Source: an uncultured Anaeromyxobacter sp.
GTDB lineage: Bacteria > Myxococcota > Myxococcia > Myxococcales > Anaeromyxobacteraceae
Direction of reading: 5' to 3'
Length of the DNA: 64,000 nt
Assembly (NCBI GenBank): GCA_903855945.1
Contig: CAIOAK010000015.1
Coordinates: 124,001 to 188,000 of the forward strand
Shown: piece after piece, positions 1 to 64,000 of the stretch
How the letters are laid out: every line of letters starts with the position of its first letter
Numbering within the stretch: the first letter of the stretch is position 1
Program-made: the position numbers and the translations under genes
Notes under the pieces: generated by a model
Databases searched by the model: none
Told to the model about the DNA's origin: nothing
What the model saw: only the letters and a program-made list of their open reading frames with translations

Positions 1-2
1 TC

Positions 3-275
3 TTCCCGGTCCAGGAGGAGAAGCTGAAGGCCTACGTCACCATCACCCTCGACTCCTGCTTCGTCGTGCGCGGGCTGAAGGTGATCCAGGGGACGACCGG
101 GCTCTTCGTCGCCATGCCGGCGAAGCGGAGGAAGGACGGGACCTTCAAGGACATCGCCCACCCGCTCAACGTGGAGACCCGGGAACGGATGGAGCGGGTC
201 ATCCTGTCGGAGTACGACCGCGAGCTGGCCCGCGGCCCGGTGGCCCACGCGGCGAGCGCCGACAGCCTCGTTTGA
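3..275 (+). CDS. spoVG: SpoVG family protein, C-terminal part (cut by window start)
   Basis: The reading frame is open from the window edge and ends at TGA 273-275; the start lies outside. The visible 90 residues contain the SpoVG core: VTITLDSCFVVRGLKVIQG, then LFVAMPAKRRKDGTFKDIAHP, then NVETRERMERVILSEY. In this family SpoVG is a small site-specific DNA/RNA-binding protein; spoVG-prs gene order is known in Myxococcota and Firmicutes. The tail after the conserved helix is Ala-rich and probably flexible. The prs gene begins 42 bp downstream. Residue numbering cannot be given because the N-terminus is missing. Identification is strong from the continuous core motif. Confidence 0.93.
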   Translation, partial: FPVQEEKLKAYVTITLDSCFVVRGLKVIQGTTGLFVAMPAKRRKDGTFKDIAHPLNVETRERMERVILSEYDRELARGPVAHAASADSLV

Positions 276-295
276 GCCCTGTGCCCGGCGCGCGC

Positions 296-313
296 GGCGC
301 GGTATAACGCGCC
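296..313 (+). promoter_or_regulatory. candidate -10 region of prs inside a short inverted repeat
   Basis: TATAAC at 303-308 sits 9 bp before the prs ATG with no Shine-Dalgarno between. It is bracketed by GGCGCG (296-301) and CGCGCC (308-313), a 6-bp inverted repeat. No good -35 is visible at 17 bp. If used, the transcript would have almost no leader. This is a weak call based on the hexamer only. Confidence 0.3.
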
Positions 314-317
314 GGTC

Positions 318-1271
318 ATGGGCAACCCCAACTTCTACAAGGTCTTCGCCGGCAACTCGAACCCGGCGCTGGCCAAGGCGGTGGTTCAGAACCTCGGCCG
401 CGAGCTCTCCGCGGCCAGCGTCGGCTCCTTCTCGGACGGCGAGATCCAGGTGGAGATCGGGGAGAACGTGCGCGGCACCGACACGTTCATCATCCAGTCC
501 ACGAGCCCCAACGCCAACCAGAACCTGATGGAGCTTCTCATCATGGCCGACGCGCTCAAGCGCTCGTCGGCCGGCTCCATCTGCGCGGTCATCCCGTACT
601 ACGGGTATGCCCGGCAGGACCGCAAGGTGGCGCCGCGCGTCCCCATCACCGCGAAGCTCGTCGCCGACCTCATCGAGGCCGCCGGGGTCACCCGCGTGGT
701 CTCCATGGACATGCACGCCGGGCAGATCCAGGGGTTCTTCAACATCCCCTTCGACCACCTCTACGCCGCGCCCGTCATGCTCGAGCACATGAAGCGGCAG
801 TTCCCCGACCCCGAGAACCTGGTCATCGTCTCGCCCGACGCGGGCGGGGTGGAGCGCGCCCGGGCCTACTCGAAGCGGATGGGCTGCGCGCTCGGCATCG
901 TGGACAAGCGGCGCACCAAGCCCAACGTGGCCGAGATCATGAACGTCATCGGCGACGTCTCCGGCAAGGTGGCCATCCTGCTCGACGACATGATCGACAC
1001 CGCCGGCACCCTCACCCAGGCCGCCGCCGCCATCCGGGAGAAGGGGGCCGTCCAGGTGTACGCCTACGCCACCCACGCGGTCCTCTCCGGGCCGGCGGTG
1101 GAGCGGATCACGAAGAGCCCGATCGAGTCGGTGCTCGTCACCGACTCCATCCCGCTGTCCGCCCAGGCCCAGGCCTGCCCCAAGATCCAGCAGGTCACCT
1201 CCGCCCGGCTGCTCGCCGAGGCGATCCGGCGGATCCAGAGCTCCGACTCGCTCTCCAGCCTCTTCGTCTGA
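318..1271 (+). CDS. prs: ribose-phosphate pyrophosphokinase (PRPP synthetase)
   Basis: Makes PRPP from ribose 5-phosphate and ATP for nucleotide, histidine and tryptophan synthesis in the cytoplasm. At 317 aa it has the normal class I length. Visible signatures: [10 protein letters not shown] (38-47), [10 protein letters not shown] (94-103), [11 protein letters not shown] (131-141), the catalytic KRRT loop (198-201) and the PRPP-binding loop [10 protein letters not shown] (223-232). All key residues appear intact. It follows spoVG after 42 bp and is separated from rplY by a strong promoter, so it is probably its own unit or shared with spoVG. The start has no clear ribosome-binding site and lies close to a TATAAC hexamer. 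Confidence 0.97.
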
Positions 1272-1280
1272 TCCAAGCCC

Positions 1281-1313
1281 TTGACGTGACCGGGGTTTGC
1301 GGCTAAAAGCCGC
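1281..1313 (+). promoter_or_regulatory. sigma-70-type promoter of rplY with palindrome over the -10
   Basis: TTGACG (1281-1286) and TAAAAG (1304-1309) are separated by exactly 17 bp, close to the consensus and AT-rich against the background. The -10 overlaps a perfect inverted repeat, GCGGCT (1299-1304) AAA AGCCGC (1308-1313), which could be an operator or form a hairpin. Transcription would start near 1316, giving a leader of about 85 nt before rplY. Confidence 0.75.
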
Positions 1314-1333
1314 GCTCCATCCGTCTGCACCCA

Positions 1334-1381
1334 GGGCCGGGGTATTTCCACCACCGGCCCCTCGCGCGCCGAAGGGCGCGC
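1334..1381 (+). promoter_or_regulatory. two tandem hairpins in the rplY 5' leader
   Basis: Hairpin 1: GGGCCGG (1334-1340) pairs with CCGGCCC (1354-1360). Hairpin 2: GCGCGCC (1364-1370), loop GAAG, GGCGCGC (1375-1381). Both are perfect 7-bp stems lying between the predicted transcription start and the ribosome-binding site GGGAGGA near 1390. Neither is followed by a U-run, so attenuation by termination is unlikely. A ribosomal-protein feedback leader is a possible but unproven role. Confidence 0.45.
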
Positions 1382-1400
1382 AGCCCGCTGGGAGGAATCC

Positions 1401-2150
1401 ATGGCCGATACTGCCTCCAACCTCGTCGCTGCCCAGTCCCGTACCGGGAAGGGCAAGGGCCCTGCGCGCCGCCTGCGCAACCAGGGGCTCATCCCCGCCG
1501 TCGTCTACGGGCTCCAGGCCCAGCCCACGCCCGTGTCGGTCGACCCGGCCGCGGTGATGAAGGCCATCGCCACCCCGCACAAGCGCAACACGCTCATCAC
1601 GCTGCAGCTGGAGAGCGGCGAGAAGCGGGTTCTCTTCAAGGACTACCAGGTCGATCCGGTCAGCCGCCGGCTCCTCCACGCCGACTTCCTCGAGGTGGCC
1701 CTCGACAAGCCGGTGCTCGTGAAGGTCCCGGTCGTCACCATCGGCAAGGCCGAGGGCGTGGCCGCGGGCGGCATCCTCTCCGTCTCCACCCACGAGGTGA
1801 CGGTGGAGGCCCTGCCCGACCGCATCCCGGTGCAGATCGAGGTGGACGTCACGCCCATCAAGATCGGCCACTCGCTCCACGTCTCGGAGCTGACGTCGCC
1901 CCCGGGCTCCAAGATCAAGTACGCCACCGACTACGTGATCGCCTACGTCGCCGTTCCCGAGAAGGAGGAGGAGGTCGTCGCTCCTGCCGCCGTCGCCGGG
2001 GCTCCGGCCGATGGCGCCGCGGGTGCGGCTCCGGCCGCCGGTGCGGCTCCGGCTCCGGGTGCGGCTCCGGCCGCGGGCGCGGGGAAGGCGGGCGACGCCA
2101 AGGGCGCTCCTGCCAAGGGCGGCGATGCAAAGGGTGGCGGCAAGAAGTAG
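1401..2150 (+). CDS. rplY: 50S ribosomal protein L25/general stress protein Ctc
   Basis: Binds 5S rRNA in the large ribosomal subunit. The 249-aa protein is the long TL5/Ctc form: an N-terminal L25 domain (about 1-100, with RTGKGKGPARRLRNQGLIPAVVYG) and a C-terminal beta domain (about 100-190). After these comes a low-complexity tail of about 55 residues made of Ala, Pro, Gly and then Lys (AAPAAGAAPAPG-like repeats ending KGGGKK). The tail is encoded by an imperfect GC-rich repeat around 2000-2145. A good ribosome-binding site (GGGAGGA) precedes the ATG. pth follows after 9 bp, so the two are probably cotranscribed from the promoter at 1281. Confidence 0.95.
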   Translation: MADTASNLVAAQSRTGKGKGPARRLRNQGLIPAVVYGLQAQPTPVSVDPAAVMKAIATPHKRNTLITLQLESGEKRVLFKDYQVDPVSRRLLHADFLEVALDKPVLVKVPVVTIGKAEGVAAGGILSVSTHEVTVEALPDRIPVQIEVDVTPIKIGHSLHVSELTSPPGSKIKYATDYVIAYVAVPEKEEEVVAPAAVAGAPADGAAGAAPAAGAAPAPGAAPAAGAGKAGDAKGAPAKGGDAKGGGKK

Positions 2151-2159
2151 GGCCTGCTC

Positions 2160-2738
2160 TTGAAGCTGCTCGTGGGCCTCGGCAACCCCGGTCCGGAATA
2201 CGCGCGCTCCCGGCACAACGTCGGGTTCCTCGTCGCCGACGAGGTGGCGCGGATGACCGGGGCGGGATTCGCGCTCCGCAAGTTCGGTGCGGAGATCGCC
2301 GAGGCCAGCACGGGTGGGGAGCGGTTCTGGATCGTGAAGCCGCAGACGTACATGAACCACTCGGGCGAGGCGGTCGGCGCCGCGATGCGGTTCTGGAAGC
2401 TGGACGTGGCGGATCTGGTGGTGGTGCACGACGACCTGGAGCTGGACGCTTTCCGGGTGCAGGTGAAGGTGGGCGGCGGGCACGCGGGGCACAACGGGCT
2501 CCGCAGCGTGAACGCCCACGCGGGAAGTCCGGACTACGCCCGGGTGCGCCTGGGAGTGGGACGTCCTCCCCCGCAGGTGGATCCTGCGGACTGGGTGCTG
2601 GGGCGCTTCCCGCGCGCAGAGGATGCGGCGGTGGCCGACCTGGTGGAGCGCGGGGCGGAGGCGGCGCGGGCGGTGGTGGTGGACGGGGCCGCGAAGGCGA
2701 TGAACGAATTCAACCGGCGGAAGCCGCCGGCGGAGTGA
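2160..2738 (+). CDS. pth: peptidyl-tRNA hydrolase
   Basis: Recycles peptidyl-tRNAs released from stalled ribosomes. The 192-aa length is typical. The family signature [16 protein letters not shown] lies near the N-terminus with the catalytic His and the substrate-binding Asn; [19 protein letters not shown] and [12 protein letters not shown] follow. The start is TTG at 2160, 9 bp after rplY. No ATG gives a complete N-terminus, so TTG is preferred. The strong hairpin just downstream probably ends the rplY-pth transcript. Confidence 0.95.
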
Positions 2739-2742
2739 CGTA

Positions 2743-2765
2743 CCCCGGGGCATGGGGCCCCGGGG
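2743..2765 (+). terminator. strong hairpin after pth
   Basis: CCCCGGGGC (2743-2751), loop ATGGG, GCCCCGGGG (2757-2765): a perfect 9-bp, all-G/C stem starting 4 bp after the pth stop. There is no U-run, as is common for terminators in GC-rich genomes. It also lies in the region upstream of rpsF, so it could partly attenuate readthrough into the rpsF operon. Confidence 0.55.
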
Positions 2766-2787
2766 CGACAGGAAGCACGGGCTCCTC

Positions 2788-2806
2788 GCGGCGGGCGAAC
2801 CGCCGC
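2788..2806 (+). promoter_or_regulatory. rpsF leader hairpin (possible ribosomal-protein control element)
   Basis: GCGGCGG (2788-2794), loop GCGAA, CCGCCGC (2800-2806): a perfect 7-bp stem ending 25 nt before the rpsF ATG. Known S6:S18 leader RNAs upstream of rpsF in many bacteria present a CCG triplet near a hairpin. CCG occurs here at 2800-2802 and again at 2816-2818 near the ribosome-binding site. Assignment to that class is speculative without a covariance-model test. Confidence 0.35.
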
Positions 2807-2831
2807 TGCACGAATCCGAGGGGAGTAACGA

Positions 2832-3287
2832 ATGGCCGAAACCCAGAAGCGTCTCGTGCGTGAGTACGAGACCACCTACCTGATCAAGCCGGAGACCCCG
2901 GACGAGCAGGTGGACGAGATCAAGGAGCGCCTCCGCGCGGTGGTGAGCCGCGAGGGCGGGAAGGTGATCCGCTTCACGAACCAGGGGCGCCGCAAGACGG
3001 CCTTCCCGGTCGCGAAGCTTTCCAAGGCGCTGTACATCCACTGCCTCTACGTGGGGAAGCCGGGCCTGGTCGCCGAGTTCGAGCGCAATCTGAAGATGCT
3101 CGACGTGGTCACCAAGTTCGAGTCGATCCGCGTGGCCGACGACGTCGATCTCGACGCCCGCCAGGTCGAGGCCGACGTGGTGGTTGCGCCCGTCGAGGAG
3201 GAGCGCCCGCGCCCCGAGTTCGGTGAGCGCGGTGACCGCGGCGAGGAGCCGTTCGATCCGGTCGCCGACGACCGAGGGGAGGAATAG
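2832..3287 (+). CDS. rpsF: 30S ribosomal protein S6 with acidic C-terminal extension
   Basis: S6 sits on the platform of the small subunit as a dimer with S18. Residues 1-105 are a normal S6 ([53 protein letters not shown]). After that comes an unusual tail of about 45 residues, rich in Glu, Asp, Arg and Gly with GERGDRGEE and DDRGEE. The total of 151 aa is longer than the roughly 95-135 aa common in the family. It is the first gene of rpsF-rpsR-rplI, with 2 bp to rpsR. The tail shares its RGDRG-like composition with the N-terminus of S18 next door. The start has a GAGGGGAG ribosome-binding site. Confidence 0.96.
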
Positions 3288-3289
3288 CC

Positions 3290-3688
3290 ATGGCACGTCC
3301 CGACATGGGTGAGCGCAAGGGTCCGCCGGGCGGCGGCCGCTTTGGTGGTGGTGGCGGTGGTGGCGGTGGCTTCGGTGGTGGTGGCGGCGGCGGTGGCCGC
3401 TTCGGCGGGGACCGTGACGACCGCGGAGATCGTGGCGACCGGGGTGGCGAGGAGGGTGGACGCGGGCGGGGCTTCGGCCGCCGCAAGGTCTGCCGCTTCT
3501 GCGCCGAGAAGGCCGCCAAGGTCGACTACAAGGACCAGGGGCAGCTCAAGTACTTCCTCACCGAGCGCGGCAAGATCATCCCCCGCCGGATCAGCGGCAA
3601 CTGCGCGAAGCACCAGCGCGAGGTGGCAACCGCCATCAAGCGCGCTCGGGTCCTGGCGCTCCTGCCCTACACCGTCGCGCCGGCCTAG
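3290..3688 (+). CDS. rpsR: 30S ribosomal protein S18 with Gly-rich N-terminal extension
   Basis: The C-terminal 75 residues are a canonical S18 of the zinc-binding type: KVCRFCAEK, then [34 protein letters not shown] and [13 protein letters not shown]. CxxC and CxxH supply possible metal ligands. In front is an extra domain of about 57 residues: [16 protein letters not shown]-like glycine runs, then [21 protein letters not shown], resembling an RGG-type RNA-binding tail. The glycine part is encoded by a GGT/GGC near-repeat at 3340-3400. At 132 aa it is well above the usual 75-90. The ATG has a GAGGAA ribosome-binding site overlapping the rpsF stop. Confidence 0.96.
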
Positions 3689-3697
3689 GAGCGAGAC

Positions 3698-4144
3698 ATG
3701 AAGCTCATCCTCCGTGAAGACGTGTACAACCTCGGCAAGGGCGGCGAGCTCGTCGAGGTGAAGCCCGGCTACGGGCGCAACTTCCTCATCCCCCGCGGCC
3801 TCGCGGTTCCCGCGAACCCGAAGAACATCCGCGAGGTCGAGCACCAGAAGGCGGTGGCGGCGGCCAAGGCGGCCAAGCTGAAGGCCAGCGCCGAGGCGGT
3901 GGCCAAGCGGCTGGCCGACACACCGGTGACGTTCCAGCGCAAGGTCGGCGAGCAGGACAAGCTCTACGGCTCGGTCACGGCCATGGACATCGCCGAGGCG
4001 CTGGCAGCGCGCGGCGTCCAGATCGACCGGCGCGCCATCGACCTGCCGGAGCCGCTCAAGGCGCTCGGCGACTTCGAGGTCGGGGTGAAGCTCCACTCCG
4101 ACGTGGTCGGCAAGGTGAAGGTGAAGGTCGCGGCCGAGGCGTAG
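3698..4144 (+). CDS. rplI: 50S ribosomal protein L9
   Basis: 148 aa, the standard two-domain L9. The N-terminal rRNA-binding domain has [36 protein letters not shown] (conserved lysines and glycines at 1-35). A long connecting helix spans about 45-75, and the C-terminal domain ends [10 protein letters not shown]. It stands 9 bp after rpsR with an AGGAGCGA ribosome-binding site and is the last gene of the S6-S18-L9 operon. It converges on the kinase gene with 24 bp between stops; the overlapping GGTCGG/CCGACC palindromes there may serve as a shared terminator. Confidence 0.97.
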
Positions 4145-4168
4145 GCCTCCCCGACGAACCGGAAGCCC

Positions 4169-7028
<2,860 letters not shown>

Positions 7029-7030
7029 CA

Positions 7031-7050
7031 GCGCGCCCTTCAGGGCGCGC
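7031..7050 (+). terminator. hairpin after mreB
   Basis: GCGCGCCC (7031-7038), loop TTCA, GGGCGCGC (7043-7050): a perfect 8-bp stem beginning 2 bp after the mreB stop. No U-run follows. It is a likely transcript end. A second smaller hairpin, GTCGGGA/TCCCGAC at 7174-7189, lies further into the same 266-bp intergenic region. Confidence 0.55.
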
Positions 7051-7231
7051 AAGAACCACCCCACGGCACCGCCTCACCTTCGGAGTCGCTCGCGGTTCGC
7101 CTTCGGTAACCCTTGCCTGGTGCCGCCGGCCCCACGGAAGGGCGTCCCCGCTGTCGCGGGTCCCCGGCACCCCGTCGGGAAATCCCGACACCCACCCCTC
7201 CTAACCCCCCGGAATCCCGTGCTTCGCCACC

Positions 7232-7247
7232 TGGCAAGCCGCCTGCA
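7232..7247 (+). promoter_or_regulatory. sigma-54-type promoter candidate for the small membrane protein
   Basis: TGGCAAGCCGCCTGCA (7232-7247) has the -24 GG (7233-7234) and -12 GC (7245-7246) exactly 10 bp apart. It matches TGGCAYRNNNNTTGCW at all fixed positions except two. The expected start is near 7258, 37 bp before the ATG at 7295. A sigma-54-activating regulator is encoded at 12350-13705. Confidence 0.55.
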
Positions 7248-7294
7248 TTACCTCCTCCCGTCTACCAACCTCGACGGAACTCAAGGAGAACCCC

Positions 7295-7597
7295 ATGAAC
7301 CGCAAGACCCCCAGCATCGTCGGCGCCGCAGTCGGACTGGCCCTCTTCCTCGCCATCGCGCTGCTCCCCGCGCTCCTCTACGGTGGTTACGCTGGCGTCA
7401 TGCTGGCCGGTGGGATCTTCGGGACGCCGGTTCAGCCCACCTTCGCGGTCCGTGCCCTCATCATCTTCGGGATGGTCATGGGCGTCACGGGCGTCGGCTC
7501 CCTCTTCGCGGTCGGCGGCGCGGTGGCCGGCGCTGCGGTCGGCGTCCTCGCCAGCGGAAACGAGAAGAAGGCGGCCGTCCAGGCCTCCAAGGTCTAG
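7295..7597 (+). CDS. small membrane protein, function unknown
   Basis: 100 aa, no family recognised. Lys/Arg near the N-terminus is followed by a hydrophobic segment (about 9-29, AVGLALFLAIALLPALLYGG). Further hydrophobic stretches lie at about 31-44, 50-70 and 72-88, ending in a short charged tail EKKAAVQASKV. Glycine and alanine are frequent, suggesting closely packed helices. The start has an AAGGAG ribosome-binding site. It is a single-gene unit: sigma-54-like promoter upstream, very strong terminator downstream. Its position next to the cytochrome block may be meaningful but nothing in the sequence proves it. Confidence 0.72.
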   Translation: MNRKTPSIVGAAVGLALFLAIALLPALLYGGYAGVMLAGGIFGTPVQPTFAVRALIIFGMVMGVTGVGSLFAVGGAVAGAAVGVLASGNEKKAAVQASKV

Positions 7598-7615
7598 TCC
7601 ACGCCCCTTCTGCCA

Positions 7616-7651
7616 GGAAATGCGGCTCCGGGACCCCGGGGCCGCATTTCC
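7616..7651 (+). terminator. strong intrinsic terminator
   Basis: Perfect 11-bp inverted repeat: GGAAATGCGGC (7616-7626) and GCCGCATTTCC (7641-7651). The 14-nt interior can itself pair partly (CCGGG/CCCGG). It starts 18 bp after the stop of the small membrane protein. The T-rich right arm followed by CGTTTC makes this the best terminator in the window. Confidence 0.8.
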
Positions 7652-7746
7652 GTTTCGGGCAGGCTCGCACGCGCAAGTCGTGCATCGTCCCGAAATCTGA
7701 TCCAGCGCAATGCTTTTGAATTCCGAACCCTTATCCTGCGCCGGTT

Positions 7747-7762
7747 CGGCATACCCCCTGCA
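7747..7762 (+). promoter_or_regulatory. sigma-54-type promoter candidate for the 7-haem cytochrome
   Basis: CGGCATACCCCCTGCA (7747-7762) keeps GG (7748-7749) and GC (7760-7761) 10 bp apart, plus the GGCA and TGCA cores. The expected start is near 7773, 11 bp before the ATG at 7784. It is weaker than the site at 7232 because the flanking T positions are missing. Confidence 0.42.
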
Positions 7763-7783
7763 CGGGGCCTCCCACCGACCCTT

Positions 7784-9478
7784 ATGCGCGCAAAGACCAT
7801 CCTCCTCCTCTCGCTGCTCCTGACGCTCCCCTGGGCCGCCTCCGCGGCCGACGCCCCCGCCAAGGCGGCCGCGCCCGACCCCAACCAGGCCTGCCTCGAC
7901 TGCCACTCGGCCGCGAAGCCGGACGAGTCGGGCGTGCGCCCGGTGGAGTTCGGCAAGTCGGTGCACGGCTCCTTCGGCTGCACCGACTGCCACGCCGGCT
8001 ACCAGGCGCCCGGCCCGCACGAGCTCACCCCGCTCGACGGTGCCGACGGGGCGCTCGTGGCCCGGTTCGATGCGCTCAAGGCCAGCACCGCCCCTCGCGC
8101 CTACCTCGCCTGCCAGAACTGCCACGGCGAGGTGACGGAGCAGCTCGCCGCCTCGGTCCACGGGAAGTGGATGAAGGGCGACGCCAAGGTGGCCGGCCCC
8201 ACCTGCGCGAAGTGCCACGGCACGGTCCACGAGATCGTGAAGGGCGTCCAGGCCCCCGCAGCGGGTGACGCAAAGTTTACCATTGGTGCAAGAGCCATCT
8301 CGGCGCGCTGCGAGAAGTGCCACTCCGACGCCACCTTCACCGAGAAGGCCGGCCTGAAGGACGACGTGGGGGCGACCTTCCGCGACTCCATCCACGGCCG
8401 GCTCGTCGCGGTCGGTTCGGCCCGGGCCCCGGCCTGCGCCGACTGCCACGGCAGCGCGGAGAAGGATGCGAAGGGGGTCCTCCACCCGAACGCCCACCGG
8501 ATCCTGGCCAAGACCGACGCCGCCTCGCCGGTGGCCGGGAAGAACCGGGCCCAGACCTGCGGCCGCTGCCACGACGGCGCCAGCGACAACTTCGCCCAGC
8601 TCGTCGCCCACCGCCCCGCTGCGGAGAGCGACAGCAAGATCCCCCACTTCCTCCACGTGGTCTTCTCGTGGCTCGCCGCGCTCACGCTCTTCTTCTTCGC
8701 CGGCCATGTGCTCCTCGACCTGGCCGCCGAGATCCGCCACAAGGTGAAGGCGCGGAAGGCGGGGCACGGCCCCGATCCCGTCAAGGAAGCGCTCTTCGTC
8801 CAGCGCTTCGACATCCACCAGCGGGCCCAGCACTGGCTCATGCTCTCCGGCGTCATCGTCCTCGGCGTCACCGGCTGGCCGCTGCGCGGCGCGGGCTCCG
8901 CGGAGGCCATCGAGTCCTCCCGGAAGATCATGGCCCTCTTCGGCGGCCCCCACGGCGCGGCGCTGGTCCACCGCATCGCCGCCGTGGTGATCATCATCTC
9001 GGGCGCCTACCACCTCGGCTACCTCCTGCTCCACGGCGCACGCCGTACCCTCGCCTTCTCCATGCTGCCCGGCCCGCGCGACGTGTTCGAGATCCGGGAC
9101 AACCTCCGCTACATGCTCGGCTTCGGCGACCGGCCGGGCTACGGCAAGTACAGCTACCTGGAGAAGTTCGATTACTGGGCGGTGTTCTGGGGCATGATCA
9201 TGATGGTCGGCACCGGGTTCGTCCTCTGGTTCCCGGTCTTCTTCGCCAAGTACGCGCCGCACTGGATCCTGACCTCGGCGCAGATCATCCACGGCGAGGA
9301 GGCCACGCTCGCGCTCCTCTTCCTCTTCGTGGTGCACTTCTACAACGCGCACCTGAAGCCCTCGATCTTCCCGATGAACTGGGTCTGGCTCACCGGCAAG
9401 ATGAGCCACTCCATGCTCGAGGAGGAGCACCGGGGACAGTACGAGGACCTGACCGGGAAGAAGAAGGACCCGCACTAG
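7784..9478 (+). CDS. heptahaem cytochrome c fused to a membrane cytochrome b (CbcL-like quinol dehydrogenase)
   Basis: 564 aa. A signal peptide (about 1-22) leads to a periplasmic part with seven CxxCH haem c motifs: CLDCH (37-41), CTDCH, CQNCH, CAKCH, CEKCH, CADCH and CGRCH, all before residue about 270. The C-terminal half has five membrane helices (starting FLHVVFSWLAALTLFFFAGH, then HWLMLSGVIVLGVTGWPL, HRIAAVVIIISGAYHLGYLL, WAVFWGMIMMVGTGFVLW, ATLALLFLFVVHF) with histidines placed as b-haem ligands. This domain order resembles Geobacter CbcL, which passes electrons from menaquinol to periplasmic carriers; haem number differs. It is followed convergently by a membrane protein and a 12-haem cytochrome. 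Confidence 0.87.
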   Translation: MRAKTILLLSLLLTLPWAASAADAPAKAAAPDPNQACLDCHSAAKPDESGVRPVEFGKSVHGSFGCTDCHAGYQAPGPHELTPLDGADGALVARFDALKASTAPRAYLACQNCHGEVTEQLAASVHGKWMKGDAKVAGPTCAKCHGTVHEIVKGVQAPAAGDAKFTIGARAISARCEKCHSDATFTEKAGLKDDVGATFRDSIHGRLVAVGSARAPACADCHGSAEKDAKGVLHPNAHRILAKTDAASPVAGKNRAQTCGRCHDGASDNFAQLVAHRPAAESDSKIPHFLHVVFSWLAALTLFFFAGHVLLDLAAEIRHKVKARKAGHGPDPVKEALFVQRFDIHQRAQHWLMLSGVIVLGVTGWPLRGAGSAEAIESSRKIMALFGGPHGAALVHRIAAVVIIISGAYHLGYLLLHGARRTLAFSMLPGPRDVFEIRDNLRYMLGFGDRPGYGKYSYLEKFDYWAVFWGMIMMVGTGFVLWFPVFFAKYAPHWILTSAQIIHGEEATLALLFLFVVHFYNAHLKPSIFPMNWVWLTGKMSHSMLEEEHRGQYEDLTGKKKDPH

Positions 9479-9489
9479 CGGTTCGAGCC

Positions 9490-9519
9490 GGGTCCGGCCG
9501 GGTCCGGCCGGGTCCGCCC
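9490..9519. repeat. three tandem 10-bp repeats
   Basis: GGGTCCGGCC occurs at 9490-9499 and 9500-9509, and as GGGTCCGCCC at 9510-9519. It fills the 46-bp gap between convergent genes. It may be a terminator-like structure or simple slippage repeat. Confidence 0.6.
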
Positions 9520-9524
9520 GGGAA

Positions 9525-9845
9525 CTACGCTCCCGACTTCGCGTCCTCGCGCCGCAGCGGCGACGGGACGATGCCGAGCACGAAGAGGAGCGCGCCGACG
9601 AGGCCGTTGCTCACGCGGGCCTGCATGGAGACGTCCGGGAGCAGGATCGCCGCCCAGAAGAGGATGAAGGCGAGTCCGGAGATGATGAGCCGCAGGCTCA
9701 TCCGGCCGGGCGAGGCGATGGAGATCCCGCTGACGAGCAGCGACACGATCCAGGCCATCAGGAACGACTCGCCACTCTGGGGAAAGGCGAAGGTCGAGAT
9801 CATGAGCCAGGAGCAAAGGGTCACGATCAGTGCCATGAATCGCAT
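9525..9845 (-). CDS. small integral membrane protein (SPW-repeat-like)
   Basis: 106 aa with four predicted membrane helices: about 2-20, 28-46, 50-68 and 76-94 (NGLVGALLFVLGIVPSP). The layout of short paired hairpins with small residues resembles SPW-repeat proteins, but this is a loose resemblance and no function is known. The start ATG has a GGAGG ribosome-binding site 8 bp away. It lies downstream of the 12-haem cytochrome on the same strand, separated by 111 bp with a hairpin, so cotranscription is uncertain. Confidence 0.66.
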   Translation of the reverse strand: MRFMALIVTLCSWLMISTFAFPQSGESFLMAWIVSLLVSGISIASPGRMSLRLIISGLAFILFWAAILLPDVSMQARVSNGLVGALLFVLGIVPSPLRREDAKSGA

Positions 9846-9894
9846 CGGTGGGCCTCCGGGGGGAACGGTTCCGACAGGTTCGGGAAGTTCTCTT

Positions 9895-9912
9895 CCTGCG
9901 TCAAGACGCAGG
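9895..9912 (-). terminator. hairpin between cytochrome and membrane-protein genes
   Basis: CCTGCGT (9895-9901), loop CAAG, ACGCAGG (9906-9912): perfect 7-bp stem 44 bp beyond the stop of the 12-haem cytochrome gene read on the minus strand. No long U-run follows. It could end or attenuate that transcript. Confidence 0.4.
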
Positions 9913-9956
9913 GCGCCACGAAGCTTCCCGTGGAGAGGATCGATGACCGCGCCGGT

Positions 9957-10847
9957 CTACTTCCGGGGGAGGCCGGCCCGGAATCGATGGCAGGCTTCGC
10001 AGGCCTTCTCCTGGGCGTGCCCCCCCGCCTTCTGGTGGCATCGCAGGCACTCCGCGCTCCCGGCCACCCATAGGTGGGGGGCGTGGCAGGCGGTGCACTG
10101 CTCATTCACGTGGCGCGCGTGCAGCCCGGCCGACTCGGCCACCACGTGGCAACTCCCGCAGCGCGCGACCCCCTCCCCGGGGGTGGCGGCGTGGGGCTTG
10201 TGGCAGGTCCCGCAGTCGAACTGCATGGGTGCACCGTCGGAGAAGCGGGCGGGGTGCACCCCCTCGGCGCGGTGGCACCGGAGACAGTCCCTCCGGGTGG
10301 GGAGCAGGCCCGGGTCGGGGGAGAGGAAGTCGTGGCAGACGAAGCAGTGCAGCTTCGCCATCCCCTGGGCACGGACGGTGTGTTCGCCGTGGCATTTCTT
10401 GCAACTCTCGGTGAGGGGATGGAAGCCGTGCATCCCCTCGGCGTGGCAGGAGACGCAGGCGATCCCCTTCTCGACGAAGTGGACGCGGTGGCCACGTGAA
10501 GTACCCACCTGTGGCCAGTTCCCGTCGTGGGAGAGGTGGCAGGAGGCGCAGGAGCCGATCTCGACAGGGGCGTGAGTCTTCGAACCGGCCGGCGACTTGC
10601 CGGCGACGAAGGCCTTCAGCATGGCGAGCCCCTGCTCCGGGGTGGAGTGGTGGCATCGCTGGCAGGCCACGCTCGCGTGGGTCCCGTTGGCCCAGAGGGA
10701 GAACTCGGGACTGGCCCGGTGGCACTGGGCGCAGAGGCGCGGGTCGCTGTCCACGAACCTCTTCAGCCGCCAGACGCCGGCCAGGGCGGCGAGGAAGAGC
10801 AGCCCCCCCACGACCGCCAGCACGTAAAAAAGGGGCCTCCGGCGCAT
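9957..10847 (-). CDS. membrane-anchored dodecahaem cytochrome c (NapC/NirT-type N-terminus)
   Basis: 296 aa with one N-terminal membrane helix (about 6-26) and then twelve CxxCH motifs: CAQCH, CQRCH, CASCH, CVSCH, CKKCH, CFVCH, CLRCH, CGTCH, CGSCH, CTACH, CLRCH, CEACH. That is one haem per about 22 residues, so the chain is mostly haem-wrapping. Anchor plus first haems resemble NapC/NirT/ImcH-type inner-membrane quinol oxidases; the rest resembles periplasmic relay cytochromes. Many extra His (HAPHLW, HLSHDGNW) can give bis-His ligation. It is divergent from the histidine kinase with 39 bp between starts. Probable role: moving electrons from the quinone pool into the periplasm; the terminal acceptor is not evident. 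Confidence 0.86.
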   Translation of the reverse strand: MRRRPLFYVLAVVGGLLFLAALAGVWRLKRFVDSDPRLCAQCHRASPEFSLWANGTHASVACQRCHHSTPEQGLAMLKAFVAGKSPAGSKTHAPVEIGSCASCHLSHDGNWPQVGTSRGHRVHFVEKGIACVSCHAEGMHGFHPLTESCKKCHGEHTVRAQGMAKLHCFVCHDFLSPDPGLLPTRRDCLRCHRAEGVHPARFSDGAPMQFDCGTCHKPHAATPGEGVARCGSCHVVAESAGLHARHVNEQCTACHAPHLWVAGSAECLRCHQKAGGHAQEKACEACHRFRAGLPRK

Positions 10848-10886
10848 GGGGGTGGCATTCTAGTCGAACGATCCCGGGACCCGATA

Positions 10887-12353
10887 GTGACCCTTCGGCT
10901 CAAACTCTTCGTCCTCATCGCCGGTCTCGTGGTCTTCGCGACCACGGGAGTGACGGCGGTGGCCCTATGGAGGGACCTCCTTCGCGGCCAGGAGTTGCTG
11001 TTGCGCGAGGGGAGCGCCATCGCGGCCTCCTCCGCACCGTCGGCCACCCGCTGGCTGCTTCCGACCGGGGTGGAGCCGGGCGGGAAGGAGGCGCTCGAGT
11101 CCCTCGTGCAGCGGGTGCTCCGCGCCGGCCCGTTCGACCGGGTCTGGGTGGTGAACCGGAGCGGGACGCTGGTGGCCTGCGCGTCTCTCCGGAACGAGCC
11201 CTGCCCGGACCACGCCCCGCCCAGCATCTTCCAGCGCGGCGCAACGCCGCTCGAGGCGCTCCAGCGTCTCATCCACCCGGAGGGGATCGTCGCCAGCGCC
11301 CCGGTGCTCCGGGAGGGGGAGCTCGTGGGCGCCTTCTACCTCGACTACTCCCACGAGGAGGTGGTGGGCGACGCCCGACGGCTGGCCTGGGGCGTCGCGG
11401 TGGTGGCGGGGTTCTGGATCGCGGTGGGGCTGCTGCTCGCGAGCTACTTCCTCATCCGAATCGGCAGACCGCTGGAGCAGGTGGTGGCGGCGTCGGAGCG
11501 GCTCGGCGAGGAGACCGGGCTGCAGCTGCCGGTTCCGTCCGACAAGGAACTGGCCGAGCTCGTCATCGCCGTGAACCGGATGTCGCGCCGGCTGGAGGAG
11601 CGCCGGCTGGAGAACGAGCGGCTCATCGCCTCCCTGGAGGAGCGGGTGGAGCAGAAGACCCGCGAGGTTCTCCGCGCCGATCGGCTGGCCACGCTGGGAG
11701 GCATCGCCGCCGGCTTCGCCCACGAGCTCGGCAACTCGCTCAACGTCATCCGGGGGTTCAACACGGTGGCGCTGCGCGAGCTGCCCGCCGATCACCCGAA
11801 CCGCCCCGATCTCGAGGCGGTGAAGCGGGAGGTGATGCGCGCGGCCAGCCTGCTCGAGCGGTTCCTCGTCTTCGCGCGGGCGCGGCCGGGGAGCGCTCAG
11901 GTCCAGACGGTGGAGCCGGTGATGGCGGAGGTGGTCGAGGTCCTCGGCCCGGCCGCCAAGGCCGCCTCGGTGACGATGGAGATGGGCTACGCGCCGGACG
12001 CCCCGGAGGTCCGCATCGACCCCGATCTGCTCCGGCAGGCCTTCATGAACCTGGGGCTGAACGCCATCCAGGCCCTGCAGCCAGGTGGCGGAGGCATCGT
12101 GCGGTTCAGCGGTGGCCGCGACGGGAACGACCTCGTCCTTCGGGTCGCCGACGACGGGCCGGGCATGGACGAGGAGACCCGGGCGAAGATCTTCGAGCCC
12201 TTCTATACGACCAAGGCCACCGGCACCGGCTTGGGACTCGCCATCGTGCGACAGGCGGTCGAGGCCCACGGCGGCACGGTCTCGGTGGAGAGCCGCCTCG
12301 GCGCGGGCGCCACCTTCGTCATCCGGCTCCCCGGGGCCAGGGAGGGAGCATGA
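10887..12353 (+). CDS. membrane sensor histidine kinase
   Basis: 488 aa from GTG 10887. Helix 1 at about 6-27, periplasmic sensor about 28-167 (no named domain recognised, two cysteines at 98 and 106), helix 2 about 168-190, HAMP about 191-243, then a coiled coil. The HisKA-type phosphoacceptor is His279 in GIAAGFAHELGNSLNVIRGF. The ATP-binding domain shows the N-box (NLGLNAIQAL), DDGPGMDEETRAKIFEPFY and GTGLGLAIVRQAVEAHGG. This is the NtrB-like kinase class that pairs with sigma-54 activators. Its stop overlaps the ATG of the response regulator (ATGA), so the two are translationally coupled. The adjacent cytochromes are plausible targets. Confidence 0.92.
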   Translation: MTLRLKLFVLIAGLVVFATTGVTAVALWRDLLRGQELLLREGSAIAASSAPSATRWLLPTGVEPGGKEALESLVQRVLRAGPFDRVWVVNRSGTLVACASLRNEPCPDHAPPSIFQRGATPLEALQRLIHPEGIVASAPVLREGELVGAFYLDYSHEEVVGDARRLAWGVAVVAGFWIAVGLLLASYFLIRIGRPLEQVVAASERLGEETGLQLPVPSDKELAELVIAVNRMSRRLEERRLENERLIASLEERVEQKTREVLRADRLATLGGIAAGFAHELGNSLNVIRGFNTVALRELPADHPNRPDLEAVKREVMRAASLLERFLVFARARPGSAQVQTVEPVMAEVVEVLGPAAKAASVTMEMGYAPDAPEVRIDPDLLRQAFMNLGLNAIQALQPGGGGIVRFSGGRDGNDLVLRVADDGPGMDEETRAKIFEPFYTTKATGTGLGLAIVRQAVEAHGGTVSVESRLGAGATFVIRLPGAREGA

Positions 12354-13705
12354 AGCTTCGCGTGATGGTCATCGACGATCTCGACTCGGCCCGACAGATG
12401 GTGAAGCGGGCGCTGGCGCGGACCTTCGACATCTATGACTTCGCGTCGGTGGCGGAGGCCCTTCCTGCGCTCGACCGCGCCGAGTTCGACGTGATCGTGA
12501 CCGACCTGCGCATGCCCGGCATCGACGGCCTCGAGGGGCTGAAGCGCTTCCAGGCCAAGCTCCCGGAGATCCCGGTCATCATCATGACCGCCTTCGCGAC
12601 CGTGGAGACGGCGGTCGAGGCGATGAAGGCCGGCGCCTTCGATTATCTGAAGAAGCCCTTCGACCCGGAGGAACTGGAGCTGATGGTGCAGCACGCCGCC
12701 GAGCACGGCGCCCTGCGACGGGAGAACCGGGAGCTCAAGCAACAGCTCTCCGGGACCTTCTCGGTGAAGGGGATGGTCGGCAAGAGCCAGGCGATGAAGG
12801 ACGTCGTCTCGATCGCGGAGCGGATCGCCCCGTCCGACGTGCCGGTGCTCATCGAGGGGGAGAGCGGAACCGGGAAGGACGTGCTGGCCCGCACCATCCA
12901 CGGTCTCTCCGGGCGCGCGAACGGACCGTACCTCGCCCTCAACATGAGCGCCATCCCGGAGAACCTGGCCGAGAGCGAGCTCTTCGGCCACGAGAAGGGT
13001 TCCTTCTCCGGCGCCGACCAGGCCCGGCCCGGCTTCTTCGCGGAGGCGAAGGGCGGCACGCTCTTCCTCGACGAGGTCGGCCTCCTGCCCCCCCAGCTCC
13101 AGCCGAAGCTCCTGCGCGTGCTGCAGGACGGCGAGTTCTTCCCGGTGGGCAGCCGCAAGCCCCAGAAGGCCGACGTCCGGATCATCGCCGCCACGAACGA
13201 GGATCTGAAGAGGGCGGTTCAGGAGGGCAAGTTCCGCGAGGACCTCTGGTACCGGCTGCGCGTGATCCCGATGCGGCTGCCCCCGCTCCGGGAGCGGCGG
13301 GAGGACATCCCGCTGCTCGTCGAGCACATGGTGCAGAAGCACGCCGTTCGCCTCTCGCGTCCGCCGCTCATGCCGGACGCCGAGGCGATGCGGGCGCTGC
13401 TCGACCACTCCTGGCCCGGCAACATCCGCGAGCTGGAGCACGCCATCGAGCGAGCGCTCCTCCTGGCCCGCGGGGATCACCTCACGGTGGCCGACTTCCC
13501 GCCCGAGATCGCGGCCCGCGCCGCCGAGATCGCCGGCGAGGGGCGCTACCGTGCCGCGCGCGACGCCTGGGAGCGGCGGTACCTGGAGGACCTGCTCCGG
13601 GAGGCCGGGGGCGCGGTGGGCAAGGCGGCCGAGCTCTCCGGGCTCCACCGCTCCACCCTCTACGAGAAGCTGGCCCGCCATGGCCTCGTGGAGGCGCCGG
13701 GGTAG
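12350..13705 (+). CDS. sigma-54-dependent response regulator (NtrC family)
   Basis: 451 aa. Receiver domain 1-120 with phosphoacceptor Asp52 (VTDLRMPG) and Lys101. AAA+ domain about 138-375: Walker A GESGTGKD (170-177), sigma-54 contact loop GSFSGA (217-222) in place of the usual GAFTGA, Walker B GTLFLDE (236-242) and NEDLKRAVQEGKFREDLWYRL. The Fis-type helix-turn-helix is at the C-terminus (GKAAELSGLHRSTLYEKLARHG). The Phe of the loop is kept and Thr is replaced by Ser, a conservative change, so activity is likely. It is coupled to the upstream kinase and converges on the nuclease gene with 10 bp between stops. Confidence 0.95.
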   Translation: MKLRVMVIDDLDSARQMVKRALARTFDIYDFASVAEALPALDRAEFDVIVTDLRMPGIDGLEGLKRFQAKLPEIPVIIMTAFATVETAVEAMKAGAFDYLKKPFDPEELELMVQHAAEHGALRRENRELKQQLSGTFSVKGMVGKSQAMKDVVSIAERIAPSDVPVLIEGESGTGKDVLARTIHGLSGRANGPYLALNMSAIPENLAESELFGHEKGSFSGADQARPGFFAEAKGGTLFLDEVGLLPPQLQPKLLRVLQDGEFFPVGSRKPQKADVRIIAATNEDLKRAVQEGKFREDLWYRLRVIPMRLPPLRERREDIPLLVEHMVQKHAVRLSRPPLMPDAEAMRALLDHSWPGNIRELEHAIERALLLARGDHLTVADFPPEIAARAAEIAGEGRYRAARDAWERRYLEDLLREAGGAVGKAAELSGLHRSTLYEKLARHGLVEAPG

Positions 13706-13715
13706 GGTCGCCCCG

Positions 13716-14633
13716 TCACATCCGTCCGCAGGGGCGGCGGAAGGGACAGCGGCGGCAGGCGGTGCGGTCCTCGATGGGGGGGAAGCGCTCCTTCGAGGCG
13801 GCGTTCCGGGAAGGATCGTCGAGGCTCGCCTGCATGGCGGAGATGCTCGCCCGCATCCGGTCCTGCGCCGCGGCGAGCGCCGGCCCGTCCACCGCCACGT
13901 CCACGCGCTCGGCGCCGGCGGAGAGGTAGACGAGGCCGCCCACCACCGACTCGGGCGCCGCCTGCCACTTCTGCTGGGCGTAGAGGGCGTACTGGGCCAC
14001 CTGCATGTGGTCCGCGCCCCGCTCCTTGCCGGTCTTCCAGTCGAGCACGTGGATGCGGTCGTCCTCGTCCCGGTAGGCGAAGTCGATGGCCACCCAGACC
14101 TTCGTCCCCTCGAAGGTCCAGGAGTCGAGCTCGTCGACGGTGAGCCACCGCTTCGGCGGGATGGCCCGGATCCGCTCCAGGGTCCCGCTTCCGTAGAAGC
14201 CCCGGATCGAGCCCTCGATGAGCTCGTCCCAGATGCGCTTCCACTCCTCGGGGGGCACCGGCTCGGCGTACTCGTGCTCGACGAGGCCCGGGATGCGCTT
14301 CGGGTCTCGCCAGTAGCCCTTCTCCCGGGACGCCGCGAACTGGGTTCGGGATCGCCGGCGCGTCTCGTCGAGCAGGCGGTCGAGCGACTGGGCATCGCCG
14401 CTGAAGCGGGAGCGGTTCAGCATGTGCCGGATGGCCTCGTGCACCGTGGAGCCCGCCCACTGCCAGCGCGACGAGAGGTTCTTCAGCACGTAGAGCTCGC
14501 GGGTCTCGAGCCCCGTGGCCGCGTCCCAGCCGCCCCACGAACCGTAGTAGTGGAACCAGTAGGCGCGCGGGCACTCGGCGAACTTCTCGTGTCGCGACTT
14601 GGACCAGGAGAACTCGTTCCGGAGCTCCCTCAT
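13716..14633 (-). CDS. RecB-like PD-(D/E)XK nuclease with Fe-S cysteines
   Basis: 305 aa. Nuclease motifs: the AIDFAYRDEDD segment (Asp), VLDWKTGK (D-x-K) and the following QVAQYALYAQ (Q-x3-Y), all in the right order. Cysteine in AECPRAYWFHY near the N-terminus plus CRRCPFRRPC at the C-terminus form the four-cysteine pattern of the AddB/RecB-family iron-sulfur nucleases (PDDEXK_1). No helicase domain is present, so it is a stand-alone nuclease, in DNA repair or nucleic-acid clearance. Its ATG overlaps the stop of the upstream M16 gene (ATGA), making it the last gene of the glgC-M16-M16 unit. That functional link is unexplained. Confidence 0.87.
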   Translation of the reverse strand: MRELRNEFSWSKSRHEKFAECPRAYWFHYYGSWGGWDAATGLETRELYVLKNLSSRWQWAGSTVHEAIRHMLNRSRFSGDAQSLDRLLDETRRRSRTQFAASREKGYWRDPKRIPGLVEHEYAEPVPPEEWKRIWDELIEGSIRGFYGSGTLERIRAIPPKRWLTVDELDSWTFEGTKVWVAIDFAYRDEDDRIHVLDWKTGKERGADHMQVAQYALYAQQKWQAAPESVVGGLVYLSAGAERVDVAVDGPALAAAQDRMRASISAMQASLDDPSRNAASKERFPPIEDRTACRRCPFRRPCGRM

Positions 14634-16087
14634 GGCTTGCGCACCTCCACGTCGCCGAGGGGAAGCCCGCCGAGCTGGGGCGTGACGACGGCCGGGTCGC
14701 CGACCATCACGGTGACGAGCCGCCCCTCGTCGAGCACCCGCCGGGCCACCCGCTGCACGTCCGCCGGTGTGACCGACTGCACCCGGGAGGGATAGCGCGC
14801 CCACCAGTCCTCGGGGAGCGCGTAGACCACCTGCTCGGCGAGGCGCCCCGCGATACCGGATACGGAGGCGAAGTCGCCCGGCAGCGATCGGACGATCCCG
14901 TCCCGGGCGTCCGCGAGCTCGGCGATCGGGACCGGGACGTCGCGCAGCGCGCGGACCTGGGCGAGCAGGTCGCCGAGGGCCTGTCCGGTGGCGTCGGCCC
15001 TCACGCTGCCCCCCAGGTAGGAGACGCCCCCCTGGCGGCTCGCGGCCTCGCGGGCCGAGAGGCCGTAGGTGTAGCCCTTCTCCTCCCGCAGATCGCGGAA
15101 GAGGCGGGAGGCGGATCCGCCGCCGAGCACCTGGAAGAGCACCTGGGCGGTGACGTAGTCGGGATCGCTGCGCGGGATCCCGGGCATGCCCAGGATGAGG
15201 AAGGTCTGCGGAGCTCCCTTCTTCTCGACGAGAACGGCGCGCCGCGCGGTGGTGGGCGCCTCCGCCGCGGGGGGGCGGGCCGGTGCCGCTCCCTTCCATC
15301 CGGCGAGCGCCCGTTCCAGGACGGGGCGCAGCGAGTCGACGTCCACGTCTCCGACCACCACGAGCTCGGCGGCGCCGGGGCGCCAGTGCTCGGCGTGGAA
15401 CCCGGCCAGGTCGGCCCGCGTGGTCGCCGCCACCGATGCCTCCGTGCCTCCCGCCCAGTGGCCGTAGGGGTGGTCGCCCCAGAAGAGCGGGCCGAAGGTG
15501 CGGGAGGCGACGGCGCCGGGCTGGTCCCGCTGCTGGAGCAGGGACACCCTCCGCTGGTCCTGGACGCGCGCGAAGTCGGTGGCGGGGAAGGCCGGGTTGG
15601 CGACGACGTCGCCCAGGAGGTCGAGCAGGCGCGGCAGGTGGCGGGAGAGCGCGGAACCGGAGACCCAGGCGGCGTCCATGCTCGTGCCGGCGGAGAGGCT
15701 CGCGCCCAGGCCGCCCAGCTCCTCGGAGATCTGGATCGCGGTGCGGGTGAGCGTACCCTCGGTCAACATGGCCGCGGTGAAGGAGGCCAGGCCCGGAAGC
15801 CGGCCGGGGTCGCGCGCCGCCCCGGCCTCGAGCAGGACGAGGTGGACGGCGACGATGGGGAGCCGGTGGGACTCGACCAGGCGGACGGCGAGACCGTTCG
15901 CGAGCCTGAAGTGGCGGGAGGACGGGAGGCGGAGCTCGGGCTGGGGGCCGAGCGCCGGGACGGAGACGGGGGGCGCGGCGACGACCGGCGCCGGAGCGGG
16001 GCTGGAGGCGGATTCGGGCAGCTTCGCCGGCGTGGCGCAGCCGGCCAGCAGGATGGCGAGAACCGCGGCGATGTTTCGGGCGCGCAT
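14630..16087 (-). CDS. M16 metallopeptidase-like lipoprotein, non-catalytic subunit
   Basis: 485 aa. Lipoprotein signal peptide with lipobox LAGC at about 13-16. The N-terminal M16 fold is recognisable, but the zinc motif HxxEH is absent: the corresponding region reads LASFTAAMLTEGT. The C-terminal half has the substrate-binding signature LREEKGYTYGLSA that complements a catalytic partner. Family pairs of this type (pitrilysin-like alpha/beta, PqqF/YmxG-like) work as heterodimers. It directly follows, with an ATGA overlap, the catalytic M16 gene, so the two probably form one envelope peptidase. Confidence 0.9.
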   Translation of the reverse strand: MRARNIAAVLAILLAGCATPAKLPESASSPAPAPVVAAPPVSVPALGPQPELRLPSSRHFRLANGLAVRLVESHRLPIVAVHLVLLEAGAARDPGRLPGLASFTAAMLTEGTLTRTAIQISEELGGLGASLSAGTSMDAAWVSGSALSRHLPRLLDLLGDVVANPAFPATDFARVQDQRRVSLLQQRDQPGAVASRTFGPLFWGDHPYGHWAGGTEASVAATTRADLAGFHAEHWRPGAAELVVVGDVDVDSLRPVLERALAGWKGAAPARPPAAEAPTTARRAVLVEKKGAPQTFLILGMPGIPRSDPDYVTAQVLFQVLGGGSASRLFRDLREEKGYTYGLSAREAASRQGGVSYLGGSVRADATGQALGDLLAQVRALRDVPVPIAELADARDGIVRSLPGDFASVSGIAGRLAEQVVYALPEDWWARYPSRVQSVTPADVQRVARRVLDEGRLVTVMVGDPAVVTPQLGGLPLGDVEVRKP

Positions 16088-17430
16088 CAGCGGGCCTCCT
16101 GGGCGGGAGCGGCCCGGGGGACGACCGTGAGGACCACGCGCCGGTCGGTGGCGAGGTACTTCTCGGCGGCGGCGCGGACCTCCTCGGCGGTGACGGCCCG
16201 GAACCGGGCCAGGTCCTTCGAGAGGTAGCCGGGGTCGCCCGTCTCCCAGAAGTACTCGTTCAGGTGGGCGGCCCGCCCGCCGAAACCTCCCACCGGCTCC
16301 AGCCCGAAGATCACCTGCGACTCGACGCGGTTCCGGGCTCGCTCCATCTCCTCGGCGGTGGGCCCCTCCCGGGCGATGCGCCGGATCTCCTCGTCGATGA
16401 CGGCGCGCAGCCGGTCGGGATCGACGCCCGGCTTGGGGTTGGCCACGAGGACGAAGCTGCCGGCGAGCGCCTGGGACTGCTGCCCGCCCATCACGCTCTG
16501 GGCGATGCGCTCCTCCATGACCATGCGGCGCACGAGCCGGCTCGACTTGGAGCCCGCGAGCACGTCGGCCAGGAGCGCCAGGGCGTCGTCGCCGTCGGCG
16601 TACTCCCGGGGCGACTGCCAGGCGAGGTAGAGGCGGGGAAGCTGCACGTCGTCCTCGACGGTCACCCGCTTCTCCGCCGCGAGCGGAATCGGGGCGGGAG
16701 CCTGTCGGGCGGGCGCGTCGGAGCGCGGGATCGCGCCGAACCACCGCTCCACGAGCGCCCGGGTCCGGACCGGATCGATGTCCCCCACGATGGCGAGCGA
16801 CGCGTTTCCGGGCCCGTACCAGCGCCGGTAGAACTCGCGCACGTCCTCGAGGGAGGCGGCCTGGAGGTCCTCGTGGGAGCCGATGGGCTCCCAGTGGTAG
16901 GGGAAGCCCGGGTTCCAGAGGTTCTCGAGCAGCACCTTCCAGGCGAGGCCGTAGGGCTGCATCTCGTACCGCTCGCGCCGCTCGTTGCGGACCACCTCCC
17001 GCTGGTTGTCGAGCTTGGCCTGGTCGAGCGTGGGGAGCAGGTGCCCCATCCTCTCGGCCTGGATGAAGAGCGCCTGCTCGAGCGCATTCGAGGGGACCTG
17101 CTCCCAGTACTCGGTCCGGTCCGGGCTGGTGGCGCCATTCCCACTCCCGCCGGCCGCCTCGACGAGCCGGTCGGCCTCCCCCTTGGGCAGGTGGGCGGTC
17201 CCCTGGAACATGAGGTGCTCGTAGAGGTGGGCGAAGCCGGTGCGCCCGGGGCGCTCGTCCTTCGAGCCGACGTCGTAGAGCACGTCCACGCCCACGATGG
17301 GCGCGGTGTGGTCCTCGGAGAGGATGACGTTCAGGCCGTTCGGCAGCCGGAACTGGGTGTACGGGATGGACGGCCCGGGTTCCGGTGCGGCGAGCGCCGC
17401 GGCGGCGAGGAGCGCGAGGAGGGTGGGCAT
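16087..17430 (-). CDS. M16 family zinc metallopeptidase, catalytic subunit
   Basis: 447 aa with a signal peptide (about 1-16, LLALLAAAALAAPEP). The zinc site HLYEH lies in GFAHLYEHLMFQGT, and the downstream glutamate ligand is in the LDNQREVVRNERRERYE helix about 75 residues later. The second M16 domain follows with SRLVRRMVMEERIAQS. This is the active partner of the non-catalytic lipoprotein encoded next. It lies 22 bp after glgC on the same strand and is coupled (ATGA) to the second subunit. Substrate unknown; periplasmic protein or peptide turnover is likely. Confidence 0.92.
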   Translation of the reverse strand: MPTLLALLAAAALAAPEPGPSIPYTQFRLPNGLNVILSEDHTAPIVGVDVLYDVGSKDERPGRTGFAHLYEHLMFQGTAHLPKGEADRLVEAAGGSGNGATSPDRTEYWEQVPSNALEQALFIQAERMGHLLPTLDQAKLDNQREVVRNERRERYEMQPYGLAWKVLLENLWNPGFPYHWEPIGSHEDLQAASLEDVREFYRRWYGPGNASLAIVGDIDPVRTRALVERWFGAIPRSDAPARQAPAPIPLAAEKRVTVEDDVQLPRLYLAWQSPREYADGDDALALLADVLAGSKSSRLVRRMVMEERIAQSVMGGQQSQALAGSFVLVANPKPGVDPDRLRAVIDEEIRRIAREGPTAEEMERARNRVESQVIFGLEPVGGFGGRAAHLNEYFWETGDPGYLSKDLARFRAVTAEEVRAAAEKYLATDRRVVLTVVPRAAPAQEAR

Positions 17431-17452
17431 CGCCCCCCTTTCTAACCGGAAC

Positions 17453-18697
17453 CTACGACTTGGGCTCGATCCGCATCCCCTTGGGGATGATCACGATGCC
17501 GCTCTCGGTCACCTGGAAGCGGGCCCGGTCCTCCTCGGGGTCGTATCCGATGACGGTCCCCGGGGGGATCTCCACGTGCTTGTCGATGATGGCGCGCCGG
17601 ATCTTGCAGTGGCGTCCCACCTTCACGCTCTCGAAGAGGATCGACCCCTCCACGTAGGCGTAGCTGTTGACGCGCACCCGCGGCGAGACGATCGAGTGGT
17701 GCACGTGGGCGCCGGAGAGGATGCAGCCCTCGGAGATGAGGGAGTCGGTGGCGTGGCCGACGCGCCGCTCCTTCTCGTTGTTGAAGACGAACTTGGCCGG
17801 CGGGTAATTGTAACGGATAGTGAAAATGGGCCAGTCGAAGTTGTAGAGGGAGAAGATCGGGTCGACCGCCACGAGGTCCATGTTGGCCTGGTAGTAGGCG
17901 TCCAGGCTCCCCACGTCGCGCCAGTAGCCCCGCTCCTTCTCCGACTGGCCCGGCACCCGGTTGTTCATGAAGTCGTAGACGAAGACGCGGCGGCGGGCGT
18001 GCATCGACGTGACGATCGACTTCCCGAAGTCGTGGGCCGAGCCGGTGTCGCCGGCATCGCGGACGATCTCCTGCACGAGCGCGTCGGTGCGGAAGAGGTA
18101 GTTGCCCATCGAGGCCAGGCAGCGGGTGTCGTCGCCCGGCATGGTCTTCTCGGTGCCCGGCTTGGGCTTCTCCACGAAGCCGATCATGCGGCCATCGGGG
18201 GCCATCTCGATGATCCCGAAGTCGCAGGCCTCGGCACGCGGCACCGGGATGGCCGCCACGGTCAGGTCGGCCTGGTTGTCCTGGTGGTACTCGAGCATCT
18301 GCCGCACGTCCATGCGGTAGACGTGGTCGGCGCCGAAGACGAAGGTGTGCTCCGGCTCCTCGTCGGTGATGATGTTCAGGTTCTGGTAGATGGCGTCGGC
18401 GGAGCCCTCGAACCACTTGGGACCGTAGCGCATCTGCGCCGGGACGATCTCCACGTACTCGTTGAGGAGCGAGGTGAGGCGCCAGGCCCGCTGGACGTGG
18501 GTGTTGAGCGAGTCGGACTTGTACTGGACGAGCACCTTCATCCGCACCACGCCCGAGTTGGCGAAGTTGGACAGGACGAAGTCGATGATCCGGTAGCGTC
18601 CCCCGAAGGGCACGGCCGGCTTGGCGCGGTCGCGCGTCAACGGATCGAGGCGGCGTCCCTCGCCACCCGCCAGGATCATCGCCAGAACCGATGTCAT
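17453..18697 (-). CDS. glgC: glucose-1-phosphate adenylyltransferase
   Basis: Makes ADP-glucose, the first committed step of glycogen synthesis. 414 aa, close to the usual 400-430. N-terminal nucleotidyltransferase signature [20 protein letters not shown] with the catalytic and regulatory basic residues; [10 protein letters not shown]-like sugar-binding segment near [30 protein letters not shown] (conserved); C-terminal left-handed beta-helix with [19 protein letters not shown]. Good ribosome-binding site GGGAGG 6 bp before ATG. No other glycogen genes are adjacent. A short AT-rich patch with unusual codons lies at 17805-17827. Confidence 0.95.
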
Positions 18698-18788
18698 GTG
18701 AAGCCTCCCGGGGCGACTTTAGCAGGGACCCGGGTGACGGCAAGGGCGCTTGGCGAGGGGACCGGCCGATGCTAGAAGGACGCCCTTC

Positions 18789-19730
18789 GTGAGGCAAACC
18801 TCCGCCATCGCCCGTTCTCCGGCCCCGGCCCCCGTCCTGCTGCCCGTTCCGGACCACTGCGTCCTCTGCGGCGACGGCCGGCTCGAGCTCCGATTCCCGG
18901 CGCGGGGGGAGATGGTGGCGCTCGACGCCGGTGCCTGGCGCTGCACCAGCTTCGGCCACCGGCACCATCCCCCCATCTACGGATGCGAGGGCTGCGGACT
19001 CCTCTTCCAGTGGCCCATGCCCCCGGACGAGGTGCTCGAGGCGGCCTACTCCGGGGTGGTCGACCCGCTCTACATGGCCGAGCGGGAGAATCGCATCCTC
19101 ACCTTCCGGAAGGTGGTCCGGACGCTCGGGCCGGGCGGGGGACGCCGGCTGCTCGACGTGGGGGCCTACTGCGGCTACTTCCTGGAGGTGGCCCGGGAGG
19201 GCGGGTTCCGGGCCGAGGGGCTCGAGCTCTCCCGGTGGGCCGCATCGCATGCCCGCGCCCAGGGATTCACGGTGCACACCGAGCCGCTCGAGGTCCGCGC
19301 GACCTCCGCCGACCGCTACCACGTGCTCACCATGTGGGACGTGGTCGAGCACCTGCCCGACCCCCGCGAGGAGCTGGCGGCGGCCCACGACCTGCTCGTC
19401 CCGGGGGGTCGGCTCCACCTCTCCACCATCGACACCGGGAGCCTGGTGGCGCGGCTCCTGGGTCGGCGCTGGCCCTGGCTCATGGACATGCACCTCGTCT
19501 ACTTCGACCGGCCCACCCTCTCGGCGCTGCTCGAGGAGGCCGGTTTCCGGGTGCTCGAGATCGGCACCTACAGCCACACGGTCTCGGCCGGCTACCTGCT
19601 CCGGAAGATCGGGGCGAGCTTCCCCCTGCTCTCGCCGTTCACCCGGGCACTCGCCCGCGTCGTGCCCCCCGCCTGGCCCATCCCGGTCAACCTGGGCGAC
19701 AACATGCTGGTGAGCGCCGAGCGGATCTGA
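18789..19730 (+). CDS. zinc-finger-linked class I SAM methyltransferase
   Basis: 313 aa from GTG 18789, preceded by AGAAGGA at 18774-18780; a TTG at 18750 is in frame but lacks a site. The N-terminus carries cysteine pairs CVLCGDG and CEGCGLLFQW, a zinc-ribbon as in sugar C-methyltransferases. The SAM domain has LLDVGAYCGYFLEVARE (motif I), DVVEHLPDPREEL and GGRLHLSTIDT. The C-terminal part has membrane-proximal basic and hydrophobic residues (YLLRKIGASFPLLSPFTRAL). Family members modify sugars or lipids in envelope polymer synthesis; substrate unknown. The next gene, a membrane protein, starts 3 bp later. Confidence 0.84.
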   Translation: MRQTSAIARSPAPAPVLLPVPDHCVLCGDGRLELRFPARGEMVALDAGAWRCTSFGHRHHPPIYGCEGCGLLFQWPMPPDEVLEAAYSGVVDPLYMAERENRILTFRKVVRTLGPGGGRRLLDVGAYCGYFLEVAREGGFRAEGLELSRWAASHARAQGFTVHTEPLEVRATSADRYHVLTMWDVVEHLPDPREELAAAHDLLVPGGRLHLSTIDTGSLVARLLGRRWPWLMDMHLVYFDRPTLSALLEEAGFRVLEIGTYSHTVSAGYLLRKIGASFPLLSPFTRALARVVPPAWPIPVNLGDNMLVSAERI

Positions 19731-19733
19731 GCC

Positions 19734-20834
19734 GTGGCGAGGCCGTCTCGCCGAGCGCTCGCGGCGCTGGTCGCCGCCTCCCTGGCGCTCACGGCGCTCG
19801 TCCCCCTCACGAACCGGACCCCGTACGGCGACCTGTCGGCGGGCTACACCGACCACCTCCACCACGCCCACGCCACCTGGGTCTTCCTCCACCGCGGGCT
19901 CGACGCCTGGCGGCTCCCCCTCGTCGAGTCGTCGCGCGGCATCGCCTACCCGCACGAGACCGGGGCCTGGCCCCAGATGCCGGTGAACTACCCGCCCGGC
20001 ATGTTCGCGGTCTTCCTGCCCACCGCGATCCTCGGGCGCTACCTTCCGATGAGCCAGGAGACCTTCGGCCGGGTGGGCGTCCTCTGGATGCTCCTCCTCG
20101 CCCACGCGGCGCTCCTCGCCATCTTCCTCCTGCTCGCCGAGGAGCCTTCGGGGGGGCGGGCGGTGGTGGGGGTGATCGCATGGCTCTACCTGGTCCGGCT
20201 CGCCCTGCAGGGGTTCTACGATCCGGCCTTCCTCGGGGCGGGGGCGATGGCGCTCCGGGAGGTGCACCGGAAGCGCCCGGGCCCGGCGCTCCTCTGGCTC
20301 GCCTGCGCGGGGCTCCTCCACTACCGGGCCGTGGCGCTCGTGCCGGTGGGGGTGGCGGCCCTCTGGCAGGCGCTCGGCGTGCCGCGGAAGGAGCGCCCCT
20401 GGGGCGCCATGGCGGTCGTGGCCGTCGCCGGTGTCGTCGTGGTGGGGACCTTCCTCCTGCAGTGGCCGGTGACCGAGCGCTACCTGGACACCCTCCACCC
20501 TTCACTTGGAGTGATCGGGAGCGGGCCGCGCTTCTGGGCGGTGGTGCTGGCCAGCGTCGCCGCGGCCGCCGCGTCCTGGTGGTACGGGGGGCCGCTCGTG
20601 GCCGGGCTCGTGCTCGCCGCCCTGGGGCTCGCCCTCACCGACATCTACGACTGGTGGCACGGGGCCGTGCTGCTCTTCGCGCCGATGGCGGTGGGGGTGC
20701 CGGGAGCGCGGGCCGCGTCGACGGCGCGCGCGCTGCTGGTGGGCTGGCTGCTCCTCATGCAGCCGCTCGGCTTCGACCAGACGCCGAGCGACCTCTTCCT
20801 CGACTTCGCGAAGCACTACCGGCTCCGCGGCTAG
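19734..20834 (+). CDS. polytopic membrane protein, possible GT-C-type
   Basis: 366 aa from GTG 19734. About nine to ten hydrophobic helices alternate with short loops, rich in Trp and His in the loops (DHLHHAHATWVFLHRGLDAWRL, DIYDWWHGAVLLF). The first outer loop carries conserved-looking Asp/His, and MPVNYPPGMFAVF resembles the Y-P-P segment of GT-C (GT87-like) transferases. No clear catalytic motif is seen, so a glycosyltransferase role is only a guess. It is tightly linked to the methyltransferase before it, suggesting a joint envelope-sugar function. Confidence 0.66.
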   Translation: MARPSRRALAALVAASLALTALVPLTNRTPYGDLSAGYTDHLHHAHATWVFLHRGLDAWRLPLVESSRGIAYPHETGAWPQMPVNYPPGMFAVFLPTAILGRYLPMSQETFGRVGVLWMLLLAHAALLAIFLLLAEEPSGGRAVVGVIAWLYLVRLALQGFYDPAFLGAGAMALREVHRKRPGPALLWLACAGLLHYRAVALVPVGVAALWQALGVPRKERPWGAMAVVAVAGVVVVGTFLLQWPVTERYLDTLHPSLGVIGSGPRFWAVVLASVAAAAASWWYGGPLVAGLVLAALGLALTDIYDWWHGAVLLFAPMAVGVPGARAASTARALLVGWLLLMQPLGFDQTPSDLFLDFAKHYRLRG

Positions 20835-20840
20835 CGCCAG

Positions 20841-21260
20841 CTAGTACGACATGTGGACGACGATCCGGTTCTCGCCGGGGCCGACCTCGACGCGGGCCTT
20901 CTCGAAGGTGGGGGGGCCCATGAACCCCTTGGCGTCGTTGGAGGCCGCCGTGCCCTCGGTGGGGATGCCCAGGAAGCCGGTGTCGAGCCGGCCGTTTCCG
21001 TTCTCGTCGTGGTAGACGGCGACCGCGTAGCCGCCCGGCGGAAGCCCCTCGAAGACCAGGCGGGCGCGTCCTCCCTGGATGGGGGCTTCGACCTTGCGCA
21101 TCGCCTTCTCCGGCTTGGTGGGGTAGCCCTCCTCCGAGGCGTAGAGGGCGGCGCGCGCGCTCCCCTGATCGTCCTTCAGACCCTCGACCTGGACGACGAG
21201 GGTGGCGTCGCCGGCGGCGAGGAAGAGCGTGAGGATCGCGGCTGCGGCGGCGGCATGCAT
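20841..21260 (-). CDS. secreted DUF2141 family protein
   Basis: 139 aa. The ATG at 21260 is chosen because AGGAGG lies 9 bp upstream; a TTG at 21269 has no room for a site. Signal peptide about 1-20 (AAAAAAILTLFLAAG). The DUF2141 core is clear: GSARAALYASEEGYPTKP, GGYAVAVYHDENGNGRLDTG and the ending PTFEKARVEVGPGENRIVV. These proteins are periplasmic or secreted beta-sandwich domains of unknown function. The gene lies 5 bp past the ogt stop and is probably cotranscribed with it. It converges on the membrane-protein gene. Confidence 0.86.
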   Translation of the reverse strand: MHAAAAAAILTLFLAAGDATLVVQVEGLKDDQGSARAALYASEEGYPTKPEKAMRKVEAPIQGGRARLVFEGLPPGGYAVAVYHDENGNGRLDTGFLGIPTEGTAASNDAKGFMGPPTFEKARVEVGPGENRIVVHMSY

Positions 21261-21265
21261 GGCGG

Positions 21266-21757
21266 TCAACCTCCTCGTTCGGCGCGGAGCACCGGCCCGT
21301 GGGCGGCCTCGTGGGCGAGCAGCCAGGCCTTCTTGTCGGTGCCGCCAGCGTAGCCGCCGAGACCGCCGCCGGTCTCCACGACCCTGTGGCAGGGGACGAG
21401 GATGGCCACCGGGTTCCGCGCGTTGGCGTTCCCCACCGCGCGGGCACCGCGGGAACCCAGGCGGGCCGCCAGTTCACCGTAGGTGATGGTCTCCCCCCAC
21501 GGGATCTCGAGCAGCTCCTTCCAGACCTTCCGCTGGTGCTCGGTGCCGTGCAGGTCGAGCAGCGGAACGACCGGGGGGCGGCCGGCGAAGTAGTCGGCGA
21601 GCGCCTGGAGACCCGCCTCCAGGTTCTCCCGGGTCCGCCGGCTGATGGGGGGACGGACGCCGTCCCGGCCGCCGAAGCGGATGCTGCAGACACCGTCGTC
21701 GGTGGCCTCGACGGAGAGGGTCCCGACCGGCGACCGGATGCGGGCGAGGGCGGTCAT
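21266..21757 (-). CDS. ogt: methylated-DNA-[protein]-cysteine S-methyltransferase
   Basis: Removes O6-alkyl groups from guanine by suicide transfer to its own cysteine. 163 aa, the normal Ogt length. The active-site block is complete: GNANARNPVAILVPCHRVV with Cys in PCHRV, preceded by the helix-turn-helix segment IPWGETITYGELAARLG and arginine finger in SRGARAVG. The C-terminal GGLGGYAGGTDKKAWLLAHE is also typical. No Ada regulatory domain is present. ATG at 21757; DUF2141 follows at once on the same strand. The HNH remnant lies upstream, pointing away. Confidence 0.95.
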   Translation of the reverse strand: MTALARIRSPVGTLSVEATDDGVCSIRFGGRDGVRPPISRRTRENLEAGLQALADYFAGRPPVVPLLDLHGTEHQRKVWKELLEIPWGETITYGELAARLGSRGARAVGNANARNPVAILVPCHRVVETGGGLGGYAGGTDKKAWLLAHEAAHGPVLRAERGG

Positions 21758-21850
21758 GGGGGGGAGTCTACGCCAGCAGGAAGTCACGGAGATACGGTCG
21801 GGGCAGCGCCCTTCCACGGCTACGCCGGTGCGTCGCGCGACAGGGAACGC

Positions 21851-22085
21851 ATGAGCAGCGCACGCGCCCTCGCCGACCGACTCGCCGCGCTCCTCTCCCG
21901 GGAGAGGGATGCGGCTGCCGACTTCCTGGAAGCGCTCGCCGACTTCGAGCGACGGCGCGCATGGGCCGAGCTCGGCCACGCGAGCCCGTTCTGCTTCCGG
22001 CACCGAGATCTCCGACCGTCCAAGGGAGCCGCCCACTACCGGAAGGCGGCGGAGGTCGCCGCGGCGCTCCGTCGCGGCGTGAAGG
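21851..22085 (+). pseudogene. N-terminal remnant of an HNH-endonuclease-type gene
   Basis: From ATG 21851 about 78 residues read as the conserved leader of DUF222-like/myxobacterial HNH endonucleases: ADRLAALLSRERDAAADFLEAL, then DFERRRAWAELGHASPFCF, then LRPSKGAAHYRKAAEVAAAL. Intact relatives continue for 250-400 residues to an HNH domain. Here the frame runs straight into the 3' end of the helicase gene on the other strand (its stop is 22090), and no HNH part follows. It is best read as a decayed or deletion-truncated copy. It fills the only gene-free stretch over 300 bp (21758-22089). Confidence 0.68.
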
Positions 22086-22089
22086 GAGG

Positions 22090-24372
22090 TCACCCTCTTC
22101 GCAGGAACTTGGCGATGACCCGCTTCTCCCCGATCCCCGGGAAGATCACCGTCACCTTGGCGTCCGGCCCCGTGCCGTCGCACGCGCGCACCATCCCCTC
22201 CCCGAGGCTGGGATGGGTGACCGGATCGCCGGGCCGGAAGGGCTTCGCGTCGTCCCCGCGCTGGTCGTAGGAGTAGTCCACGTCGTACTCGATGACCGGC
22301 TCGCCGGGCAGCGCGCCCGGGTGGCGGCGCACCACCGGCGCGACCGGGACCGCCCGGGGCGGAGGGTGCGCGGGCAGCCCGAAGAGCTCCGGCGGCAGGT
22401 CGCCCAGGAAGCGGGACGGCTCCCGCTCGCGCCAGCTCGGCCCCGCCTCGCCGAAGGCCATGCGGCGGCGCGCCAGGGAGAGCACGAGGCGCGACCGGGC
22501 GCGCGTCATCCCGACGTAGCAGAGTCGCCGTTCCTCATCGAGCTCCGCCGAGCGCTCCCCGTCCGCAGCCGCCTCGCGCCGCCAGGGGCGCTCGTAGGGC
22601 AGCATCCCCTCCTCCATCCCGCAGAGGAAGACCGCGTCGAACTCGAGCCCCTTGGCTGCGTGGAGGGTCATGAGGGCCACACGCCCCTCGGGCGTGGGGG
22701 CGTCGGCCTCGCCGATGAGCGCGATCTGCTCGAGGAAGCGGGCGAGCGGGGGCGCCACGGGCTCGTCCGGATCGTGGGGCGGCCGCTCGGCGCCGCGGGC
22801 CTCGTCGAACTCCCGGGCGGCGGCCACCAGCTCGAGGAGGTTCTCCACCTTGTCGGTCGCCTCGTCGGTGCCCTCGGCGCGCAGCCGCTCCAGGAGTCCG
22901 GAGCGGGTCACCGCCTCCTGGACCGCCTCGCCGGCCTCCAGCGCCGGTGCATCGCGGTGGAGTCCCGCCACCACCTCGTGGAACTCGCCCAGGCTGCGCC
23001 GCGCGGCGGTCTTGAGCTCCACGATCTCGTCCCGGCGCCCCACGGCGTCGAAGAGCGTCAGCCCCTGGACCGAGGCGAAGGCCTGCAGCCGCTCCAGCGT
23101 CCTCTCCCCGATGCCGCGGGCCGGCCGGTTCACGACCCGTAACAGGTCGATGTCGGAGGACGGGTTCAGGGCGAGCCGGAGCCAGGCCGCCGCGTCCCGC
23201 ACCTCGGCCCGCTCGTAGAAGCTGGTCCCCCGCACGATGACGTAGGGCACCCGCGCGGCCCGCAGCGCCGCCTCCACCGGGCGCGACTGGGCGTTCACCC
23301 GGTAGAGCACCGCGATCTCGTCGCCGCGCGTGCCGCGGTGGCGCTCCGTCTCCACCGCCGCGGCGATGCGCTGCGCCTCCTCGTGCTCGTCCTGGGCGAC
23401 GAGGAGCGCGAGCGGGGCGCCCGGCTCCCGCGTGGTCCAGAGCTTCTTCGCCCGGCGCCGGGAGGCGCGGGAGATGACGGCGTGGGCCGCGGCCAGCACG
23501 TTCCCGGTGGAGCGGTAGTTCTGCTCCAGCTTCACCACCCGCGTGGCGGGGAAGTCCTTGTCGAAGTCGAGGATGTTGCCCACGTCGGCGCCGCGCCACC
23601 GGTAGATGGCCTGGTCGTCGTCCCCCACCACGCAGACGTTCTTTCGCTCCCCGCAGAGCAGCCGGAGCAGCCGGTACTGGGCGGGGTTGGTGTCCTGGAA
23701 CTCGTCCACGAGCACGTGGCGGAAGCGGGTGGACCAGCGGGCCAGGAGCTCCGGGTCGGACTCGAGGAGCTGGGCCGGGCGGAGCAGGAGGTCGCCGAAG
23801 TCCACCGCGCCGGCCCGTGCGAGGGCCCGCTCGTAGCGGCGCCACACCTCGACGCTCCGCTCCGTCTGGACGTCGTGCTCCTCGAAGCGGACCGAGGAGG
23901 GGGCGTGCCCCAGGTTCTTCCAGCGATCGATGCGGGAGAGCACCTCGCGGGGACCGAACCGGCCGTCCTCGGTGATCCCCATGTCGGAGAGGATCCGCTT
24001 CACCAGCCGCTTCTGGTCGTCGTCGTCGTAGATGGCGAAGGCGGGGGGCAGCCCGGCCCGGACCGCCTCCCGGCGCAGGAAGCGGGCCCCGAAGGCGTGG
24101 AAGGTCTGGACCCAGGCGTCGGAGGCCTCGACCCCGAGCAGCTCGAGGAGCCGCTCCCGCATCTCGCCGGCCGCCTTGTTGGTGAAGGTGACCGCGAGGA
24201 CGTGCCAGGGGGCGATCCCCCGCTCCCGGATCAGGTGGGCGATGCGGTGGACGATGACCCGGGTCTTCCCCGATCCGGCGCCGGCGAGCACCAGGACCGG
24301 ACCGTCGCCGTGGAGGACGGCCTCCCGCTGCGCGTCGTTGAGCGGGTCGAGGATGGGATCGGCCGGAACCAC
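22090..24372 (-). CDS. uvrD: ATP-dependent DNA helicase, UvrD/PcrA family
   Basis: 3'-5' superfamily 1 helicase for repair and clearing replication blocks. 760 aa from GTG 24372. Motifs: LNDAQREAV, Walker A LAGAGSGKT, VTFTNKAAGEMRER, Walker B VLVDEFQDTNPAQY, DDDQAIYRWRGAD, LEQNYRST, VALMTLHAAKGLEFDAVFL and RRLCYVGMTRARSRL. The C-terminal part (RPGDPVTHPSLGEGMVRACDG...VIFPGIGEKRVI) is the Tudor-like domain that contacts RNA polymerase in PcrA. It is divergent from the RNase J gene (64 bp apart). Confidence 0.95.
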   Translation of the reverse strand: MVPADPILDPLNDAQREAVLHGDGPVLVLAGAGSGKTRVIVHRIAHLIRERGIAPWHVLAVTFTNKAAGEMRERLLELLGVEASDAWVQTFHAFGARFLRREAVRAGLPPAFAIYDDDDQKRLVKRILSDMGITEDGRFGPREVLSRIDRWKNLGHAPSSVRFEEHDVQTERSVEVWRRYERALARAGAVDFGDLLLRPAQLLESDPELLARWSTRFRHVLVDEFQDTNPAQYRLLRLLCGERKNVCVVGDDDQAIYRWRGADVGNILDFDKDFPATRVVKLEQNYRSTGNVLAAAHAVISRASRRRAKKLWTTREPGAPLALLVAQDEHEEAQRIAAAVETERHRGTRGDEIAVLYRVNAQSRPVEAALRAARVPYVIVRGTSFYERAEVRDAAAWLRLALNPSSDIDLLRVVNRPARGIGERTLERLQAFASVQGLTLFDAVGRRDEIVELKTAARRSLGEFHEVVAGLHRDAPALEAGEAVQEAVTRSGLLERLRAEGTDEATDKVENLLELVAAAREFDEARGAERPPHDPDEPVAPPLARFLEQIALIGEADAPTPEGRVALMTLHAAKGLEFDAVFLCGMEEGMLPYERPWRREAAADGERSAELDEERRLCYVGMTRARSRLVLSLARRRMAFGEAGPSWREREPSRFLGDLPPELFGLPAHPPPRAVPVAPVVRRHPGALPGEPVIEYDVDYSYDQRGDDAKPFRPGDPVTHPSLGEGMVRACDGTGPDAKVTVIFPGIGEKRVIAKFLRRG

Positions 24373-24436
24373 GGGGGCCGAACCTTATCCCAACCCGGGG
24401 ACGTGCGCCGGGGCTCCTCCCGGGTAGATTGACGGC

Positions 24437-26086
24437 ATGGCCTCCCCGGTCCGCATCACGCCGCTCGGCGGTCTCGGCGAGATCGGGATGAACTGCCTGG
24501 CGGTCGAGTGCGACGGGCGGATCACCGTCGTCGACTGCGGGCTCCTCTTCCCCGCCGAGCCCTTCGGCGTCGAGGCGGTCGCCCCCGATCTCTCCTGGCT
24601 CCTCGCGCGGCGCGACCGGGTGGACGCGGTCCTCCTCACCCACGGCCACGAGGACCACATCGGGGCGCTGCCCCTGCTCCTCCGGGACGTGCCCGTTCCG
24701 GTTCACGGACCGCGTCTCGCGCTGGCCCTCCTCCGCCCGCGACTCGAGGAGGCCGGCATCCGGGCCGACCTGCGCGAGGTCCGCGACGGGGAGGTGGTGC
24801 GCCCCGCCGGCTCTCCCGTCACCGCCGAGTTCGTCCCGGTGGCCCACTCCATCCCCGACGCCTGCGCGCTCGCGCTCTCGACGCCGCAGGGGACCGTCTA
24901 CCACTCGGGGGACTTCAAGATCGACGACGCGCCGCTCGACGGCCGGCGCACCGACCTCGCCCGCATCGAGGCGCTGGGCAGGCAGGGGGTGAGGCTCCTC
25001 CTCTCCGACTCCACCAACGCCGACCGGCCCGGGAGCTCCCTCTCCGAGGCGGAGGTGGGGCCGGCGCTGCGCGGAGCCATGGACGGGGCGCCGGGTCGCG
25101 TCTGGGTGGCCTGCTTCTCCTCCCACCTGCACCGCGTCCAGCAGGTGGCCGACGCGGCGCGAGCGTTCGGGCGGCGGCTCCTGCCGGTGGGTCGATCGAT
25201 GGAGGAGAACGTCCGGCTCGGACTCGAGCTCGGCTACCTGCGCCTTCCCCCGGGGCAGCTCGCCTCGGCCGAGGAGGGGCCCGACCTCCGCCCGCGCGAG
25301 ACCTGCGTCCTCGTCACCGGCACGCAGGGGGAGCCGAGGAGCGCGCTCGGACGGGCCGCGCGCGGGGAGCTCACCGGCCTCGCGGTTCGACCCGGCGATC
25401 GGGTGCTCCTCTCCTCCCGGTTCATCCCGGGCAACGAGGTGGCCATCGGCCGCACCGTGGACGGGCTCGTGGCCCGCGGCGCCGAGGTTCTCTGGGAGGA
25501 CTACCGGGCGCTCCACGCCTCCGGCCACGCCCAGGAGGAGGAGCAGCGGCGGCTGGTGCGGCTCTGCCGGCCGGAGCACTTCCTCCCCATCCACGGCGAG
25601 CTGCGCCACCTCGCACGACACGCGGCCCACGCCGGTGCGGAGGGGGTTTCGGTGGATCGGCGCCACGTCCTCGTGGACGGCGAGGTGCTCGAGCTCTCCG
25701 ACGCGGGCGTGGTCCGGCTGGGGGAGCGCGTGCCCTCCGGCCGCATCCACCTGGCGCGGGACGGCGGCTTCTCCCCCATCGACGGGGACGTGGTACGAGA
25801 ACGTCGGGGGCTGGCCGAGCTGGGGATCGTGCTCGTGGCGGTGGCGGTGGACCGGACCACCCGGGAGCCGGTGCGCCCACCGGAGGTGAAGGGGCGGGGC
25901 GCCGCGGGGCTCTCCGGGCGGGAGGCGGAGGTCGCCGGCGAGGTGTCCCGGGCGCTCCTCGCGCTGCCACCGGGCGCCCGCGACGCGGCCACCCAGGAGC
26001 GGGAGGCGGGGCTGGCGGTGCGCCGCTGGTTCCGGCGCGCGTCGGGGCGGCGGCCGGCGGTGCAGGTGGTGGTGCTGGATGTCTAG
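24437..26086 (+). CDS. rnj: ribonuclease J (metallo-beta-lactamase/beta-CASP)
   Basis: 549 aa. Zinc site HGHEDHIGALP near residue 70, further ligands in VPVAHSIPDACAL and in VYHSGDFKIDDAPLDG, beta-CASP motifs LLSDSTNADRPGSS and VTGTQGEPRSAL, then the conserved LHASGHAQEEE and HFLPIHGELRHLARHA. The C-terminal J domain is present (SRALLALP...VRRWFRR). Family enzymes have 5' exo- and endonuclease activity on mRNA and rRNA. It heads the run rnj-yajQ-SPFH-rimO-esterase with small gaps. A TAGATT hexamer just before the start may serve as -10, but no -35 is convincing. Confidence 0.93.
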   Translation: MASPVRITPLGGLGEIGMNCLAVECDGRITVVDCGLLFPAEPFGVEAVAPDLSWLLARRDRVDAVLLTHGHEDHIGALPLLLRDVPVPVHGPRLALALLRPRLEEAGIRADLREVRDGEVVRPAGSPVTAEFVPVAHSIPDACALALSTPQGTVYHSGDFKIDDAPLDGRRTDLARIEALGRQGVRLLLSDSTNADRPGSSLSEAEVGPALRGAMDGAPGRVWVACFSSHLHRVQQVADAARAFGRRLLPVGRSMEENVRLGLELGYLRLPPGQLASAEEGPDLRPRETCVLVTGTQGEPRSALGRAARGELTGLAVRPGDRVLLSSRFIPGNEVAIGRTVDGLVARGAEVLWEDYRALHASGHAQEEEQRRLVRLCRPEHFLPIHGELRHLARHAAHAGAEGVSVDRRHVLVDGEVLELSDAGVVRLGERVPSGRIHLARDGGFSPIDGDVVRERRGLAELGIVLVAVAVDRTTREPVRPPEVKGRGAAGLSGREAEVAGEVSRALLALPPGARDAATQEREAGLAVRRWFRRASGRRPAVQVVVLDV

Positions 26087-26116
26087 CGCGGCGCGACGCG
26101 CCGGGAGGAGGAGAGG

Positions 26117-26605
26117 ATGCCGAGCTTCGACGCGGTGAGCGACCTCGACATGATGGAGGTCGAGAACGCCTTCATGCAGGCGCGCAAGGAGATCGCGCAG
26201 CGCTTCGACTTCAAGGGGACCTCGACCGACCTGGAGCGTCAGCAGGACGGCTCGATCCTCCTGAAGGCGAACAGCGACGGCCGGGTGGACGCCGCCTACA
26301 CGGTCCTGATGGAGAAGTTCGCCAAGCGCGGCGTCCCGCTCGAGGGGCTGGATCCACAGAAGATCGAGCCGGGCGCCGGCGGCCACGTGAAGCGGCTCGT
26401 GAAGCTGCGCCGCGGCCTGAAGCAGGAGGACGCCAAGAAGATGGTGGCCCTCGTGAAGGCGGCCGGCCTCAAGGTCCAGGCCGCCATCCAGGGCGAGGCG
26501 GTCCGGGTCACCGGCAAGAAGCGGGACGACCTGCAGGCCGCCATGGCGACCATCCGGGGCGCGAACCTGGGAATCCCGGTCCAGTTCCAGAACTTCCGCG
26601 AATGA
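26117..26605 (+). CDS. YajQ family nucleotide-binding protein
   Basis: 162 aa. The N-terminus MPSFDAVSDLDMMEVENAF, the RFDFKGTSTDLE segment and the C-terminal VRVTGKKRDDLQAAMATIRG are diagnostic of the YajQ/DUF520 family. Members are small two-ferredoxin-fold proteins; Xanthomonas relatives bind cyclic di-GMP and affect transcription. Whether this one binds it is unknown. Ribosome-binding site GGAGGAGAGG lies directly before the ATG, 30 bp after rnj. Confidence 0.94.
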   Translation: MPSFDAVSDLDMMEVENAFMQARKEIAQRFDFKGTSTDLERQQDGSILLKANSDGRVDAAYTVLMEKFAKRGVPLEGLDPQKIEPGAGGHVKRLVKLRRGLKQEDAKKMVALVKAAGLKVQAAIQGEAVRVTGKKRDDLQAAMATIRGANLGIPVQFQNFRE

Positions 26606-26616
26606 GGAGAGCCCCG

Positions 26617-27471
26617 ATGCGAAAGCCCCTGCTCGTCGCCGTCCTCTCCCTCCTCTCCCTCACCGCGTGCAAGAACCCGAGCACCCCCGCCGGCTACGTC
26701 GGCTATCTCACCCGCGGTGCCATCGTGGGCAAGGCGAGCTACGTGGGGCTCCAGACCGGGCCCACCAGCTTCGGCCTCTCGTGGCTGGTGAGCGTGATGA
26801 ACGTCTCGGTCACGCCCTTCAGCTACCAGGAGGACTTCTCCGGCGAGAACGCCGTGCTCACGAAGGACAAGCTCATGGTCTCCTTCCGCGCCCACACCAT
26901 CTTCCGGGTGCGCGGCGACCGGGTGAAGGAGTTCGTGGAGCAGTACACCACCATCGGGGAGGGACCGAACCAGGTGCAGGTCGCCTTCGGCAACTACCTG
27001 AAGGAGCCGCTCCGGACCGAGATCCGCGAGGCGGTGGCCCACTTCGACGCCTTCCCCCTCAACGAGAACATCGGCAGGATCAGCACCGAGCTGACGCGCT
27101 GGGCGCAGGAGAAGACCCGGGACACCCCCTTCGAGGTGATGAACGTGGTGGTGGGGAACCTCCAGTACCCGGCCGTCGTCGCCCAGGCGGTATCGAACAA
27201 GCTCGCCGTCACGCAGGATCTCGAGACCCGCGCCACCCAGGTGGAGATCGCGAGGAAGGACGCCGAGCGGCGCGTGGTCGAGGCCGAGGGCATCGCCAAG
27301 GCGACCCAGATCATCCAGCAGCGGCTCACGCCGCTCTACATCCAGCACGAGGCCATCGAGGCCCAGAAGGCCATGGTGGGAAGCCCCAACCATTCGGTCA
27401 TCTACATCCCGGTGGGCCCGATGGGCGTCCCCCTCGTGAGCACGCTGCCCGCGCCCGTCGAGAAGCGCTGA
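26617..27471 (+). CDS. SPFH/prohibitin-domain lipoprotein
   Basis: 284 aa. The first 20 residues are a lipoprotein signal with LTAC lipobox (Cys about 19), not the usual N-terminal membrane helix of SPFH proteins. The SPFH domain spans about 30-215 ([51 protein letters not shown]). A helical stretch rich in Glu/Arg/Ala ([26 protein letters not shown]) forms the flotillin-like coiled coil, followed by a short tail. It should therefore be lipid-anchored and face the periplasm. GAGGAG overlapping the yajQ stop is the ribosome-binding site. Confidence 0.84.
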
Positions 27472-27481
27472 AGGCAGCGCG

Positions 27482-28905
<1,424 letters not shown>

Positions 28906-28909
<4 letters not shown>

Positions 28910-29562
28910 CGCTCGAGCACGTGGTCCGCCCCGCGCAGGTCGCCGCCGAGCGCCCCCCGCTCGCGCTGCTCCTCCACGGCCTGGGGGCCGACGAGCACGA
29001 CCTCTTCGGCCTCGCCCCCTGGCTCGATCCCCGCCTCGTGGTGGTCTCGGCCCGGGCGCCGATGGAGGCCCAGCCGATGGGCCACTCCTGGTTCGACATC
29101 GACTTCGGGGAGTACCCGCCGCGCATCGACCTCGACCACATGCTCGAGAGCCGCGACGCCATCCTGGGCTTCATCGCCGAGGCTGCCTCGGCCTACGGAG
29201 CCGATCCGACCCGCACCTGGCTCGTGGGCTTCAGCCAGGGGGCGGCCATGGCCTCCGCCTGCGCCCTCCACCGCCCGGACCTCCTGCGCGGCATCGCCGC
29301 CCACTCGGGGCGCATCCCCCGGATGCTGGTGCCGCAGGGCCCGCTGCCGGGTCTGGCCGGGTTCCCGGTCCTCTGGCAGCACGGGAACGGCGACCCGGTG
29401 GTGCCGGTGGAGTTCGGCCGGGAGGCGCGCGACCTGCTCGGCGGGCTCGGGGCGGACGTGGATTACTGCGAGTACCCCATCGGCCACGAGATCTCCGAGG
29501 AGAGCGCGGGCGATCTCGTCCGCTGGCTCTCGGCCCGGATCGACGAGGCCGGCGAGGGCTGA
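28906..29562 (+). CDS. alpha/beta-hydrolase, phospholipase/carboxylesterase family
   Basis: 218 aa from GTG 28906, overlapping the rimO stop (GTGA). Signatures: [20 protein letters not shown], nucleophile Ser in [10 protein letters not shown], acid Asp in [13 protein letters not shown], and His in [14 protein letters not shown]. This matches the YpfH/EstB-like serine esterase family; the natural substrate is unknown. It is cytoplasmic, since no signal peptide is visible. It ends the rnj-to-esterase run and converges on argG with 17 bp between stops. Confidence 0.9.
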
Positions 29563-29579
29563 CCGGGTGGCGCGAGGCG

Positions 29580-30935
29580 CTACTCGGCGTCGTCCGTCCC
29601 CAGCAGCGAGCCGAGCCGGGGCGCCTGCGACGCACCCGCGCCGAGTGCCCGCACCGCCTCGAGGTGGTGGAGGAGCAGGTCCCGGTTGTCGCCCACGGAG
29701 AGGTTCTGCAACTCCAGCGCGCCGATGCGGTCCTCCGGCGTGAAGGCCGGATTCTCCACCCGCTCCATCGACAGCTTGTGGGGCGCGTAGCTCATGTACC
29801 GCGCCTTCGTATCGAGGTAGCTCCAGTCGTCCCCCCGCCGCAGTTCCACCGTCACCGATCCGGTGACCGACGGTGCGATCCAGCGGGTGAGCGCGTCGCG
29901 GAGCATGAGCGCCTCCGGGTCGTACCACTTGCCCTCGTAGAGGATGCGCCCGAGCCGGCGGCCGAGCGAGGCGTAGAGGTCGAGGGTGTTCTCGTTGTGG
30001 ATGGCGGAGAGGAGCCTCTCGTAGGAGAGGTGGAGGAGCGCCATGCCCGGGGCCTCGTAGACGCCGCGGCTCTTTGCGTCGATGACCCGGTTCTCGATCT
30101 GGTCGCTCATGCCGAGCCCGTGGCGGCCGCCGATGCGGTTCGCCTCCAGGAAGAGCTCGTACGGCGAGGCGAAGCGGCGGCCGTTCAGCTCCACCGGCTG
30201 CCCGTTCTCCCAGGTGACGGTGATCTCCTCGGCGGCGACCTTCACCTCGGGCTTCCAGTGCGCCACGCCCATGATGGGCGCGACGATGCGCATGCCGGTG
30301 TTCAGGTTCTCCAGATCCTTCGCCTCGTGCGTGGCGCCGAGGACGTTGGCGTCGGTGGAGTAGGCCTTCTCGGTGCCCATCTTGTAGGGCAGGCCGCGCC
30401 GCTCGAGGTACTCGCTCATCTCCTTGCGGCCGCCGAAGGCGGTGACGAAGGCCTGGTCGAGCCAGGGCTTGTAGATGCGCAGGTCGGGATCGACCAGGAT
30501 CCCGTAGCGGTAGAAGCGCTGGATGTCGTTGCCCTTGTGGGTGGAGCCATCCCCGAAGACGTGGACGCCGTCCTCCCGCATGGCCCGCACGATGGCGGTC
30601 GTGGTCACGGCGCGACCGAGCGGCGTGGTGTTGAAGTACTTCTTGCCGCCCGAGGAGAGGTGGAACGCGCCGCACTGGATGGCGGCGATCCCCTCGCGGA
30701 CCATCGCCTCGCGGCAGTCGATGAGCCGGGCCTTCACCGCGCCGTGCGAGAGCGCGATGGGCGGGATGTCGGCCGGGTTCTGCTCGTCCGGCTGGGCCAG
30801 GTCGGCGGTGTAGGCGTGCACGGCCAGCCCCTGCTCGGCAAGCCAGGCCACCGCGCAGCGGGTGTCGAGGCCGCCGGAGAAGGCGATGCCGAGGGCGGTT
30901 CCCTTCGGGGGGAGCGACTTGTAGATGCGGCTCAT
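29580..30935 (-). CDS. argG: argininosuccinate synthase
   Basis: Joins citrulline and aspartate with ATP in arginine synthesis. 451 aa from the ATG at 30935; an in-frame ATG at 30953 would add six residues, but spacing to the divergent gene favours the shorter form. It is the long E. coli-like type: [15 protein letters not shown] (ATP loop), [47 protein letters not shown] and [22 protein letters not shown]. No other arginine genes are adjacent. Confidence 0.95.
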
Positions 30936-30964
30936 GGCTCCGCGACGTACCATCGTCGCCGTTC

Positions 30965-31906
30965 ATGCGCAACCGCGGATACCTCCACGGAGAGCAGGTG
31001 GACGGGGACGCCGCCGGGCGCACCGTCCTCGACCACCTGTGCGCCCGCTGGGGGCGCGCCTCCGAGGCGGAGTGGCGCGCCCGGATCGCCTCGGGCGCGG
31101 TCCGCCTGGACGGGGCGGTGGTGGCCGAGACCCAGCTGCTCCGCGCCGGGCAGCGGCTCACCTGGGAACGGCCGCCCTGGGATGAGCCGGAGGTCCCCCT
31201 GGCGACGGCGATCCTGCTCCGGGACCCGGACCTGCTCGCGGTCGCGAAGCCGCGGGGGCTTCCGACCCTGCCCGGTGGCGGGCAGTTCCTCGACTCGACG
31301 CTGCTCGCGCTGGTCCACCGGATCGACCCCGAGGCGACCCCGGTGCACCGGCTCGGTCGGGACACCTCGGGCGTCGTGCTCTTCGCGCGAACTGCGACGG
31401 CCCGCTCCGGGCTGAACGCGGCGCTGCGGGAACGAAGGGTGCGAAAGGTCTACCGGGCGCTCTGCACGGGCCATCCGGACCGGGACGCCTTCGAGGTGGA
31501 CGCCCCCATCGGCGAGGTGCCCTACCCGCCCACCGGGACCCTCCACGCGGCCACCCCGGACGGCCGCCCCTCGCGGAGCCTCGTCCGGGTGCTGGAGCGG
31601 CGGGACGGCCCCGAACCCGCGGCGCTCGTGGAGGTGGAGATCGAGACCGGCCGCCCGCACCAGATCCGGATCCACCTGGCCTTCGCCGGCCACCCGCTCG
31701 TGGGCGATCCGCTCTTCGGCCCGGGGGGGCGACCGATCGAGGGCGGGCTCGCGGTGCCGGGCGATCCGGGCTACCGGCTGCACGCCTGGCGGCTCGAGCT
31801 CGACCACCCGCGGACCGGGGCACGGCTGGAGGTCGAGTGCGCGCCGCCGCCGGTGCTGCGTCACAGCGCCCGATCTCAGTGGCCGATCATCGGCGCCATC
31901 CGGTAG
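30965..31906 (+). CDS. RluA family pseudouridine synthase with altered catalytic motif
   Basis: 313 aa. An S4-like RNA-binding part lies at about 20-70 (RIASGAVRLDGAVVAETQLLRAGQ). The synthase domain has LAVAKPRGLPTLPGG, VHRLGRDTSGVVLFART (127-143) and GRPHQIRIHLAFAGHPLVGDPLFG. The catalytic aspartate of the family lies in HRLD; this protein reads HRLG, Gly131 encoded by GGT at 31355-31357. All flanking residues are kept. It is either an inactive or altered RNA-binding protein or a subgroup using another acid. Its 3' end overlaps the ferredoxin gene by 31 bp. Confidence 0.83.
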   Translation: MRNRGYLHGEQVDGDAAGRTVLDHLCARWGRASEAEWRARIASGAVRLDGAVVAETQLLRAGQRLTWERPPWDEPEVPLATAILLRDPDLLAVAKPRGLPTLPGGGQFLDSTLLALVHRIDPEATPVHRLGRDTSGVVLFARTATARSGLNAALRERRVRKVYRALCTGHPDRDAFEVDAPIGEVPYPPTGTLHAATPDGRPSRSLVRVLERRDGPEPAALVEVEIETGRPHQIRIHLAFAGHPLVGDPLFGPGGRPIEGGLAVPGDPGYRLHAWRLELDHPRTGARLEVECAPPPVLRHSARSQWPIIGAIR

Positions 31907-32922
31907 GCGCTCCGGAAGGCCTCGAGCGGGACCTCGCTCGTCCAGAAGCCGGTGGCGACGGCGACGCCCCAGAAGAGGAGCATCGTCCCCACACCCAGCA
32001 CGGGCACGAGCCAGGGTGAGACCCGCTTCGACCGGCTCACGCCCAGGCAGGACGGGACCGTTCCCACCGCCACGCAGGAGAGGCAGCCGGTGCACTCGGG
32101 GGAGCGGACCTGCGCCCGCGCGTGGACCGGGATCTCCACCGGGCAGGCCCGCGTGCAGGCTCCGCAGTCGTTGCAGAGCTCGGTGTCGCGGACGATGCGG
32201 AGCGGCGAGAAGAAGCTCGCGAGCCCGAGGAGCGCCCCGTACGGGCAGCCCCAGCGGCACCAGGCGTTTTTCACTATTAGTGAAATCAGGACCAGTCCGC
32301 CCAGGACCCACGCCGACGTCGCGGTGAGGTCGAGGAAGAAGAGGAGCATCTTCGCGTCGGCCGCCACGTTGTAGGAGGAGAGCTGGAATCCCTCCAGCGC
32401 GCGCAGCGGCATCTGCCAGAGGACGGCCCAGGAGAAGAAGGCCAGCAGCAGGTACTTCACCGAGGTGAGCGCGAGGTCGAGCCAGCGGGGAACCGCCGGC
32501 CAGCGGCGGCGCCAGAGGAGCTTCTCGCCCAGCCACTCGAGCCCCCGCGAGAGGGTCCCCACCGGGCAGATCCAGCCGCAGAAGGCCTTGCGTGCCACCA
32601 GCGCGCCCACGATGGCGGCGGCGAGGAGGGTGAGCCCCGCCGGGTGGACCGGGTCCCAGTAGCCGGTGAGCAGGAAGCGCTTCAGGCCGACCAGCGCGCT
32701 GATGGGGAGGAAGGCCTCCACCGACGGCGGCCGCGCCACCGTCACCGGCCCAGCGCCCACCGCCTGCTGGTGGAAGCGCCAGAACTCCCAGCCCACGAGC
32801 ACGAGGAAGGCGAGGTAGAGCCCCTGCACGCCCCAGCGGACGGCGGGGAGGGCCCGGAACGGGTTCCGCCAACGCGCCTTCCGCGCCGGCGGGGACTCCC
32901 CGAGGGTGACGAGGTCGGACAT
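31876..32922 (-). CDS. membrane 4Fe-4S ferredoxin (NapH/NosR/CcoG-like)
   Basis: 348 aa from ATG 32922. Five or six membrane helices carry two inner motifs FCGWICPVGTLSRG and WCRWGCPYGALLG, both CxxxCP type. A soluble ferredoxin domain follows with CNDCGACTRACPVEI (complete cluster) and CTGCLSC...SCLGV (second, incomplete-looking set). This layout is shared by NapH, the C-terminal half of NosR and CcoG, which move electrons from quinol or handle metal assembly. No nap, nos or cco genes are nearby, so the role is open. A striking AT-rich palindrome lies within the gene at 32269-32285. Confidence 0.86.
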   Translation of the reverse strand: MSDLVTLGESPPARKARWRNPFRALPAVRWGVQGLYLAFLVLVGWEFWRFHQQAVGAGPVTVARPPSVEAFLPISALVGLKRFLLTGYWDPVHPAGLTLLAAAIVGALVARKAFCGWICPVGTLSRGLEWLGEKLLWRRRWPAVPRWLDLALTSVKYLLLAFFSWAVLWQMPLRALEGFQLSSYNVAADAKMLLFFLDLTATSAWVLGGLVLISLIVKNAWCRWGCPYGALLGLASFFSPLRIVRDTELCNDCGACTRACPVEIPVHARAQVRSPECTGCLSCVAVGTVPSCLGVSRSKRVSPWLVPVLGVGTMLLFWGVAVATGFWTSEVPLEAFRSAYRMAPMIGH

Positions 32923-32985
32923 CGCGGCCGGGTATATCGCCGGAGCGGACCCGGGAGCCACTTCATCCGGACGAAGTGCGAATGA

Positions 32986-33005
32986 CCGGGTCCGGGAGGA
33001 CCCGG
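32986..33005 (-). terminator. hairpin after lolA-like gene
   Basis: CCGGGTCC (32986-32993), loop GGGA, GGACCCGG (32998-33005): perfect 8-bp stem 25 bp past the stop of the LolA-like gene on the minus strand. An imperfect palindrome CACTTC...GAAGTG (32959-32978) lies further on, between it and the ferredoxin start. Confidence 0.5.
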
Positions 33006-33030
33006 GTCCGCTGCGCCCCGTCAGGCGGCG

Positions 33031-33678
33031 TCACTTCCCCGGCATCGAGAGGCGTCGCACGCCCTCCGGCAGCGCGATCTCGAAGCGCGCGTCGGGGATC
33101 CCCGGGTTGCGCCGGATCTCCTCGAAGGCGATGTCGTTCACGTTCCCCTGCCCGTCCACCACCCGGGTGCGGGTCACCTCGCCGTCCGGTCCCGCCGTGA
33201 GCGTGATGGTCTCCACGCGCGGATCGGCCTTGCGCGGCCGGAGCACGAGCGTCCCTCCCTCGCCGGCGGAGAGCAGGAACTCCTTCTCCAGGCTCCCCTT
33301 GCCGAGGAGGAAGGTGACCGCCGCGCTCATCGCGGTCGCGTCGAAGCGGTCGTCCACGAAGGCCTGGTTGGCCTCCGGCTCCCACTGCACGAGTCGGGAC
33401 CCGTTCACCGCGATGGTCTTCTGCGTGGGCGAGGCGTAGTCCCAGCGCATCTTCCCGGGCTTCTTCACCTCCAGCGTGCCCTTCGACACCTGCCGGCGCC
33501 CGATGGCGGCGTAGGTGTAGGTCTGGACGAAGCGGGCCTTCAGGTCCCGGGTGGACTCGTAGAAGGCCTGGACCTTGCGAGCCAGCGCCGTGGCGTCGCC
33601 GGACGGCGGCGGGAGGGCCGGCGCCCCGGCGGGGGGGGCCGCGAGGAAGAGCGCGAGGGTGGCGGTGATCGCGAGCAT
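33031..33678 (-). CDS. lolA: LolA-like outer-membrane lipoprotein carrier
   Basis: 215 aa from ATG 33678. Signal peptide about 1-20 without lipobox, so it is soluble in the periplasm. LolA features: KVQAFYESTRDLKARFVQTYTY, KGTLEVKKPGKMRWDYASPT (the conserved aromatic-basic strand), LVQWEPEANQAFVDDRFD and FEEIRRNPGIPDARFEIALPEGV. LolA ferries lipoproteins from LolCDE to the outer membrane. A TATAAC sequence read on the minus strand (33685-33690) ends 6 nt before the ATG, so the message may be leaderless. It is divergent from the isomerase. Confidence 0.87.
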   Translation of the reverse strand: MLAITATLALFLAAPPAGAPALPPPSGDATALARKVQAFYESTRDLKARFVQTYTYAAIGRRQVSKGTLEVKKPGKMRWDYASPTQKTIAVNGSRLVQWEPEANQAFVDDRFDATAMSAAVTFLLGKGSLEKEFLLSAGEGGTLVLRPRKADPRVETITLTAGPDGEVTRTRVVDGQGNVNDIAFEEIRRNPGIPDARFEIALPEGVRRLSMPGK

Positions 33679-33728
33679 GTTTCGGTTATACAGGAGGGAC
33701 CCCCGCGTACGGGACACTGGAGAGGACG

Positions 33729-34319
33729 ATGCCCACCCTCGAATTCTTCTACGATTTCGTGAGCCCCTACTCGTACCTGGCCTCGACCCGCATCGAGGCG
33801 GAGGCGGCCAGGGTGGGAGCCACGGTGCGCTACCGCCCCTTCCTGCTGGGCGGCGTATTCAACGCCACAGGGAACCGGGCTCCCATCGACACCGCCGCGA
33901 AGGCCGCCCATCTCGCCACCGACCTGGGGCGCTGGGCCAGGAGGCTCGGCGTCCCCTTCGCCTGGCCGGCGAAGTTCCCCATCTCCACCGTGCTCGCGAT
34001 GCGCACCGCGTTCGCTGCCGAGCGGGCGCGAAAGCTCGTCCCCTTCACGGACGCGATGTTCCGGGCCTACTGGGCGCAGGGGCGCGACATCTCCGACCCC
34101 GCCGTGGTGCAGGACGTGGGGAACGGGCTCGGCCTCGACGGGGCCGCGCTCGTGGCCGAGGCGGGCAACCACAAGGAAGCCTTGAAGGCCCAGACCCAGG
34201 AGGCGGTGGACCGGGGCTCGTACGGCGCCCCCACCTTCTTCGTCGGCCCGGAGATGTTCATCGGGAACGACCGGCTCGACTTCGCCCTCGAGGCGCTGGC
34301 CTCGGCCGGAAAGAGCTGA
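33729..34319 (+). CDS. 2-hydroxychromene-2-carboxylate isomerase family protein
   Basis: 196 aa with a DsbA/kappa-GST thioredoxin-like fold. The N-terminal FYDFVSPYSYLASTRIE holds the Ser that replaces the thioredoxin cysteine and activates glutathione. Then come PFLLGGVFNATGNRAPIDTAAKAA, RLGVPFAWPAKFPISTVLAMR and the C-terminal SYGAPTFFVGPEMFIGNDRLDF. Relatives isomerise naphthalene-pathway intermediates, but many genomic members have no known substrate; no aromatic catabolism genes are nearby. Ribosome-binding site GGAGAGGA precedes the ATG. Confidence 0.91.
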   Translation: MPTLEFFYDFVSPYSYLASTRIEAEAARVGATVRYRPFLLGGVFNATGNRAPIDTAAKAAHLATDLGRWARRLGVPFAWPAKFPISTVLAMRTAFAAERARKLVPFTDAMFRAYWAQGRDISDPAVVQDVGNGLGLDGAALVAEAGNHKEALKAQTQEAVDRGSYGAPTFFVGPEMFIGNDRLDFALEALASAGKS

Positions 34320-34389
34320 CCGGAGCCCTCCACCGGGGAGCGGGACTCGCTTGACCCCGGGGGGGGTTCGGGCGATCCTCCGCCGCCTC

Positions 34390-34791
34390 ATGCAGACCCG
34401 TCTCCCCCTCGTGCTCGCCCTCGGGCTGGTGCTCGCGCTCGGTGCTGCGGGATGCAGCAGCCCGTGCCAGGACCTGGCCAACCGGGTCTGCCAGTGCGAG
34501 GCCGAGGGGCAGGTCCGCACCAACTGCAACACGAACGTGAAGGCGCGCATCCGGGCGTCGGCGCTGGGCCAGTCGGAGCAGGACTACTGCTCTGGGCTGC
34601 TCGGCACCTGTCCGGATCCCAACGGGGACGTGAACATGTGCGCCTACATGCTCAACACCTGCCCCGGCAAGGTGGCCTGCGGGCTCGCCATCCCCGAACC
34701 CGCGCCCACCGGACCCACGGGACCCACCGGACCCTACGGCTGCACGAATCTCGAAGTCGCGGCCGACCCCGCCGTCACGCCGGCGCCCTAG
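34390..34791 (+). CDS. cysteine-rich lipoprotein, function unknown
   Basis: 133 aa from ATG 34390. Signal peptide with lipobox GAAGC. The mature part contains ten further cysteines in pairs (SSPCQDLANRVCQC, YCSGLLGTC, MCAYMLNTC, VACGL, YGCTNL), suggesting several disulfides. Near the C-terminus is a collagen-like PTGPTGPTGPYG stretch. Such small Cys-rich lipoproteins are common in Myxococcota and lack known roles. It overlaps the 3' end of amrS on the other strand by 4 bp. Confidence 0.72.
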   Translation: MQTRLPLVLALGLVLALGAAGCSSPCQDLANRVCQCEAEGQVRTNCNTNVKARIRASALGQSEQDYCSGLLGTCPDPNGDVNMCAYMLNTCPGKVACGLAIPEPAPTGPTGPTGPYGCTNLEVAADPAVTPAP

Positions 34792-35804
34792 AATCTCCCG
34801 GCGATCCGCTCGCCGCAGCCCGGGCAGGAGCCGCCGGGACCGAGCCGGTTCCGGCTCACCTCGTTCCAGCCCCGCTCGATGACCGTCGCCCCGCATCCCG
34901 GGCAGAGGGTGCTCTGCCCCTCCGGGTCGCGGACGTTCCCCGTGTAGACGTGGCGCAGGCCGACCTCGCGCGCGATGCGCCGCGCGCGCGTCAGGGTCTC
35001 GGGCGGGGTCCGGGGCACGTCGGTCATCTTCCACGCAGGGTGAAATGCCGAGAAGTGGAGCGGGACGTCTTGCCCCATGTGCGAGCCGATCCACTCCGAC
35101 AGTCGCCGGGCCTCGGCGGGATCGTCGTTCAGCCCGGGGATGAGGAGGTTCGTCACCTCGGTCCAGGTCCGCCCCTGACGGGCCAGCCACTCGAGCGTCT
35201 CCAGCACCGGCCCGAGGTGGGAGAGGGTCACCTTCGCGTAGAACGGCTCGGTGAACGCCTTGAGATCGACGTTCACCGCGTCCATCCAGGAGAAGATCTC
35301 CTCGCGGGCCCGTTCCGCCACGTAGCCCGACGTCACGAAGACCGTCCGGACCCCGCGGCGCCGTGCCTCGCGCGCCACGTCGATGGCCCACTCGGCCCAG
35401 ATGACCGGATCGTTGTAGGTGAAGGCGATGGAGGGGCACCCGTTCGCCTCCGCCAGGTCCACCACCTGCTCCGCCGTGGCCTCGATCATCGCGCGCCCCG
35501 ACTCCCGGGCCTTCGAGGTGCTCCAGTTCTGGCAGAAGCGGCAGCCCAGGTTGCAGCCCACCGTCCCGAAGGAGAGGACCTGGGTGCCGGGGAGGAAGTG
35601 GTAGAGCGGCTTCTTCTCCACCGGGTCGGCGGCGAAGCCGGTGCTGCGCCCGTGGGCGAGCGACACCATCTCGCCCCCCTCGTTCATCCTCACGAAGCAG
35701 AACCCGGCCTGTCCGTCGGCGAGGATGCAGTCGCGCGGGCAGAGGGTGCAGCGCAGCCTCCCGTCGGCGGCACGCTCGAAGAACCGTGCCCGATGGGCGG
35801 TCAC
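34788..35804 (-). CDS. amrS: AmmeMemoRadiSam-system radical SAM enzyme (AmrS-like)
   Basis: 338 aa from GTG 35804, overlapping the stop of the GT39 gene (GTGA). N-terminal CTLCPRDCILADGQAGFC cysteine set; radical-SAM cluster GTVGCNLGCRFCQNWSTS; AFTYNDPVIWAEWAIDV; DAVNVDLKAFTEPFY; C-terminal rubredoxin-like knuckles CPGCGATVIERG and CPGCGERIAGRF. The family is named for its frequent pairing with Memo and AMMECR1 domain proteins; neither partner is in this window, and the neighbour is a glycosyltransferase. The reaction is not firmly known to me. Confidence 0.88.
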   Translation of the reverse strand: MTAHRARFFERAADGRLRCTLCPRDCILADGQAGFCFVRMNEGGEMVSLAHGRSTGFAADPVEKKPLYHFLPGTQVLSFGTVGCNLGCRFCQNWSTSKARESGRAMIEATAEQVVDLAEANGCPSIAFTYNDPVIWAEWAIDVAREARRRGVRTVFVTSGYVAERAREEIFSWMDAVNVDLKAFTEPFYAKVTLSHLGPVLETLEWLARQGRTWTEVTNLLIPGLNDDPAEARRLSEWIGSHMGQDVPLHFSAFHPAWKMTDVPRTPPETLTRARRIAREVGLRHVYTGNVRDPEGQSTLCPGCGATVIERGWNEVSRNRLGPGGSCPGCGERIAGRF

Positions 35805-37306
35805 GGCGCCCGGACGCCCGGCTCGGCGGGCAGGGCGCCCTCCAGCCAGGGCAGCGCGTTCGTGCGGCGGGGCATCGGCCCGAGCCACCGGCTCCAGGCC
35901 TCCACGTCCCCCCGGTGGAGCTCCTTCCCCTTCAGGAACACCTCGAAGGAGAAGGTCCGGCCCTGGCCGTCGGCTCGGAACATCCTTCGGTCCTCCGGGT
36001 AGTTCCCCATGGCGAGGATGGGCTCGCCGGGTCGCGGCCTGTCGTTCCAGAGGTCGAGCTGGGATGGGCGCTCCACCGCCGGGCCGAACCGGGTCCATCC
36101 GGCGTAGAAGGCCAGCTCGGCCGCGTCCTGGTAGTTCGTGGGGTAGACGAACGGGTCGTCGGGACTGCAGCCGGGCGGGGCGCCGACGGAGTCGCAGGCC
36201 GAACGGGCCGCCGCGCGCGCCTTCGCGGCGAACTCGGGCCAGCCCCGGAATCGCTTCGCCGCCTCGCTGTCGGCCGGGATGAGGGAGGGGTTGCGGAGCT
36301 CGAGCCCGACCCCGACCGCGGCGACCATCCCCAGCCCCACCGTGAAGGAGAGGAGCCCGGCCGACCAGCGCGGGCGCAGCCGGACGAGCTGCGCCGCCGC
36401 CGCGCCGCAGAGCGCCGGGAAGACGAGGGCCGCCCAGTTGGCCTCCACCTTGCCGCGCAGGGCCGACAGGGTGGTCACAGCCACCGGCACGAGCGTCGCC
36501 GCCGCCACGCGAAGGGAGGCGGTGTCGCGCCCGCGCGCCAGCCGCCAGGCCCCCAGCGGGAAGGCCACCACCCCCGCGCCGCCGACGAGGCCGCCCACGA
36601 ACTCCAGGAAGGAGCGCAGGGTGGCGCCGCTCGCGGTCCCGTGGCGCATCTGCACCACGATCGAGACCCAGCCGTGCGAGGCGTTCCAGAGCAGGTTGGG
36701 GAGGAAGACGAGCACCGCCACCGCCCCGCCCAGCCACGGCCAGGGGGTCTTGAGCTGCCGCCGCAGGTCGGGATCGACGAGCAGGAGCAGGAGGAGCGCC
36801 GGGGCGAGCAGCGCCGCCGTGTACTTGGAGAGGAGCGCGAGCCCCACCGCCACGCCGGCCGTGATCCAGCCCCTCCCGCGGGCCCGGACGAGGAGCCAGG
36901 TGGCCCCGGCGTAGGCCGCCTCCACCGGGGCGTCGGGGAGCGCCAGCCCGCCGGTGAGCATGAGGATGGGGGAGGTCGCGGCGAGGACCGCAGCCACCCC
37001 CGGTGCGCGGGGATCGTCGGAGAGCTCCCGGGCGATCAGCCCGGCGAAGACCACCGCGAGCGCGCCGCAGGCGACGAAGAGGATGCGGACCCCCGGCTCG
37101 GCCGGGAGGAGCGCGCCGCCGGCCCGCACGAGCCAGGCCACCATGGGCGGGTGATCGAGGTATCCGGTGGCCGGGCGCCGCCCCCACATCCAGTAGTAGG
37201 CCTCGTCGGCGTACAGATCGAGCCCCAGGAAGAGCAGGAGCCGGAAGACCGCCGCGCCGATCGCGATGGCCCAGACCGTCCGCATCTCCCCGCGCGTCGC
37301 CGACAT
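35801..37306 (-). CDS. GT39-type membrane glycosyltransferase (ArnT/PMT-like)
   Basis: 501 aa from ATG 37306 (ATG 37285 is an alternative). About eleven membrane helices. The first outer loop has DLYADEAYYWMWGRRPATGYLDHPPMVA, where the Asp/Glu pair and HPP are the signature of polyprenyl-linked sugar transferases such as ArnT. LALPDAPVEAAY and KYTAALLAPALL follow. The C-terminal part of about 150 residues is soluble and periplasmic (PTNYQDAAELAFYAGW). It probably transfers a sugar from undecaprenyl phosphate to lipid A or protein. Its stop overlaps the amrS start. It is divergent from metH. Confidence 0.86.
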   Translation of the reverse strand: MSATRGEMRTVWAIAIGAAVFRLLLFLGLDLYADEAYYWMWGRRPATGYLDHPPMVAWLVRAGGALLPAEPGVRILFVACGALAVVFAGLIARELSDDPRAPGVAAVLAATSPILMLTGGLALPDAPVEAAYAGATWLLVRARGRGWITAGVAVGLALLSKYTAALLAPALLLLLLVDPDLRRQLKTPWPWLGGAVAVLVFLPNLLWNASHGWVSIVVQMRHGTASGATLRSFLEFVGGLVGGAGVVAFPLGAWRLARGRDTASLRVAAATLVPVAVTTLSALRGKVEANWAALVFPALCGAAAAQLVRLRPRWSAGLLSFTVGLGMVAAVGVGLELRNPSLIPADSEAAKRFRGWPEFAAKARAAARSACDSVGAPPGCSPDDPFVYPTNYQDAAELAFYAGWTRFGPAVERPSQLDLWNDRPRPGEPILAMGNYPEDRRMFRADGQGRTFSFEVFLKGKELHRGDVEAWSRWLGPMPRRTNALPWLEGALPAEPGVRAP

Positions 37307-37344
37307 GGGCGCGCATCCTACCGGAACGGCGCCCCGTACGCCCC

Positions 37345-37373
37345 TTGCCCGGCGGGTCGAAACACCATAGGTA
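37345..37373 (+). promoter_or_regulatory. weak promoter candidate for metH
   Basis: TTGCCC (37345-37350), 17 bp, TAGGTA (37368-37373) in the 100-bp gap between the divergent GT39 and metH genes. A small AT-centred near-palindrome (ACACC ATA GGTAT, 37362-37374) overlaps the -10. No cobalamin or SAM riboswitch features are visible here. Confidence 0.35.
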
Positions 37374-37406
37374 TCGGCTTTCCGTTCCAGCGGATGGGGT
37401 GCAAAC

Positions 37407-40400
37407 GTGACGTTCCGGGAAGCGGTGGAGAAGCGCGTCCTCGTGTTCGACGGGGCCATGGGGACCCAGATCCAGGGGTTCGACCTCCGGGCCACCGACT
37501 TCGGGGGGCAGGAGGGGGCGAACGACCTGCTCACCCTGACGCGCCCGGACCTGGTCGAGGCCATCCACGGGCGCTACTACGCCGCCGGCGCCGACGTGGT
37601 GGAGACCAACACCTTCGGCTCCTCCCGGCTCAAGCTGGACGAGTACGGGCTCGGCCACCGGACCTACGAGGTCAACTTCCGGGCCGCCATCCTGGCCCGC
37701 CGCGCCGCCGAGCGGCACGCCACCCCCGACCGGCCCCGCTTCGTGGCCGGCTCCATCGGGCCCACGGGCATGCTGCCCTCCTCGTCCGACCCGGCCCTCT
37801 CCAGCATCACCGGCGACGCGCTGGAGAGGATCTTCTTCGAGCAGGCGCGCGGGCTCATCGACGGCGGCGCCGACGCCATCCTCATCGAGACCCAGCAGGA
37901 CATCCTGGAGGCCCGCGCGGCGGTCCTGGGGGTGGACGCGGCGCGCCGGGAGGCGGCCCGCGACGTCTTCGTGATGGTGCAGCCCACGCTCATCGACGCC
38001 TCCGGGCGCATGCTGCTCGGCACCGACATCTCGGCGGTGATCGCCACCCTGGAGCGGCTGCCCGTGGACTCGATCGGGATCAACTGCTCCACCGGCCCCG
38101 CGGAGATGCGGGAGAGCGTCCGCACGCTCTGCCAGAAGTCGAGCCACTTCGTGTCGGTGATGCCGAACGCCGGGCTCCCGGAGAACGTGAACGGGAAGGC
38201 CGTCTACCGGCTCTCGCCCGATGCCCTCGCCGACGCGCTCGCCCAGTTCATCTCCGACTACGGGGTGGACCTGGTGGGCGGCTGCTGTGGCACCACGCCG
38301 GAGCACATCCGGAAGGTGGCGGAGCGGGTCCGTTCGTTCCCGGCCCCCCGCCGGCGCCGCCCCGCGCCGCTCCCGGAGCTCTCGTCCGCCATGAAGGCGG
38401 TCCCGCTCGACCTGCAGCCCCGACCGCTCATCGTGGGGGAGCGGGTGAACTCCCAGGGCAGCCGGAAGGTGAAGGAGCTGCTCATCGCCGACGACTACGC
38501 CGGCCTGCTCCAGATCGCCCGCGACCAGGTGGAGGGGGGCGCGCACGTCCTCGACGTCTGCACCGCGCTGAACGAGCGGGAGGACGAGGCGGCGCAGATG
38601 CGCTCCCTCTGCCGGCTCCTCGCACAGAGCGTGGACGCGCCGCTCATGATCGACTCCACCGAGGCGGACGTGGTGGAGAGCGCGCTCAAGGTCTACCCGG
38701 GGCGCTGCATCGTCAACTCGGTGAACCTCGAGAAGGGAGGCGAGCGGGTCCGCAAGGTGCTCCCGCTCGTGAAGCGGTTCGGGGCCGCGGTGGTCTGCAT
38801 GACCATCGACGAGAAGGGCATGGCCCAGACCGCCGACCGGAAGGCCGAGATCGCCCAGCGCACGGTGGCGGTGGCGCGCGAGTACGGGCTCACGCCCGAC
38901 CAGCTCGTCTTCGACGCGCTCACCTTCACGCTGGCCACGGGCGGCGAGGAGTACCGCAGGAGCGCCATCGAGACGCTGGAAGGCATCCGGCGCATCAAGG
39001 CGGAGAATCCCGGGGTCTTCACGACGCTCGGCGTCTCCAACGTCAGCTTCGGCCTCGCCAAGGCGGCGCGCGAGGTGGTGACCTCGGTCTTCCTGTTCCA
39101 CGCGGTGCAGGCCGGCCTCGACCTCGCCATCGTCAACCCCAAGGACATCCGCCCCTACCCGCTCATCGACGCGACGGAGCGGGCGCTCGCCGAGGACCTG
39201 ATCCTCGACCGGCGCGAGGACGCGCTGGCGCGGCTCATCGCCCACTTCGAGGGAAAGGCCCCGCAGGCGACGGCCACCGCCGAGGCACTCGGCGCGGGGG
39301 AGCCGGCCGAGCGGCGCCTCCACCTCCAGATCCTGCACCGCCGCCCGGAGGGGATCGAGGCGCTCATCGACGAGGCGCTGACGCGCCATCCGCCGGTCGC
39401 GGTGCTGAACGACGTGCTCCTGCCCGCCATGAAGGACGTGGGCGATCGCTTCGGCTCGGGCGAGCTCATCCTCCCCTTCGTGCTCCAGTCGGCCGAGGTG
39501 ATGAAGCGGGCCGTCTCCTACCTCGAGAAGTTCCTCGACCGGGTGGAGGGTTCGACGAAGGGCACCGTGGTGCTCGCCACCGTCTACGGCGACGTCCACG
39601 ACATCGGCAAGAACCTGGTGAAGACCATCCTCGCCAACAACGGCTTCACCGTGCACGACCTGGGCAAGCAGGTTCCGGTGGCCACCATCATCGAGAAGGC
39701 GGTCGAGACCGGTGCCGACGCCATCGGCCTCTCGGCGCTGCTCGTCTCCACCTCCAAGCAGATGCCCTACTGCGTGGAGGAGCTGGCGCGCCGAAACCTC
39801 TCCTTCCCGGTGATCATCGGGGGCGCCGCCATCAACCGGCGCTTCGGCCTTCGCACGAACCTCCTGCCCGACGGAAACGCCTATGCAGGCGGCGTCTTCT
39901 ACGCCAAGGACGCCTTCGAGGGGCTGGAGCTCATTCAGAAGCTCGTGGACCCGGCCGCGCGGGAGGCGCTGCGCCGCACCACCGTGGAGAAGGCGCTGCA
40001 GGCGCGCAACGCGCCGGTGGTCGAGTCGGCCCCCCGGCCGCCCGCCCCGCGCAGCGACGTGCGCCCCGTCGAGAAGCCTCCCACGCCGCCCTTCTGGGGC
40101 ACGCGGGTGGTGCCCTCGGGCGCGGTCCCGCTCTCCGACCTGTGGCCCCACCTCGACCTGAACGAGCTCTTCAAGCTCCAGTGGGGCGTCCGCGCCAAGG
40201 GGGAGGAGTACGAGCGGATGATCCGGGAGGAGTTCGGCCCGCGGCTCGAGAGCCTGAAGGCCGAGGTCCAGTCGAAGGGCTGGCTCACGCCCCGGGTGGT
40301 GTACGGCTACTTCCCCTGCCACGCCGAGGGGCAGGAGCTCGTGATCCTCGACCCGGAGCACCGGCGCGAGGAGCTCGTCCGGCTGCGCTTCCCGCGCCAG

Positions 40401-40847
40401 CCCGACGAGCGGAACCTCTGCCTCTCCGACTACTTCCGCACCGAGCGGGGCGGCGACGTGGTGGCCTTCCAGGTGGTCACGGTGGGCGACCAGGCGTCGA
40501 AGGTGGCGGACGAGATGCAGGAGAAGGCGGACTATGCGCGCGCCCTCTACCTGCACGGACTCGCGGTGGAGACCGCCGAGGCGCTCGCCGACCTCTGGCA
40601 CGCCCGGGTGCGGAGCGAGCTCGGCCTCGCCGCCGACCAGGGCAAGCGCTACTCGCCCGGCTACCCCGCCTGGCCGGACCTCGCCGACCAGAAGCTCCTC
40701 TGGCGGCTGCTCGACCCGGAGCGCGCCATCGGGGTGTCGCTCACCAGCGCCGACCAGATGGTTCCGGAGCAGTCCACCTCCGCCATCGTGCTCCACCACC
40801 CCGGCGCCGTGTACTACACCGTGAAGGGAGCGGTACCGGTGGCGTGA
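37407..40847 (+). CDS. metH: cobalamin-dependent methionine synthase
   Basis: Transfers methyl from methyltetrahydrofolate via B12 to homocysteine. 1146 aa from GTG 37407, with all four modules: homocysteine/zinc domain (about 1-320; NTFGSSRLKLDEYG, VGGCCGTTPEHI with the Cys pair), pterin domain (about 345-600; VGERVNSQGSRKVKELL, MIDSTEADVVESAL), B12 domain (about 640-860; GDVHDIGKNLVKTILANNGF with the axial His) and reactivation domain (about 900-1146; KRYSPGYPAWPD). Ribosome-binding site GGATGGGG. Its stop overlaps the GTG start of a KdpD-like kinase, an odd coupling. Confidence 0.95.
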   Translation: MTFREAVEKRVLVFDGAMGTQIQGFDLRATDFGGQEGANDLLTLTRPDLVEAIHGRYYAAGADVVETNTFGSSRLKLDEYGLGHRTYEVNFRAAILARRAAERHATPDRPRFVAGSIGPTGMLPSSSDPALSSITGDALERIFFEQARGLIDGGADAILIETQQDILEARAAVLGVDAARREAARDVFVMVQPTLIDASGRMLLGTDISAVIATLERLPVDSIGINCSTGPAEMRESVRTLCQKSSHFVSVMPNAGLPENVNGKAVYRLSPDALADALAQFISDYGVDLVGGCCGTTPEHIRKVAERVRSFPAPRRRRPAPLPELSSAMKAVPLDLQPRPLIVGERVNSQGSRKVKELLIADDYAGLLQIARDQVEGGAHVLDVCTALNEREDEAAQMRSLCRLLAQSVDAPLMIDSTEADVVESALKVYPGRCIVNSVNLEKGGERVRKVLPLVKRFGAAVVCMTIDEKGMAQTADRKAEIAQRTVAVAREYGLTPDQLVFDALTFTLATGGEEYRRSAIETLEGIRRIKAENPGVFTTLGVSNVSFGLAKAAREVVTSVFLFHAVQAGLDLAIVNPKDIRPYPLIDATERALAEDLILDRREDALARLIAHFEGKAPQATATAEALGAGEPAERRLHLQILHRRPEGIEALIDEALTRHPPVAVLNDVLLPAMKDVGDRFGSGELILPFVLQSAEVMKRAVSYLEKFLDRVEGSTKGTVVLATVYGDVHDIGKNLVKTILANNGFTVHDLGKQVPVATIIEKAVETGADAIGLSALLVSTSKQMPYCVEELARRNLSFPVIIGGAAINRRFGLRTNLLPDGNAYAGGVFYAKDAFEGLELIQKLVDPAAREALRRTTVEKALQARNAPVVESAPRPPAPRSDVRPVEKPPTPPFWGTRVVPSGAVPLSDLWPHLDLNELFKLQWGVRAKGEEYERMIREEFGPRLESLKAEVQSKGWLTPRVVYGYFPCHAEGQELVILDPEHRREELVRLRFPRQPDERNLCLSDYFRTERGGDVVAFQVVTVGDQASKVADEMQEKADYARALYLHGLAVETAEALADLWHARVRSELGLAADQGKRYSPGYPAWPDLADQKLLWRLLDPERAIGVSLTSADQMVPEQSTSAIVLHHPGAVYYTVKGAVPVA

Positions 40848-41923
40848 GGCGCTCCGGCCCCGCCCCCTGGCTCGGCTACCTGGGCGCCGCGGCGCTCGTG
40901 GTGGCGACGACCGCGGTGGGCGCCGCCACCCAGGCGGTGCTCGACGTCCCCGACGTGGAGATGCTCTACGTGGTGGCGGTGCTGGTGGCCGCGGTCTTCC
41001 TGGGGCGCGGCCCGGCGGTGGCCGCCGCGGCGGTGGGAGTGCTGGCCTACGACTGGTTCTTCGTCCCGCCCCGCTACACGCTTAACGTCGCCGACGGCCG
41101 CTACCTCTTCACCTTCGGGATGATGTTCGGGATCGGGCTCCTCGTCAGCTCGCTCGCCGACCGGGCCCGCGCCGCCGCGGTGCGGGCCGAGTCGGAGGCG
41201 CTCCGCGGCACGCTCCTCTCCTCGGTCTCCCACGACCTGCGCACGCCGCTCGCGGCCATCACCGGGGCCGCCACCACGCTCCGGGACCAGTCGGTGGACG
41301 AGGCCACCCGCGGGGAGCTCCTGGAGACGATCTGCGACGAGGCGGAGCGGATGGAGCGGCTCGTCGGCAACCTCCTCGACATGACCCGCCTCTCGTCGGG
41401 CCGGGTCGTCATTCACCGTGAGTGGATTCCGGCGGAGGAGCTGGTGGGGGCGGCGCTGGCCCGCACCGAGGCGCGCCTCGCCCGCCACCGGGTGGTGACC
41501 GAGATCCCGGGGCCGCCCGCGCTGGTCTCGGTCGACCCGGTGCTCGTGGAGCAGCTCCTCGTGAACCTATTGGAGAACGCCGCCCGCCACACGCCCCCGG
41601 GCACGGAGGTCTCGGTCCGGGCCACGGCAGACGGCGGCGGGCTCCAGGTGGAGGTGGCCGATCGCGGCCCCGGGATCGCCCCGGGCGAGGCGGAGCTCGT
41701 CTTCGAGCGCTTCCCCCGGAGCGGCCGGGCCACCGGGCAGGGGGCGGGGCTCGGGCTCGCCATCGCGCGGGCCATCGCCCGCGTGCACGGGGGAACCCTC
41801 ACGGTCTCGGAGCGCTCCGGCGGCGGCGCCGTCTTCCGGCTCTCGCTGCCGGGCGGCGGCCCGTCCCCCGGAGTCCCCCCGGAGCCGGAGGGCGAGGCGG
41901 ACGGAAGGGAAGGACGCACGTGA
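40844..41923 (+). CDS. short KdpD-like sensor histidine kinase
   Basis: 359 aa from GTG 40844. The protein begins at the DUF4118 four-helix membrane part (about 8-105; LAYDWFFVPPRYTLNVADGRY is the diagnostic KdpD segment) and continues to HisKA with His130 (SSVSHDLRTPLAAITGAATT) and the ATPase domain (NLLENAARHTPPGT, ADRGPGIAPGEAELVFERF, GAGLGLAIARAIARVHGG). The large N-terminal KdpD/Usp domains of the 900-aa E. coli protein are absent. It is coupled by GTGA overlaps to metH before and to the regulator after. Likely potassium or osmotic sensing, by family. Confidence 0.9.
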   Translation: MRRSGPAPWLGYLGAAALVVATTAVGAATQAVLDVPDVEMLYVVAVLVAAVFLGRGPAVAAAAVGVLAYDWFFVPPRYTLNVADGRYLFTFGMMFGIGLLVSSLADRARAAAVRAESEALRGTLLSSVSHDLRTPLAAITGAATTLRDQSVDEATRGELLETICDEAERMERLVGNLLDMTRLSSGRVVIHREWIPAEELVGAALARTEARLARHRVVTEIPGPPALVSVDPVLVEQLLVNLLENAARHTPPGTEVSVRATADGGGLQVEVADRGPGIAPGEAELVFERFPRSGRATGQGAGLGLAIARAIARVHGGTLTVSERSGGGAVFRLSLPGGGPSPGVPPEPEGEADGREGRT

Positions 41924-42618
41924 GCGAGCCGCGGGGGACGATCCTGGTGGTGGAGGACGAGCCGCAGATGCGCCGTTTCCTGCGCGCGTCGCTGGGGGCC
42001 GAGGGCTACCAGGTGCGGGAGGCCTGGACGGTCGCCGACGGGCTGCGCGAGGCGGCCGCCGAGCACCCCGACGCCATCCTGCTCGACCTGGGCCTCCCCG
42101 ACGGGGACGGCCTGGAGCTCCTGCGGCGCGTGCGGGAGTGGTCTCAGGTTCCGGTGATCGTGGTCTCGGCGCGCGGCCGGGAGGAGGAGAAGGTGGCCGC
42201 GCTCGACGCGGGGGCCGACGACTACCTGCCCAAGCCCTTCGGGACGAAGGAGCTGCTCGCCCGGCTCCGGGTGGCGCTGCGCCACGCCCGGGCCGGTTCC
42301 ACCCCGGGCGAGCCGGTCCTCGCGGTGGGACCGCTCCGCATGGACCTGGAGCGGCACGAGGCGGCCCTAGACGGCCGGCCGGTGCGCCTCACCCCCATCG
42401 AGTGGCGGCTGCTCGCGCTGCTCGCGGCCCATGCTGGAAAGGTGCTGACCCACGCCCAGATCCTGCGCCAGGTCTGGGGGCCGAACGCCACGGCCCAGTC
42501 CCACTACGTGCGGGTCTACATGGCCGAGCTCCGCAAGAAGCTGGAGGCCGATCCGTCCCGCCCCCGGCTGCTCCTCACCGAGCCGGGTGTGGGCTACCGG
42601 CTGGCTCCTCCAGCGTGA
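41920..42618 (+). CDS. kdpE: KdpE-like OmpR-family response regulator
   Basis: 232 aa from GTG 41920, overlapping the kinase stop. Receiver domain with Asp56 (AILLDLGLPDGDG) and Lys in DYLPKPFGTKELLARL; winged-helix DNA-binding domain at about 130-230 (RLTPIEWRLLALLAAHAGKVLTH, QSHYVRVYMAELRKKLE, TEPGVGYRL). This is closest to KdpE by motif. No kdpFABC genes are in the window; instead the gene converges on a KimA-like permease and overlaps its 3' end by 44 bp. Direct repeats upstream of that permease are candidate binding sites. Confidence 0.9.
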   Translation: MSEPRGTILVVEDEPQMRRFLRASLGAEGYQVREAWTVADGLREAAAEHPDAILLDLGLPDGDGLELLRRVREWSQVPVIVVSARGREEEKVAALDAGADDYLPKPFGTKELLARLRVALRHARAGSTPGEPVLAVGPLRMDLERHEAALDGRPVRLTPIEWRLLALLAAHAGKVLTHAQILRQVWGPNATAQSHYVRVYMAELRKKLEADPSRPRLLLTEPGVGYRLAPPA

Positions 42619-44599
42619 CCCGCACCGGGAGGACCATGGCGTTCATCCCGGCGAACTGGAGCCGGCGCTGCAGCGAGTAGGCGGTCTCGTTGTGGAGGAG
42701 CCGCTGGTAGAAGCGTTCCTCCCGGAAGATGAGCTTCCCGGCGAAGAAGAGGGAGCGGGGGAACTCCCGGCTCACCTCGAGCGCCATGCGCTCCGCCTCG
42801 CTCACCGCCTCGGTGGCCACCGAGACCCGGTAGTCGGCGGCGAAGCCGAGCCGCCGCGCCAGGTCCACGTACTGCTGCAGCGAAGCCTCCGTGCGCTGCC
42901 TCACCCGGTCCACCTCCTCGACCCCCTTCATGGCGGCTGCGTCGATGACGCCCACGGAGAGGAAGATCACGTTCTTGAAGTGGTTCGGGAAGAGGCGCTG
43001 GACGGTGAGGAGGGCATGCACGCCGAGACCGGCGTAGGAGCCCACCAGCATCACGGCCGTGGGAAGCTTCGGATCGAGCGGGCGGGGCGGGCCCGGCGGC
43101 GCCGCGGGCAGGGCCGCCATCACCGCGTCGAGCCGCCCGAGGTGGGTCTGCACGTCGCGGTAGTGACGCCGGATCCGGAAGCAGAGCGCCACCACGGCGC
43201 CGGTGACGACGATGGTCACCCAGCCGCCAGCGAGGAACTTCTGGGAGACGATGCCCACCAGGATCCCGCCGCAGAGGAGGAAGGCGATCCCGTGCAGGAG
43301 GAGGTCGAAGGTCCGGCTCCTCTCCCGATGGGTCCACTGGAACTTGAGCATCGCGGCCTGGGACAGCGAGAAGGTGAGGAAGACGTTGATGGAGTACATG
43401 GTGACGAGCTTGTCCAGGTGACCGCCGGTGAAGAACAGCGTGGCCAGGCTGGCGCCCCCCATGAGCAGCACGCCCGACTGGGTGACGAGCCGGTCGGAGA
43501 GGGACGCGAAGCGATGGGGCATCCAGCTGTCGGTGGCCATGTTGGCCATCACCCGGGGCCCGTCGAGGAAGCCGGCCTGCGCCGCCACGAAGAGGAGCGC
43601 CGCCTCCACGACGAGCGTTCCGGTCACGAACCATCGCCCCGCCGGGGAGCCGGCCAGGCCGAAGGAGCCCACGAAGTTCTCGAGCAGCACGGCGTTCATC
43701 GTCTTCCCCTCGACCGGAGCGACCCGGAAGAGGAGGTAGGCGAGCAGGATGCCGCCCGCCGTGACCGAGAGGGAGATGGCCATGTAGGCCATGGTCCGCT
43801 TGGCCGTCGCGACGCGGGGCTCCCGCATGATCTGGAGCCCGTTCGAGACCGCCTCGATGCCGGTGTAGGTACCGGCTCCCATGGAGTAGGCGTAGACGAA
43901 GATCCCGGCGATCGCCCCCCATCCCATCGACCCCACCGACTCCTTCCCCTTCTGGACGAGCTCGACGGCGATGGCGGGAGCGTCCCCGACATGGGTGCCC
44001 ACCCCCACGAAGATGAGGATGGCGTGGGTCACGAGGAACAGGAGGAAGATCGGTGCCAGCACGCTCACCGACTCCTTCACGCCGCGCAGGTTGAGAACCA
44101 CGAGGAGCAGGATGGTCGCGCCCTCCGCGGGGAGCTTCCAGGGGGTGAGGGTCGCCGGGAGGAAGCTCCAGATGGCCTCCCCGCCGGCCGCGATGGAGAC
44201 CGAGATGGTGAGCACGTAGTCGACGAGCAGCGCCGAGCCGGAGACCACGCCTGCCCCGGACCCGAGGAGGCGCGTGGCCACCACGTAGCCTCCGCCTCCG
44301 AAGGGGAAGTGCTCGATGATCCGGGAGTAGGCGAGCGAGATGATGAGGACGGTCAACCCCGTGGCGAGCGCGAGCGCCGGCGCCAGGAAGTGGAGGTCGC
44401 CGATGGCCCGGTAGAGCTCGTCGGGACCGTAGGAGGAGGAGGAGAGGCCGTCGGCGCCGAGACCCACCCAGGCGAGCAGGGCGACGAGCGAGACGTGCTT
44501 GTAGGTGCTGGGGTCGTTGATGTCCCGGGGTGCGCCGAACAGCGCGCGACGGAGCCCTCCGCCCCGCGGAGGATCCTGGCGATCGTCTGGGTCGTCCAT
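42575..44599 (-). CDS. KimA-like potassium/amino-acid permease (APC superfamily)
   Basis: 674 aa. N-terminal tail about 1-35, then twelve membrane helices to about residue 480. The opening VALLAWVGLGADGLSSSSYGPDELYRAI is the conserved start of KimA/KUP-type permeases, where the GADGLSSSSYGPDE segment forms the K+ site. The C-terminal cytoplasmic domain, about 180 residues (VMLVGSYAGLGVHALLTVQRL, SEAERMALEVSREF), resembles a Usp-like fold, like the c-di-AMP-binding tail of KimA. The neighbouring KdpDE-like pair supports potassium uptake over amino acid transport. Expression may depend on the direct repeats at 44631-44671. Confidence 0.82.
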   Translation of the reverse strand: MDDPDDRQDPPRGGGLRRALFGAPRDINDPSTYKHVSLVALLAWVGLGADGLSSSSYGPDELYRAIGDLHFLAPALALATGLTVLIISLAYSRIIEHFPFGGGGYVVATRLLGSGAGVVSGSALLVDYVLTISVSIAAGGEAIWSFLPATLTPWKLPAEGATILLLVVLNLRGVKESVSVLAPIFLLFLVTHAILIFVGVGTHVGDAPAIAVELVQKGKESVGSMGWGAIAGIFVYAYSMGAGTYTGIEAVSNGLQIMREPRVATAKRTMAYMAISLSVTAGGILLAYLLFRVAPVEGKTMNAVLLENFVGSFGLAGSPAGRWFVTGTLVVEAALLFVAAQAGFLDGPRVMANMATDSWMPHRFASLSDRLVTQSGVLLMGGASLATLFFTGGHLDKLVTMYSINVFLTFSLSQAAMLKFQWTHRERSRTFDLLLHGIAFLLCGGILVGIVSQKFLAGGWVTIVVTGAVVALCFRIRRHYRDVQTHLGRLDAVMAALPAAPPGPPRPLDPKLPTAVMLVGSYAGLGVHALLTVQRLFPNHFKNVIFLSVGVIDAAAMKGVEEVDRVRQRTEASLQQYVDLARRLGFAADYRVSVATEAVSEAERMALEVSREFPRSLFFAGKLIFREERFYQRLLHNETAYSLQRRLQFAGMNAMVLPVRVTLEEPAGSPHPAR

Positions 44600-44630
44600 G
44601 GGCGGAAGATAGGACCCGTGACCTCAGCCG

Positions 44631-44671
44631 CGGCTCAAGAGGCGGACCCCTCGCATCAAGAACGCATCAAG
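44631..44671 (-). promoter_or_regulatory. direct-repeat operator candidate upstream of the KimA-like gene
   Basis: CGCATCAAG occurs at 44652-44660 and 44663-44671, 11 bp apart (one helical turn). A weaker copy, CGGCTCAAG, is at 44631-44639, 21 bp from the first. OmpR/KdpE-family regulators bind such head-to-tail repeats. They lie 32-72 bp upstream of the permease start, in the 165-bp gap shared with the divergent efflux operon. Confidence 0.45.
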
Positions 44672-44764
44672 GACGTCCCGGGAGGGGCGCGATTTTGGCA
44701 CTTCGCCCGGCGTGGAAATGGATAGGCTAGCGAGCGCGTTCGACGCGTCGTAGGTGATTGACCC

Positions 44765-46069
44765 TTGCTCGCCCTGCTCGCCGCCACCGCGCTCCTCGCG
44801 CTCCCCGCCGCCGCGGAGGAGCCCGCCGCGGCGCAGTCCGACCTGCCTGCGACCCTGACGCTCGCCGACGCGCTGCGCATCGCCCGGGAGCGTGCGCCCG
44901 ACCGGGCGCTGGCCGACGCCACCCTGGCGGCGGCCAGGGCCCAGGTGAAGGTGGCCGGCGCGCTCCCCAATCCCACCGCCGGCTTCCTCGTGGGCTGGTC
45001 CTCGCAGTGCGACAGCATCGGATGCAACGAGCCGGTCTTCAACGCGAACGTGGGAGACCAGGGGCTCGTCGCCTTCCTCGTCACCGGCCAGCGCGGCCTC
45101 GCGGTCCAGGCCGCCGAGCAGGGGGCGCAGGCGGCCGCGTCCACCCGGAAGGACGTCGGGCGCAACCTCGACTTCCAGGTGAAGCAGCAGTTCGTCACCA
45201 CCGCCGTGTCGGCCCGGGCGGTGACGGTGGCGCGCGAGGAGGCGCAGCTCGCCGACCAGACGGTGGCGCTGGCCCGCAAGCGCCGGGACGTGGGCGCCAT
45301 CTCCGACGCCGACGTGGCCCGGCTCGAGGTGCTCCACATGCAGATCGAGCAGCTCGCCGATCGCTCGGTGCAGTCCTTCGAGCAGGCCCGTGCGGCGCTC
45401 GCCCAGCTGCTCGGGCTCCGGTCCGGGTCGCCGGCCTTCACGGTGGTGCCGGGGCCGACCGCCACCGCGCTCCCCCCTTCCCCGCTGGCCCAGGCCTCGC
45501 TCGCCGCGCTCTCGGCCCAGGCCATCTCCGTCCGGCCCGACCTGGCGGCGGCGCGCGCCCAGGCCGAGCAGGCCCGCTCCCAGGCCTCGCTCGCCCGGCG
45601 GCTCGTCATCCCGCAGTTCCAGCTCCAGACCCAGTACCAGCAGCAGGGGAGCACCTCGGGCGGCTGGTTCACCCCGCCGACGGCCTGGGTGGGGCTCACC
45701 GTCCCCATCCCGGTCCTCTACCAGCAGCAGGGGCAGATCGGGCAGGCCGACGCCGGCGTCCTCGCCGCCGAGGCCACCGTGGCCAAGGTGGAGGCCCAGG
45801 TGGTGGCCGACGTGACCACCGCCTACTCGGCCTACCAGGCCACCCGCGCCGGCGCCGAGCGGGCCGAGCGGCGCCTGCTGCCCCGCTCCCGCGACGCGCG
45901 CGACCTGGTGCAGATCCAGTACGCCAAGGGGGCGGCCAGCCTCCTCGACTACCTGGACGCGCAGCGCACCCACCTCACCAACGAGATCGACTACCTCTCG
46001 TCGCTGGCGGCCTTCTGGACGGCGGTCTTCCAGCTCGAGCAGGCCGTCGGAGCGAGCTACCTGCCATGA
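44765..46069 (+). CDS. TolC-family outer-membrane efflux protein (CzcC-like)
   Basis: 434 aa from TTG 44765; an in-frame TGA at 44759-44761 excludes an earlier start. Signal sequence LLALLAATALLALPAAA lacks the usual N-terminal basic residue, which is odd. Two TolC repeats: TLTLADALRIARERAPDRALADA...ARAQVKVAGALPNPTAGF and the second around RPDLAAARAQAEQARSQASLARRLVIPQFQLQ, ending QYAKGAASLLDYLDAQR. It forms the outer-membrane exit duct. Its stop overlaps the adaptor start (ATGA). First gene of the CBA-type metal export operon. Confidence 0.92.
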   Translation: MLALLAATALLALPAAAEEPAAAQSDLPATLTLADALRIARERAPDRALADATLAAARAQVKVAGALPNPTAGFLVGWSSQCDSIGCNEPVFNANVGDQGLVAFLVTGQRGLAVQAAEQGAQAAASTRKDVGRNLDFQVKQQFVTTAVSARAVTVAREEAQLADQTVALARKRRDVGAISDADVARLEVLHMQIEQLADRSVQSFEQARAALAQLLGLRSGSPAFTVVPGPTATALPPSPLAQASLAALSAQAISVRPDLAAARAQAEQARSQASLARRLVIPQFQLQTQYQQQGSTSGGWFTPPTAWVGLTVPIPVLYQQQGQIGQADAGVLAAEATVAKVEAQVVADVTTAYSAYQATRAGAERAERRLLPRSRDARDLVQIQYAKGAASLLDYLDAQRTHLTNEIDYLSSLAAFWTAVFQLEQAVGASYLP

Positions 46070-47190
46070 AGCCCCTCCGCATCGCGATCCCCCTCCTCGC
46101 CCTCCTCGCCGCCGCGTGCAAGGACAGGCCGGTCGCGGTCCCGCCCGCGCCGCCGGCCGGCGAGGTCTGGCTGAACGAGAAGCAGGTGGCCGATGCGCGG
46201 CTCGCGACCGACGAGGTGCGGGTGCGCCCGGTGGGGTCGCCGGTGGTGGCGCCGGCGCGGGTGACCTTCAACGACCTCAAGGTGGCCCACGTCTTCTCGC
46301 CGGTGTCGGGCCGGGTGATGAAGGTGCTCGCCCATCCGGGCGACCGGGTGAAGAAGGGGGCGCCGCTCGCCACCATCCACTCCCCCGACGTCGGCCAGGT
46401 GGTGGCCGACCTGGCTCGCGCCCACGCCGATCTCGTGCTGGCCGACCAGGAGGAGCGGCGCCAGAAGGAGCTCTTCGAGGCCCGCGCCGGCTCCCGCCGA
46501 GATCTGGAGACCGCGGTGGCCGCCGCCGCCCGGGCCCGGGCCGAGTTCGGCCGCGCCGACGAGAAGGCCCAGCTGCTCCGCTCCGAGGGGCTCGACGCGA
46601 ACCAGGAGTTCCAGATCCGCAGCCCGCTCGACGGCGACGTCATCTCGCGGAACATCAACCCCGGGATGGAGCTGCAGGGGCAGTACGCGGGCGGCCAGAC
46701 GTCCGAGCTCTTCACCGTGGGTGATCCCTCGGCGGTCTGGGTGCTGGCCGACGTCTTCGCCATCGACCTGCCCCGCCTCGCGGTGGGCGCACCGGCCCGG
46801 GTCAGCCTGCCCGCCTTCCCGGGGCGCACCTTCGACGGGAAGGTCGATTGGATCGCCGGGGCCCTCGACCCGGCCGCGCGCACCGCCCGGATCCGCGTCG
46901 TCCTCCCCAACCCGGCCGGCGAATTGAAGCCGGAGATGCTCGGCACGGTGGAGGTCCTGGGGCGGGCCCGCGCCACGCTCGCCGTCCCCCGGTCGGCGGT
47001 GCTCCGGCTCGGCGAGGGGCGCATGGTCTTCGTGGAGGACGGGAAGTCGCCCGACGGGCGCACCCGCTTCGTCCGGCGCAACGTCGAGGTGGACGACGAT
47101 GGCGGCGAGGTGGTGGCGGTCCTGAAGGGGCTCGCGCCCGGCGACAAGGTGGTCTCCTCCGGGGCGATCCTCCTCGTCGGGATGCTCTAG
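46066..47190 (+). CDS. RND efflux periplasmic adaptor lipoprotein (CzcB/CusB-like)
   Basis: 374 aa. Lipoprotein signal with lipobox LAAAC near 15-19. Barrel-sandwich: KVAHVFSPVSGRVMKVLAHPGDRVKKGAPLATIHSPD and its return strand FQIRSPLDGDVISRNINPGMEL. Hairpin helices about 110-170 with QEERRQKELFEARAGSRRDLETAV. Beta-barrel LADVFAIDLPRLAVGAPARVSLPAFPG. It links the inner-membrane pump to the TolC-like duct. No Met-rich or His-rich metal-binding extension is seen, so metal choice is not evident here. ATG overlaps the stop of the duct gene. Confidence 0.92.
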   Translation: MKPLRIAIPLLALLAAACKDRPVAVPPAPPAGEVWLNEKQVADARLATDEVRVRPVGSPVVAPARVTFNDLKVAHVFSPVSGRVMKVLAHPGDRVKKGAPLATIHSPDVGQVVADLARAHADLVLADQEERRQKELFEARAGSRRDLETAVAAAARARAEFGRADEKAQLLRSEGLDANQEFQIRSPLDGDVISRNINPGMELQGQYAGGQTSELFTVGDPSAVWVLADVFAIDLPRLAVGAPARVSLPAFPGRTFDGKVDWIAGALDPAARTARIRVVLPNPAGELKPEMLGTVEVLGRARATLAVPRSAVLRLGEGRMVFVEDGKSPDGRTRFVRRNVEVDDDGGEVVAVLKGLAPGDKVVSSGAILLVGML

Positions 47191-47197
47191 GGCACGG

Positions 47198-50100
47198 ATG
47201 ATCTCCCGCATCGTCCGCTTCGCGCTGGGGCTGCCCGCGGTGATGATCGGGGGCGCGATCGCGCTCGCCGTGGCCGGTTTCTTCGCCTTCCAGGGCCTGG
47301 ACGTGGAGGCCTACCCCAACCCCACCCCGCCGCTCGTCGAGGTGATCGTCCAGCCGCAGGGCTGGAGCGCCGAGGAGGTGGAGCGCTACGTCACCGTGCC
47401 GCTCGAGGTGGAGCTGGCCGGCATGCCGGGGCTGGACCACATCCGCTCCCAGTCCCTCTTCGGCCTCTCCGACGTGAAGGTCTACCTCCGCTGGGGCATC
47501 ACCTACGAGCAGGCCCGCCAGGAGGTGATCAACCGGCTCCAGTTCGTGCAGCTGCCCGCCGGCCTCCAGGCCCAGCTCTCGCCGTGGAACGCCATCGGCG
47601 AGGTCTTCCGCTACCGGCTGCGCGGGAAGGGCTGGTCGCTCACCGACCTGAAGGCGGCGCAGGACTGGATCCTGGAGCGGGAGTTCCGGCAGGTGCCCGG
47701 CGTGATCGACGTCTCCTCCTTCGGCGGCGAGACGAAGCAGTTCCACGTGGACGTCGACCCGAACCGGCTGCGGGCCTACGGGGTCACCCTCTCCCAGGTG
47801 CAGCAGGCGCTCGCCAACGCGAACCTGAACACCGGCGGGCAGCGGCTCACCGCCGGCGAGCAGTCCTTCACGGTGCGCGGCGTGGGCATCATCCGCTCCA
47901 CCCGCGACGTGGGAGACGTGGTGGTCACCACGCCCAAGGGTGCGCCGGTGCGCATCCGCGACGTGGCCACCGTGGCGGTGGGCGCGGCGCCCCGGCTCGG
48001 CCAGGTGGGGCTGAACGACGAGGGGGACGTGGTGCAGGGCGTGGTGCTCATGCGCTACGGCGGCCGGACCCGCCCCACCCTGGAGGGGATCCACCAGCGG
48101 CTCGAGGACATGAAGCGGCGCAAGACGCTCCCGCCCGGGATGGAGATCGAGCCCATCTACGACCGCGGGGCGCTCGTGGCCCTCACCACCCGCACGGTGA
48201 TGGAGAACGTGCTCGTGGGGATCGGGCTCGTGGCGCTCGTGCTCGCCTTCTTCCTGGGGAGCTGGAAGGCGGCGCTCGTCACCGCCGTGAACATCCCGCT
48301 GGCGCTCTGCGCGGCCTTCGCCGGGATGGTGCTCACCGGCACGCCGGCGAACCTCATCTCGCTCGGCGCCGTCGACTTCGGCATCGTGGTCGAGTCCACC
48401 GCCATCATGGTGGAGAACGTCTTCCGCCACCTGGGCAAGGACGGCACGGGGGGGATGCGTCCGCGCATCCTGGCCGCGGCCGGCGAGGTGGGGCGGCCGC
48501 TCGGCTTCTCCACGCTCATCCTGGCGGTGGCCTTCCTGCCCCTCTTCGCCATGACCGGCGTCTCGGCGGTGATCTTCAAGCCCATGGCCGAGACCTACGG
48601 CTTCGCCATCGGCGCGGCGACGCTGCTCGCCGTGACCCTCACGCCGGTGCTGCTCTCGCGGGTGCTCCGGCCGGACATGGAGGACCGGGAGAACGCCGCG
48701 CTGCGCTGGGTCCAGCGCCGCTACGACCCCACCTTCGGGCTGGCGCTGCGCCGCCCCACCGCCACCCTGCTCCTCGCGGGGTTCCTGGCCCTCTCCCCGG
48801 CCCTCCTCTTCCCCGTCGTGGGCAAGGAGTTCATGCCCAAGCTGGAGGAGGGGAACTTCTGGATCCGGGCCACGCTCCCCACCTCCATCTCGCTGGAGAA
48901 ATCGGCGAGCTACGTGGGGCGCATGCGGGAGATCGTCCGCTCCCATCCGGAGGTGATCTCGGTGGTGTCGCAGGTGGGGCGCCCCGACGACGGCACCGAC
49001 GTGTCGGGCTTCAACAACGTGGAGCTCTTCGCGCCCCTCCGCCCCTTCGGGGACTGGAAGGGGGGGCTCACGAAGGAGAGGCTCACCGAGATCCTCGCCG
49101 CCGAGCTCTCCGAGGCCTTCCCCGGCGTGGTCTTCAACTTCTCCCAGGCCATCGCCGACAACCTGGAGGAGGCGATCTCCGGCGTGAAGGGGGAGAACAG
49201 CGTCAAGGTCTTCGGCCCGGACGTGAAGGAGAACGAGCGGCTCGGCGACGCGGTGGCCGACGAGATGGAGAAGGTGCGCGGCGTGGCCGACCTGGGCGTC
49301 TTCCGCTCGCTCGGCCAGCCGAGCATCCGGGTCACCACCGACCGGGTCCGCGCGGCCCGCTACGGCCTGAACACCGGCGACGTGGAGGCGGTGGTGCAGG
49401 CCGCGGTGGGCGGGCAGGCGGCCACGCAGGTCTACGAGGGGGAGCGCAAGTTCGACCTCGTGGTCCGGCTCCAGGAGCCCTTCCGGCGCAGCGCCGACGC
49501 CATCCGGCGCATCCCGCTCTTCGCGCTCGACGGGAGCCAGGTGGCCCTTGGCGAGGTGGCCGACGTCACCGAGGAGGACGGACCGGCGGTGATCTACCGG
49601 GAGGACGGACGGCGCTACATCCCGGTGAAGTTCTCGGTGCGCGGCCGCGACCTCCAGTCCACCGTGAAGGAGGCGCAGGCGCGCATCGACGCCGGCGTGA
49701 AGCTCCCCTGGGGCGTGAACCTGGAATGGGCCGGCGAGATCAACGAGCTCGGGGACGCGGCGCGCCGGCTCGCCATCGTCATCCCGCTCACGCTGCTCCT
49801 CATCGCGCTCCTCGTCTTCCTGGCGGTGCGCAACTGGGTCGACTTCTCGCTCGTCATCTTCTCGATCCTGCTCTCGGCCGCCGGCGGGTTCCTGGCCCTC
49901 GTCGTCACGGGTGAGAACTTCTCCGTCTCGGCCACCATGGGCTTCGTCTCGCTCTTCGGGGTGGCGGTGCTCTCGGCGCTGCTCATCGTGAGCCACGCGC
50001 AGCAGTGCTGGGCCGAGGGGGCCGGTCTCGAGGAGGGGGCGCAGGAGGCGGGGCGCCACCGCTTCCGGCCGGTGCTCATGACGACGCTCGTCGCGACCCT

Positions 50101-50290
50101 GGGGCTCCTCCCCGCCGCGGTCTCGCACGGGATCGGCTCCCAGACCCAGCGCCCGCTCGCCATCGTCGTGATCGGCGGTTCGCTGGCGCTCGCCTTCCTG
50201 TCGCGGGCCTTCCTCCCGCCGCTCCTCGTGATCCTCCACCGTCGCTTCGGGAGCCGGATCGCGACCTCGTCCCCGGAGGGTGCCGTCTGA
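47198..50290 (+). CDS. heavy-metal RND efflux pump (CzcA/CusA family)
   Basis: 1030 aa with twelve membrane helices and two large periplasmic loops. Helix 4 motif is DFGIVVESTAIMVEN: the first Asp and last Glu of the CzcA proton relay are present, but the middle Asp is Glu, and GA is replaced by ST. Porter-domain motifs: NPTPPLVEVIVQPQGWSAEEVERYV, GKEFMPKLEEGNFWIRATLP, QVGRPDDGTDVSGFNNVEL. Family members export Zn/Co/Cd/Ni or Cu/Ag; the changed helix-4 motif makes substrate assignment uncertain. It is 7 bp after the adaptor. A small palindrome overlaps the stop codon. Confidence 0.93.
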   Translation: MISRIVRFALGLPAVMIGGAIALAVAGFFAFQGLDVEAYPNPTPPLVEVIVQPQGWSAEEVERYVTVPLEVELAGMPGLDHIRSQSLFGLSDVKVYLRWGITYEQARQEVINRLQFVQLPAGLQAQLSPWNAIGEVFRYRLRGKGWSLTDLKAAQDWILEREFRQVPGVIDVSSFGGETKQFHVDVDPNRLRAYGVTLSQVQQALANANLNTGGQRLTAGEQSFTVRGVGIIRSTRDVGDVVVTTPKGAPVRIRDVATVAVGAAPRLGQVGLNDEGDVVQGVVLMRYGGRTRPTLEGIHQRLEDMKRRKTLPPGMEIEPIYDRGALVALTTRTVMENVLVGIGLVALVLAFFLGSWKAALVTAVNIPLALCAAFAGMVLTGTPANLISLGAVDFGIVVESTAIMVENVFRHLGKDGTGGMRPRILAAAGEVGRPLGFSTLILAVAFLPLFAMTGVSAVIFKPMAETYGFAIGAATLLAVTLTPVLLSRVLRPDMEDRENAALRWVQRRYDPTFGLALRRPTATLLLAGFLALSPALLFPVVGKEFMPKLEEGNFWIRATLPTSISLEKSASYVGRMREIVRSHPEVISVVSQVGRPDDGTDVSGFNNVELFAPLRPFGDWKGGLTKERLTEILAAELSEAFPGVVFNFSQAIADNLEEAISGVKGENSVKVFGPDVKENERLGDAVADEMEKVRGVADLGVFRSLGQPSIRVTTDRVRAARYGLNTGDVEAVVQAAVGGQAATQVYEGERKFDLVVRLQEPFRRSADAIRRIPLFALDGSQVALGEVADVTEEDGPAVIYREDGRRYIPVKFSVRGRDLQSTVKEAQARIDAGVKLPWGVNLEWAGEINELGDAARRLAIVIPLTLLLIALLVFLAVRNWVDFSLVIFSILLSAAGGFLALVVTGENFSVSATMGFVSLFGVAVLSALLIVSHAQQCWAEGAGLEEGAQEAGRHRFRPVLMTTLVATLGLLPAAVSHGIGSQTQRPLAIVVIGGSLALAFLSRAFLPPLLVILHRRFGSRIATSSPEGAV

Positions 50291-50303
50291 CGCCCCGGGC
50301 GTC
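50289..50303 (+). terminator. small palindrome at the end of the efflux operon
   Basis: GACGCCC (50289-50295), C, GGGCGTC (50297-50303), overlapping the pump stop codon. As RNA it can form a 5-bp stem with a 5-nt loop. Weak, no U-run. Confidence 0.3.
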
Positions 50304-50417
50304 CGCCCACATCCCATCCACATCCTGGACACCCTCTTTCCACCAGGAAAATCCGCCTTTTCCACCGCTTGCCTACGATGATCCCGTCGGACTCGCCTGC
50401 TAGCATCCGCACCTCTC

Positions 50418-51797
50418 ATGGGCGAGCCACTTCCACTTCGAGGCGTCCGCGACCTCCCGCACAACCTCGAGGCGGAGCAGGCGGTGCTCGGCGCCGTCCT
50501 GCTCGACGAGACCGCCTTCGACCAGGTCGCGCCGATCCTCAAGACGGAGGACTTCTACGCGCTGGCCCACCAGCACGTCTTCGCCGCCTTCGAGGATCTG
50601 GCCCGGGAGTCGCGCAAGATCGACCCGGTGCTCGTGCAGCAGCGGCTCGACGCCAAGGGGTTGCTCGGCGCCCAGGTGCCGCGGGAGCTGGTCTTCGGGC
50701 TGGCCGCATCGGTGGGGTCCGCGGCCAACGCCACCCACTACGCCGAGGCGGTGAACGAGCTGGCGCGTCTGCGCCGCATGATGCTCACCGCGCAGCGGGT
50801 GGTGGAGCGGGGTTACGAGGCAGGCCCCCACGTCCGCGAGTTCCTCGAGCAGTCCCAGCAGGACGTCTTCGGGGCGGCGCAGGGAAACACCCTCGAGACG
50901 ATGCGCCCCTTCGCCGAGGCGATGGGCGCCGCCCTCGACCGGCTCGAGGCCATCCACGCCCGCGCCCGGGACGGGCTCTCCCACGTCACCGGAGTGCCCA
51001 CCGGCATCCCCTGGCTCGACGACCAGACGCTCGGCCTCCAGCCCGGCACGTTGAACATCCTGGCCGCCCGCCCCTCCGTCGGAAAGACGGCGCTGGCCCT
51101 CAACATGGCCTCCCACGCGGCCACCCAGGGGAAGAAGAAGGTCGTCTTCTTCTCGCTGGAGATGCCGTCCGACCAGCTCGCGCTCCGGCTCCTCTCCAGC
51201 GAGGCCAAGCTCGACAGCGAGCGGGTCTCCAAGGGGAAGCTCAGCCAGCACGACTGGGACAAGATCATGAGCCACGGCGAGAAGCTCATGGGCGCGCCGA
51301 TCTGGTTCGACGACAGCTTCGTGCTCTCGCCGGTCGAGCTCCGCTCCAAGTGCCGCAAGCTGAAGCGGGAGAGCGGCCTCGACCTCGTGGTCATCGACTA
51401 TCTCCAGCTCATGCACGCCCCGTCCGACCGGGCCAGCCAGTCGCGCGAGCAGGAGATCGCCACCATCAGCCGATCGCTCAAGGCGCTCGCCAAGGAGCTC
51501 GAGGTCCCGGTGGTGGCGCTCTCGCAGCTCAACCGCGCGGTGGAGAAGCGCAAGGGAGAGCGACCGATGCTGGCCGACCTGCGCGAGTCGGGCGCCATCG
51601 AGCAGGACGCCGACGTGGTGATGTTCCTTCACCGGCCCGAGACCGAGACGGTGGAGGGCGGGCCGGACGCCATGAACGCCGAGGTGCAGGAGGTCGAGCT
51701 CATCCTGTCCAAGCATCGACAGGGACCCACGGGGCTCGTGCCGCTCGTCTTCCTCCGCAAGTACACCCTGTTCGCCCAGAAGCAGCGCGAGGCGTAG
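50418..51797 (+). CDS. dnaB: replicative DNA helicase DnaB
   Basis: 459 aa hexameric fork helicase. N-terminal primase-interacting domain (LPHNLEAEQAVLGAVLLDETAFDQV, HQHVFAAFEDLA) to about 150; RecA-like motor with TGIPWLDDQTLGLQPGTLNILAARPSVGKTALALN (Walker A ARPSVGKT), VVFFSLEMPSDQLALRLL, VVIDYLQLM (Walker B), VPVVALSQLNRAVEKRK, SGAIEQDADVVMFLHR and KHRQGPTG (arginine finger region). Length is typical and no intein is seen. It is a clear housekeeping gene; the following small membrane gene starts 8 bp later. Confidence 0.96.
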   Translation: MGEPLPLRGVRDLPHNLEAEQAVLGAVLLDETAFDQVAPILKTEDFYALAHQHVFAAFEDLARESRKIDPVLVQQRLDAKGLLGAQVPRELVFGLAASVGSAANATHYAEAVNELARLRRMMLTAQRVVERGYEAGPHVREFLEQSQQDVFGAAQGNTLETMRPFAEAMGAALDRLEAIHARARDGLSHVTGVPTGIPWLDDQTLGLQPGTLNILAARPSVGKTALALNMASHAATQGKKKVVFFSLEMPSDQLALRLLSSEAKLDSERVSKGKLSQHDWDKIMSHGEKLMGAPIWFDDSFVLSPVELRSKCRKLKRESGLDLVVIDYLQLMHAPSDRASQSREQEIATISRSLKALAKELEVPVVALSQLNRAVEKRKGERPMLADLRESGAIEQDADVVMFLHRPETETVEGGPDAMNAEVQEVELILSKHRQGPTGLVPLVFLRKYTLFAQKQREA

Positions 51798-51805
51798 CGC
51801 GCAGC

Positions 51806-52054
51806 ATGGGTCGCAGGCTGGTCCCGATCCTGGTGGGCTTCGGGCCGGCGCTCGCGTGGACGGTTGGGATGACGCTCCGCTGGCGAGGCTGGCTGGGTCC
51901 GGGAAGGGCGCTGGCGCTCGCGGCCTTCACGGGGCTGGGGGTGCTGGGGCTGTCGGCGCTCGTGCTCGCGTTTCTGCCGTCGTTCCTGGAGGTGGCGGGG
52001 ATGGGGAGGGCGGCGGCGTGGTTGAGGAGGTACTGGGACGAGGAGGCGAGGTAG
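51806..52054 (+). CDS. small two-helix membrane protein, function unknown
   Basis: 82 aa. Two hydrophobic helices: about 5-23 (LVPILVGFGPALAWTVGMTL) and about 35-58 (LALAAFTGLGVLGLSALVLAFL), with Arg-rich ends and an acidic C-terminus RRYWDEEAR. No family recognised. It follows dnaB after 8 bp and precedes the GGAACC array by 2 bp. Ribosome-binding site is poor. Codon bias fits a real gene of the host. Confidence 0.55.
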   Translation: MGRRLVPILVGFGPALAWTVGMTLRWRGWLGPGRALALAAFTGLGVLGLSALVLAFLPSFLEVAGMGRAAAWLRRYWDEEAR

Positions 52055-52056
52055 GG

Positions 52057-52110
52057 GGAACCGGAACCGGAACCGGAACCGGAACCGGAACCGGAACCGG
52101 AACCGGAACC
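52057..52110. repeat. nine tandem copies of GGAACC
   Basis: A perfect hexanucleotide array of nine units (52057-52110), followed by one changed unit GGGTCC (52111-52116). It lies between the small membrane protein stop (52054) and the large hairpin. Units of six would not shift a reading frame, but the array is outside any gene. Copy number probably varies between strains. Confidence 0.9.
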
Positions 52111-52142
52111 GGGTCCGCGCTCGCGTCCACGGCATCGCGAGC

Positions 52143-52199
52143 CGGCTCCTTTGGGGGTGGGGCTGCCCCTGGGGTGAAGCCCCACCCCCAAAGGAGCCG
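52143..52199 (+). promoter_or_regulatory. 22-bp perfect inverted repeat covering the next gene's ribosome-binding site
   Basis: Arms 52143-52164 and 52178-52199, loop 13 nt (itself partly self-complementary). The right arm contains AAAGGAG at 52190-52196, the only Shine-Dalgarno of the gene at 52203. In RNA that begins before the left arm, this site would be locked in the stem. It may also act as a terminator for dnaB. Confidence 0.72.
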
Positions 52200-52202
52200 C
52201 AA

Positions 52203-52559
52203 ATGTCATTTCACGCATTGGAAGTGTCGATTGAACTCATCCAATCGCTCCGGGAGCCGCTCGGGAGTCTCGAGCGCCGAGATCCGGACCTTGCGAGGCA
52301 GATACGACGGGCGGCTGCTTCGGTGCCGCTCAACGTGAGCGAGGGCCGGCGGCGAAACGGGAAGGACCGGATCCACCTGTGGCGGGTGGCGGCGGGCAGC
52401 GCGAACGAGCTGGCGGCCGGACTGCGAGTCGCGGATGCGTTTGGGTACGTTTCAGCGGAAGCAGTCGAGCCGTCGCTTCTGCTGTGCGACCGCGTGCTCG
52501 CCATGCTCTGGCGGATGACGAGTCAGCCGGCGGCGGCGCGGGCCGCGGAGTCCAGGTAG
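52203..52559 (+). CDS. four-helix-bundle protein (23S rRNA intervening-sequence protein family)
   Basis: 118 aa. The family core is clear: LIQSLREPLGSLERRDPDLARQIRRAAASVPLNVSEGRRR (the helix-loop with SVPLNVSEG is diagnostic), then WRVAAGSANELAAGLRVADAFGYVSAE. The protein should form a small helical bundle that oligomerises, as in intervening-sequence proteins and Avd of diversity-generating retroelements. The first 60 bp are only about 45% GC, unlike the surroundings, suggesting acquisition. The last 12 codons run into the thiD 3' end on the other strand (37-bp overlap). No reverse transcriptase is present, so it is not an Avd locus. Confidence 0.82.
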   Translation: MSFHALEVSIELIQSLREPLGSLERRDPDLARQIRRAAASVPLNVSEGRRRNGKDRIHLWRVAAGSANELAAGLRVADAFGYVSAEAVEPSLLLCDRVLAMLWRMTSQPAAARAAESR

Positions 52560-53275
52560 CGCTCCACGAGCCGCTTCGCCCGGCGCACGGACTCCTCGAG
52601 GTCCAGGCCGCGGGCCAGGAAGCCGGCCGTCGCCGAGGCGAGCCGGCAGCCGGTCCCCCGGGCGGTGCCGGGGCGGCGGCGGCCGCGGATCCGGATCACG
52701 CTGCGGCCGCGCACGAGCAGGTCGACGGGGGCCCCCTCGCGATGGCCACCCTTCACCAGCACGGCGCGGGCGGGCAGCTCCCGGGCGGCGCGGACCGCCT
52801 CCTCCTCCGAGCCGAGCGACCAGCCGGAGAGCGCCTCCAGCTCGGGCCAGTTGGGCGTGGCGAGCGCGGCGCGAGCGAGGAGCGCGTCGAGGGCCCGGCG
52901 CGCGCCGGAGGCATCGAGGAGCGGGAGGCCGGAGGAGGCCGCCAGCACGGGATCAACTACGAGTGAAATGCGGGCGAGCGGCCGCCGGGAGAGCCGCTCC
53001 GCGAGCGCGGCCGCGTTGGCTCCGCTCCCCAGCATGCCGGTCTTCACGGCGCGCGGGAGCTCCCGGGACCCGTCGAGGAGCGCGTCCACCTGGGCGAGGA
53101 GCATCGCCGGCCGGGCCGGCTCCATCGCCCGGGCGCCGCGGGGACCCTGCGCGGTGAGCGCGGTGGCCACCGCCCAGCCCCGCGCCCCGGCGGCGGCGAG
53201 CGCCTCCAGGTCGGCGAGCAGCCCGGCGCCGCCGGTCGGGTCGAGCCCGGCGCAGACGAGGACCAGTGGCTTCAC
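52523..53275 (-). CDS. thiD: hydroxymethylpyrimidine/phosphomethylpyrimidine kinase
   Basis: Phosphorylates HMP and HMP-P for thiamine synthesis. 250 aa from GTG 53275. Ribokinase-like motifs: LVCAGLDPTGGAGLLADLEA at the N-terminus, VVDPVLAASSGLPLLD, ATPNWPELEALSGW, VLVKGGHREG and the anion-hole region RPGTARGTGCRLASATAGFLARG (GTGC with the general-base Asp replaced by Arg/Leu context). In canonical ThiD the segment reads GTGCTxSAA; here it is GTGCRLASA, still close. It is coupled (GTGA) to the amidotransferase upstream. Confidence 0.88.
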   Translation of the reverse strand: MKPLVLVCAGLDPTGGAGLLADLEALAAAGARGWAVATALTAQGPRGARAMEPARPAMLLAQVDALLDGSRELPRAVKTGMLGSGANAAALAERLSRRPLARISLVVDPVLAASSGLPLLDASGARRALDALLARAALATPNWPELEALSGWSLGSEEEAVRAARELPARAVLVKGGHREGAPVDLLVRGRSVIRIRGRRRPGTARGTGCRLASATAGFLARGLDLEESVRRAKRLVERYLDSAARAAAG

Positions 53276-53982
53276 CGGCCACGCTCCCGGGCCGCGTCCA
53301 CCAGCCCGCGCAGGATGGAGAGCTGGCGCGGGTCGCGCGCGGCGAGCGCCTCCGGGTGCCACTGCACCCCGAGTGCGAAGCGGGCCCCCTCGATCTCGAT
53401 GGCCTCGACCACCCCGTCGGGCGCCCAGCCGGAGACGGCCACGCCGTTCCCGGGGCGGCGCACCGCCTGGTGATGCGTGCTGTTCACCCGGAGCGGCTCC
53501 GACCCCACGAGCCGCTCGAGGAGCGAGCCGGGGCCCACCTCCACCACGTGGCTCGGGAGGTCCTTCGGCGCCGGCTGCTCGTGGGAGAGCCCCATGTCCT
53601 CGGGCAGGTGCTGGTGGAGCGCGCCTCCGCGGATCACCGCGAGGAGCTGCATCCCGCCGCAGATCCCGAGGACCGGCTTCCCGGCGGCGAGCGCCCCGAC
53701 CGTCATCGCCTCCTCGAAGGCGGTGCGCTCCGGACGGGACGGGCCGCAGGCCGGGCGTCGCTCCTCCCCGTAGCGCTCGGGCGGGATGTCGAAGGGGCCA
53801 CCCGCGACGAGGAGCCCGTCGCAGAGCTCCAGGTACTCCGCGGCCCGCGCCGGGTCGCCGCAGGGCACCGGCAGCGGCAGGCCGCCGGCGGCCAGGACGG
53901 CATCGGCGTAGGCGCGCGGCTGCTCGTACCGGGAGCCCCCATCTGCGAGGTCGAGCGGGATGGCGATGCGGGGGCGGGTCAC
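53272..53982 (-). CDS. class I glutamine amidotransferase, PuuD/peptidase C26-like
   Basis: 236 aa from GTG 53982. Nucleophile in LGICGGMQLLAV; His-Glu in GVQWHPEALAA; YADAVLAAGGLPLPVP and LLVAGGPFDIPPERYG mark the gamma-glutamyl-hydrolase subgroup (PuuD-like). The full catalytic triad is visible. It lies inside the thiamine operon with GTGA overlaps on both sides, between thiE and thiD, which is unusual. It may act on a gamma-glutamyl compound or a thiamine breakdown product; the true substrate is unknown. Confidence 0.88.
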   Translation of the reverse strand: MTRPRIAIPLDLADGGSRYEQPRAYADAVLAAGGLPLPVPCGDPARAAEYLELCDGLLVAGGPFDIPPERYGEERRPACGPSRPERTAFEEAMTVGALAAGKPVLGICGGMQLLAVIRGGALHQHLPEDMGLSHEQPAPKDLPSHVVEVGPGSLLERLVGSEPLRVNSTHHQAVRRPGNGVAVSGWAPDGVVEAIEIEGARFALGVQWHPEALAARDPRQLSILRGLVDAARERGR

Positions 53983-54635
53983 GGAACCCTGCCGGCGCCG
54001 CGCGAGAAGCCTTCCGCGAGCAGGACGGCGCGGTCGCGCACGTCGCCGCGGGAGAGCAGGTCCTCGATGACCGCCGCGGCGGCCGCTCCGGCCCGCGCCA
54101 CCTCTCCGATGGTCTCGAGCGTGATCCCCCCGATGGCCACCACCGGCGCGCCCAGTTCCCGGGCCACCTCCCGCAGCGCATCGAGGCCGCGGGGCGCGGC
54201 GGCGATGGCCTTGGTGCGGGTCGCGAACATGGGGCCGAACCCGACGTGGTCGGCGCCGTCGGCGAGCGCGGCGCGCGCCTCCGCGAGGGTCCGGGTGCTC
54301 CGTCCGACGAGGAGCGCCGGGCCGACGATCCGGCGAGCCTCCGCGCTGGGCAGGTCCTCCTCCCCGACATGGACGCCATCGGCTCCCGCGAGCAGCGCCA
54401 GGTCGGCCCTGTCGTTCACGATGACGAGCGCCCTCCCCTGCGCGAGCGCCACGATCTCCCGGGCCACGGAGAGCACCTCGCCCGCCGGGGCCGACTTCAT
54501 CCGGACCTGGACGACGGCTGCTCCACCCTGGATCGCGAGCCGCGCCCGACCGACCGGGTCCTCCTCCCCGACGATGGCGTAGAGCCCGCGCAGTCGCGCG
54601 AGGCGGGACGCGCGGAGCGTCGTGGAATCCTCCAT
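53979..54635 (-). CDS. thiE: thiamine-phosphate synthase
   Basis: Joins HMP-PP and thiazole phosphate. 218 aa from ATG 54635 (AAAGG 9 bp upstream; a GTG at 54653 is in frame). TIM-barrel motifs: GLYAIVGEEDPVGRARLAIQGGAAVVQVRMK, LVIVNDRADLALLAGADGVHVGEEDLP, VGRSTRTLAEARAALADGADHVGFGPMFAT and VVAIGGITLETIGEVARAGAAAAAVI. QVRMK takes the place of the usual Q[LY]R[ED]K. First gene of the thiE-amidotransferase-thiD operon; no TPP riboswitch is visible in its short leader. Confidence 0.93.
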   Translation of the reverse strand: MEDSTTLRASRLARLRGLYAIVGEEDPVGRARLAIQGGAAVVQVRMKSAPAGEVLSVAREIVALAQGRALVIVNDRADLALLAGADGVHVGEEDLPSAEARRIVGPALLVGRSTRTLAEARAALADGADHVGFGPMFATRTKAIAAAPRGLDALREVARELGAPVVAIGGITLETIGEVARAGAAAAAVIEDLLSRGDVRDRAVLLAEGFSRGAGRVP

Positions 54636-54658
54636 GGTCGTGAACCTTTGCACGTGGC

Positions 54659-54687
54659 TTGACGCGCCCGCAAGCCGGGCCTATTTT
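54659..54687 (+). promoter_or_regulatory. sigma-70-type promoter of the small protein-htrA unit
   Basis: TTGACG (54659-54664), 17 bp, TATTTT (54682-54687). One of the two best -35/-10 pairs in the window. Expected start about 54694, 28 nt before the ATG at 54722. The thiE promoter must lie in the same 86-bp gap on the other strand. Confidence 0.72.
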
Positions 54688-54721
54688 CCCGCCTCCTGAA
54701 CAGGCTGCGAGAGAAGGACCC

Positions 54722-54898
54722 ATGGCCGAGACCCTCGAGAACAAGCTCATCGACAAGCGCGTCGCCGCCCGTTACGTCCGCAAGGGACTGCTCGACGAGA
54801 AGGACTTCGAGCGGCATCTGAAGGCCCTTCCCGACGTGGCCGACCAGGCCGTCCCGGTCGAGTCGGAGGTCGAGCACGTCGAGACGGGCGAGGACTGA
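54722..54898 (+). CDS. small acidic protein, function unknown
   Basis: 58 aa from ATG 54722 with a GAAGGA ribosome-binding site 7 bp upstream and a strong promoter, so expression is likely. Sequence is hydrophilic: a basic helix LENKLIDKRVAARYVRKG followed by an acidic half VPVESEVEHVETGED. No cysteines, no membrane segment, no family recognised. htrA begins 2 bp after its stop, so it is the first gene of an htrA operon and may be an adaptor or stress protein; that is inference. Confidence 0.72.
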   Translation: MAETLENKLIDKRVAARYVRKGLLDEKDFERHLKALPDVADQAVPVESEVEHVETGED

Positions 54899-54900
54899 GC

Positions 54901-56277
54901 ATGCGGGCCGCCGCGGCCCTGTGCGGCGCCCTCGCGCTCCTCGTCCTCCCCGGGGTCGCATTCCCCCAGGCCGCGTCCGCGCTCCCGCGGGCCGAGCCAC
55001 GCCCCCCCGCCGAACGCCGCAATCCCGTCGTCGCCGCCACCGAGAGGTCGCGCGGCGCGGTGGTGAACGTGTCGGCGGAGGAGCTCGTGCGGGTGCGGGT
55101 TCCCACGCCGGGCGCGGACATGGGGCAGCTCCTCTTCGAGGAGTTCTTCGGAAAGCCCCGCTTCCGCAGCGGCTACGCCGTCACCTCGCTGGGAAGCGGC
55201 GTCATCGTCTCGCCGGAGGGCTTCGTCCTCACGAACGCCCATGTGGTCGAGCGGGGCGCTCGGTACCGGGTCCAGCTCCTCGACGGACGCGAGCTCCCGG
55301 CCCGCGTCGTCGGGACCGACCCGGCCACCGACGTGGCGGTGCTCCGGATCGAGACGAAGGAGAAGCTCCCCTTCCTCGCGGCGGGAAGGTCCGATGACCT
55401 CATGATCGGCGAGACCGTGATCGCCATCGGCAACCCCTTCGGCCTCGCCCACACGGTCACCACCGGCGTGGTCTCCGCGCTCCACCGCAAGGTGGGGGAT
55501 CCGCGCCGGCCGCTCTTCGACATGGTGCAGACCGACGCCTCCATCAACCCGGGCAACTCGGGCGGGCCGCTCGTCAACATCCAGGGTCAGCTCGTCGGCG
55601 TGAACTCCGCCATCCTGGGCGATCGGAGCGCCGGCATCGGGTTCGCCATCCCCATCGACCGGGCCATCCGCGTGGCCGAGGACCTGATCCGGCACGGGGA
55701 GGTGCGGGAGGGTTTCACCGGCATCTCCGTGCGGGACGAGCCGGTGAAGTCGGACCGGATCGGCGGCGACCGGTTGCGGGTGCAGGTCAGCGGCGTCGAG
55801 CCCGGCTCCCCGGCGGCCTCGGCAGGCGTCCGCAAGGGGGATGTCGTCGAATCGGTCGGGGATTCCCCGGTGGAGAGCGCGGCCGAGTACCGCTTCCGCG
55901 TGCGGGACGTGCCGCTCGGAGCCCCGCTCCGGCTCGGCATCCTGCGGGGCAAGGAGCGGGTCCCGGTGACGGTCCGGTCGGTGGAGCTCTCCGCCGAGAA
56001 GGCCGAGCAGACGCTCCAGCAGAGGACTGGCCTCTCCCTCGGGGAGGAGAAGGTCCGCGGCGGCGAGGTGGTGGTCGTCCGCTCCGTGCGGCGCGGCAGC
56101 CCGGCCGCAGAGATCGGGCTGCAGGCGGGGGACTGGATCCGGGAGGTCAACTCGCTCGAGATCTCCTCGATGGCCGACTGGCGGAAGGCCGCGGTCCAGG
56201 CGCGCCGGGCCGGCCAGCTCGTCCTGCTCGTCCAGCGCGGCTTCGCCGCGGAGCGAATCACCTTCGATGTGGATTAG
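54901..56277 (+). CDS. HtrA/DegP-like periplasmic serine protease
   Basis: 458 aa. Signal peptide about 1-23 (AALCGALALLVLPGVAFPQA). Trypsin-like domain about 40-245 with the triad His (LTNAHVVERG), Asp (TDVAVLRIE) and Ser (NPGNSGGPLVNI). Two PDZ domains follow: about 250-345 (GSPAASAGVRKGDVVESVG) and about 365-455 (SPAAEIGLQAGDWIREVNSLE). This is the DegP/DegS layout for envelope quality control; length agrees. It shares the promoter at 54659 with the 58-aa protein. DUF1844 follows after 9 bp. Confidence 0.94.
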   Translation: MRAAAALCGALALLVLPGVAFPQAASALPRAEPRPPAERRNPVVAATERSRGAVVNVSAEELVRVRVPTPGADMGQLLFEEFFGKPRFRSGYAVTSLGSGVIVSPEGFVLTNAHVVERGARYRVQLLDGRELPARVVGTDPATDVAVLRIETKEKLPFLAAGRSDDLMIGETVIAIGNPFGLAHTVTTGVVSALHRKVGDPRRPLFDMVQTDASINPGNSGGPLVNIQGQLVGVNSAILGDRSAGIGFAIPIDRAIRVAEDLIRHGEVREGFTGISVRDEPVKSDRIGGDRLRVQVSGVEPGSPAASAGVRKGDVVESVGDSPVESAAEYRFRVRDVPLGAPLRLGILRGKERVPVTVRSVELSAEKAEQTLQQRTGLSLGEEKVRGGEVVVVRSVRRGSPAAEIGLQAGDWIREVNSLEISSMADWRKAAVQARRAGQLVLLVQRGFAAERITFDVD

Positions 56278-56286
56278 GATGGAGAC

Positions 56287-56559
56287 ATGACCGACGCCCA
56301 GCACCCCGGCCACGTGGACTTCGGAACCTTCGTCCTCTCCCTCGGGTCCTCCGCCCTGATGCACCTCGGCGAGATCCAGCACCCCGAGACCTCCGAGGCC
56401 AAGGAGAACCTCGCCCTGGCGCGCCAGACCATCGACCTCCTCGCCATGCTGCAGGAGAAGACGAAGGGCAACCTGACCGACGAGGAGACGCGCTTCCTGC
56501 GCGACCTGCTCTCCGACCTGCGGCTCAAGTTCGTCGAGAAGAACCGGGCGGCGCGGTAG
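56287..56559 (+). CDS. DUF1844 family protein
   Basis: 90 aa. The family core is evident: DFGTFVLSLGSSALMHLGEI, then KENLALARQTIDLLAMLQEKTKGNLT, and DEETRFLRDLLSDLRLKFVE. These are small mostly helical bacterial proteins without known role. ATG with GGAG ribosome-binding site. It is probably the third gene of the htrA transcript. It converges on the next minus-strand gene with 8 bp between stops. Confidence 0.88.
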   Translation: MTDAQHPGHVDFGTFVLSLGSSALMHLGEIQHPETSEAKENLALARQTIDLLAMLQEKTKGNLTDEETRFLRDLLSDLRLKFVEKNRAAR

Positions 56560-56567
56560 CGGATAGC

Positions 56568-56840
56568 CTACAGCCCGGCCTCCACGAACGACTCGGCGAG
56601 CCGTCGGATGAGCTCGCGGCGGAGCACCCGCCGCGTCCGGGCCAGCGCATCGGGGTCGCGCGGAGGGCGCCGCGTGCGGCGCGAGGCGGCCTCCACCACC
56701 CAGGCGATCCTGCGGGGATCGAGCCGCGCCGGCTCGCGCCGACGCCGCTTCAGGAAGAACCCGATCCCGCGCTGGTCGAGGACGCGGTGGAGGGAGCGAC
56801 GTGCCTCGGCGGTGAGAGTCAGATCGACGACGTTTTCCAC
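56568..56840 (-). CDS. hypothetical basic protein
   Basis: 90 aa from GTG 56840. Very rich in arginine (about 24%), with KRRRREPARLDPRR and RRTRRPPRDPDALARTRRVLRRE. Predicted helical ends and no membrane segment; no family recognised. The basic character would suit nucleic-acid binding. It lies 54 bp after bioD on the same strand and could be the last gene of that operon. High GC codons fit the host, but a chance reading frame cannot be excluded. Confidence 0.5.
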   Translation of the reverse strand: MENVVDLTLTAEARRSLHRVLDQRGIGFFLKRRRREPARLDPRRIAWVVEAASRRTRRPPRDPDALARTRRVLRRELIRRLAESFVEAGL

Positions 56841-56894
56841 GGGGCGATCTCTAGGATCGATCGCGCTCCCGATCCAATTTCCGGCCGCTCGAGC

Positions 56895-57566
56895 TCAAAA
56901 CTGGACAGCGGGGACGAGCCGATCCGCGAGGAGCGCCGCCCGACGGACCGGGTCGGGTTCATGGGGCAGATCGGCCAGAACCCGCACGCCGGAGAGCCGC
57001 TCGATCTCGGCTGCGTTCCAGGGCTCGGAGGGATCGGCCCCGGCGGAGGTGCGATTCAGCACCACCCCGGCCACGGCGAGCCCACGGGTTCGCAGCGCCT
57101 CGCAGGTGAGGGCGGTGTGGTTCACCGTCCCGAGCCCGGCCCGGGCCACGACGAGCACCGGCAGGCCGAGCGCCACCGCCAGGTCGGCGTAGGTCTCGCG
57201 CGGGGTGAGCGGCACGAGCAGGCCACCGGCCCCCTCCACGAGCAGCGCCGCGTGGCGTCGCGAGAGCTCGGCGGCGCAGGCGAGAACCCGCTCGAGGGAG
57301 ATCTCCACCCCCTCCAGCCGGGCCGCCACCGCCGGGGCGAGCGGTGCACGCAGCGAGTAGGGGCAGACGAGCTCCGGCGGATCCACCTCCCCCGCCGCCC
57401 GGCGCAGCCGGTCCGCGTCGCTCGGCTCCCCCGCAACCACGCCCGACTGGGCCGGCTTCATGGCCGCGACGTCGAGGCCGCGTGCCCTCCAGCCGGCGAC
57501 GAGCGCCACCGACACCTCCGTCTTGCCGACGCCGGTGTCGGTCCCGGTGACGAGGAGGCCGCGCAT
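56895..57566 (-). CDS. bioD: dethiobiotin synthetase
   Basis: Closes the ureido ring of biotin with CO2 and ATP. 223 aa, normal length. P-loop VTGTDTGVGKTEVSVAL at the N-terminus, AAMKPAQSGV, LVEGAGGLLVPLTPRETYADLA (switch II) and VVLNRTSAG are all present. ATG at 57566 overlaps the bioA stop (ATGA), so translation is coupled. bioB and bioF are not in the window. Confidence 0.95.
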   Translation of the reverse strand: MRGLLVTGTDTGVGKTEVSVALVAGWRARGLDVAAMKPAQSGVVAGEPSDADRLRRAAGEVDPPELVCPYSLRAPLAPAVAARLEGVEISLERVLACAAELSRRHAALLVEGAGGLLVPLTPRETYADLAVALGLPVLVVARAGLGTVNHTALTCEALRTRGLAVAGVVLNRTSAGADPSEPWNAAEIERLSGVRVLADLPHEPDPVRRAALLADRLVPAVQF

Positions 57567-58954
57567 CAGATACTTCCCGTGGCCGCTTCGATCGACTCCC
57601 GCGTGATGCGGACGAGCTCCCGGAGATCTTCCTGGGTCATCGCGAGCGGGGGCATGAGGACCACCACGTTCCCGAGCGGCCGGAGGATGGCGCCGCGGCG
57701 GCGGGCCTCGAGCGTCACCCGGTGGCCGGCGCGGAGCTCGAAGGCGTACTCGTCCTTCGTGGCCCGGTTCCGCACCAGCTCGATGCCCACCATGAGCCCG
57801 CGGCGGCGGATCTCGCCCACGTGGGGGTGCGCCTCGAGCGGGGCGAGCGCGTCCGCGAGCGCCCTCTCCTTCCCGGGCATCCCCGCCATCACCCCCCGGT
57901 CGCGCAGGAGGCGCATGCTGGCCGTGGCGGCGGCGCAGGCGAGCGGGTTCCCGGTGAAGGTGTGGCCGTGGAAGAAGGTCTTCCTCGACTCGAAGGGGCC
58001 CAGGAACGAGGCGAAGATCTCCTCGGTGGTGATCGTGGCCGCGAGCGGCAGGTAGCCGCCGGAGAGCCCCTTCGCGACCGTGAGGATGTCGGGGCGGACC
58101 CCCTCCTGCTCCACCGCGAACATCGTGCCGGTGCGGCCGAAGCCGGTGGCCACCTCGTCGCAGACGAGCAGGGCGCCGTGCCGGTCGCAGATCTCCCGCA
58201 TGCGGCGCAGGTAGCCGGGCGGCTGGACGATCATCCCGTCGGCCCCCTGGACGAGCGGCTCGAGGACGAGGGCCGCCACCCGGCCCGGGTGGGCCTGGAA
58301 GACCTTCTCCACCTCGTCGGCGCAGGCCATGGCGCAGCCGGGGAGCGCTTGGCCGAGCGGGCAGCGGTAGCAGTAGGGCTGCGGGGCGTGGCGCACCGGG
58401 AAGAGCAGCGGCTTGAAGATGCGGTGGAAGAGGTCGATCCCCCCCACCGACACGGAGCCGATGGTGTCCCCGTGGTAGCCGCCCCGGATGGCCACGAACT
58501 CCTTCCGCTCGAGGTCGCCCCGCAGCTGGAAGTGCTGGTAGGCGATCTTGAGCGCGATCTCGGCCGCGGTGGCGCCGGCGTCGGAGAAGAAGACCCGGGT
58601 GAGCCCGGGGGGCACGATGCGGATGAGCTCCTCGGCGCACTCGATGGAGGCGGTGGAGGCGAGCCCGAGCATCGTGGTGTGGGCGATGCGCCCGAGCTGG
58701 TCGGCGACGGCCCGGTCGATCTCCGGCACCCGGTGACCGTGGACGTTGCACCAGAGGGACGAGACGCCGTCGAGGTAGCGGTTGCCCAGCGTATCGACGA
58801 GGTGGACCCCCTCGCCGGAGTCGATGATCACCGGCTCCTCGGCCATCCACTCCTGCATCTGGGTGAAGGGGTGCCAGAGGTGGCGGTGGTCGGCGGCGAC
58901 GAGTCGCTCGTGCCGCGCGCGCGCCGCGGCGTCGGCTGCGGGATCGGGGGGCAT
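57566..58954 (-). CDS. bioA: adenosylmethionine-8-amino-7-oxononanoate aminotransferase
   Basis: 462 aa from ATG 58954; a GTG at 58963 is three codons earlier and possible. Class III aminotransferase motifs: HLWHPFTQMQEW (SAM/KAPA site), YLDGVSSLWCNVHGH, FFSDAGATAAEIALKIAYQ (one residue change from the usual GSTAVEVAMKMA), RGGYHGDTIGSVSVGG, LVCDEVATGFGRTG and the PLP lysine in TVAKGLSGGYLPLAAT. It needs SAM as amino donor. bioD follows with overlap; the LssY-like gene lies upstream. Confidence 0.95.
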   Translation of the reverse strand: MPPDPAADAAARARHERLVAADHRHLWHPFTQMQEWMAEEPVIIDSGEGVHLVDTLGNRYLDGVSSLWCNVHGHRVPEIDRAVADQLGRIAHTTMLGLASTASIECAEELIRIVPPGLTRVFFSDAGATAAEIALKIAYQHFQLRGDLERKEFVAIRGGYHGDTIGSVSVGGIDLFHRIFKPLLFPVRHAPQPYCYRCPLGQALPGCAMACADEVEKVFQAHPGRVAALVLEPLVQGADGMIVQPPGYLRRMREICDRHGALLVCDEVATGFGRTGTMFAVEQEGVRPDILTVAKGLSGGYLPLAATITTEEIFASFLGPFESRKTFFHGHTFTGNPLACAAATASMRLLRDRGVMAGMPGKERALADALAPLEAHPHVGEIRRRGLMVGIELVRNRATKDEYAFELRAGHRVTLEARRRGAILRPLGNVVVLMPPLAMTQEDLRELVRITRESIEAATGSI

Positions 58955-58963
58955 GGGGCGCAC

Positions 58964-60202
58964 TCAGCGCTCGATCACGTCGATGTCCTGCATGGCGCGG
59001 GGCTTGGCGTCGATGACCACGAGGAGCCTCTTCCCGTCGGTGAAGTAGGGGTCGCCGGTCAGGTTGTGGCGGGGGGCGGTGCGGGGGGCCTCCCCCACGC
59101 CGGACACGAGCGCCAGCGTCCCGACGTGCTCGGTGAGTACCAGGTCCTGCAGGAGGTAGTCCCGGTCCTCGTCCACGTCCGGATCGATCTTGTGGGTGGT
59201 CAGGTACCAGGATCGGGTGGTGAAGCGGACGCCGATGTCCCGGCTCACCTGCCCCACCCAGACCGGCTGTCCACGCAGGGTGAATGGGGCGAGCCAGAGC
59301 CGCAGGTGGTTGCGCCGGTCGATGTCGTTGCGCGGCTTCTGGAGGGCGACGTCCTGCGCGCGGCCGAAGAGGTGGAGCGGACTCACCGGCGAGGTGAGAT
59401 ACGGCGAGCGGAGCAGGAAGGCCTTCACGCTCCGCCAGGCGGAGCCGGCGTCGAACGGTTCCGTGAAGTTCCAGCCGCGCTGCACGAGCGCGGAGGCAGC
59501 GACCTGGGGCGTCCCCACCAGGACGACGTTGAGCGGATCCGCGACCGGGTTCCCCTTCTCGTCGGCCGCGCAGCAGGGGAGCTTCTCCAGCTCCGCCATG
59601 AGGGCCGGCAGCTCGAGGTCCTTCACCGCCGCCGCCTGGTAGAGCCGGTCGAAGTCGATGCGGTGGAAGTCCCACTTCCTGCCCGGCACCTTGTTGACGA
59701 AGTGAAACTCGTGGAGCGCGCGATCGTCGAGGATCTGGATGCGGTTGTACCTGGGCCCCACCCCCGCGTGCACGAAGGCGAACCCCTTCACCTGGCCCCC
59801 CGGCGGGACGTTCAGCTCGACGGCGGAGGTGAGCAGGTGCTCGGCGATGCGGGCGTTCCTCCTCGGGGTCCACCAGTGCTCGAAATGGTAGGCCACCTCG
59901 TACGGGGCGAAGTAGGCCGGGTCGGTTCCGATCGGCATGTACCAGGCCGACCCGCTGGCGGGGTTCTCGATCTCCACCCAGATCGGCTGGATCCCCGCGC
60001 TCTCCAGATCGACCCCCAGGTAGCGGTGCGCCTCCGCCCCGGAGAGGGCGGCCGTGCCGACGCGGATGCCGTCCTTCTCCTGCGAGAGAATGCGCGCGTG
60101 GAAGTCGGCCCCGTCGTGCGCCTGCGGGGCGAACTCCTCGCAGCCCGAAAGGACGAGCAGCGCGAGCCCTGCGACGGCGGCGCGAAGCGACCTCCCGCTC
60201 AC
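58964..60202 (-). CDS. lipoprotein with LssY-type C-terminal domain
   Basis: 412 aa from GTG 60202, which overlaps the YgiQ stop (GTGA); GTGs slightly upstream are possible. Lipoprotein signal with lipobox VLSGC at about 20. The C-terminal half has the LssY_C signature: SPLHLFGRAQDVALQKPR, RRNHLRLWLAPF, WVGQVSRDIGVRFT, THKIDPDVDEDRDYLLQDL and NLTGDPYFTDGKR. The N-terminal half has no recognised domain. Role unknown; envelope location expected. It sits between ygiQ and bioA in one tight minus-strand run. Confidence 0.74.
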   Translation of the reverse strand: MSGRSLRAAVAGLALLVLSGCEEFAPQAHDGADFHARILSQEKDGIRVGTAALSGAEAHRYLGVDLESAGIQPIWVEIENPASGSAWYMPIGTDPAYFAPYEVAYHFEHWWTPRRNARIAEHLLTSAVELNVPPGGQVKGFAFVHAGVGPRYNRIQILDDRALHEFHFVNKVPGRKWDFHRIDFDRLYQAAAVKDLELPALMAELEKLPCCAADEKGNPVADPLNVVLVGTPQVAASALVQRGWNFTEPFDAGSAWRSVKAFLLRSPYLTSPVSPLHLFGRAQDVALQKPRNDIDRRNHLRLWLAPFTLRGQPVWVGQVSRDIGVRFTTRSWYLTTHKIDPDVDEDRDYLLQDLVLTEHVGTLALVSGVGEAPRTAPRHNLTGDPYFTDGKRLLVVIDAKPRAMQDIDVIER

Positions 60203-62052
60203 GACCACCTCCGCCACCCGGTCGCCGGGCGCATCCGGGCGTCGAGCCGCTGCCCGGGCTTGAGCCGCCCGGTCCGGCGAAGCGCCTCCTCGATGAGCGA
60301 CCGGTTCCTCGGGTCACCCCAGCGGATCAGCGCCTTCTGGGTTCGCTTCTCCCGCATGTCGCGCACCACGTGGACCGGGCGGCCGCTCATGGGGTGGAAG
60401 CCGGACCAGTGGATGTCGGAGGCGAGCGTCATGGGCGTGGGCATGAAGTCCTGAACCTGCTGCGGCTTCCACCGGTTCTTCTGCAGATACTCCATGAGCT
60501 GCACGGCGTGCTCGGTGGTCGCGCCGGGGTGGGAGGAGATGAAGTAGGGGACGAGGTACTGCTCCTTGCCGGCCTTGCGGGAATATCGCTCGAACTCGCC
60601 GCGGAACCGCTCGAACGACGCGGGCCCCGGCTTCTTCATCACCCCGAGCACCTCGTCGCAGACGTGCTCGGGTGCCACCTTGAGCTGGCCGGAGACGTGG
60701 TGGGAGACGAGCTCCTCCAGGTAGCGCTGCCCGTTCTTCTCGTCGGCGTGGGCCAGGTCGTAGCGCAGCCCGGAGCCCACGAAGGCGTGCTTGACCCCCT
60801 TCACGGCGCGTGCGGCCTGGTAGAGCTCGACGAGCGGCCCGTGATCGACCGCGAAGAAGGTGCACACCGTCGGGTAGACGCAGGAGGCGCGACGGCAGAC
60901 GGCGTGGGCCTCGGGGCTCGTGCAGCCCATCTGCCACATGTTGGCGGTGGCGCCGCCCAGGTCGGTGACGGTCCCGCGGAACCGCGGGTCGCGGGTCAGC
61001 GTCTCGAGCTCCCGGATCACGCTTCCGTGGCTGCGGGAGGTGACGTCCCTCCCCTGGTGCTCGGTGATGCAGCAGAAGGCGCAGCCGGCCGCGCATCCGC
61101 GCAGGATGGCCACGCTCCAGCGGATCTGCTCCAGCGCGGGGATGTGGGCCCCTCCGTAGGCCGGGTGGGCGTCGCGGGCGAAGGGGAGCTCGTGGATCGC
61201 GTCGAGCTCGGCGGTGGTGGGCGGAGCCATCGGCTGGTTCACGACCACGGTCCGCTCGGCCTTGCCCCGCCCGTGGCGCTGCACCATCACCCGGGCGTTC
61301 TCGTGGTTGTGCTCCAGGTGGTAGAGGCGCGAGAAGTGGGCGAAGGTTCGCCGGTCCGACGCCACCTCCTCGAAGCTGGGGAGCTGCAGGGTCCCTCGGC
61401 TCCGCCCCTCGAGCCCGGCCAGCGCGAGGTCGGGAACGGCCACCGCCGTCCCCGGCACGTCCACGAGGCCGCAGACGTCCTCCCCGGAGGCGAGTCGCCG
61501 CACGATCTCCACGATGGGCTTCTCCCCCTGGCCGTAGACGAGCAGGTCGGCGCCGCTGTCCACCAGGATGGATGGGCGCACCCGGTCGTCCCAGTAGTCG
61601 TAGTGGGCGATGCGGCGCAGCGACGCCTCCACGCCGCCGATGACGATGGGCATCGACGGCCCGAAGGCCTGCCGGACGAGGCGCGCGTACACCGTCACGG
61701 CCCGGTCGGGGCGGCGCCCGGCCTCCCCGGCGGGCGTGTAGGCATCCTCGGAGCGGGGGCGCTTCTGGGCCGTGTAGTGGTTGACGAGCGAGTCCATCGC
61801 CCCGGCCGTGATGCCGACCATGAGCCGGGGCCGCCCGAGCCGCGCGATGTCCTCCGGCCCGTCCCAGCGCGGCTGCGCCACGATCCCCACCCGGAATCCG
61901 CGCGCCTCGAGCACCCGCCCGATCACGGCGGCGCCGAAGGCCGGATGGTCCACGTAGGCATCCCCGGTCACGAGCAGGACGTCCACGGCGTCCCAGCCGC
62001 GCGCACGCAGCTCGTCGGGGAACATGGGGAGGAAGTGCGTCCGGACGCTCAC
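60199..62052 (-). CDS. YgiQ family radical SAM protein
   Basis: 617 aa from GTG 62052. Radical-SAM cluster CAAGCAFC in LRGCAAGCAFCCITEHQGR; N-terminal B12-like domain VLLVTGDAYVDHPAFGAAVIGRVLEARGF; LTRDPRFRGTVTDLGGATANMW; PEHVCDEVLGVMKKPG; FISSHPGATTEHAVQLMEYLQ; QVQDFMPTPMTLASDIHWSGFHP. All are hallmarks of YgiQ, whose reaction is not established. Head of the run ygiQ-LssY-bioA-bioD. It is divergent from the gene at 62166. Confidence 0.93.
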   Translation of the reverse strand: MSVRTHFLPMFPDELRARGWDAVDVLLVTGDAYVDHPAFGAAVIGRVLEARGFRVGIVAQPRWDGPEDIARLGRPRLMVGITAGAMDSLVNHYTAQKRPRSEDAYTPAGEAGRRPDRAVTVYARLVRQAFGPSMPIVIGGVEASLRRIAHYDYWDDRVRPSILVDSGADLLVYGQGEKPIVEIVRRLASGEDVCGLVDVPGTAVAVPDLALAGLEGRSRGTLQLPSFEEVASDRRTFAHFSRLYHLEHNHENARVMVQRHGRGKAERTVVVNQPMAPPTTAELDAIHELPFARDAHPAYGGAHIPALEQIRWSVAILRGCAAGCAFCCITEHQGRDVTSRSHGSVIRELETLTRDPRFRGTVTDLGGATANMWQMGCTSPEAHAVCRRASCVYPTVCTFFAVDHGPLVELYQAARAVKGVKHAFVGSGLRYDLAHADEKNGQRYLEELVSHHVSGQLKVAPEHVCDEVLGVMKKPGPASFERFRGEFERYSRKAGKEQYLVPYFISSHPGATTEHAVQLMEYLQKNRWKPQQVQDFMPTPMTLASDIHWSGFHPMSGRPVHVVRDMREKRTQKALIRWGDPRNRSLIEEALRRTGRLKPGQRLDARMRPATGWRRWS

Positions 62053-62113
62053 GGCGACACCATCTCCCCCCGCCGGCCGGGGATCAAGGCTGCGCCCGGG
62101 CGGTCGCGAACTT

Positions 62114-62140
62114 TTGCCAGGCCCGGTGGGGCGGTATCAT
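62114..62140 (+). promoter_or_regulatory. promoter candidate for the 62166 gene
   Basis: TTGCCA (62114-62119), 15-bp spacer, TATCAT (62135-62140). The -35 is identical to that of mreB. The spacer is short. Predicted start near 62147, 19 nt before the ATG. Confidence 0.45.
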
Positions 62141-62165
62141 CGGGCCTCGGAGCGGCACGCCCCCC

Positions 62166-62795
62166 ATGACGCAGATAAAGGACCCCGCAGCGGAACTTCG
62201 GGACCTCGCGGAGAGGTCCCGGACGGGCGTCCTCACCGCCGCGGAGAAGGCGCGCCTCGAGGAGCTCCGGTCGAGCGCGCAGCCCGGCCCGGCCAGCGCC
62301 CTCTGGGAGGCGGGACCGGTCGTCGAGGAGACGGCGGAGATCGAGGTCGAGGTGGACCCGGAGGACATCGAGGAACCCCCTCCCCCGGAAGCGACTCCGA
62401 CCACCTTTCTCTCGGCCTTCGTCCCGGGAGAGCACCGTGTGGTCCTCCATCTGATGGAGGGTCAGGTGCTCCGCGGCACGCTCGCCGACGCCGACCTGGG
62501 CGACCCGGAGCTCGGGCTCCTGCAGCCGGACGGAAGCGTCTCCCGGGTTCCGGCCGAGCAGTTGAAGGCCGTCTTCTTCATGCTGCCCCTGGGGGAGCGG
62601 CCGGCGCCTGCCTCCGGCACGCGGGTGCGGGTCACCTTTGGCGACGGACGGGAACTTTCCGGTCTCTCCCCGGACTACGCGCCCGACGCCCAGGGCTTCT
62701 TCGTCCTTCCGCTCGACGCGCGGACCCACACCGCCCGGGTCTGGGTCTACCGCGCCGCCGTGCGGCAGGTCACCGTGGAACCGCCGACCGGTTGA
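62166..62795 (+). CDS. hypothetical protein with C-terminal small beta domain
   Basis: 209 aa, no family recognised. N-terminal helical region (about 1-45, LRDLAERSRTGVLTAAEKARLEEL) is followed by an acidic Pro-rich linker (EIEVEVDPEDIEEPPPPEATP) and a beta-rich C-terminal part of about 125 residues. That part contains two similar units: HRVVLHLMEGQVLRGTLADADL and TRVRVTFGDGRELSGLSPDY. Each looks like a strand-turn-strand of a small barrel, as in PilZ- or Sm-like folds. Cytoplasmic, no signal peptide. It overlaps the rhomboid-like gene by 26 bp at the 3' ends. Confidence 0.66.
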   Translation: MTQIKDPAAELRDLAERSRTGVLTAAEKARLEELRSSAQPGPASALWEAGPVVEETAEIEVEVDPEDIEEPPPPEATPTTFLSAFVPGEHRVVLHLMEGQVLRGTLADADLGDPELGLLQPDGSVSRVPAEQLKAVFFMLPLGERPAPASGTRVRVTFGDGRELSGLSPDYAPDAQGFFVLPLDARTHTARVWVYRAAVRQVTVEPPTG

Positions 62796-63501
62796 GCCAG
62801 CGCCGATCCGGGTCGCGGTCGGCGTGGATCACCTCGAAGCGCCCCCTTCCGCGGCGGCGCGGGAGGCGGAGGCGCCGGAGCCAGCTGCCGGGCCCCTTCC
62901 CGCTCGCGTGGAGCCAGGCGAGCCCCTCGGCGAGGAGGTGGGGGACGAAGGCGGTGATGCTGGAGAAGAGGGCGAAGAGGACGGTGCCGCCCACGGTGAT
63001 GGCGACGAGCGCCTTCCCCGACACGGGGAGCGCGAAGTAGAGCAGGATCTGCCGGAACGGGTGGACGAGACCCCAGCAGATGACGAGCACGTCGAGCGCC
63101 ACCCAGAAGCCGCTCGACCAGGAGGCGGCGAGCCGGGGCCAGGCGAGCGCCAGGAGGCAGGTGAGCACCGCGGCGGCGGCGGGCACCCCGAACCAGGTGG
63201 CGAGGAACTTCCTGTCCCCCCAGGCCTCCACGAGATCGCGGCCGAACCAGTAGAGGACGAGCCCTCCGAAGAGGAGGTTGAGCGGGTTCTCCTCCACGAG
63301 GACCCAGGTGACGAGCCGCCACACCTCGCCCTCCCAGACGGCCGCGGGCTGCAGGAGGAGGAGCGCCCGGACCCGGTAGTTCATCTGATCGCCGACGGCG
63401 GCGACGAGGCTCACGAGCACCGTGGCGACGATGAGGCCACCGACGACGGCGGGGACGCGCCCCCCGAAGGCGAGGGGATTGCCGGCGCGCCGGTAGGCCA
63501 T
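62770..63501 (-). CDS. rhomboid-like membrane protein, probably inactive
   Basis: 243 aa with six hydrophobic helices. Order and loop features follow the rhomboid fold: EVWRLVTWVLVEENPLNLLFGGLVLYWFGRDLVEAWG is the W-R-x-x-T and N/H loop of helix 1-2. But the serine motif GxSG is not present in helix 4 (GFWVALDVLVICWG) and the final His lies in VPHLLAEGLAWL without AHxGG. It is therefore likely a pseudoprotease. Basic C-terminal tail (RRLRLPRRRGRGR). Ribosome-binding site AAGGAA overlaps the stop of the preceding 64-aa gene. Confidence 0.62.
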   Translation of the reverse strand: MAYRRAGNPLAFGGRVPAVVGGLIVATVLVSLVAAVGDQMNYRVRALLLLQPAAVWEGEVWRLVTWVLVEENPLNLLFGGLVLYWFGRDLVEAWGDRKFLATWFGVPAAAAVLTCLLALAWPRLAASWSSGFWVALDVLVICWGLVHPFRQILLYFALPVSGKALVAITVGGTVLFALFSSITAFVPHLLAEGLAWLHASGKGPGSWLRRLRLPRRRGRGRFEVIHADRDPDRRWLNRSAVPR

Positions 63502-63502
63502 C

Positions 63503-63697
63503 CTACGTTTCCTTGGGCCGGAAGAAGAGGATGATGGTCAGGCAGTGGAACTGGTTGTCGGACGAGAGGGTGACGCTCTTGTCGACGATGTCCAGCTCCG
63601 GGTGCTTCCCGAGCCAGGTGTTGATGGTGTCGCTCATGGCGTCCCGGTCGCGCGCCAGCGTCGCCGAGAAGACCTTGCACCCCGTGAACTTCTCCAT
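63503..63697 (-). CDS. small hypothetical protein
   Basis: 64 aa from ATG 63697 with GAGGTGG 5 bp upstream; GTG 63706 is in frame but lacks a site. Sequence MEKFTGCKVFSATLARDRDAMSDTINTW followed by SVTLSSDNQFHCLTIILFFRP: an alpha-beta pattern with a closing hydrophobic strand. No family recognised with confidence. It lies 21 bp after a thiolase and 1 bp before the rhomboid-like gene, same strand, so probably one transcript. Confidence 0.66.
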   Translation of the reverse strand: MEKFTGCKVFSATLARDRDAMSDTINTWLGKHPELDIVDKSVTLSSDNQFHCLTIILFFRPKET

Positions 63698-63718
63698 GGT
63701 CGCCACCTCGCCCCGAGA

Positions 63719-64000
63719 CTACAGCGCCTCGACGATGACCGCGATACCCTGCCCGCCGCCGATGCAGGCCCCGGCCATCCCGTAGCGCCCCCCGCGCTCC
63801 CGGAGCGCCAGGATCGTGTGCAGGGTCAGGCGCGCGCCGCTCGCCCCCAGGGGGTGGCCCACGGCGATGGCGCCGCCGTCCACGTTGGTCCGGTCGCGCG
63901 GCAGGCCGAGCTCCTTCTCCACCGCCAGGTACTGGGGCGCGAAGGCCTCGTTCACCTCGAAGAGGTCGAAGTCGGAGAGCTTCGCCTCCGCGCGGGCCAT
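63719..64000 (-). CDS. thiolase (acetyl-CoA acetyltransferase), C-terminal part, cut by window end
   Basis: The frame is open at the window edge; 93 residues are visible. They contain [14 protein letters not shown], the catalytic His loop [17 protein letters not shown] and the final catalytic Cys motif [15 protein letters not shown]. Thiolases condense or cleave acyl-CoA units. The first active-site Cys and the start lie beyond 64000. It is the upstream gene of the small-protein/rhomboid-like run. Confidence 0.94.

Follow-up and report, generated by a model that had tools for sequence, protein, structure and literature searches.

Conserved direct repeats upstream of a KimA-like permease gene as the predicted operator of a KdpE-activated promoter

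The window, by which we mean the whole 64-kb stretch of DNA analysed here, belongs to a 4.07-Mb draft genome (G000) that is spread over 213 contigs and is 99.1% complete. Within it metH, which ends at 40847, is followed on the plus strand by genes for a KdpD-like sensor and a KdpE-like response regulator, then on the minus strand by the gene for a KimA-like permease, and then by a divergent efflux operon that is again on the plus strand:

40844..41923, plus strand, KdpD-type sensor, histidine-kinase half only (Pfam: DUF4118, HisKA, HATPase)
41920..42618, plus strand, kdpE-like gene for an OmpR/PhoB-type response regulator, its 3' end overlapping the convergent kimA
42575..44599, minus strand, kimA-like K+ permease gene, 674 aa, with its ATG at +72 of the box described below
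From about 44765, plus strand, CusCBA-type efflux operon, divergent from kimA

The permease gene and the efflux operon share a 165-bp intergenic region, which holds the repeats considered here. The GTG start codon of the short kdpD overlaps the stop codon of metH (GTGA, 40844-40847), and because of this overlap the metH transcript may also be the message from which KdpD and KdpE are translated in this genome. No metH was detected by tblastn in the 15-kb locus of G002, a relative from the same genus.

The permease, to which Pfam assigns the domain AA_permease_2, matches Bacillus subtilis KimA (6s3k) with E=6.1e-54 over residues 17-489, and this is the only PDB sequence reported for it at E<=0.001. 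Judged by these matches it is KimA-like and would be a K+ transporter. The regulator comprises a receiver and a winged helix (Pfam), and its original description as KdpE-like is borne out by its match to the structure of Escherichia coli KdpE (4kny; E=4.6e-77, level with the best PDB match) and by the NCBIfam models, 100 of which match, that for KdpE scoring highest (285.9 bits, the next being 185.6). Since that score falls below the NCBIfam KdpE cut-off of 325, we retain the name KdpE-like. The residues R193, R200 and T215, described as DNA contacts of E. coli KdpE (PMC3264566), appear to be conserved in the window regulator, where R, R and T are aligned with them in the 4kny alignment, the chain offset being our own count. 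For the sensor, Pfam reported no KdpD serine-kinase (PF02702), Usp or GAF domain, so that it has neither PF02702 nor Usp, the pair by which a full-length KdpD is recognised here, and the best stretch of the NCBIfam KdpD model is confined to positions 647-883 of 895. PF02702 is absent from the whole genome G000.

The sequence CGCATCAAG lies at 44652-44660 and again at 44663-44671 on the plus strand, giving the direct repeat with an 11-bp period that had originally been pointed out (CGCATCAAGAACGCATCAAG, exact at 44652-44671). The weaker third copy named at the same time, CGGCTCAAG, is likewise present at 44631-44639, 21 bp before the first exact copy, and corresponds to half-site 3 of a larger element. 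Two further parts of that element had been overlooked: half-site 4, which is degenerate (44622-44628), and, at a conserved distance, a -10-like hexamer (44606-44611). Taken alone, an exact repeat is not rare in such GC-rich DNA: the window holds three exact 9-mer repeats at 11 bp against 1.5 expected under a first-order Markov model, with about 0.004 expected within the 165-bp intergenic stretch. Across the whole genome GCATCAAGNNCGCATCAAG has a single exact match, and with up to three mismatches the count rises to 8, below the 10 of the reversed control; a three-half-site pattern finds the window site with one mismatch and two other sites with three mismatches each, the reversed control also giving three matches. 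Because the exact repeat is by itself not rare, the significance of the element has to be sought in its conservation.

Read toward the permease, the element has CTTGAYG-like half-sites at 0, +11, +32 and +43 followed by a -10-like hexamer at +60, and as a whole runs from 44671 to 44606 on the minus strand. Its parts are given below with their occurrence in 26 aligned promoters, the window included; the 18 family promoters were aligned by half-sites 1 to 3, and because the best alignment was chosen by these, their conservation is partly by construction, whereas half-site 4 and the -10-like hexamer had no part in that choice:

44665..44671, minus strand, predicted KdpE half-site 1, CTTGATG, position 0; present in relatives, TTGA in 25/26
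44654..44660, minus strand, predicted KdpE half-site 2, CTTGATG, +11; TTGA in 22/26 and TGA in 26/26
44633..44639, minus strand, predicted KdpE half-site 3, CTTGAGC, +32; TTGA in 26/26
44622..44628, minus strand, predicted KdpE half-site 4, GCTGAGG, +43, degenerate; TGA at +45 to +47 in 22/26
44606..44611, minus strand, -10-like hexamer TATCTT, +60, its role as a -10 being presumed

A matrix trained on the 25 other promoters, without that of the window, gives the window site a score of 48.0, and the next best site in the 64 kb scores -3.9. Within the hexamer, A at +61 is found in 24 of the 26 promoters, T at +65 in 18 and T at +60 in 14 (G016 has no TAnnnT there), a pattern that resembles a -10 at a set distance from the half-sites. 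With its end 10 bp short of the hexamer, the last half-site would cover the -35 position. In PhoB-type activation, 11-bp direct repeats stand about 10 bp before the -10 and the box takes the place of the -35, and the downstream box of the window resembles this arrangement. Nine of 13 boxed kimA genes have the ATG or GTG nearest to the -10 on its downstream side at +72 to +74, two have it at +76 or +78 and two at +93 or +96; given that start codons are mostly at +72 to +74 of the box, most of these mRNAs are probably leaderless, as is probably that of the window kimA with its ATG at +72. A GGAG-type site was noticed by eye between the -10 and the start in several kdp, kdpD and porin genes.

Conservation of the repeats upstream of orthologous permeases, which had been proposed as a check, was looked for among the 28 KimA matches of the family, of which 26 were examined, two distant KimA-like copies (36-37% identity; G016 and G017) being left out. 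Twelve of these copies are linked, with KdpD/KdpE in the fetched stretch (G023 is counted here, though KdpD alone is in view), and 14 are unlinked, with neither there. When the best match to half-sites at 0/+11/+32 was compared with 200 shuffles per locus, the layout was present in all 12 linked copies, each at the floor of p=0.005, and in none of the 14 unlinked copies, none of which reaches 0.05 (Fisher p=1.0e-7, kinship ignored). The linked copies thus do not show the lack of repeats at orthologues that had been named as refuting. It also lies upstream of kdpA in G017, G020, G022 and G024, where the locus is of the KdpD/KdpE type, and in G021, where it is some 0.45 kb ahead of kdpD.

We searched 24 whole genomes with a family pattern, TTGAYR-N5-YTGAYR-N15-TTGA. 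It gave 17 matches in 12 of the 24 genomes, all of them upstream of kimA, kdpA or kdpD by position. Most of these promoters were already known when the pattern was drawn up, which makes the matches partly a product of its construction; the informative part of the scan is the zero count of the reversed control, on either strand, together with the lack of matches elsewhere. The box is found in 12 of the 14 family genomes that have a KdpD-like sensor and in 0 of the 10 that do not (Fisher p=6.7e-5). The two sensor-bearing genomes without a pattern match are G023, where the layout is only weak, and G033, where kdpA is 173 bp from a contig end. A loose pattern, CRTCAAG-N4-CRTCAAG, was too weak to be of use, with 9 matches against 6 in the control over the 24 genomes, and no recognisable K+ gene lies near G026:C42 or G029:C4, which account for two of the nine; the spaced pattern was used in its stead.

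Across 145 genomes of the order, a stricter four-half-site pattern gave 17 matches in 13 genomes and none in the control, missing the window, G002, G020, G024 and G030 because the half-sites are more degenerate there. Eight of these matches are outside the family, one before kimA (G129), one before kdpA (G136) and six before a BBP2 porin gene. The boxed porin genes carry PF07642 by Pfam in G049, G087, G129, G133 and G136, and that of G050 is a 64% homologue of the G087 porin. At six loci of another family (L175, L177, L179, L180, L183 and L186) the box precedes a BBP2-type porin gene, mostly one just before kdpFABC or kdpD. The boxed porins suggest a dedicated outer-membrane route of K+ entry.

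Forty stretches from the order were then scored with a matrix built from the family only and excluding the window. Outside the family the box is present, with 29 to 42 points, in all seven testable kdpFABC loci with a full-type KdpD (G049, G050, G087, G129, G133, G136 and G011, with the promoter on the contig), five of which had been picked by pattern beforehand, the kdp promoter of G129 and G011 being the two that had not; in G136 KdpD and KdpE are on another contig, and in G011 the contig ends inside kdpD. Loci with a separate KdpD N-terminal chain reached more than 10 points in none of 26 testable cases. Left out of these counts were G033, G128, L219 and L224, where the promoter is at or near a contig end, and L207, with no kdpD-type gene in view. 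A separate early scan covered 30 kdpA and 10 further kimA loci of the order as well as 21 named kimA loci, a match being a site that at most 3 of 100 shuffles equalled; it returned G019, G002 and G022, which were already known, the doubtful L065 and no others, and the named kimA loci of other phyla, the Ignavibacteria locus L139 included, did not show the box. In that locus, from an Ignavibacteria MAG, genes for KimA, for a KdpE-like regulator and for a KdpD without N-terminal domains lie at 5335-9749, and its 17.7 kb contain neither kdpFABC nor such a box.

The loci with a separate chain form a second kdpFABC class (L110, 10575-13591; 26 testable loci of L194-L221), in which the N-terminal/Usp part of KdpD is a chain of its own. 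They usually go with a HAMP-PAS histidine kinase (HK652 here) and are without a KdpE-like match. No KdpE box was found at the kdpA of G018 or at the 26 loci tested outside the family. Among the family's own type-2 kdpA loci, with a separate KdpD N-terminal chain or unclassed, one of eight shows the layout at p=0.005; this exception, in G019, has the layout upstream of kdpA and no KdpE beside it, KdpDE being encoded elsewhere in that genome. The type-2 locus L121 gives p=0.040, on the opposite strand only.

Taken together, the repeats are very probably the operator of a KdpE-activated promoter for kimA, at which binding by KdpE is predicted. According to this reading, when K+ is scarce the truncated KdpD encoded next door would phosphorylate KdpE, and KdpE~P would bind two tandem boxes, one made of the half-sites at 0/+11 and the other of those at +32/+43; the downstream box, ending 10 bp before the -10, would take the place of the -35, and KimA would then import K+. 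What can be read from the DNA is the conserved layout, its restriction to KdpD/KdpE operons, the lack of KdpA in the genome and the truncation of KdpD; KdpE binding, phosphorylation, a low-K+ signal, activation in place of repression and K+ transport by the window KimA are what we infer. The proposal that the KdpD/KdpE pair controls KimA-type uptake is thus supported by the linkage of box and KdpDE in a genome where a KdpA search was negative, and by that search the original observation that no kdpFABC is visible holds genome-wide. No TrkH-family K+ importer was found in the whole genome either, and the window KimA may therefore be one of few K+ importers.

It is improbable that the site is bound instead by another regulator of the OmpR/PhoB family. 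PhoB is an example, since its sites share the geometry of 11-bp direct repeats some 10 bp ahead of a -10; however, the box tracks the KdpD-like sensor across the family genomes and all of its family matches are at kimA, kdpA or kdpD. Still less probable is a role for the repeats in regulating the divergent efflux operon and not the permease. The shared intergenic region would allow it, and CusCBA-type efflux operons are often controlled by OmpR-type regulators of the CopR/CusR kind, but half-sites and -10-like hexamer alike point toward kimA, with no such layout on the opposite strand (p=0.289). Moreover, in G002 the layout stays with kimA while a homologue of the window's outer-membrane efflux gene is absent by tblastn from the 15-kb locus, and other relatives have kdpFABC or kdpD on the far side. 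A chance repeat without function, to which the counts of exact 9-mer repeats in the window and of loose-pattern matches would be congenial, is exceedingly improbable, as the layout is conserved in relatives and the longer patterns have no control matches.

KdpA and PF02702 occur in exactly the same 13 of the 24 family genomes and both are missing from the other 11 (Fisher p=4e-7, kinship ignored), of which four are less than 90% complete (G001, G023, G030 and G031) and two, G016 and G021, are single contigs that are 100% and 99% complete. Six pumpless genomes (G000, G002, G016, G021, G029 and G030) have a KdpD lacking its N-terminal domains beside KdpE and a boxed kimA, and the serine-kinase domain is kept in the six relatives for which all of kdpD is in view (G017, G018, G019, G020, G022 and G024). 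A paper whose survey took species annotated with a Kdp pump reports phosphorylation of KdpB by the serine-kinase domain of KdpD (PMC11018627), and the pattern of KdpA and PF02702 in the family is what this model predicts. On balance we favour the view that KdpDE is a K+-starvation switch that outlived its pump, in that several lineages lost kdpFABC together with the pump-inhibiting serine kinase of KdpD and kept a stripped KdpD/KdpE, the double box and, for the most part, a leaderless kimA transcript. If that is true, these lineages would demonstrate, as a natural experiment, that the pump alone is served by KdpD's serine-kinase domain.

It is also quite conceivable, though we would put it at somewhat below an even chance, that the joint loss was mechanical and without functional meaning, one deletion having taken neighbouring genes; this concerns the loss of pump and serine kinase and not the box. 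The close relatives G016 and G022 differ by one gap of about 5.7 kb, with flanks that are 89% and 94% identical, which takes kdpA, kdpB, kdpC and kdpD to about codon 388, just before DUF4118, and for this reason each joint loss may have been a single mechanical event. Against this, the short/full label needs six changes on a tree of the kinase half, at least four of them forced by well-supported branches, and six on the KdpE tree, at least three of them forced, each sparing the transmembrane-kinase half and kimA; on the kinase-half tree the short group takes in the distant Ignavibacteria L139, and the rows of G000 and G002 are 44% and 48% filled. Type-2 loci, furthermore, keep the pump and the separate N-terminal chain of KdpD together.

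In a literature search outside of which subscription papers mostly lay, no report of KdpDE control of KimA appeared in the titles and abstract starts among the matches listed. The analysis provides a strong model of the KdpE box for the order, and it connects a two-component system for K+ with a secondary transporter in place of the P-type pump. Since close relatives exist with and without the pump and the serine kinase, the tandem-kinase model recently put forward for KdpD can be tested directly.

The geometry of the window site, which had been likened to that used by OmpR/KdpE-family regulators, with repeats one helical turn apart, has counterparts in two known systems. The E. coli KdpE site at kdpFABC is described as TTTATA-N5-TTTACA with a period of 11 (PMC3264566), and thus consists of direct half-sites at an 11-bp period as in the window, compatible with TTKAYR-N5-TTKAYR; as described, E. 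coli has a single box, which relative to the start spans -72 to -50, whereas the window has two, the second adjoining the -10, and the target there is kdpFABC, here kimA. In Mycobacterium smegmatis a minimal 22-bp KdpE site, CCGTAAAGAAACCATCAAGGCC, is reported from a gel shift following footprinting, and according to its authors it does not noticeably resemble other KdpE sites (PMC5401905). It holds CATCAAG and a second half-site 11 bp away, and its reverse complement, CTTGATG-GTTT-CTTTACG, has a first half-site identical to that of the window, a 4-nt gap and the same 11-bp period; the E. coli and M. smegmatis sites, reported as dissimilar, therefore fit one TTKAYR-N5-TTKAYR scheme, one of them on the other strand. 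As that source presents it, the M. smegmatis site is a single box at a SigF-type promoter with kdpFABC as its target, in contrast to the two boxes at kimA in the window.

KimA itself is known in B. subtilis, where it is described as under the control of the ydaO c-di-AMP riboswitch (PMC11018627); the permease family is the same, and the window has a KdpE-type box upstream instead of a riboswitch, no Rfam family reaching its gathering score in window 30000-54000. In some species annotated with the pump, the same source places the serine-kinase and histidine-kinase activities of KdpD on separate chains. There, as here, the two activities are separable, the difference being that the window has the histidine-kinase half by itself and its genome shows neither KdpA nor PF02702.

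Follow-up and report, generated by a model that had tools for sequence, protein, structure and literature searches.

A small, probably mobile interspersed element with a start-region hairpin and an IVP/S23-family gene in Anaeromyxobacter and related bacteria

The window, a 64-kb stretch of the genome of an uncultured Anaeromyxobacter (G000:C15:124001-188000), contains a compact block of 465 bp at positions 52057-52521 of the forward strand, in which a hexanucleotide array, a hairpin and a four-helix-bundle gene follow one another in that order. The left neighbor is an open reading frame (ORF) located downstream of dnaB and ending in a TAG stop codon at 52052-52054, and the right neighbor is thiD on the minus strand (52523-53275, stop codon at 52523-52525). 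The block is not in an rRNA gene and an Rfam search of the window returned no rRNA match. The terminal array (52057-52112) consists of 9.3 copies of GGAACC with 100% matches, in agreement with the nine perfect copies counted in an earlier note on this DNA, and is the only hexanucleotide array of at least 30 bp in the window, as well as the sole such locus in the genome. The perfect 22-bp inverted repeat described in the same note was also recovered, with arms at 52143-52164 and 52178-52199 that make up a start-region hairpin (52143-52199), a short form lacking the palindromic core of the G003 and G009 copies; when the repeat is extended, it measures 27 nt and is 93% complementary. No other perfect inverted repeat with arms of at least 14 bp and a loop of at most 60 occurs in the window, ten Markov-1 shuffles yielded none, and the RNA fold of the region has a z of -6.1. 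The right arm holds the Shine-Dalgarno sequence (SD; AAAGGAG, 52190-52196), which by direct reading is, as had been claimed, the only one for the four-helix-bundle gene, with its ATG at 52203 and no earlier in-frame start. An ordinary terminator was rejected, as there is no T-run after the stem and the stem is absent from the empty site described below.

The element-encoded part of the gene amounts to about 106 codons (52203-52521, forward strand). Profile matches to PF05635 (E = 3e-15; 56.7 bits against a curated Pfam cut-off of 33.8) and TIGR02436 (E = 3e-16; 59.4 bits against 24 in NCBIfam), along with an AlphaFold model of four helices (pLDDT 89.4), place the product in the IVP/S23 family and bear out the four-helix bundle proposed earlier. 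Among solved structures, 2RLD and 2GSC come closest, followed by 4DWL (TM about 0.7-0.8), the structure of Avd, an accessory protein of diversity-generating retroelements (DGRs), and the fold is also similar to the DGR reverse transcriptase complex 8UB7; by both sequence and fold, the protein is closer to S23/IVP than to Avd. The low GC content noted for the 5' part of the gene holds, with 60% GC over the first 120 nt and a GC3 of 0.76 versus 0.92-0.95 in the neighboring genes. The reading frame does run into thiD, with an overlap of 37 nt, and its last 12 codons are host sequence. The tail (SQPAAARAAESR and the stop codon; 52522-52559, forward strand) lies in the flank, where it is antisense to the last part of thiD, and matches the flank of the empty site, and other full-length congeneric copies terminate in ...RLTH or ...RLTR plus a stop codon, without this tail. 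The right boundary, previously placed at 52559, was revised to 52521, the codons beyond it representing read-through into the flank because this copy is without a stop of its own. The window copy is shortened, with no core motif, no right-hand end motif and no right arm enclosing the gene.

DNA flanking the block was searched against related genomes, including the congeneric G001 and G003, and the block was found to be a precise insertion between convergent gene ends. The flanks are 713 bp apart in G001 compared to 1185 bp in G000, and the stop codons of the two convergent genes, with 465 bp between them in G000, are only 4 bp apart at the empty orthologous site in G001 (C112), which reads GGTAGGGG/TCAGCC and lacks the array. 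Alignment of the empty junction (GGTAGGGGTCAGCCG) with the filled junctions (GGTAGGGGGAACC...GATGACGAGTCAGCCG) therefore delimits the element as 52057-52521, with a boundary uncertain by 1-2 bp. There was no visible target-site duplication of more than a single nucleotide where the block is inserted and no clear duplication overall, and the PF05635 gene is the only gene inside the unit, with no transposase, recombinase or reverse transcriptase; a transposon or insertion sequence was rejected based on the missing transposase and the missing duplication. Empty sites were also seen in G000 (loci dapF, smc, C19/C12 and C263) and in G009 (smc), and none of those displayed has a tandem array; a copy on C85 of G039 likewise has an empty counterpart in three relatives. 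Separately, the left flank in the window (52052-52054) and in other copies often reads GTAG, a TAG stop preceded by G, which may be due to chance; GTAG is also the tetranucleotide that marks REP elements.

There are five copies of the gene in G001, five in G003 and one close copy in G009, and copy number is low among genomes with the element (1-16 per genome). Every copy with readable surroundings possesses the array, the hairpin and the gene, and the order is the same as in the window nearly everywhere, the exception being the G009 copy, in which the array is on the downstream side. Insertion, dispersal in many copies and the joint travel of the parts are shown by the sequences, and the small transferable unit suggested by the earlier note is upheld by the empty sites, the dispersed copies, the precise insertion and the linkage of the three parts, such that a mobile, co-travelling unit is very probable. 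The right hairpin arm of the copies reads ...CCCCACCC-AAAGGAGCCGC, followed by the ATG and the gene, while the array unit varies by locus (GACTCC, ACCGCA/ACCGCAG, GACCGT-type, TTCCGCAACCGC and GGAGTC). The left side is missing in part from two copies, one beginning within the hairpin at a contig end (L047) and one decayed (L048); in the latter (1578-1724 on the minus strand, G001:C109) the left hairpin arm is deleted and the gene has two in-frame deletions, showing that copies do degenerate. A hairpin and gene found apart, which the earlier note had named in advance as evidence against a unit, occurred in one apparent case, a hairpin without the gene (L078) and a gene without the hairpin (L046) in G001, and these are the halves of a single copy. 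An IS66-type insertion is located exactly at its start codon, with an 8-bp duplication (GCAGATGG), and splits the copy across G001:C19 and C12 (L078 1801-1870 and L046 1-240); the arrays flanking this locus are complementary to each other. Canonical IVP genes outside such units are without the hairpin, as expected.

Sampled genome stretches were used to estimate the background density of arrays, and no intergenic hexamer array away from an element was found in about 290 kb of G001 and G003. As arrays are missing from both this sampled background and the displayed empty sites, the array arrives with the element in Anaeromyxobacter, and the possibility of the array as a pre-existing target was rejected for this genus, where comparable empty sites are without one. 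In G011, long hexamer arrays of the GACCNC type also occur without a four-helix gene (L097 5636-5781 and 7725-7860, L099 3879-4084, L105 18532-18747), and some of these adjoin a shared sequence, TCATTCATCACATC(G/C)..., suggestive of another array-carrying repeat family.

Between G001 and G003, copies that occupy the same locus share only about 70% identity. Copies group by genome, not by locus, either through gene conversion among them or because insertion recurred at favored sites; concerted evolution or repeated insertion thus complicates the history of the element. The smc copy has opposite orientations in G001 and G003 (L044, L045, L047 and L146), and G003 has swapped the flanks of its smc and C263 loci, which would fit recombination between copies, though this exchange is provisional because the genomes were assembled from metagenomes and have arrays at the ends of contigs, where an assembly join across an array is possible. 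Further, two G003 contigs (C268 and C151; end of L145, start of L144) finish in tandem arrays of about 12-13 bp with differing units, and the gap between them corresponds to a locus holding the element in G001, such that a further copy may be hidden there.

The hairpin over the translation start is the most regular trait of the group. A perfect stem of at least 10 bp that covers the SD or start with its 3' arm is present in 38 of 62 distinct four-helix genes of the group, compared to five of 149 control genes with strong SDs, and the mean unpaired probability of positions -18 to +3 is 0.27 in the group versus 0.34 in the controls (p about 1e-5). For the window copy this value is 0.07, with its ATG just outside of the stem. 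The arms have many different sequences, so the hairpin is conserved as a structure and not as a sequence. One lineage (L065, L066 and L070) is an exception, with a stem that ends before the SD and leaves it free; the canonical IVP genes in the genome of L065 possess neither the hairpin nor the end motif (see below). The transposases of IS10, IS50 and IS200 are subject to fold-back control, in which an inverted repeat closes the SD and start in read-through transcripts. The element is similar in that an upstream arm closes the SD and start, at the level of predicted structure, and dissimilar in that the gene controlled is not a transposase. Elements often stand directly behind host stop codons, so a read-through mRNA would always carry both arms. 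The proposal that the gene gates its own translation is consistent with these data, since most members have the SD, and usually the start codon, within a perfect stem, though the lineage with the free SD is an exception; the chances that the hairpin is conserved because of control over the translation start seem to us about even.

The earlier note had called for a search of relatives for the pair of hairpin and gene, and the pair turned up far outside of the genus. Four-helix genes in other families of the order are likewise preceded by simple arrays and have a start-region hairpin, and in addition an imperfect palindrome lies 130-170 nt ahead of the ATG, with the consensus GCAGGC-CGCGCCA-stem-TGTCAC-GCCTGC. 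This end motif has two conserved mismatches and often occurs as an inverted pair on either side of one or two genes. Among 40 distinct sequences, 94.9% of cells are paired with 73 two-sided changes, and the covariation score is 0.420 versus 0.110 when shuffled (0/500), showing that the structure is maintained by compensatory change. Just one of about 431 paired cells is a G-U pair, a scarcity more in keeping with a DNA hairpin than with a purely RNA one, though the high GC content explains part of this. A covariance model of the end motif (R2) had matches in nine of 146 relatives and eight of 195 genomes of the phylum, and a four-helix gene was near 28 of the 30 retrieved loci (one of the 28 being a very weak match at a contig end); the two loci without a nearby gene were at a contig end (L174) and a marginal match (L157). 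Neither the window nor 400 kb of G011 gave an R2 match. Copies in G003 and G009 hold a longer version of the core within the start hairpin, a core that is lost in the G000 and G001 copies. No Rfam family fits the start hairpin or the end motif under gathering and E-value thresholds. At L051-L054 (G004 and G011), the two members of a tail-to-tail pair of different four-helix genes each have an array, a motif and a start hairpin of their own, an arrangement that recurs at several G011 loci.

To our knowledge, IVP/S23 proteins have had no known function since their discovery in rRNA intervening sequences. The dN/dS between most copies is about 0.12-0.3; the protein is under purifying selection and therefore does something for the element or the host. 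Its binding to the hairpins is predicted from their fixed linkage and from the relative Avd, an essential DGR component (PMC10053308), and by this analogy a protein that acts on the hairpins of the element is a tentative proposal.

Several known systems share part of this layout. As in REP, BIME and REPIN sequences, the palindromes are imperfect, have two conserved mismatches and often come as inverted pairs, and the element is non-autonomous and intergenic, adjoining the 3' ends of convergent genes (PMC3733652, PMC8266576, PMC3116915), with the palindromes found in the full-length relatives and only the start hairpin retained in the window copy. The ends could thus be DNA hairpins processed in trans by a Y1 transposase (RAYT/TnpA_REP), with the four-helix gene as a passenger, a reading that fits the near-absence of G-U pairs, the insertion next to convergent stop codons and the abundance of Y1 matches in carriers (21 in G051, 20 in G057 and 13 each in G039 and G059). 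We consider it unlikely, as the end motif is missing at 20 sampled Y1/RAYT loci, G029 and G000 carry the element but have no Y1_Tnp match, and the Y1-rich G047 is without an R2 match. Unlike REP sequences, the element also has tandem arrays at the outer end, a low copy number and a conserved protein gene, and the purifying selection on that gene means that it is more than a passenger. The classic setting of IVP genes is an rRNA intervening sequence that has stems at its borders and is cut out by RNase III (PMC4990558), and the element shares with those of the 23S rRNA in Leptospira and Coxiella the protein family (PF05635/TIGR02436), a stem-loop beside the ORF and the sporadic distribution of a small, selfish-looking insertion (PMC4990558). 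A comparable RNA element, in which RNase III would cut the start stem (and, where both ends are present, the complementary arrays or end motifs) and separate the host and four-helix mRNAs, possibly freeing the SD, with spread by RNA or by recombination, draws on this classic setting, on a 22-bp stem long enough for RNase III and on the complementary arrays at G001 C19/C12. It is nonetheless improbable given that the unit is outside of rRNA genes, with no Rfam match, that most carriers lack a reverse transcriptase and that in the window copy the gene is not enclosed by a right arm, though some other copies do have complementary ends. An rRNA intervening sequence proper was rejected on location, the element being in intergenic DNA between protein genes, and it further differs in a hairpin that precedes the ORF over the SD instead of enclosing it, in its tandem arrays and many dispersed copies per genome, and in the conserved end motif of full-length members.

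The kinship to intervening sequences and retroelements proposed in the earlier note therefore stands for sequence and fold and fails for the rRNA setting and, in most carriers, for the reverse transcriptase. The same absence weighs on the idea that the protein is a DGR accessory (Avd) that cooperates in trans with a reverse transcriptase, an idea favored by the shared four-helix fold and the similarity to 4DWL and 8UB7. No template or variable repeat was noticed. As there is no RVT_1 match in most carriers tested (including G001, G003, G009, G039, G051 and G059), no linked reverse transcriptase (the single match in G000 is on another contig) and a closer relationship of the protein to S23/IVP, this reading is very improbable and, with reverse transcriptases absent from multi-copy carriers, largely refuted; a DGR or retroelement satellite in the simple sense is excluded because most carriers are without the enzyme. 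The position between convergent genes could also suggest an ordinary host locus, in which a bidirectional hairpin at a convergent junction, an unrelated small gene and a chance repeat happen to coincide, but this is hardly credible and was refuted by the block being absent from the orthologous site and present at many loci and in other families, and the stem has no T-run after it.

Taken together, we favor, with a probability of about 0.6, the reading of 52057-52521 as a small interspersed mobile element composed of an array, a hairpin and an IVP/S23 gene that is REPIN-like, hairpin-gated and mobilized in trans. In order, the layout consists of an outer tandem array that is short and specific to its locus, in full-length members the imperfect-palindrome end motif, often repeated in inverted form at the other end, then a long start-spanning hairpin and one IVP/S23-family gene. 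In a read-through mRNA from the host gene ahead, the hairpin may keep the SD and start codon closed, in the manner of the fold-back control of IS10 and IS200 transposases, such that the protein would be made only once the stem is opened by cleavage, by a bound protein or in an unusual transcript. The protein would act on the hairpins of the element itself, and an enzyme from the host or from another element could move the unit via a hairpin (single-strand) intermediate, as in REP and REPIN sequences. A single-strand DNA route by an enzyme acting in trans is rather doubtful, and family searches for reverse transcriptases and Y1/RAYT, along with a search for the motif at Y1 loci, supported mobilization by neither and did not find a mobilizing enzyme. 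As the ends and location are REPIN-like and a link to Y1 is lacking, the element is therefore grouped with small IVP-coding selfish elements, working like a gene-bearing REPIN. A literature search, with most subscription papers outside of its reach, found no description of such elements.

A bolder and rather doubtful extension is that these elements form an undescribed class of mobile element without a recombinase, in which an IVP/Avd-like four-helix-bundle oligomer recognizes the hairpins of the element and, together with a host enzyme, drives the spread of the element, leaving locus-specific short tandem arrays at its ends. If true, rRNA intervening sequences and the Avd proteins of DGRs would be specialized relatives of a general hairpin-binding mobility factor. 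The element raises the questions of how a unit can spread without a transposase and why every insertion comes with a short tandem array of its own. With the same fold present as the only gene of a dispersed element, the binding and role of IVP/S23 proteins become directly testable outside of rRNA, and the conserved hairpins at fixed positions and the clean empty sites support such tests.
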